Shown: positions 1-21,313 of the stretch, in pieces
How positions within the stretch are numbered: position 1 is the stretch's first letter
How the letters are laid out: each line of letters opens with the position of its first letter
IMG/VR virus record: IMGVR_UViG_3300047552_001104
Location: 1-21,313 of that record
From: a virus
Strand: one strand, 5' to 3'
DNA: 21,313 bases
Position numbers and translations under genes: made by a program
Notes under the pieces: model-generated
Databases searched by the model: none
The model's input: the letters and a program-made list of their open reading frames with translations, nothing else
Told to the model about the DNA's origin: nothing

Positions 1-169
1 TCTCGTTGGTCGGTGGAATTGCTATTTGCTCTTTCAAAAGTTCATAAAATCCTGCAAGTTTTGTGTGGCCGTCTCTTTTACTCACTAAATTGCCCGCGCG
101 TGTGCCTGTGATACGACCTTTTCTGTCGTCGAGCCACTCATCATTATTGCTGTACTGAATTTTTTTCAT
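1..169 (-). CDS. YqaJ-like viral recombinase/exonuclease, N-terminal part (cut by window edge)
   Basis: The leftward reading frame opens with ATG at 169 and stays open for 56 codons to the window edge. Its N-terminus has the spacing of the YqaJ/lambda-exonuclease family: a Trp-Leu pair, then an Arg, then ITGT (about residues 12-23, WLDDRKGRITGTRAG). In that family this region precedes the PD-(D/E)XK catalytic residues, which lie outside the window. YqaJ proteins degrade one strand of double-stranded DNA ends to give a tail for an annealing protein. The gene overlaps the end of the ERF gene by 26 bases, and the pair would form a Red-like two-component recombination module. Only the first 56 residues are visible, so nuclease activity is inferred from motif and neighbour. 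Confidence 0.7.
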   Translation of the reverse strand, partial: MKKIQYSNNDEWLDDRKGRITGTRAGNLVSKRDGHTKLAGFYELLKEQIAIPPTNE

Positions 170-929
170 ATTCTCTCATCTCTTTTACAATCACTTCCAA
201 TCGACTTTTAACATCAGCAAGATTTTTGTCTGAATTTTCAAGCCCTGTGCGTGTTTGAATTGCTTTTTTTATGTCTTCCGGTTTGTCTGTTTTTTCTCCG
301 AGTTCTTTAAGAAGAAAGATAATTTTGGATTTAAGCGACAATGCTTCTTTCTCGTTGGTTGTTGCAAGGCTGTCATCATCCTCATCTCCCGTAGCAATAC
401 CGAGCACATTACACAATGCGTACCGCTTCGCGAACGTCTGCGCGCTTGCGTACTTCTGTGGTGCGGTCATAAAACCATCCATGTCAATCGGAATAGTGAA
501 CTCACTTGACTGTGTATGTCCGAGGCGGTGGGTGATCGTGGCGACGGCGGTCATAAAGCCGGGGTTGTTTTTAACGTCCCATGAGTACGAGAGCCCACTT
601 TTTGCCAATGGTTGCTGTATTTGTGAGATAATAACGTCGAGCGGTGCGTACTGGTAGCGGACTGTTCGCCCGTCTTTGTTGAGTACTTTCTTTGTCTTTT
701 CAATGACCGGACATACTGCTTGAAACTGTGCCATAGCCTCGGTAAACGCTTCGTGTGCTTGCTCCGCCTTTACTTTCTCGCGTAGGGTAAAGAGCTTCTC
801 CATGTGCTCAATAGACAAGCCGGACTCGATTGCTTTTGCGATGAATACCTCGACTGACATCGCTTCTTGTTTTGGTGCTATTTCTTGTACTGGGACTGCT
901 TGTATTTCTTGCTCTTTTTTAGTTTTCAT
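144..929 (-). CDS. erf: ERF family single-strand DNA annealing protein
   Basis: This 261-residue protein matches the ERF superfamily, ring-forming single-strand annealing proteins used by phages for recombination and genome circularisation. The ERF core runs from about residue 58 to 187. It includes the segment FTEAMAQFQAVCPVIEK, the RYQYAPLDVI segment (91-100) and the signature YASAQTFAKRYALCNVLGI (160-178), followed by an acidic GDEDDD run. The C-terminal third is charged and helical, as is usual for the oligomerisation/accessory tail. The ATG at 929 has AAGGAG three bases upstream, one of very few SD-like sites in the window, but those bases also encode the last codons of the upstream gene. 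It overlaps the upstream gene by 11 bases and the downstream YqaJ gene by 26, indicating one leftward operon. Confidence 0.9.
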   Translation of the reverse strand: MKTKKEQEIQAVPVQEIAPKQEAMSVEVFIAKAIESGLSIEHMEKLFTLREKVKAEQAHEAFTEAMAQFQAVCPVIEKTKKVLNKDGRTVRYQYAPLDVIISQIQQPLAKSGLSYSWDVKNNPGFMTAVATITHRLGHTQSSEFTIPIDMDGFMTAPQKYASAQTFAKRYALCNVLGIATGDEDDDSLATTNEKEALSLKSKIIFLLKELGEKTDKPEDIKKAIQTRTGLENSDKNLADVKSRLEVIVKEMREYEKNSVQQ

Positions 930-1113
930 ACTCTCCTTCGATTAACCTTTTTCTTATAAAATCTATACGTCTCACGAGCTCAATTTTTGGCGTCACATAC
1001 TTCGTGTTCAGATAATCGTGGAACTCTCCGGATTTTACGTCTTCAAGGAGCTCCGACACGTCCTCAAACAGCGCAATATGTCCTTTGTCGTCTATTGCAT
1101 TATTATCCTTCAT
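919..1113 (-). CDS. small acidic hypothetical protein
   Basis: A 64-residue ORF with no domain I recognise. It is acidic in its first half (DDKGHIALFEDVSELLEDV) and basic-helical in its second half (IELVRRIDFIRKRLIEG). It is joined by short overlaps to the genes on both sides (11 bases each), which supports it as a real member of the leftward operon of recombination genes. No catalytic motif or membrane segment is visible. A role as a small modulator of the annealing protein or exonuclease is possible from position only. Confidence 0.6.
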   Translation of the reverse strand: MKDNNAIDDKGHIALFEDVSELLEDVKSGEFHDYLNTKYVTPKIELVRRIDFIRKRLIEGEYEN

Positions 1114-1291
1114 ATTCGACGATAGCCTCGTTTGGCGTGTTACCTGTTGCTAAATTTGCTTCCCTCAAAATCTTCAACGCTTCCTCAAATGAGTATATCC
1201 CTGCGTCTTTTTTGGCTTTTCTGTACCCATTCCAAGCCGGCGCCCACCATGCGTCATGCTCAATACTCCAGATTAAAAACTTTTTATCCAT
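1103..1291 (-). CDS. small conserved-looking phage protein (FLIWSIEHDAWW type)
   Basis: A 62-residue protein starting MDKKFLIWSIEHDAWWAPAW and ending in a PNEAIVEYEG tail. This layout is familiar from small phage ORFs of unknown function: an aromatic N-terminus, then YSFEEALKILREANLA, then a PNEA-like end. I know no assigned activity. The compact aromatic beta-strand start followed by one amphipathic helix suggests a small globular domain. It is the first gene of the leftward operon. Its promoter lies at 1332-1360, giving a leader of roughly 35 bases with no Shine-Dalgarno sequence (the start follows ACACACAAT). Confidence 0.65.
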   Translation of the reverse strand: MDKKFLIWSIEHDAWWAPAWNGYRKAKKDAGIYSFEEALKILREANLATGNTPNEAIVEYEG

Positions 1292-1331
1292 ATTGTGTGT
1301 GTTTTAAATACTAATATCGACCTTTGCACAA

Positions 1332-1360
1332 AGTATACACCTGTATAGAGTAACGCGCAA
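1332..1360 (-). promoter_or_regulatory. leftward sigma70-type promoter for the recombination operon
   Basis: On the minus strand, -35 TTGCGC (1355-1360) and -10 TATACT (1332-1337) are separated by exactly 17 bases. The -10 overlaps the near-palindrome TATACACCTGTATA (1334-1347), which could serve as a repressor operator. The predicted start is near 1325, upstream of the first leftward gene at 1291. Confidence 0.6.
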
Positions 1361-1362
1361 GG

Positions 1363-1397
1363 TGTGTATAAGTCGGTTATCCACACAATTATCCACA
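1363..1397. other. cluster of three DnaA-box-like 9-mers
   Basis: TTATCCACA occurs twice in direct orientation, at 1377-1385 and 1389-1397, with starts 12 bases apart. A third site on the opposite strand (TGTGTATAA, 1363-1371, reading TTATACACA) lies just upstream. All three match the bacterial DnaA box consensus TTWTNCACA. They lie between the leftward and rightward promoters, so host DnaA could regulate both operons or take part in replication start. The same TTATACACA box recurs at 5759-5767 in the second divergent region. Confidence 0.6.
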
Positions 1398-1423
1398 GGT
1401 CATAATGCTTGTTTGTTTAGAGG

Positions 1424-1432
1424 TGGTATACT
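1424..1432 (+). promoter_or_regulatory. rightward extended -10 promoter for the replication operon
   Basis: TGGTATACT is an extended -10 element (TG-N-TATACT). I see no good -35 at 16-18 bases, which is common for extended -10 promoters. The predicted start near 1439 gives a leader of about 100 bases before the replication gene at 1541. Confidence 0.5.
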
Positions 1433-1438
1433 AGGTGT

Positions 1439-1502
1439 GTACCGTAGTCGATGGTACGTTTATTAGCCTTGCGTCCTATATCCTTCACATCACTCGCAAG
1501 GC
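1439..1502 (+). promoter_or_regulatory. two hairpins in the replication-operon leader
   Basis: The leader begins with GTACC/GGTAC (1439-1443 and 1453-1457). It continues with a perfect 8-bp stem, GCCTTGCG (1466-1473) with CGCAAGGC (1495-1502), enclosing a 21-base loop. There is no T-run after it, so it is not an intrinsic terminator. It may modulate translation or transcript stability; function is unknown. Confidence 0.35.
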
Positions 1503-1540
1503 GGTGTGTTGGATAGAGGAAGCTTTAAAAACAAAGCAAA

Positions 1541-2377
1541 ATGAGCGATGATGTAGAAATCGAGGATGGAAGTAATGACAGAAAATATTTCTCGTTGTTA
1601 CCACACTATATCCTCAATCACTCAACCGCAGTCGATCAAGCATTGTATATGCAGATGAAGCGATACTCCGGTGAGACAAAAAACGGTACTTGTTGGGCGT
1701 CAAAAAGGACACTTATGGAAAAACTAGGTGTCGGAAGAAAGGCGCTAGATAAGTCACTCGCATACCTAATCCAAAGAGGGTGGATTGAGTTTAAGGAAAA
1801 GAAAAAAATTGCAACAAGAGGCGGCGAGCAAGAGGTGTCTGTGTATGCCGTAAAAGATATTTGGAAGATGAATGTAGACTACTATAAAGGTGCGTCTGAA
1901 AGCACACACCTAGGTGCGTCTGAAAGCACACCCCCACCCAAAGGTGCGTCTGAAAGTACATCAAAGGTGCGTCTGAAAGTTCGCAAAGGTGCGTCTGAAA
2001 GAGCACCTAATAAGAACCATATAAACAAGAACCATATTAAACAAGATACAGCGGCTGCAGGAGCCGCAAAAAAAATTAAGGAAAAAAAGTTTACAAGTGA
2101 GGGAGCGGAGGTAATAAAACTTCTAGAAGCGGTCGATCCAAAAAATAAAACTTATTACAATCGACCACCTCAACGAGAAGCAGCAGATTTCATTGTTTCG
2201 GAGTATGGGATTGAGAGTGCGACGAAAGTCATAGCGCTTCTTCCAAAATATAACAGCTTGAAATTTGCGAAGAAAACATACACAGCGGTTCAACTTCGAG
2301 ATAACTGGTGCGCGATACGCGACTACCTAATTTCTCTAAAGCAAGATCAAATAGCTAAAAAATCAATGGTCGTATGA
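1541..2377 (+). CDS. lambda-O-like replication initiation protein carrying the origin iterons in its gene
   Basis: A 278-residue protein in three parts. Residues about 14-110 form a winged-helix domain of the replication-protein-O/helix-turn-helix type (helix with QALYMQMKRYSG, then WASKRTLMEKLGVGRKALD as the likely recognition helix-turn-helix). Residues about 117-170 are a low-complexity linker with GASES repeats. Residues about 185-275 form a helical domain with YYNRPPQREAADFIVSEYG and TAVQLRDNWCAIRDYL, a layout I associate with C-terminal domains of phage replication proteins. In lambda O the N-terminal domain binds iterons located in the O gene itself and the C-terminal domain recruits the helicase loader; the linker here is encoded by five DNA repeats, exactly as that model expects. 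No helicase or loader gene is visible, so the host helicase is presumably recruited. The start is chosen as the first ATG of the frame; it has no Shine-Dalgarno. It overlaps the next gene by four bases (ATGA). Confidence 0.75.
   Translation: MSDDVEIEDGSNDRKYFSLLPHYILNHSTAVDQALYMQMKRYSGETKNGTCWASKRTLMEKLGVGRKALDKSLAYLIQRGWIEFKEKKKIATRGGEQEVSVYAVKDIWKMNVDYYKGASESTHLGASESTPPPKGASESTSKVRLKVRKGASERAPNKNHINKNHIKQDTAAAGAAKKIKEKKFTSEGAEVIKLLEAVDPKNKTYYNRPPQREAADFIVSEYGIESATKVIALLPKYNSLKFAKKTYTAVQLRDNWCAIRDYLISLKQDQIAKKSMVV
1889..2001 (+). repeat. five direct repeats GGTGCGTCTGAAAG (candidate iterons)
   Basis: The identical 14-mer GGTGCGTCTGAAAG occurs at 1889-1902, 1913-1926, 1943-1956, 1966-1979 and 1988-2001. 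Start spacings are 24, 30, 23 and 22 bases, close to two or three helical turns. Copies 1, 2, 3 and 5 are read as GASE(S/R). Copy 4 is shifted by one reading frame and encodes VRLKV, yet its DNA is unchanged. That argues the DNA sequence, not the peptide, is being kept. Confidence 0.9.
1889..2045. other. putative replication origin (iterons plus AT-rich flank)
   Basis: The five iterons are followed directly by an AT-rich stretch (2006-2045) that contains two copies of AAGAACCATAT (2012-2022 and 2027-2037). Iterons inside the initiator gene next to an AT-rich unwinding element is the arrangement of the lambda-type origin. Origin function is inferred from this architecture. Confidence 0.65.
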
Positions 2378-2745
2378 AATATAAAATTAAAATTATTACT
2401 GGGTTTAGAAAAGATCAAGAATACTTAATCAGCGCCGAGGAAGCACACAAAGCGTATTACCTTTTTTTAAATCCTGATAAGCGAAGTATTTTTGATGGAG
2501 GTCTAGCAATACTTGGTGCAGAAATACGCAGGATTGAGCCAGATTACAACGGAACTATGGGTTGGAACCCAACATACCAACTCACCGACGACGACTGGAA
2601 CGAAATTAAAAACAAGGGAATTGACCGAAAATTACAGCGAATCATAACCATATCGTCAGATATCGCAAAATTGTGTTCACCGGAAGATCTAGCAAAACCG
2701 ATAACGCAGTTGACCGAAGAAAAATATAAATATTTACTCACATGA
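2374..2745 (+). CDS. hypothetical protein in the replication operon
   Basis: A 123-residue protein I cannot assign. Its N-terminal half alternates beta-strand-like stretches (KYKIKIITGF, GGLAILGAEIRRIEPDY) with a helix (AEEAHKAYYLFLNP). The middle has a Trp-containing turn and a WNEIKNKGIDRKLQ helix. There are no Cys/His clusters, P-loop or membrane segment. It starts inside the stop of the replication gene (ATGA overlap) and ends in the start of the next gene in the same way, so the three are very likely translationally coupled. A replication accessory role is possible from position only. Confidence 0.65.
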   Translation: MKYKIKIITGFRKDQEYLISAEEAHKAYYLFLNPDKRSIFDGGLAILGAEIRRIEPDYNGTMGWNPTYQLTDDDWNEIKNKGIDRKLQRIITISSDIAKLCSPEDLAKPITQLTEEKYKYLLT

Positions 2746-3143
2746 CTAAAAAAACCGAAGAGGAACAACGAGATTTTGCAGCAGAAAGAGAACGCGCGGA
2801 AGCTCTATACAACCAAAAAATTAAAAACGATTACAATAGGCTACGCGGAAGATTACATGCGTTGTCACCTGAAGATCGAGCGAAAGACAAAGTGGTGGTA
2901 GAGTTTATCAAAACGGTAATTATGGCTACAGGTAACACGCCAACTAGAGAGATAGTTGCGGAATTATTACCACACGTCATCAAATTTTATCGAGAAAATC
3001 AAAACAACATATACCCAAATCCCTTATGTTTTAAGGATTATCTTCCAAAAGGAAACACAACAGGATTCACTTTCGGCGGGATGAGAATCATTGAAAACAT
3101 TATCGGGCAAGATTATAGGCAAGCTTCGATAGAGTCTCGTTAG
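2742..3143 (+). CDS. hypothetical charged helical protein in the replication operon
   Basis: A 133-residue protein without recognised domains. The first 45 residues are highly charged and probably helical or coiled (EEEQRDFAAERERAEALYNQ). A helical middle follows (VVVEFIKTVIMATGNTPTREI), then a C-terminal part with aromatic and Gly residues (LCFKDYLPKGNTTGFTFGG). It is coupled to the preceding gene by a four-base overlap. A primosome or loader accessory is one possibility, but no AAA+ or zinc motif supports it. The 106 bases that follow hold no gene I can support. Confidence 0.6.
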   Translation: MTKKTEEEQRDFAAERERAEALYNQKIKNDYNRLRGRLHALSPEDRAKDKVVVEFIKTVIMATGNTPTREIVAELLPHVIKFYRENQNNIYPNPLCFKDYLPKGNTTGFTFGGMRIIENIIGQDYRQASIESR

Positions 3144-3249
3144 TATCTACGATAGGCATAATTAAAGCAAAAAGGTACCAAGGTAAAGAGTTACGTACAA
3201 AAAGGATAACTTCTACCATTAAGCATAATTATTAACTTAAAACGCAAAA

Positions 3250-3597
3250 ATGAAGCTCGAAGATTATAATAAAATTGCTGGAAAGAAAACTAACAAGTAC
3301 CACGCAAAGAAAACCGAGTACAACGGCAGAACGTATGACTCGGCGAAAGAAGCACATCGCGCGTATGAGCTTGATATGCTCGGTAGGGCAGGACACTTGA
3401 AAGGTGTGGAATACCAACCAGTTTACCTTTGCGTGGTCAATGGCAAGAAAATATGCAAATACGTTGCCGACTTCAAAGTTTTTTACACAGATGGTCACGT
3501 CGAGGTCGAGGATGTGAAAGGAATGGTTTTGCCGTTGTTCCGACTGAAACAAAAATTAGTAGAAGCATTATTTGATATAGAAATAAAAATCATATGA
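3250..3597 (+). CDS. DUF1064-like phage nuclease (PD-(D/E)XK type)
   Basis: A 115-residue protein with the DUF1064 layout: a basic start, then YHAKKTEYNGRTYDSAKEAH (residues 17-36), then EYQPVYL around 54-60, then the catalytic-looking YVADFKVFY (71-79) and VEDVKG (86-91). Asp30, Glu34, Asp74 and Asp88 with Lys90 fit a compact PD-(D/E)XK fold. Members of this family are found in phage replication regions and have been proposed to act as Holliday-junction-resolvase-like endonucleases. Here it would process recombination or replication intermediates made by the ERF/YqaJ module. It overlaps the next gene by four bases. No Shine-Dalgarno precedes the ATG. Confidence 0.75.
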   Translation: MKLEDYNKIAGKKTNKYHAKKTEYNGRTYDSAKEAHRAYELDMLGRAGHLKGVEYQPVYLCVVNGKKICKYVADFKVFYTDGHVEVEDVKGMVLPLFRLKQKLVEALFDIEIKII

Positions 3598-4463
3598 ATA
3601 AAATACCAAGCACCGGGTGTGACAAGTCCCCATACGACATCAGAACTTTTGCATACCCAACCAAAGGAAAAGTGGTCGCGCCGATCAAAGCGGGAGTGCG
3701 TTACAGTCCGGAAGACATCGAACACCAGCGAAATGTTGGGATATGTACCGCAATATCACTCACACAAAACGCGAAGAAAGCAACTGGTATAGCGTTCAGT
3801 GCGGACTACCAATACCTTGAACAAAAACTCGCAGAAGGTAACTGGACAGAGGGTTCGTCAATCTTCACAGCTCTTGGTGTCGCAAAGCATATCGGGCTTT
3901 TACCCGCAAACGAGTGGAAATGGTCTACAGAGGCCGATAGAGACCTACCCTACTCTTCCTACCTAAAGAAGCTCCAAAGCGTGCCAAAGAGCGAAATTGA
4001 GCGTCTGAGGGGCATTGCTAGTCAATACCAGATAAAAGCATACGCGTCAGTTCCAGTTACGCGTGACGCAATAGCCTTGGCAATAGCTGAAAGCAAAGCG
4101 GGTGTGCTTGCGCGGTATGTTATTGACGACGCATGGTGGACAAGCCGTGCAGGTATCATCACTTGGGCAAAAGAAGCGTTGCAACCACTACGTGCTCCGA
4201 AAACTCACGGAATTGGTCATGCTGTCACAGACTCAAATGTTGACGGCGGGTCTTTTAGAATTGCGAACACATTCTCAGAAAAATGGGCGGACGGTGGTAC
4301 GGCGTATCACCTGTTTAATGATTATAGACCAACAGAAGTGTGGAGCGTATGGTACGAAGACACCCCAACCGAAATAATCAAAAAGCTCGAAGAAAGAAAA
4401 GCACTGCTCGGGCAAATAAAAGACTTACTGCAAAAAGTAATAGCACTACTTGCAAAGAGATAA
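3594..4463 (+). CDS. papain-fold (C1-like) cysteine peptidase
   Basis: A 289-residue protein with a complete papain-type active-site set. Gln45 and Cys51 are six residues apart in HQRNVGICTAIS, the same spacing as papain Gln19/Cys25 in QGSCGSCWAFS. His209 lies in THGIGHAVT. Asn225 lies in IANTFSEKWADGG, which mirrors the papain NSWG-x-WG-x-x-G motif. There is no signal peptide and no propeptide of papain type, so it would act in the cytoplasm or in the virion. The last 30 residues are a strongly amphipathic helix (IIKKLEERKALLGQIKDLLQ onward) that could dimerise or touch membrane. It is the last gene before the terminator and is translationally coupled to the nuclease gene. Possible roles are a peptidoglycan-peptide-cleaving endolysin, processing of a phage or host protein, or an anti-host effector; the sequence does not decide. 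Confidence 0.8.
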   Translation: MNKIPSTGCDKSPYDIRTFAYPTKGKVVAPIKAGVRYSPEDIEHQRNVGICTAISLTQNAKKATGIAFSADYQYLEQKLAEGNWTEGSSIFTALGVAKHIGLLPANEWKWSTEADRDLPYSSYLKKLQSVPKSEIERLRGIASQYQIKAYASVPVTRDAIALAIAESKAGVLARYVIDDAWWTSRAGIITWAKEALQPLRAPKTHGIGHAVTDSNVDGGSFRIANTFSEKWADGGTAYHLFNDYRPTEVWSVWYEDTPTEIIKKLEERKALLGQIKDLLQKVIALLAKR

Positions 4464-4467
4464 ATAC

Positions 4468-4498
4468 AAAAAAACCGTTGCAAGTCAACGGTTTTTTT
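4468..4498. terminator. bidirectional intrinsic terminator between convergent operons
   Basis: A perfect 13-bp stem (seven A then CCGTTG at 4468-4480, CAACGG then seven T at 4486-4498) encloses the 5-base loop CAAGT. The A-tract and T-tract make it work in both directions. It lies five bases after the protease stop (4463) and 12 bases from the end of the leftward membrane-protein gene (4510), exactly between the converging transcripts. Confidence 0.92.
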
Positions 4499-4509
4499 GT
4501 TATTATGTA

Positions 4510-4668
4510 CTAAGCGAAAGTAAAGATGGTACGGAGCATGAAGTATGCAACCGCTGAACCTACGATAAGAGCGAGTACAATTTCAGAAGTAGTGAATGTT
4601 GACTTTGGTTTTGGATAATCACGTCCGTCTACATCGAAGATTGATTCGTAAAAGTCTTTATTGTCCAT
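4510..4668 (-). CDS. small single-span membrane protein, possible holin
   Basis: A 52-residue ORF (ATG at 4668, TAG at 4510) with a polar, acidic N-terminus (MDNKDFYESIFDVDGRDYPK) and one hydrophobic helix at about residues 29-47 (EIVLALIVGSAVAYFMLRT). It is immediately downstream of the lysozyme frame (stop at 4673, four bases away), so it is in the expected place for a holin or other lysis membrane protein. Single-span holins exist, but one helix with an acidic N-terminus is not diagnostic. No Shine-Dalgarno is evident. Confidence 0.6.
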   Translation of the reverse strand: MDNKDFYESIFDVDGRDYPKPKSTFTTSEIVLALIVGSAVAYFMLRTIFTFA

Positions 4669-4672
4669 AATG

Positions 4673-5074
4673 TTATTTGTTTAATTTAATAATTTGTGCC
4701 GTTACTGCGAGTGCATATGCTCGGCTATCGTAAGAAACCCCGTATTTATTGACCCCTTTTCGCTCTACTGGTGTCCCAGCGTTCCATGCGAGAGCTACTT
4801 GGTGAGGTGTATATCCGCGATTCAGCATGTTTTGTACACGAGTAAGCGCAATATATCGTTCGTTTATTGGTGTCATCTCTGGTGTATACCCCAGAATGTC
4901 CTTCGTCCACCCGGACCAACTCGAAGGCATAATCTGTGTCGCGCCCCTTTCGCCGGAACCGCCGCGCGCTTCAAAGTTACCTCCTGATTCAACCTTGATT
5001 ATCGCGTCGACGATGCGGTTGGCGTCGGCGCTGATTGAAAAGACATTCTGACTGCGAGGATACGATCCATTTCG
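4673..5074 (-). CDS. SLT-type lysozyme/lytic transglycosylase domain without its own start codon
   Basis: This leftward frame encodes a clear lytic transglycosylase (goose-lysozyme-like) domain. It has KVESGGNFEARGGSGERGAT with the catalytic Glu encoded at 4988-4990, then QIMPSSWSGW, and YTPHQVALAWNAGTP near the end. The first ATG of the frame (4930) lies downstream of the catalytic Glu and would give an inactive 85-residue stub. Upstream of it the frame is open to 5074 (stop at 5075-5077) but contains no ATG, GTG or TTG. The overlapping -1-related frame is the coiled-coil ORF 4999-5403. The active enzyme therefore probably arises by a -1 frameshift from that ORF, giving a membrane-anchored fusion of roughly 245 residues. 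A sequencing error or a natural mutation is the alternative. The enzyme would cleave the glycan strands of peptidoglycan. Confidence 0.75.
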   Translation of the reverse strand, partial: RNGSYPRSQNVFSISADANRIVDAIIKVESGGNFEARGGSGERGATQIMPSSWSGWTKDILGYTPEMTPINERYIALTRVQNMLNRGYTPHQVALAWNAGTPVERKGVNKYGVSYDSRAYALAVTAQIIKLNK

Positions 5075-5403
5075 TCACTGAGTCTTTTGTTCTCGGTATC
5101 GTTTACAATCTTCTCGTCCGCAAGTACTTTATTGTGACGTTCTGTTTCAAGAGTTTGAGCGTCTTTGATCTTCTGCTCTTCTGCATCCAGTTTATCATTC
5201 GCCGCCTTGATCGCTTCCTGTGCTTTGGTCACTTCGTCTTTTTGCTCAAGGAATGAGGCCATGGGGGTAGGGTTAGGATTGTCTGCGACGTATGGTTTGT
5301 TTATCTCTTTGTAAAATCCATATCCATACCATCCTAGTGGGAATAATGCCACAAGACAGATTATTATGAATAGTTTTTTAAGTAATGTTTTTATTTTTTT
5401 CAT
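4999..5403 (-). CDS. membrane-anchored coiled-coil ORF, likely N-terminal half of the lysozyme
   Basis: A 134-residue ORF with a basic start (MKKIKTLLKK), one membrane segment at about 11-31 (LFIIICLVALFPLGWYGYGFY) and a Pro-rich stretch. A long charged coiled coil follows (about 58-115, with EVTKAQEAIKAANDKLDAEE). The last 14 residues are low-complexity Ser/Thr/Pro/Ala (QSAPTPTASSTR), which look out of frame because the lysozyme frame begins to read sensibly in the same stretch. Alone it resembles a spanin-like or signal-anchor protein. Joined to the overlapping frame it would be a signal-anchored lysozyme with a coiled-coil spacer. It lies in the leftward lysis cluster, preceded by the acidic small gene. 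Confidence 0.65.
   Translation of the reverse strand: MKKIKTLLKKLFIIICLVALFPLGWYGYGFYKEINKPYVADNPNPTPMASFLEQKDEVTKAQEAIKAANDKLDAEEQKIKDAQTLETERHNKVLADEKIVNDTENKRLSDEMDRILAVRMSFQSAPTPTASSTR
5037..5043 (-). other. candidate -1 slip site (TCTTTTC)
   Basis: On the minus strand the coiled-coil frame reads TCT TTT CAA here. A tRNA-Phe on TTT (5040-5038) can slip back one base and re-pair perfectly with TTT because the preceding base is also T. Reading then continues as TCA ATC AGC into the lysozyme frame. It is not a classical X-XXY-YYZ heptamer, so a homopolymer indel in the T4 run remains an equally good explanation. Confidence 0.35.
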
Positions 5404-5404
5404 T

Positions 5405-5557
5405 TTAATTGATTAAAATTACTAAATCACTGTCAATCCCCATGTCCGATAATGTTATACCTTCTTCGATTTCTACAATTTCTCCCTCTTCCCACTCGAC
5501 TTCGCCCCACGATGAAGCAACCCCTGTGTGTGTCTCAATAATTTTGTATGTTTTCAT
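5405..5557 (-). CDS. small acidic hypothetical protein
   Basis: A 50-residue ORF (ATG at 5557, TAA at 5405) that reads MKTYKIIETHTGVASSWGEV and continues with a very acidic stretch (EWEEGEIVEIEEG) before a hydrophobic C-terminal strand (LVILIN). It is probably an all-beta small domain. It ends one base before the start of the membrane-anchored coiled-coil gene (5403), so it is the first gene of the leftward lysis cluster. A weak AAAGG lies just upstream. Function unknown. Confidence 0.55.
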   Translation of the reverse strand: MKTYKIIETHTGVASSWGEVEWEEGEIVEIEEGITLSDMGIDSDLVILIN

Positions 5558-5713
5558 AACCTTTTTAATTAGTTGTTAAATGGTAAGGTCGAGGTGTCAC
5601 TACGCTACGACGCAAGGTGGCCAGTGTTATATACGTGCTTGTTATAATCCGCATACACACTATTGGTTTACTCGCTTGTCAAGTCTGTGACACCCTATTC
5701 CCTACCTGTATTA
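5558..5713 (-). other. leader of the leftward lysis cluster, no gene seen
   Basis: About 150 bases lie between the predicted leftward start and the first small gene. I see no convincing coding frame. There is a short inverted repeat TGTCA...TGACA (5677-5692) that could be an operator. Nothing else stands out. Confidence 0.3.
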
Positions 5714-5741
5714 AGTGTACAGTGTGTGCATAGATTGTCAA
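5714..5741 (-). promoter_or_regulatory. leftward sigma70 promoter for the lysis cluster
   Basis: On the minus strand -35 TTGACA (5736-5741, perfect) and -10 TACACT (5714-5719) are separated by 16 bases. It points toward the lysis genes. Its -35 overlaps one arm of the inverted repeat at 5739-5778, so a repressor bound there could block it. Confidence 0.6.
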
Positions 5742-5778
5742 TACACACAACACAAAACTGTGTATAACTTGTGTATTG
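5739..5778. promoter_or_regulatory. operator-like inverted repeat between divergent promoters
   Basis: CAATACACA (5739-5747) and TGTGTATTG (5770-5778) form a perfect 9-bp inverted repeat around a third, direct TGTGTATAA (5759-5767). One arm overlaps the leftward -35 and the other overlaps the rightward -35. The spacer copy also reads as a DnaA box on the minus strand. The region is well placed to switch both promoters together. Confidence 0.45.
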
Positions 5779-5803
5779 CATGGCTTTAAATAAGGTGTAT
5801 AAT
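5776..5803 (+). promoter_or_regulatory. rightward sigma70 promoter for the tRNA-terminase-virion operon
   Basis: -35 TTGCAT (5776-5781) and a perfect -10 TATAAT (5798-5803) are 16 bases apart. The predicted start is at about 5810-5812, precisely where the 11-bp inverted repeat of the following leader begins. Confidence 0.6.
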
Positions 5804-5811
5804 GTAGAAAG

Positions 5812-5928
5812 AAAGGTTGTGTCGTTCTCCGCCATGCACGGCGTATCTCAATTTTACAATAATTCAACGTTTCTTCCCTAGGAACTATGCTAATTATGAC
5901 TCTCTCAAACCAAGTGAACACAACCTTT
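5812..5928 (+). ncRNA. structured leader RNA closed by an 11-bp stem
   Basis: AAAGGTTGTGT (5812-5822) and ACACAACCTTT (5918-5928) are perfectly complementary and enclose 95 bases. Inside are a CGCC/GGCG hairpin, a TTCC/GGAA hairpin (around TTCCCTAGGAA) and an AATT/AATT hairpin. The 5' arm begins at the predicted transcription start and the 3' arm ends four bases before the tRNA. There is no plausible reading frame in it. It could be a processing or stability element, a small RNA, or at DNA level a packaging signal close to the terminase genes. No known RNA family is recognised. Confidence 0.45.
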
Positions 5929-5932
5929 ACAT

Positions 5933-6004
5933 CGCGGATAAGTCAAATGGCGCGACGTGTGCCTCATAAGCACATTACAGTTGGTTCGATACCAACATCC
6001 GCAA
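5933..6004 (+). tRNA. tRNA-Met(CAT), initiator-like
   Basis: A 72-base cloverleaf can be drawn. Acceptor CGCGGAT/ATCCGCA has six pairs and a C1-A72 mismatch. The D arm is GTC/GAC with a GG-containing loop. Anticodon stem TGTGC/GCACA carries loop CTCATAA (anticodon CAT at 5965-5967). The variable loop is TTACA, the T arm is GTTGG/CCAAC with loop TTCGATA, and A73 follows. The C1-A72 mismatch and the CGCGG...CCGCAAC ends are hallmarks of bacterial initiator tRNA. Against full initiator identity, the anticodon stem lacks the three consecutive G-C pairs, pair 11-24 is T-A, and position 8 is A rather than T. CCA is not encoded. It may be a functional phage tRNA, or a diverged or decaying copy. Confidence 0.75.
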
Positions 6005-6005
6005 C

Positions 6006-6164
6006 ATGAAAGAAATAAAACGATGTGACAAATGTTTCAAAGGATATTTTAGCGATACAAAACACAGATGTCAGCCTTTGGTCGTATGGATTACAAACAA
6101 CAACTCAGTTTTAAATAGTTCAAACACAACATATGAGGAAAGACGCAAAAACAAGACCGGTTAG
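6006..6164 (+). CDS. small zinc-knuckle-like ORF
   Basis: A 52-residue ORF starting two bases after the tRNA discriminator base. The first 22 residues have a CxxC...HxC set (Cys7, Cys10, His20, Cys22 in CDKCFKGYFSDTKHRC) that could bind one zinc. The remainder is polar and unstructured. It overlaps the small terminase start by 32 bases. It has no Shine-Dalgarno because its upstream sequence is the tRNA 3' end. It may be a real small protein translated from a leaderless transcript released by tRNA processing, or a chance frame; the Cys/His pattern is the only support. Confidence 0.4.
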   Translation: MKEIKRCDKCFKGYFSDTKHRCQPLVVWITNNNSVLNSSNTTYEERRKNKTG

Positions 6165-6636
6165 AATACCGCGAGCTCTCACAAAACCGAAACTCACAAG
6201 AAAGCAAGCGATCTTTGTGGATGAATATATTAAGACAGAGAACGGAACGCAATCGGCTTTGAAAGCATATGATACGACCAATCCCACAACAGCTAGTGTT
6301 ATAGCCGTAGAAAACTTATCAAAACCTATCGTCATTGAAGTTATCGAGGAAAAGAAAAGAAGTATTGCAGAAAGATTGGATGATAATTTGCTGTTAAATG
6401 TTCATCTAGAAGGCTTAAAAGCAAGTGATGAAATAATTGTTGATGGTAAAATTGTTGCGAAAAGAGCTAATTATGCAGTTCGTCATAAATATCTCGACAC
6501 AGCTTACAAACTCAGAGGACTTTTGATAGATAAATCGCTCAACGTCAACGTAGAAACGTCACTCTCCGAACTCGCAGAACAAGCCTTAAAGTTAAATGAT
6601 ACAAGTGTCGTCTCACTAGAAACAGAAGGCTCATAG
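6133..6636 (+). CDS. terS: terminase small subunit
   Basis: A 167-residue protein with the Terminase_2-type small-subunit pattern. The LTRKQAIFVDEYIKTENGTQ segment (residues 22-41) is followed by a second helix-turn-helix helix with ASVIAVENLSKPIVIEVIEE. The remaining C-terminal half is helical, for oligomerisation and contact with the large subunit. Small terminases recognise the packaging site (pac or cos) and load the large subunit. The basic N-terminal 20 residues (MRKDAKTRPVRIPRALTKPK) are a plausible DNA-binding extension. It lies directly upstream of the large terminase, though separated by 191 bases that hold a separate promoter. No Shine-Dalgarno. Confidence 0.85.
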   Translation: MRKDAKTRPVRIPRALTKPKLTRKQAIFVDEYIKTENGTQSALKAYDTTNPTTASVIAVENLSKPIVIEVIEEKKRSIAERLDDNLLLNVHLEGLKASDEIIVDGKIVAKRANYAVRHKYLDTAYKLRGLLIDKSLNVNVETSLSELAEQALKLNDTSVVSLETEGS

Positions 6637-6665
6637 CGCAATTTTGGGGCTTACAATATCGTTAT

Positions 6666-6694
6666 TTGACAACAGAAACATGAATTGCTACACT
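6666..6694 (+). promoter_or_regulatory. strong-looking extended -10 promoter before large terminase
   Basis: A perfect -35 TTGACA (6666-6671), 17-base spacer and -10 TACACT (6689-6694) preceded by TGC, an extended -10. The predicted start is near 6701, leaving a leader of about 127 bases before the large terminase gene. It uncouples the large terminase and virion genes from the tRNA/small terminase transcript. Confidence 0.7.
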
Positions 6695-6719
6695 TTTAAC
6701 AGAAATATGACCAGTAGCC

Positions 6720-6755
6720 GGGTTTTAAAGGAGGACGTTTACGATCCAAATACCC
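6720..6755 (+). promoter_or_regulatory. leader hairpin enclosing an orphan Shine-Dalgarno
   Basis: GGGTTTT (6720-6726) pairs with AAATACCC (6748-6755) with one bulge. Inside, GGA (6730-6732) pairs with TCC (6745-6747) and CGT with ACG. This stem contains AAAGGAGG (6727-6734), the strongest Shine-Dalgarno match in the window, but no ATG, GTG or TTG lies at a useful distance. A short frame starting at 6707 (34 codons, ending 6811) runs through it and is not convincing. It looks like a structured regulatory leader. Confidence 0.35.
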
Positions 6756-6827
6756 ACAAGCGACCCTCATTTTTTCAAAAACAACTTAAAAATCACTTCA
6801 CGCGGGTATAATCCCGCTATTTGTCGT

Positions 6828-8528
6828 ATGGATTTACCGAAACCAACAGAACTAGAAATACTCGCAAAAATGCAACGTGATCCGCTTCACTTTGTTTTGA
6901 TTTTGTTCGGGCTCACACATCAACCGCTCAAACCAGAATATATCCCGGTCATGCGCGCGGGGCTCAAACTCGATTGGGAAGAGTGGGAAGAGTTCCGGAA
7001 GACAATCTCAGCCGATTGGTTCGAGCCGTTTGTGCGGGGTAAACATATCACATGGCAACAGTATGTCATTCTCCTCGCACTTGGTCATGCCGTGGCTGGC
7101 AAGGCAAGTAAAAAGATAAGTATCGTGTCAGGTCGTGGAATTGGTAAGTCATCAATCCTCGCGCTTATTGTTCTTTGGTTTCTCTTTTGTTTTCCAAAAT
7201 CAAAAATCCCATGTACCGCAGTTACGTCAGACCAGTTGTCGGAAGCGTTGTGGTCAGAAATATCCGTGTGGTTAGAGAAAATGCCCGAGACATTCAAGAA
7301 GAAGTTTGTGTATTCATCAGACCATGTGAGACGTGCCGAATCTCCAGACTCATGGTTTGCGAGAGCGAGAACAGCGTCCAAGGACAGACCAGAAGCACTT
7401 TCGGGTATTCACGCACCGTGGATATTGGGTATTGTCGATGAAGCGTCAGCCGTACACGAGCGAGTATTCGAGATGGGACAAGGTATTTTAACATCAGACC
7501 AAGCGTTTTTGATAATGATCTCCAACGGTACAGTAAGAACGGGCTATTTTTATCGCTCACATCACGAGAATAAGTCAGCATATCAGTCAATGTCATTCAG
7601 CTCCGCACAGTCTCCGATTGTTGACCGCAAGTATATTCAGAGTGTGATTGACGAGTATTGCCGGGGTGTCGAGCCGAAAGACTTCCGAAACATAACAGAA
7701 TATCGCGTGAACGTGTCAGGTTTGTTCCCGCTCGAGGGTATTATGGATGATAGCGGATATGTTCAGCTCATTGACCGGGATAAAATAGAGGTTAGGGTGA
7801 AGTCAGAGCTCGATGTGCCGTTTGTAGGACGTAAGATACTAGGCGTTGACCCATCAGGCGAAGGTAAAGACGAGTGTGTGTATGCTATTCGTGACCGTTT
7901 CAAGGCGGAAGTGGTGCATAAAGAGCGTACAACAAACCCTAGAAAGATAGCCGAGAAGATAATCACGCTCATTCAAGAGTACAAACTAGACCCAAAAGAC
8001 GTTGTTGTGGGCTCTTTTGGCGTGGGTACAGACGTTGCGAAGGAGGTAGCAATATCAAGTAAGGGCAAATATGACATGTACAGCGTGCTCGAGGGCAATA
8101 GTCCGCTCAAGGAAGAGGCGTATAACAGTCATTTCTTTACCGTTCGAGCCGATGAAGTACAGAATGACGAGGATGGAACAGATAAATGGATAGACTTATA
8201 CGCAAATATCCGCGCGCTCATGGCGTTTAGACTGCGTAAATGGATCATAGCAGGCGGACAGATAGTAGACTCAAGTGTGGTATCGAGTATTGCAAAGGAA
8301 ATATCGGACAATCGTTATAAGCGTATCGGCAATAAAATACAAATGATGCCGAAAAAGGACATGCTCAAACTTGGTATCAGGTCAACAAATCAGCACGACG
8401 CAATAGGGCTCACTATGCTCCGAGACATAGACGAGCAGAATTGGCGTACTGATGTGGATAACAGGGATATTGACGAAGACGAGGTTATATCGGATAATGC
8501 CTATTATGATAGGTTCAGCTCCGTTTAA
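6828..8528 (+). CDS. terL: terminase large subunit
   Basis: A 566-residue packaging ATPase-nuclease. The ATPase domain has Walker A SGRGIGKSS (residues 101-109, Lys107), Walker B ILGIVDEAS (199-207, with Asp204-Glu205) and the coupling motif ISNGTVRTGYFY (231-242). The nuclease domain begins with ILGVDPSGEGKDE (337-349, Asp341) and ends with NQHDAIGLTML (521-531, Asp524). At the usual second acidic site the sequence is VVVGSFGVGTD (392-402), where a Gly stands where many family members have Asp. The enzyme cuts concatemers and pumps DNA into proheads through the portal. The frame is open upstream to 6726 without a standard start, so 6828 is the best start. A GCGGG/CCCGC hairpin with a TATAAT loop (6802-6817) lies just before it and could also act as a -10. 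Confidence 0.93.
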   Translation: MDLPKPTELEILAKMQRDPLHFVLILFGLTHQPLKPEYIPVMRAGLKLDWEEWEEFRKTISADWFEPFVRGKHITWQQYVILLALGHAVAGKASKKISIVSGRGIGKSSILALIVLWFLFCFPKSKIPCTAVTSDQLSEALWSEISVWLEKMPETFKKKFVYSSDHVRRAESPDSWFARARTASKDRPEALSGIHAPWILGIVDEASAVHERVFEMGQGILTSDQAFLIMISNGTVRTGYFYRSHHENKSAYQSMSFSSAQSPIVDRKYIQSVIDEYCRGVEPKDFRNITEYRVNVSGLFPLEGIMDDSGYVQLIDRDKIEVRVKSELDVPFVGRKILGVDPSGEGKDECVYAIRDRFKAEVVHKERTTNPRKIAEKIITLIQEYKLDPKDVVVGSFGVGTDVAKEVAISSKGKYDMYSVLEGNSPLKEEAYNSHFFTVRADEVQNDEDGTDKWIDLYANIRALMAFRLRKWIIAGGQIVDSSVVSSIAKEISDNRYKRIGNKIQMMPKKDMLKLGIRSTNQHDAIGLTMLRDIDEQNWRTDVDNRDIDEDEVISDNAYYDRFSSV

Positions 8529-8557
8529 ACACACGCTTTATTCATTAAAAGCGACAT

Positions 8558-10498
8558 ATGAAAGAAATCTTACCCAAAGAAATCAAGAAGCTCGAACTTA
8601 CCCCCGAAGAAAAGACTGCGCGTGATAGTGATATTTCGGTATTGTGCCAAATGCGCAACGACCGAGATAAACCATTTACGGAACTTGACGGTATGACACC
8701 GGTCGAGTATTACGATAGCAACCGAAAGAAAGACCTCTCATACCTGCCACCGAAGAAAAACGAGCAGGATATTCGTATTACTACAGGACTCACCAGAGAG
8801 AAAGACACCACAATGCTCTCAACTGCGCTCAATATGAACTTTGTGCCGGATGTAAAGGCGTTCAATGTTGATGATCTACTCATTAACGAGCTTGGTGACA
8901 ACTTATCGGACATGAACAAGAAGAGCCGAGAGATTGAAGACTGGGACAGGAAGCGCGGGCTTATTTATCGAGAACTCATCTCACAAGGTGATGTTTTTGT
9001 GCAGGAGCTCTATACGGACAAGTTTATGCCAATGCCTACGTCTCAGGTCGATTTTGACCCAACGAGCGACAAAATATCAGACTATACCTATACCGCAAGA
9101 CTCAAAAAGGTGTTTTCTGGATGTGAAGTACGCATGGTGAACGCAAAGAAGATTTATTTAGGGGACATGAAGATACCGTACATTGAAGACCAAGACAGAA
9201 TTGCGGTACTCAATGTCTATAACCGAAGCGAAGCATATATCAAATATGGGGAGTGGGAGCGTTGGGAGAGTGTGCCCGATACGATTGACACCATGCACTT
9301 TAGCGATGATGGGATATATCGGTCATGGAACCTCACCAATATCGACAAGGGACAGGTAGGGGAGGTTATGGTTTTTGACAAAGCACGCAATAGTTTTCAG
9401 ATTTACCTCAATGGCATACCGATGTTGCCGTATAATTTCATGCTCACAAACGTATCGCCAACAGGTGACGTGCCATTCTCACAAGGAAAGTGTGAACCCA
9501 TCAGCGATTTTGCACTCTCAAAAGGATGGCCGGCAAAGACAAAGATTGACCAAGAGGTACTTGATGAAGTCACCAAGCTCATGGTGGACGGTATGCGACA
9601 AGGGAGAAAGCCACCTATGGGCTCACTCAAGAAGATTATTGCAAAGAACATCTTTACCGCAGGAAACATCACGCCAGACATCAAGAAAGGGCAGTTATTT
9701 CCTATCCTCGAGCAATATGGACTCAACAACGCGGACTTTTCTTTCTATCAACTGATTAAACAAGGTATTGAAGATAAGACAGTATCAACAGCGTATGAGG
9801 GTACGCAAGGAGGTGGAGACCCAACAGCGACACAAGTTACCCAAGAAAAACAACAGCAAATGCTCAAACTTGGGCTTGTGCTCGACGGTATTGTGAACTT
9901 GGAGCGAAGAATGACGTGGTTGCGTATATTCAACATCATCACCAACTGGACAAAGAAATATGACCCAGACATGGGAGCCGTGGAAGAACAGCTTTATGGG
10001 CAATATCGCACATTCTCGGTTGATACGACCGTGGAAGAAGGCAAGAAAGGACAAAAGATATTCAGGTTTGACACCAAAGAAGCGCCAAGTGTGCGAGAAA
10101 TGTTCGACGAAGAGAACGCACTCACTAAACAGTATGGCAAAGAGACGCGTATTGTGTACATGAACCCCGAGCTTTTGCGTATGCTCAAGTGTAAACTCTT
10201 CATCACGATTAACCCAACACCACAAAACAACGACCTGCTCACACAAATTCTCTACATTCAGAACTTACGCCAAGCCATTGAACTCTTTGGTATTGAAAGT
10301 ATCAACATGGAGTACGCAAAACAACGCTACGCAATCCTCATTAACGAAGATCCAAATCGTTTTTTCAACAAGACGGACATCATGACCATGCTCAAACAAG
10401 GTATGGCAGAACAACAAGGGGGTGGAGACAAGACAGGAATGTATGGAGGTATGGCGGGAGCGGTAAAAAAGAAACCATTAAAGGCTATGTCAGCGTAA
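8558..10498 (+). CDS. portal protein
   Basis: A 646-residue protein directly after the large terminase, the standard place for the portal. It has a charged N-terminus, a long region with IYRELISQGDVFVQELYTDK (about residues 134-153) typical of portal wing segments, and a central segment with GTQGGGDPTATQVTQEKQQQ (about 416-435). That last segment is the kind of GTQxxxxTAT...Q portal stem/crown sequence seen in large P22-like portals. The C-terminus is flexible, Gly/Lys-rich (QQGGGDKTGMYGGMAG). Twelve copies would form the DNA channel at one capsid vertex. Large portals of this size fit a podovirus- or P22-like head, but that is inference. The leader is SD-less. Confidence 0.82.
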   Translation: MKEILPKEIKKLELTPEEKTARDSDISVLCQMRNDRDKPFTELDGMTPVEYYDSNRKKDLSYLPPKKNEQDIRITTGLTREKDTTMLSTALNMNFVPDVKAFNVDDLLINELGDNLSDMNKKSREIEDWDRKRGLIYRELISQGDVFVQELYTDKFMPMPTSQVDFDPTSDKISDYTYTARLKKVFSGCEVRMVNAKKIYLGDMKIPYIEDQDRIAVLNVYNRSEAYIKYGEWERWESVPDTIDTMHFSDDGIYRSWNLTNIDKGQVGEVMVFDKARNSFQIYLNGIPMLPYNFMLTNVSPTGDVPFSQGKCEPISDFALSKGWPAKTKIDQEVLDEVTKLMVDGMRQGRKPPMGSLKKIIAKNIFTAGNITPDIKKGQLFPILEQYGLNNADFSFYQLIKQGIEDKTVSTAYEGTQGGGDPTATQVTQEKQQQMLKLGLVLDGIVNLERRMTWLRIFNIITNWTKKYDPDMGAVEEQLYGQYRTFSVDTTVEEGKKGQKIFRFDTKEAPSVREMFDEENALTKQYGKETRIVYMNPELLRMLKCKLFITINPTPQNNDLLTQILYIQNLRQAIELFGIESINMEYAKQRYAILINEDPNRFFNKTDIMTMLKQGMAEQQGGGDKTGMYGGMAGAVKKKPLKAMSA

Positions 10499-10499
10499 T

Positions 10500-10964
10500 A
10501 TGAACATCAAACACACAATCGGAGCATTTTTGTACCCAGAATTGTATAAACAACTCGAAGCGGAGCGTGGGATAGTACATCTCGCGCGCTTGCGTACTGA
10601 AAGACTCGAAGAAGAAGCAAAAAATCAGAACATAGCGGACTATATCCGGAAGAAGTACAAGGGTATTATCATTACCGACACGATTGACGACCTTTTAGCC
10701 GAAATACCCAAAGACGAGAGAGAAGGTTTTACCGCACAGGCCAAAGAGTTACAGAAAAACGAGACGTTGCAACGTATTATATCATATCTAGTACGAAAAC
10801 AGCTCACGTTTACCGCAATGGAAGCCGTTACCACCGAAGAAATGAACTTTGCGCGCGCGACAGTCAACGGATTGTCGTTGCTCAATGAGGAAATTGACGA
10901 ACTTGTCCATTACCACGACGAATTGCATGCACGTCAAGGTGATTTTGATAAGTTTACTTTATAA
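10500..10964 (+). CDS. hypothetical protein between portal and scaffold
   Basis: A 154-residue, mainly helical protein I cannot assign. Its start follows the portal stop directly (TAATATG). It begins MNIKHTIGAFLYPELYKQLE and has an amphipathic N-terminal helix, a central TIDDLLAEIPKDEREGFTAQ and a C-terminal helix ending NEEIDELVHYHDELHA. No catalytic motif is seen. Genes in this position often encode portal-associated, head-assembly or virion minor proteins. Confidence 0.65.
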   Translation: MNIKHTIGAFLYPELYKQLEAERGIVHLARLRTERLEEEAKNQNIADYIRKKYKGIIITDTIDDLLAEIPKDEREGFTAQAKELQKNETLQRIISYLVRKQLTFTAMEAVTTEEMNFARATVNGLSLLNEEIDELVHYHDELHARQGDFDKFTL

Positions 10965-10989
10965 GCATTATTAAATAACACACTTTTAC

Positions 10990-11562
10990 ATGACAGAAGA
11001 AGAAATCAAAGAATTGCAGGATAAGGTTGCCGAATTGGAGACCTCTCTTGCAGAAAAAGACGCGGTTATAGCGCAAAAGACAAAGGATATTGTCGGCGCG
11101 CGTAAAGAAACGCAGAAGCTCAAGGAGTTAAGTGAACGTGAAAAGGACGCGATGACCGAAAAGGAAATCGAAATTCACAACGCAACGCTCGCATTGCAAG
11201 AACAACAGGAGAGTTTTCAGAAAGAACAGCAAGAAATCCAAGCAAAAGAGATCGGAGCACGCCGAAGCAACGCTATCAAGAAGCTTGTTGGCGAAGATGC
11301 GGAACTCGCGAAGAAAGTGGAGCGAAACATTGAGCGTATTAATGGGTACGACAAATTAAGTACCGAAGAAGAAATCTCAAACCTCGCCACAGAAGCGTTT
11401 AATATGCTCGGAGTACCACGACCAAACCCGATTGGTAGCGCAATATCAGGAGGAAACGGCAACGCTGGACAAGATACGTCAAAACAGAGCTTTGCGGACA
11501 CGGATAAAGGAAAGGCGGTCGCTCAACAGCTCGGTATTCAGGTAGAAGAACCAAAGGCTTAA
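10990..11562 (+). CDS. scaffolding-like coiled-coil protein
   Basis: A 190-residue acidic protein. Residues 1-95 form one long coiled coil (EEIKELQDKVAELETSLAEK and onward). Next comes a helical patch (RRSNAIKKLVGEDAELAKKV), then a Gly/Asn/Ser-rich linker (GSAISGGNGNAGQDTSKQSF) and a short C-terminal helix. This composition, and its position before the capsid gene, fit an internal scaffolding protein whose C-terminal helix binds the capsid protein during prohead assembly. No protease motif is present. Confidence 0.65.
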   Translation: MTEEEIKELQDKVAELETSLAEKDAVIAQKTKDIVGARKETQKLKELSEREKDAMTEKEIEIHNATLALQEQQESFQKEQQEIQAKEIGARRSNAIKKLVGEDAELAKKVERNIERINGYDKLSTEEEISNLATEAFNMLGVPRPNPIGSAISGGNGNAGQDTSKQSFADTDKGKAVAQQLGIQVEEPKA

Positions 11563-11580
11563 TAGTTAACACACATAATC

Positions 11581-12150
11581 ATGGACGAAAACAAACAAGA
11601 AGAGATGAACCTCGCCCTCAAAGAGCTTACTGAAAAGTTTAGTAAGATGGAGCGGGAGAACCAAGAGCTCAAACAAGCGCTTATTACAGGAAACACAGAC
11701 GGTATCAAGCGTGTTTCAAAGGAAAAAGGAGCAACCGCGCATGTCCGCATGGTGGATGACAAGGTTGTTGTGGCGTATAACAACAAAGGAACAGACACAC
11801 GACCTTTGTATATTTACTCGCGTCAAGATCCAAACGACAACACTAAACGTGTCAATTATGCCGATATTGTGCTCGAAGACGGCACAGTATTACCGGTAGA
11901 CCACATTCAGTTTCTTAATGAAGCCCCACGCGTACAGTGTAAAATCGTATCGCGCAAGGAGTTTCACTGGACAGAGGAGCACGGTGCAGTTACCAAGAAA
12001 GAAGTCAAGGATTATAGCACAGTAGAGCTCGATGAAGATGTTGAACAGGTGGTAAAAGGTGTCACCTTTGAGTATTTATTGGAATTACCAGAGCAGTATG
12101 GAAGTCGCAAAGTAACTTTGAGTGACTCATACGGACTTATTAACGCATAA
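11581..12150 (+). CDS. hypothetical virion-module protein with coiled-coil N-terminus
   Basis: A 189-residue protein. Residues 1-37 form a coiled coil (KQEEMNLALKELTEKFSKME). The rest is beta-rich (VRMVDDKVVVAYNNKGTD, YADIVLEDGTVLPVDHIQFL, VQCKIVSRKEFHWTEE) and has no motif I recognise. The combination of an oligomerising helix and a beta-domain suggests a small trimeric or capsid-surface structural protein such as a head fibre. It lies between the scaffold-like gene and the capsid gene. The start follows CACATAATC and has no Shine-Dalgarno. Confidence 0.6.
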   Translation: MDENKQEEMNLALKELTEKFSKMERENQELKQALITGNTDGIKRVSKEKGATAHVRMVDDKVVVAYNNKGTDTRPLYIYSRQDPNDNTKRVNYADIVLEDGTVLPVDHIQFLNEAPRVQCKIVSRKEFHWTEEHGAVTKKEVKDYSTVELDEDVEQVVKGVTFEYLLELPEQYGSRKVTLSDSYGLINA

Positions 12151-12152
12151 TT

Positions 12153-12503
12153 ATGGAAGATTTTAACGTACAAACCGCAAGTTTCAAGGAACTCGCACAG
12201 AAAGCAAAGGAGTTGGGTATTAAAAGTTTCGGCGTAAAGTCAGAAGAACTGCGTGCCGTGGTTGCGGAGGCTTTGTCTAAAACAGACCCAGACACTACGC
12301 CTACGCCTGCCCCTGCTCCAACACCAAAAGCGACAGTTAAACAGCCTACAAGAGCCGTACAGCTCGTCTACGGAGGTGTTATTGTCACTACTGTTACCAA
12401 CCGTATCCTTTCAGGACGTGTGTATAAGGATATTCACCTCGCAAACGGCGAAGTCCACACACTGACAAAGGAAGAGTACGAACTTAATGTCAAAGAAAAT
12501 TAA
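12153..12503 (+). CDS. SAP/HeH-domain-like small virion-module protein
   Basis: A 116-residue protein in three parts. Residues 9-43 resemble a helix-extended-loop-helix (SAP/HeH/Rho-N-like) fold, SFKELAQKAKELGIKSFGVK followed by SEELRAVVAEAL. A Pro/Thr/Ala linker (about 45-65) follows. The last part is a beta-rich region with LVYGGVIVTTVTNRILSGRV. HeH-type domains occur at the ends of phage head fibre and connector proteins, where they bind nucleic acid or other virion parts. It starts two bases after the preceding stop. Confidence 0.6.
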   Translation: MEDFNVQTASFKELAQKAKELGIKSFGVKSEELRAVVAEALSKTDPDTTPTPAPAPTPKATVKQPTRAVQLVYGGVIVTTVTNRILSGRVYKDIHLANGEVHTLTKEEYELNVKEN

Positions 12504-12504
12504 T

Positions 12505-12909
12505 ATGGAAGAACTCACACAAGAAGAAGTGGTAAACCTTACCTCAAAACGTGACCATGATGTTGTGCCGGTTGCAAAAAAGGCTATCAAACTGATGGCA
12601 GAAGCGATTGACAACATCCCACTCGGATCATTTACCGTGGCAGGAGAACCAACAAAGCAAGAATTTCAGGACGCAATTAACACTTTTTACGGAGAAACAT
12701 TTATTCCGCTCCTTATCGAAAGCAATTTAAAGCTCGATGAGTTGAATTGGCTCTTTCTTATGGTCATACAGCCGTTTGCAGAGCTCAAAGAGGTGTCAGA
12801 TAGGTCATTCAATGATAATAAAGAGATTGCAGACGCGATTGTATACGGTATTAAGCCCGGAGAAATGCGCGTACTCGACCTCGACAATGCGATGAAGAGC
12901 AAAAGTTAG
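12505..12909 (+). CDS. hypothetical helical virion-module protein
   Basis: A 134-residue protein from ATG 12505. I choose this start because it follows the previous stop as TAATATG, the same junction used by the gene at 10500. The alternative ATG at 12487 adds MSKKIN and overlaps the preceding gene by 17 bases. The protein is acidic and helical (EELTQEEVVNLTSKRDHDVV, IESNLKLDELNWLFLMVIQP). Its length and position would suit a head-completion or tail-chaperone-like factor, but I see no signature. It is the last gene before the promoter at 12920. Confidence 0.6.
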   Translation: MEELTQEEVVNLTSKRDHDVVPVAKKAIKLMAEAIDNIPLGSFTVAGEPTKQEFQDAINTFYGETFIPLLIESNLKLDELNWLFLMVIQPFAELKEVSDRSFNDNKEIADAIVYGIKPGEMRVLDLDNAMKSKS

Positions 12910-12919
12910 TTATCCACTG

Positions 12920-12946
12920 TTGACAAAAGACTACACATGATATACT
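12920..12946 (+). promoter_or_regulatory. promoter of the multi-hairpin RNA / capsid genes
   Basis: TTGACA (12920-12925) and TATACT (12941-12946) with a preceding TGA make an extended -10 promoter with a short 15-base spacer. The predicted start is near 12953, just before the first hairpin. A DnaA-box-like TTATCCACT (one mismatch) lies immediately upstream at 12910-12918. Confidence 0.6.
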
Positions 12947-12952
12947 GGTCGT

Positions 12953-13134
12953 AAGACATGGAATAATGTCCAGTCGCAATAAGTTTTGAACCTTCTTGTT
13001 GCGACCGACATCATCCTATGTGATGATTACAATTAAACAGTTTGGAGAGTCTCGAAAAACTTTCCTCCTAAACCACATCATGGGTGACGCCCATCGTTCA
13101 GAAAAGTCACAGGATACCTCACGGTATTCTTTTT
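12953..13134 (+). ncRNA. candidate multi-hairpin small RNA or structured capsid-gene leader
   Basis: Six hairpins follow one another in about 180 bases with no supportable ORF. H1 is GACAT/ATGTC (12955-12970). H2 is GTCGCAA/TTGCGAC (12973-13005). H3 is ATCATC/GATGAT (13010-13027). H4 is GTTTGGAG/CTCCTAAAC with one bulge (13040-13073). H5 is ATGGG/CCCAT (13080-13094). H6 is a terminator-like stem (13112-13129) with a T-run. A promoter at 12920-12946 supplies the 5' end. It could be an independent small RNA or a leader with an attenuator before the decoration and capsid genes. No known RNA family is recognised. Confidence 0.5.
13112..13134 (+). terminator. intrinsic terminator or attenuator
   Basis: GGATACC (13112-13118) and GGTATTC (13123-13129) pair over seven positions (one G-U) around the loop TCAC, followed by TTTTTGTTT. 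It lies 40 bases before the decoration-protein start, so full termination here would cut the capsid genes off from the promoter at 12920. Partial read-through is likely. Confidence 0.6.
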
Positions 13135-13173
13135 GTTTGGGGAATTATTATTAAAATAGTCATAAAAATTCAT

Positions 13174-13602
13174 ATGATTAAACGTATTTCAGGAAATCCA
13201 AAGATTGAATACTTTGCGAAGGCAGCATCTACAGCATTTCCACAAGGAAGTCTCGTCTACGCAAACGGTTCAGGTTACTTAATCCCAGCAGATGCCACAT
13301 CAGGTGATCATTTGGGAATTTTGCTTTACCCAGTAGCCGCAACAGACGCAGATTATGCAGTCGCAACAAAAGTAGCAGTCGATGTCATCTCACCAGAAGA
13401 TGTTTTTGAGGCTGATGTAGAAACCGGAACATTTACCGCCGCTATGGTTGGTAATCGTTACGACCTCGTTGCTGATGGAGACGCTCTTGACGTGAGTGCA
13501 ACCGCTAAAAAGGTTGTAACTATCGTTGGCTTTATCAGTTCTTCAAAAGCTCTGATTAAAGTAAACGCAGTTATCACAAGCGCAGACGTAGCAACCTCAT
13601 AG
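13174..13602 (+). CDS. head decoration-like protein
   Basis: A 142-residue beta-rich protein directly before the capsid gene. Its sequence includes GSLVYANGSGYLIPADATSG, HLGILLYPVAAT and VEAD-type strands. It resembles small capsid decoration or stabilisation proteins of the gpD/capsid-cement kind, which are commonly this size and in this position. I take ATG 13174 as the start. An upstream in-frame ATG at 13084 would add 30 odd residues read through the terminator-like hairpin and is rejected. High Ala/Val/Thr content fits an abundant virion protein. Confidence 0.65.
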   Translation: MIKRISGNPKIEYFAKAASTAFPQGSLVYANGSGYLIPADATSGDHLGILLYPVAATDADYAVATKVAVDVISPEDVFEADVETGTFTAAMVGNRYDLVADGDALDVSATAKKVVTIVGFISSSKALIKVNAVITSADVATS

Positions 13603-13627
13603 TATTATTCACTAATTTATCATTATT

Positions 13628-14638
13628 ATGGAAGAAACATCATTACTTTCAACCCTCACGCTTCCTGAACTTGCTGATTTGGTGCGTCGTAACTTCTCAA
13701 TAAATAAAGCTTTGGTACAGCCAGCGGCTGAACAACTTTTCATTAAAGACCCTATTGGATCTGGAAAAGGAAACACAAAGCGTTATCATGAGTACGATGT
13801 ACAAACATTCGCACGAAGAAAGCGACAAGGAGAGGCTTCAAAACAAGCTTCTGTAGGCCTCGGGTACTACGTAACACTCGAGAAAAAGCGTATTGCTATG
13901 GAAGTTGCCTTTACTCAGGAAATGATTGACGAAAATCAGTATCCGGAGGTAGGAACAGCTATGCGTTCGCTCAGTCAATTCTGTCCACAACGAACAGAAC
14001 TCGACCTTACTCACATCCTCACGTTCTCAAATGCAACAAGCTATACAGACATGGACGGAGACACCGTTACCACATCAGTTGGTGATAGCCTCTCCCTTGT
14101 ATACACACTGCACACATTGAAGTTTTCATCTGCAACATACTCAAACCGAGTATCAGGAGACCCAATCTTCTCAGGTGGTGGTTTGACCGCGGCTGAAAAC
14201 TTGATGACGACCAACATTCTCTCAAACTTTGGAGAAAAACGACGCATGAGCTTCAACAAGATTGTGACTTCGGATGATCCAGAGACAGTGAAAGCGGTTA
14301 AACAAGTTATGCAGTCAACAGCAGATGTGGACGGCGCACATGCTGGCGTTATGAACGTCAACAAGAACGCGTACACACACGTTGTATTGCCTTACTTGGC
14401 AACAGACGCAAATGGAAACTACAACAGCTCAAAAGCTCGATGGTGGTTCTTGATTGCGGCTACCGGTGGAACAGACGGATGGCAGGCATACTACGCTACC
14501 TTTGAGGCAGAACACCTCAAAACTGCGAACGGCTCAAATGAAGATTTCTCTCGAGACATCTACAAGGAGGGTGTTCGTAAAGGATACGGTGTTCGTGCCG
14601 TAACAGGTCGTGGAGTTATCGGAAGTCTTGCGCAGTAA
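13628..14638 (+). CDS. major capsid protein (HK97-fold expected)
   Basis: A 336-residue protein with features of HK97-like major capsid proteins. It has a helical N-terminal arm (SLLSTLTLPELADLVRRNFS), an E-loop-like region with RRKRQGEASKQASVGLGYY, and a P-domain helix with FTQEMIDENQYPEVGTAMRS. The C-terminal domain has FNKIVTSDDPETVKAVKQVM and ends KEGVRKGYGVRAVTGRGVIG. It is the expected partner of the scaffold-like (10990) and decoration-like (13174) proteins. No N-terminal delta-domain or protease site is obvious, consistent with a separate scaffold. The start follows ATCATTATT with no Shine-Dalgarno. Confidence 0.82.
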   Translation: MEETSLLSTLTLPELADLVRRNFSINKALVQPAAEQLFIKDPIGSGKGNTKRYHEYDVQTFARRKRQGEASKQASVGLGYYVTLEKKRIAMEVAFTQEMIDENQYPEVGTAMRSLSQFCPQRTELDLTHILTFSNATSYTDMDGDTVTTSVGDSLSLVYTLHTLKFSSATYSNRVSGDPIFSGGGLTAAENLMTTNILSNFGEKRRMSFNKIVTSDDPETVKAVKQVMQSTADVDGAHAGVMNVNKNAYTHVVLPYLATDANGNYNSSKARWWFLIAATGGTDGWQAYYATFEAEHLKTANGSNEDFSRDIYKEGVRKGYGVRAVTGRGVIGSLAQ

Positions 14639-14656
14639 TAAAAATAACGATATAAT
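14628..14656 (+). promoter_or_regulatory. promoter of the homing endonuclease gene
   Basis: TTGCGC (14628-14633, inside the last codons of the capsid gene), a 17-base spacer and a perfect TATAAT (14651-14656). A second TATAAT follows at 14662-14667. The predicted start near 14663 gives a leader of about 22 bases without a Shine-Dalgarno. Confidence 0.6.
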
Positions 14657-14684
14657 TTGGGTATAATAATCCATTTATATCCTT

Positions 14685-15488
14685 ATGAAAAGTTGTGTTC
14701 ATTGTAAAAAAGAATTTATACCTACAAATAACTCCAGAGGATTGTTTTGTTCAAAGGTGTGTTATGGGGATAGTAGAAGTGGTGTTCGTAAGACCCCAGC
14801 TATCTTAAAAATATGCGTGCATTGTAAATGTCAATTTGTGTTAAGGAGCGGAAACAAAGGAATATACTGTTCCAAAAACTGTAAATCTCAACACCAAAAG
14901 ACCTCTATGCTGGCAGAAAAAAACCCTTTTTACGGCAAAAAACATACCGACAGAGCAAAAGAGAATATTTCCCTACATTTTACAGGGTTGATGGTAGGCA
15001 AAAGTAATCCTTTTTTTGGAAGACATCATACAAAAGAAACGATTACTACCCTGTCAGAAAAAATGACAGGAAAGCCATCACCCATGAAAGGTGTTATACG
15101 GGATGATATTCGTGGCGATAATAATCCTGCAAAGAGTGCGGAGGTACGATTAAAAATAAGTAAAAAAAGACTTGGCGTACCAATACCAAAATTGCAAGGA
15201 GCAAATCATCCAAGGTGGAAAGGTGGAGCTGACTCTGAAAGTGAAAGGATACGTCACTCACCAGAATATCGTGAATGGAGGTATAAAGTATTTAAAAGAG
15301 ATAACTGGTTATGTGTCTGGTGTAACGAAAAAAAAGCGTACATAGAAGCAGATCATATAAAGTTATTTTCAGAATATCCAGAATTACGTTTGGATGTGAA
15401 CAATGGAAGAACTTTGTGTAGGAGTTGCCATAAAAAACGTCATTATGGAAACAAATTTACTAACGCGTATATATCTATAAGCCCATAA
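14685..15488 (+). CDS. NUMOD3-HNH homing endonuclease
   Basis: A 267-residue free-standing homing endonuclease. The N-terminus has two similar zinc-ribbon-like units (CVHC...FCSKVC at residues 4-26 and CVHC...YCSKNC at 44-66). The middle has NUMOD3-type DNA-contact repeats (KNPFYGKKHT at 79-88, KSNPFFGRHHT at 106-116, then weaker GKPSPMKG and GDNNPAKS). The C-terminus is an HNH nuclease with CVWC (210-213), EADHI (221-225, His224) and NNGRTLCRSCHKKRH (239-253). Such genes spread by cutting alleles that lack them. It sits between the capsid and beta-helix genes, has its own promoter and is visibly more A-rich than its neighbours, all signs of insertion as a mobile gene. No intron or split exon is seen around it. 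Confidence 0.9.
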   Translation: MKSCVHCKKEFIPTNNSRGLFCSKVCYGDSRSGVRKTPAILKICVHCKCQFVLRSGNKGIYCSKNCKSQHQKTSMLAEKNPFYGKKHTDRAKENISLHFTGLMVGKSNPFFGRHHTKETITTLSEKMTGKPSPMKGVIRDDIRGDNNPAKSAEVRLKISKKRLGVPIPKLQGANHPRWKGGADSESERIRHSPEYREWRYKVFKRDNWLCVWCNEKKAYIEADHIKLFSEYPELRLDVNNGRTLCRSCHKKRHYGNKFTNAYISISP

Positions 15489-15534
15489 GGGTGAGAGGTG
15501 GTAGGAGGGATATACACGCATAACAAAAAAAGAC

Positions 15535-16500
15535 ATGTACAATAAAAATGTAGGACTTGGAGCACTCACATTATCCGCATTGCACGGGATTAAAGCTACG
15601 TATGGAAAGGTATTTTTCGTAGGAGACAGCTCAACCGTTGACCTTTCTCGCGTTCGACAGCTCTTCGGAGTTGACCCAGACGGAGAACTTCGTTATTTCG
15701 ATGACTTGGAAGAGTGTTTAAACTCTGGAGCAGTCGTCGCAAATCGTGGAGATGTCATCTTGGTTGCTCCCGGACATGCTGAAACAGTGAGCTCGGCTGG
15801 TGCTATTGCGCTTGATATTGCTGATATTAACATTATTGGCCTTGGAAACGGTAGTAACCGCCCAACCATTACGTTTGATACCGCAACAACCGCAACAATT
15901 ACCGTGAGCGCAGCAAATGTGTCAGTTGAAAACGTGATTGTATCGGCAAACTTTGCCGATATTGTTTCACCTTTCACCCTTACGACCGCAAAGAACTTCA
16001 AACTTAAAGGTGTTGACGTAAAAGCAACAGCTACAAATATGAACTTCTTGTACGTTGTTGACACAAACGCAACGACAAACGACGCGGCTGGACTTACGAT
16101 TGAAGGATGTCGCTGGATTGAACCAGATACAGCAACCCTCTCAATGGTAAAAGCAGACGGTGATAATGACGATGTTGTCATTAAAAATAACTTCTTGTCG
16201 CTCGGTGTAAACAACAACAAAGCTTCTCTTGTGGCAATTATCACAGGAAAGAGTTTGTTTAACGCACAGATTACCGACAATATGGTGTATCGTCTCAATA
16301 CCGATACAGCAACAGGAGGTATTCTTGTTACCACGGATCAGTCAGATAATTCAGGAATTATCGCACGAAACTTCGCGCAACATGCTGATAACGCCGCAGA
16401 AGTACTTATTACTGCCTCATCAGGCTTCGGAGTCTTTGAAAACAGAGCTTCGGGTGTCGCTGGTGCAACAGGATATGTACTTCCAGCAGTAGACAGCTAA
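15535..16500 (+). CDS. beta-helix virion protein
   Basis: A 321-residue protein. Residues about 20-95 form a globular start with a GDVILVAPGHAETV strand (pectate-lyase-like entry). The rest, about 95-310, has repeating short strands and Asn/Ser turns (ITVSAANVSVENVIVSANFA, LTIEGCRWIEPDTATLSMVK, VVIKNNFLSLGVNNN) that fit a right-handed parallel beta-helix. Phage proteins of this kind can be decoration, baseplate or spike proteins. No acidic catalytic cluster of a depolymerase is evident. Before insertion of the homing gene it would have followed the capsid gene directly, which favours an abundant virion structural role. Confidence 0.65.
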   Translation: MYNKNVGLGALTLSALHGIKATYGKVFFVGDSSTVDLSRVRQLFGVDPDGELRYFDDLEECLNSGAVVANRGDVILVAPGHAETVSSAGAIALDIADINIIGLGNGSNRPTITFDTATTATITVSAANVSVENVIVSANFADIVSPFTLTTAKNFKLKGVDVKATATNMNFLYVVDTNATTNDAAGLTIEGCRWIEPDTATLSMVKADGDNDDVVIKNNFLSLGVNNNKASLVAIITGKSLFNAQITDNMVYRLNTDTATGGILVTTDQSDNSGIIARNFAQHADNAAEVLITASSGFGVFENRASGVAGATGYVLPAVDS

Positions 16501-16504
16501 TCGT

Positions 16505-16551
16505 AGTCTCTTCCTGCCCCTCTTGTGTGTTTGGGGGGCAGAACAGAGACT
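16505..16551 (+). other. strong GC-rich hairpin without T-run
   Basis: AGTCTC (16505-16510) pairs with GAGACT (16546-16551) and CTGCCCC (16514-16520) with GGGGCAG (16535-16541); TT/AA pairs bridge the two parts. The loop is about 14 bases. It starts four bases after the beta-helix stop codon. With no T-run after it, it is more likely an mRNA-stabilising or processing hairpin than an intrinsic terminator. Confidence 0.6.
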
Positions 16552-16587
16552 ATGACACACATTATTTAACACTAATCATTAACATTT

Positions 16588-17220
16588 ATGGAAGGATATA
16601 GGAAAGAACAAGTTATTTTCGATGGTACTGGTGTTCTACAAGCCGTCTTTACCGCCGCAATTACAAACATTATCACCTCAAATGGTCATGGGTACACAGG
16701 TGGAGAGAGATTGCAATTCACCACAGCAGATACACTCCCCGCAGGTCTTTCGCTCACGACAGACTATTTTGTGATAGCGTCAAGCGTAACAACCAATACA
16801 TTCAAGGTTTCGGCAGTACTAGACGGGGCTGAGGTTGATATTACCGATACTGGAACAGGAGTACACACCATGCACTTAAAAGGCAAGGTACTTTTCGTTG
16901 AAGGGTACAAAGATTTGTTTCTTTCGCTCAATACATCAGGAACGGCGACATTTACGGTCAAGGTGCAGGGTTCATATAGCGACACCATGCCGGACTTTTC
17001 GGCGGCTCAATCGACGACAAACCGTTGGGACTACATCACACTTAAAGATATGGAAGACGCGTCGGCAATAGACGGAGACACGGGTATTGCACCGGCTGGA
17101 GCAGATGACAACCGACAGTTTATGGTCAATGTTAATCAGCTCAAATGGTTGACCGTTAATAAAACAGCGTGGACACAGGGTAAAATCCGTGTAGCCGTTG
17201 CGATGAGTAATAATATCTAA
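16588..17220 (+). CDS. virion protein with phage beta-sandwich repeat domain
   Basis: A 210-residue protein. Residues about 20-95 (NGHGYTGGERLQFTTADTLP, then LTTDYFVIASSVTTNTFKVS and DTGTGVHTM) match a small beta-domain that recurs in many phage virion proteins. Residues about 97-210 form another beta-rich domain with KVLFVEGYKDLFLSLNTSG. A tail, neck or adhesion component is likely. It ends four bases before the coiled-coil gene, with the start at 17225 following CTAACACC. Confidence 0.65.
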   Translation: MEGYRKEQVIFDGTGVLQAVFTAAITNIITSNGHGYTGGERLQFTTADTLPAGLSLTTDYFVIASSVTTNTFKVSAVLDGAEVDITDTGTGVHTMHLKGKVLFVEGYKDLFLSLNTSGTATFTVKVQGSYSDTMPDFSAAQSTTNRWDYITLKDMEDASAIDGDTGIAPAGADDNRQFMVNVNQLKWLTVNKTAWTQGKIRVAVAMSNNI

Positions 17221-17224
17221 CACC

Positions 17225-18097
17225 ATGACTAATACCATTCAAACAAAAGAGGAAGTCATTAAAGAACTTGACGAGGTTCGCAAACTCATACAGATCGAGA
17301 AGAACAAACTCTCGAGGCTTTTGAATGAACAAAATGCGGTACGTCTTGAGAATGGTAAAGTACTGGAAGAGGGTGAGAGATACCGAAAAAAGACGGAGTT
17401 GCTCAAAAAAACTCATGATAAGACAGTAAAATCAGTCGGTGGGTACGTTGAAACTGAAAAACAGCACGAGAATAAGGTAAAAAAACTCACCACAGAGGTA
17501 AATGTGCTTGAAAAAACACTTTCAGAGAAAACGAAAGCATTTGAAGTACAGAAAAAAGAGACTGAAAAAACTCTCGACAAGCAAACAAAGATAATGAATG
17601 ACACCTTTGAAGCGTTGCAAAATAACATCGAAAACGCCTCAAAAAAACTACTTAAAATACAGAACGATATAACTATCGCAAGTAGTGAAAAGACACGGCT
17701 AGAGACCGAAAATGGTCGTTTAGTAGCGTCCACAGAGCAAAATAACAACGTCGCGTCTATCTTGAATGTAAAACTCGCTCAAATCCAAAGTGATATTGAG
17801 AAAAAGACTGCGGAACTTACAGAACTTGAAGATGGTGTTGAAAACGAAAGAGAGGAACTATCAAAAGCAAAAGACGCAAAAACAGTTTTTGATGGCGAGA
17901 TTGTCGCAAAGCAAAGTGAAATCGCAGAACTCAAAAAAGATATTGTAAAAATTAAAGAAGACACGAAGAAAGTACGTGAAGTATACGAAACGGAGAAAGT
18001 AAAACTCTTTTCTATCGCCGATCGTGAAGAGTCACTACGACAACGCGAGGCTTTTATCAAGGAGAAGTATGAAATGGCCGGCATTAACTACGAATAA
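17225..18097 (+). CDS. long coiled-coil protein
   Basis: A 290-residue protein that is almost entirely heptad-repeat coiled coil ([20 protein letters not shown] through [20 protein letters not shown]), with a short break near residues 70-80 ([11 protein letters not shown]). There is no membrane segment or motif. Coiled-coil proteins next to fibre genes can be fibre stalks, chaperones or small tape-measure-like proteins; none can be chosen from sequence. It lies five bases before the fibre-like gene. Confidence 0.65.
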
Positions 18098-18102
18098 AAC
18101 AT

Positions 18103-21100
18103 ATGAAAACAAGAACACAAAAAATAATAGCCACATCGCTCATTATTTTGAGTGTTTTGTTGCTCTCATTTAACGTATCAAAAGCGGCTTTTGACGGTAG
18201 TTTATGGAATAGTAGGGGTACATACATCGAGCCTATCTTTAGTAACGGTATTAACATTCTCATTAAAGGTTCAAACAAGTATTTAAACTTTGGTACATTA
18301 TCTGGTTCTAGTGGATATGGTGTACGCGATAACAGTGGTACTATTGAAATAAAGAACAGTGGTGGAGCTTGGGCGGCTCCTTCGGCGGGTGGAGAAGCCA
18401 ACACGGCCAGCAACTTAGGGACTGGTGAAGGTATTTTTGGTACTAAAGTAGGTGTTGATTTGCGCTTCAAGTCTCTTATTGCGGGTACGGGAGTAACATT
18501 TTCTACAACAACAAACGATATTACGATAAACTCTAGTGCGACTGGAGGCGGAGCGACAACAACCATCAACAACGCAACCGGCCCAGCGTTTACGTTTGCC
18601 ACCTCATCAGACACAAACCTCGGACTCAATATCACCTCGGGCGCAAGTACCGTGACGTTCACCCCAACATGGATTGGCACGCTTGCAAATAGCCGTATCG
18701 CTTCTTCTTCTGTGTGGAATGCGGCCGCAGCTTCAACGACTGCTCTCACGCCTACGTATATAAGAAGTCAAATATCCGAAAATATTGCAGGAATGGTGTA
18801 CTCAACCACTACAGGCCTTTTTTCTCAAGACTTTTTATACGGGGGCCTACCAGCAATCAGTGACATTAACTACTGGGACGGAAAAGCAGATTACGCGTTC
18901 ACTTCAAATAACTTTTCTGGTACAGGCAACTTCACAACTTCTGGTGCAGTAAGAGCAACTTCTTCACACACAACCAACGCCACTACAACAAACTTGGCGG
19001 TGACTGGGTGGTTTAAGATGTTTACGCAGGTATTCACTGACTTGCCGTCGTTCGTAACCTACATCCAAACCCTCATCACAGAAAACATTACAGGACTTGC
19101 ATTTTCAGGAGGGCAACTTTCGCTGGAAGCGGGGTATAAACTTCTTACGGATAACGCCTCAAGTACATGGGACACTGCGTACACCGATCGTCTTAAATGG
19201 GACGGAGGAGCTACGGGGCTCGTGGCTTCTACAGGGCGTACATCGCTTGGACTAACTGACACGGCAACACTTGCGTCTACTACGTTTGCTCTTGCTTCAC
19301 ATACTCAAGCAACCTCAACTATAACAGGAGTCTTCGGTGTTCCATCGGGAGGAACGGGTGCTACGACTTTGACTGGTATTCTTCTTGGAAATGGTACAAG
19401 TCCAGTAACAACGATTACCAACAGTTCAGCAAATTGGGACGCAGCGGCCGCTAGTACGACAGCTATGAACCCCGGATACTTGCGCGGACTATTCTCAAAT
19501 ACCGCAACAGGATTGTCCTACTCATCGGCTACGGGTGTAACAACATTCACTGCTGGGTACTCAATACCGATCACCGCGTCATCGACTGAAAGGCACAACT
19601 TCTTCGCAACACCAAGCACGCGGATTACCGCAGGGACAGGACTTTCGTGGACGGGCAACATGCTAAACTCAAATGGAGCTTCTTCAACTATCGCGAATAC
19701 ATGGCCACTCTTGCAGACATTCACTACTGGTATCTCAATCCCCGGCTATCTTCGTGATGGATCGAGCGCGACTGGGACATCAGGTTTGTGTCTCCTATCA
19801 ACAGGAACATCGACAGCTTGGACAACATGCCCAGGTGCAGGTGGTGGTGAAGCAAACACCGCTTCAAACTTGGGGACTGGATACGGACTATTTACTTCTA
19901 AGGTAGGTGTAGACTTGCAATTCAAGTCACTGATTGCCGGTACGGGGATTACTATGTCAACTTCGACAACAGGCCTCACGATCAACTCAACAGCAAGTGG
20001 CGGTTCAAACTGGACACTTGGTGCTGGGTTCTTGCGCCCGGCGACGTCAACTGACGGTGTGAGTGTGGGTACAACAACGTCATTTGCAACATTCTCACTT
20101 GCTGGCTCATACGCACAGAGAATACTTTCAAACTCAACAACGACCTTTACAATCTACAACGCTTCAAGTACGGCAGTGTTCAATTTGGACACAACCGCTA
20201 CTACAACACAGTTTGTTGTCGGAGGTTCAGGACTTATTGGTCAACTTGTAGGAAACATTGATACGGGAGCTTCGACGGTGGTAGACTTTGCCTTGCGTAG
20301 AGCGGAAAATACAACAGCTTCTCTCGGAACTAAAGTATATTGGGGACGACAACGCGGAACTATTGCAAGCCCAACAACGGTTATTTCAGGTGATATGCTT
20401 TATGAACTGTTTGGTTATGGCTATGACGGCACAGACTACGCGCAATCGACGGCGATTAAGTCTACTGTAGAGGGAGTGGTGTCCAACAACGTCCTATCTG
20501 GTGTACTCTCATTCTTCACCGCAAATCCTGTAGGGGATCTTATTGAGCGACTTAAAATAAACTCAAAAGGTTGGCTCGTCGCTTCACTTCCACAAGCAAA
20601 CGGAACAGCTACCAAAAAAACAACACTTAATGATCCGTGGGGTATTCCAAGTATTACTACAGCAAACTACCAAGCAACGTACAGCGATGATATGTCTCGT
20701 ATGTTGGTATGGGGTACTGCCACATCGTCAACAATATATTTGAGAAATGGAGGTTTTGCCGCTGCTAATCAGCTGTATATAGGCACAACAGCACAGTCGA
20801 TTCAACATGTTAACCTTGGGTGGGGAGGTGCGCCAACTGCCGCAACATATAGCTTGGTAGGTCGTGGCGCGATTACCTATCAGGGGTATCACTATGTACT
20901 TCGAGCTTCAACAACCAACGCAAACTATGTGTATGTCCACCGCGCTACATCCACAGACACAAATAGTATTGCTACAGGTGGACAGTGGGCAACCACAACC
21001 ATCTCAGGTATCGCACTTCCAACAACAGCGTTCTTGATCGGCGCATACAACAACACACTCTATTTTGGAACGACAACAACAGCAATTCAGCCATACACCA

Positions 21101-21313
21101 TCTCAACAACCACAAACACACTCACCTCATCGTCGACTGGTGTAGTCATAACAGGCGCAAACTTACTGCTCACCAATACGAGAGTCAACGACCAATATAT
21201 CCATGCAGGCTTCGGAGCAGCACCATTCATCAGAAAATACACCCACACAGGAGCAGCAGTCGCAAACATCACCAACTCAAACGTCGCCGTCCCAAGTACG
21301 ACTGGCCCGGATG
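18103..21313 (+). CDS. giant fibre-like adhesin with Sec signal peptide (3' end outside window)
   Basis: The frame from ATG 18103 is open for 1070 codons to the window edge with no stop, by direct codon-by-codon reading. The N-terminus is a classic Sec signal peptide: MKTRTQK, then [18 protein letters not shown], then a likely cleavage after SKA. The mature part is very rich in Thr, Ser, Asn, Ala and Gly. It begins with [20 protein letters not shown] and [15 protein letters not shown]-type modules. It contains two copies of a 54-residue [13 protein letters not shown] module and repeated [10 protein letters not shown] segments, both of the kind found in phage tail fibres and large surface proteins. 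Position at the end of the virion operon favours a fibre or receptor-binding protein; the signal peptide is unexpected for a virion part and argues for secretion or surface display. Confidence 0.75.
18388..18549 (+). repeat. fibre module [13 protein letters not shown], copy 1
   Basis: A 54-residue module that starts [18 protein letters not shown] and continues with [16 protein letters not shown]. By my count 41 of its 54 residues are identical to copy 2 at 19843-20004. It resembles the NTASN...GTG...G modules that recur in phage fibre proteins. Confidence 0.85.
19843..20004 (+). repeat. fibre module [13 protein letters not shown], copy 2
   Basis: The second copy ([18 protein letters not shown], then [16 protein letters not shown]), 485 residues after the first in the same frame. 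The DNA is diverged at many third positions, so this is an old duplication or a module gain rather than a recent one. Confidence 0.85.

Follow-up and report, generated by a model that had tools for sequence, protein, structure and literature searches.

A probable phage replication origin inside a winged-helix initiator gene, with DNA-binding domains and iterons that differ among relatives

The 21,313 bases analysed here (the window) make up a complete IMG/VR record, which is linear and has no terminal repeats. Its Pfam and PHROG matches include an Erf recombinase and terminase subunits besides a replication module and structural genes, and the record looks like a piece of a tailed phage genome. 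The Erf-family recombinase gene (144–929) is divergent from the initiator gene. An ORF flanked by structural genes (14685–15488) carries HNH plus NUMOD3 endonuclease matches and looks, by its sequence, like a homing endonuclease. A scan of genome contigs for the host gave a single weak match, to Clostridia, and a tblastn search with the whole initiator protein gave no match in annotated phages. The replication region has the following features:

1377–1385, plus strand: DnaA box TTATCCACA, perfect consensus (sequence; upstream boxes enriched in relatives)
1389–1397, plus strand: second DnaA box TTATCCACA, perfect consensus (same evidence)
1447–1533, plus strand: structured leader preceding the start codon (folding; weak in the window, z −2.3)
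1541–2377, plus strand: replication initiator gene, 278 aa (PF13730 HTH_36, E 1.9e-10; PHROG DnaD-like and replication initiation families)
1595–1891, plus strand: N-terminal winged-helix domain, predicted recognition helix at about residues 66–79 and wing at 82–104 (AF2 model)
1888–1902, plus strand: iteron 1, AGGTGCGTCTGAAAG (exact match)
1912–1926, plus strand: iteron 2 (exact match)
1942–1956, plus strand: iteron 3 (exact match)
1965–1979, plus strand: iteron 4, in another reading frame, coding for VRLKV (exact match; frame offset)
1987–2001, plus strand: iteron 5 (exact match)
2002–2046, no strand: AT-rich putative unwinding element, 29% GC, 56% A on the plus strand (composition)
2051–2067, no strand: GC-rich hairpin GCGGCT-GCAGG-AGCCGC with a 6-bp stem, at the edge of the AT-rich stretch (sequence; family-wide test)
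2084–2374, plus strand: C-terminal domain DPKNKTYY...LRDNW, common to relatives with other N-termini (sequence search)
2374–2745, plus strand: orf2374, a 123-aa gene for a candidate partner protein (synteny in relatives)

The N-terminus of the initiator matches HTH_36 at 40.8 bits, against a curated cut-off of 25. Its PHROG matches are DnaD-like loaders and replication initiators (PHROG 186, E 1.7e-11; PHROG 270), and both families match only the N-terminal part and the linker. The AF2 model of the N-domain has a pLDDT of 72, and the DnaD N-domain 2v79 is among its top PDB fold matches (E 5.2e-4). In the Pfam search, the window protein did not match PF04492 (Phage_rep_O). The C-terminal 97 residues form an all-helical, confident model (pLDDT 88), and searches of this domain against Pfam, PHROG, PDB sequences, and PDB folds gave no matches. 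Across the 27 members of its family, Pfam gave no meaningful match, and none to a DnaD-type C-domain, and PHROG gave only two weak, unnamed families. Alignment with the C-terminus of lambda O by hhalign gives a probability of 46–66%, with only an LRxKW motif in common. The C-domain, putatively partner-binding or helicase-recruiting, belongs to an undescribed family; the layout of an origin within a gene is itself already known.

Relatives were searched for in IMG/VR with the whole protein, which gave 11 loci, and with an alignment of the C-domain, which gave 31 loci; the contigs overlap. In most relatives, orf2374 lies directly downstream of the initiator gene, irrespective of the type of N-terminus. 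Its product had no match in family and PDB searches, and by gene position it may be a partner protein like lambda P or SPP1 gp39. Genes of the orf2374 type follow the initiator in L105, L122, L111, L108, L114, L126, L132, L118, and L107.

An earlier note, made from the sequence of the window, had claimed five identical 14-mers in the initiator gene. All five are present, and the invariant unit is 1 base longer, the 15-mer AGGTGCGTCTGAAAG. The rest of the record holds no further copy at up to 1 mismatch; shuffles of the window (n = 100, up to 3 mismatches) gave a mean of 0.4 matches and never as many as 6. An exact scan of IMG/VR for the 14-mer found 86 other stretches with a single copy each, which we take as background. 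The near-helical spacing seen in the earlier note is approximate only: successive copies are 24, 30, 23, and 22 bp apart, or 2.3, 2.9, 2.2, and 2.1 turns. Iteron 5 and its flank (1987–2008) form a perfect 6-bp dyad, AGGTGC-N10-GCACCT, and the other copies are partial dyads.

Relative to the gene start at 1541, the offsets of the iterons modulo 3 are 2, 2, 2, 1, and 2, and thus copy 4 alone is out of frame. In agreement with the earlier note, the four in-frame copies code for GASE(S/R) and copy 4 codes for VRLKV, with the DNA unchanged. That four of the five copies are in the same frame, with almost identical encoded peptides, could point to selection for the GASES peptide, or to tandem duplication, with no function at the DNA level. 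We consider this extremely improbable. Copy 4 retains the DNA and drops the peptide. Between the copies, spacer length (9, 15, 8, and 7 nt) and sequence vary, whereas the 75 core bases are without substitution. Synonymous recoding does not reproduce the array: the gene has 5 identical 14-mers, against a maximum of 3 in 20,000 synonymous recodings and again of 3 in 20,000 within-gene codon permutations. With an independent finder using a 12-mer seed, the window array exceeds codon-order and synonymous shuffles (0 of 25 in each case). In addition, the GASES peptide is retained in none of the relatives, whose arrays are of other sequences and in mixed frames. The recoding nulls and the mixed-frame arrays refute neutrality of the repeats as DNA and, together with copy 4, bear out the DNA-level selection proposed earlier. 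The iterons are conserved as DNA regardless of reading frame.

At least three iteron copies, beyond both nulls, are found in the window, L113, L122, L129, L133, L135, and L136, and all seven arrays occupy at least two frames; this count leaves out L130, a simple-repeat array, and L104, which is marginal. The four annotated iterons of lambda have offsets of 0, 2, 2, and 1 modulo 3 of gene O, at spacings of 20, 24, and 23. TP901-1 rep, used as a frame control, has only two copies in one frame. Because the iterons of lambda occupy three frames, and the arrays of these relatives more than one, a frame-shifted copy is the normal condition. It is sound evidence that selection acts on the DNA, but nothing peculiar to the window.

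The AT-rich stretch reported next to the repeats is there: no 45-mer of the gene is lower in GC than the one (27%) that begins at 2004, three bases past the array. So is the second direct repeat, AATAAGAACCATATA and AACAAGAACCATATT, of 15 bp, at 2009–2023 and 2024–2038. The hairpin follows. Taken alone, the window hairpin is marginal, with 231 of 5000 synonymous recodings equally good. Of 24 loci whose C-domains are at most 80% identical, 16 have a GC-rich stem that reaches the score threshold in the zone lying 100 to 35 bases ahead of the DPKNK codon, compared with 3.1 expected from synonymous shuffles (0 of 300), and other segments have such a stem in 0–4 loci. The sequences of the stems differ among relatives. 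An intrinsic terminator was considered and rejected for the hairpin, the tail being weak and on the minus strand only. The three-part layout of iterons, AT-rich stretch, and hairpin recurs in relatives.

In lambda, gene O contains both the iterons and the 40-bp AT-rich region that the O protein opens (PMC5043065, PMC7466680, PMC6022878). The window resembles lambda in its in-gene iterons, which are about 20–24 bp apart in lambda and in several frames in both; in the A-rich stretch directly 3′ of them (23% GC and 60% A in lambda; 29% and 56% in the window); in an inverted repeat, GTCAGAG...CTCTGAC, which lies past the A-rich stretch of lambda at the place of the hairpin; in the position of a candidate partner gene directly downstream; and in DnaA sites in the region (PMC3985674). 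It differs in having five iterons with a largely asymmetric core, whereas lambda has four with a clear dyad, and in its C-domain, which appears to be of another family, with the LRxKW motif alone in common. The origin had been called lambda-like in the earlier note. The term fits the layout of iterons, AT-rich stretch, and inverted repeat in the gene, but not the N-terminus, which is HTH_36 with a DnaD-N-like fold where lambda has Phage_rep_O. Judged by the N-terminal sequence, the window protein is outside the lambda O protein family, and the same C-domain occurs behind true lambda-O domains (L113 and L122).

SPP1 oriL lies in gene 38 and consists of direct repeats and an AT-rich DUE, and the SPP1 initiation set comprises gp38, the helicase loader gp39, and the helicase gp40 (PMC6316719). 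The window shares the published layout of repeats and AT-rich element inside the initiator gene; it differs in that no helicase or loader homologue is recognised beside the gene. DnaD and HTH_36 phage replication proteins are alike in the winged-helix N-terminus and DnaD-N fold, but the C-domain of the window protein is not DnaD-like. The replicons of the iteron plasmids P1 and R6K contain DnaA boxes and an AT-rich region besides the iteron array (PMC5043065), as does the window; its iterons, however, are in a coding region and its initiator is of another family.

The upstream region carries the two perfect DnaA boxes. In 13 of 23 loci, the 250 bp leading up to the start codon contain a plus-strand DnaA box (up to 1 mismatch), while all other bins have 0–3; permuted box words give a mean of 0.7 loci upstream, and 0 of 500 reach 13. 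Upstream boxes are seen in the window, L104, L107, L113, L115, L119, L126, L132, and others. The hairpin, DnaA boxes, and leader were picked after seeing the data; the first two were then tested across loci, and the leader only fold by fold. The earlier note had proposed cumulative GC skew as a check. Its minimum falls at 1341, some 550 bp to the left of the iterons, and speaks neither for nor against an origin at the array, given the linear 21.3-kb record and the switch of gene strand at that point.

The DnaA boxes, their recurrence in relatives, and the skew minimum upstream of the gene would suit a different role for the iterons, as autoregulatory operators that block transcription of the initiator, with the origin elsewhere, for example near 1341–1397. 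This is unlikely, since the gene's lowest-GC stretch and then the hairpin come directly after the array, in the order of lambda. In addition, lambda has DnaA boxes near pO together with an intragenic origin (PMC3985674), and the skew minimum falls on the switch of gene strand.

The layout is the same as in lambda and SPP1 oriL, and we therefore read the region as the phage origin. Very probably, it is a replication origin carried within its own initiator gene, of the lambda O and SPP1 gp38 kind; DNA binding and origin activity are what we infer for it from this layout. The N-terminal winged helix would bind the five 15-bp iterons, and the bound array would probably bend the DNA as one assembly. 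By analogy with lambda and SPP1, bending stress would melt the A-rich stretch at about 2002–2046. The C-domain and the product of orf2374 would then recruit the host replicative helicase. Host DnaA at the two upstream boxes would probably tune transcription of the initiator or aid activation of the origin.

Among the relatives, the C-domain is joined to an HTH_36 N-terminus in the window, L132, L133, and L135, and in L144 with a more distant C-domain. A PF04492 N-terminus of lambda-O type is fused to a window-type C-domain in L113 and L122 and, more weakly, in L105. Further relatives have N-termini of other types, with an iteron of their own or none detected. Many of these members have no clear in-gene iterons detected by the finder, which misses degenerate arrays and whose nulls preserve codons, not phylogeny; therefore, the C-domain family is not always found in this layout. 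The six HTH_36 proteins, that of the window included, have arrays at the same place and mostly at a spacing of 21–30 bp, and the array word differs in each (AGGTGCGTCTGAAAG, AAGTGGAGCTG, AAGTGCGAGTAATAAGGACA, AAGTGGAACCC, AGATAAGTCCCARAA, and AAGATACAGGCTGAA). In L132 and L133, which share a sample of origin, the C-domains are closely similar, yet the helices and iterons are different. The iterons of L113 and L129 are clear dyads. In short, the relatives differ in DNA-binding domains and iterons and retain the C-terminal domain and orf2374.

The earlier note had proposed a test of whether the recognition helix and the 14-mer change in parallel. Qualitatively they do, but changes are not significantly enriched in the helix (lowest p = 0.066, six proteins). 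As the helix changes are not significantly concentrated, co-evolution of helix and iteron is suggested by the sequences, not proved. The same result would fit iterons bound by a protein of the host, or by a different one of the phage, instead of by the N-domain of the same gene. Such a binder is very unlikely. The iteron varies with the DNA-binding domain, even within one sample (L132 and L133), which argues against a host factor, expected to retain one site, and the relatives with a lambda O domain bear dyad iterons of the lambda kind.

For the N-domain as the binder of its own iterons, a further step can be proposed tentatively, at less than even probability. The initiator gene might be an exchangeable cassette, in which the binding domain and the matching iterons are swapped together while the C-domain and orf2374 stay. 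The hairpin, fixed in position after the AT-rich stretch and before the C-domain and variable in sequence, might be a functional element of the origin (e.g., an unwinding stop, a priming signal, or an exchange junction), alongside the upstream DnaA boxes and the structured leader. In L136 (L136:2968–3702), the HTH_36 domain, with iterons, A-rich stretch, and hairpin retained, is joined to an unrelated C-domain, and a boundary of domain exchange near the hairpin is possible. This HTH_36 domain is 83% identical to that of L132.

A few model phages are known to have their origin within the initiator gene. The present family is a natural series in which a protein domain and its DNA site are changed and the remaining machinery is kept, which makes it possible to test what rules govern the choice of iterons by winged-helix initiators. 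Repeats kept across reading frames within a gene offer a simple criterion by which uncultivated phage genomes can be searched for origins. The conserved hairpin points to a part of the origin that is perhaps worth attention in lambda as well, which has its inverted repeat at the same place.

The leader folds with z of about −4 to −6 in L108, L113, L117, L118, L122, L132, L134, and L136. As a known RNA the leader was rejected: Rfam gave only tRNAs in the sequences searched, none of them at the leader. The leaders of L118, L130, and L132 are alike, each with a closing stem of unrelated sequence that encloses a GGTTCTNRCGAGCC-like hairpin. A scan of IMG/VR for this hairpin motif recovered the L132 and L118 contigs already in the set but no further locus with a long closing stem.

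Initiators that start with MAxRRMF (L107, L108, L114, L115, and L119) have a linker with TAGGTTAGGTAAGG-type repeats instead of iterons. By eye, the N-termini of this group look like those of replisome organizers; that of L115 has no Pfam match. Some of these initiators also have TGTATACA-like palindromes upstream.
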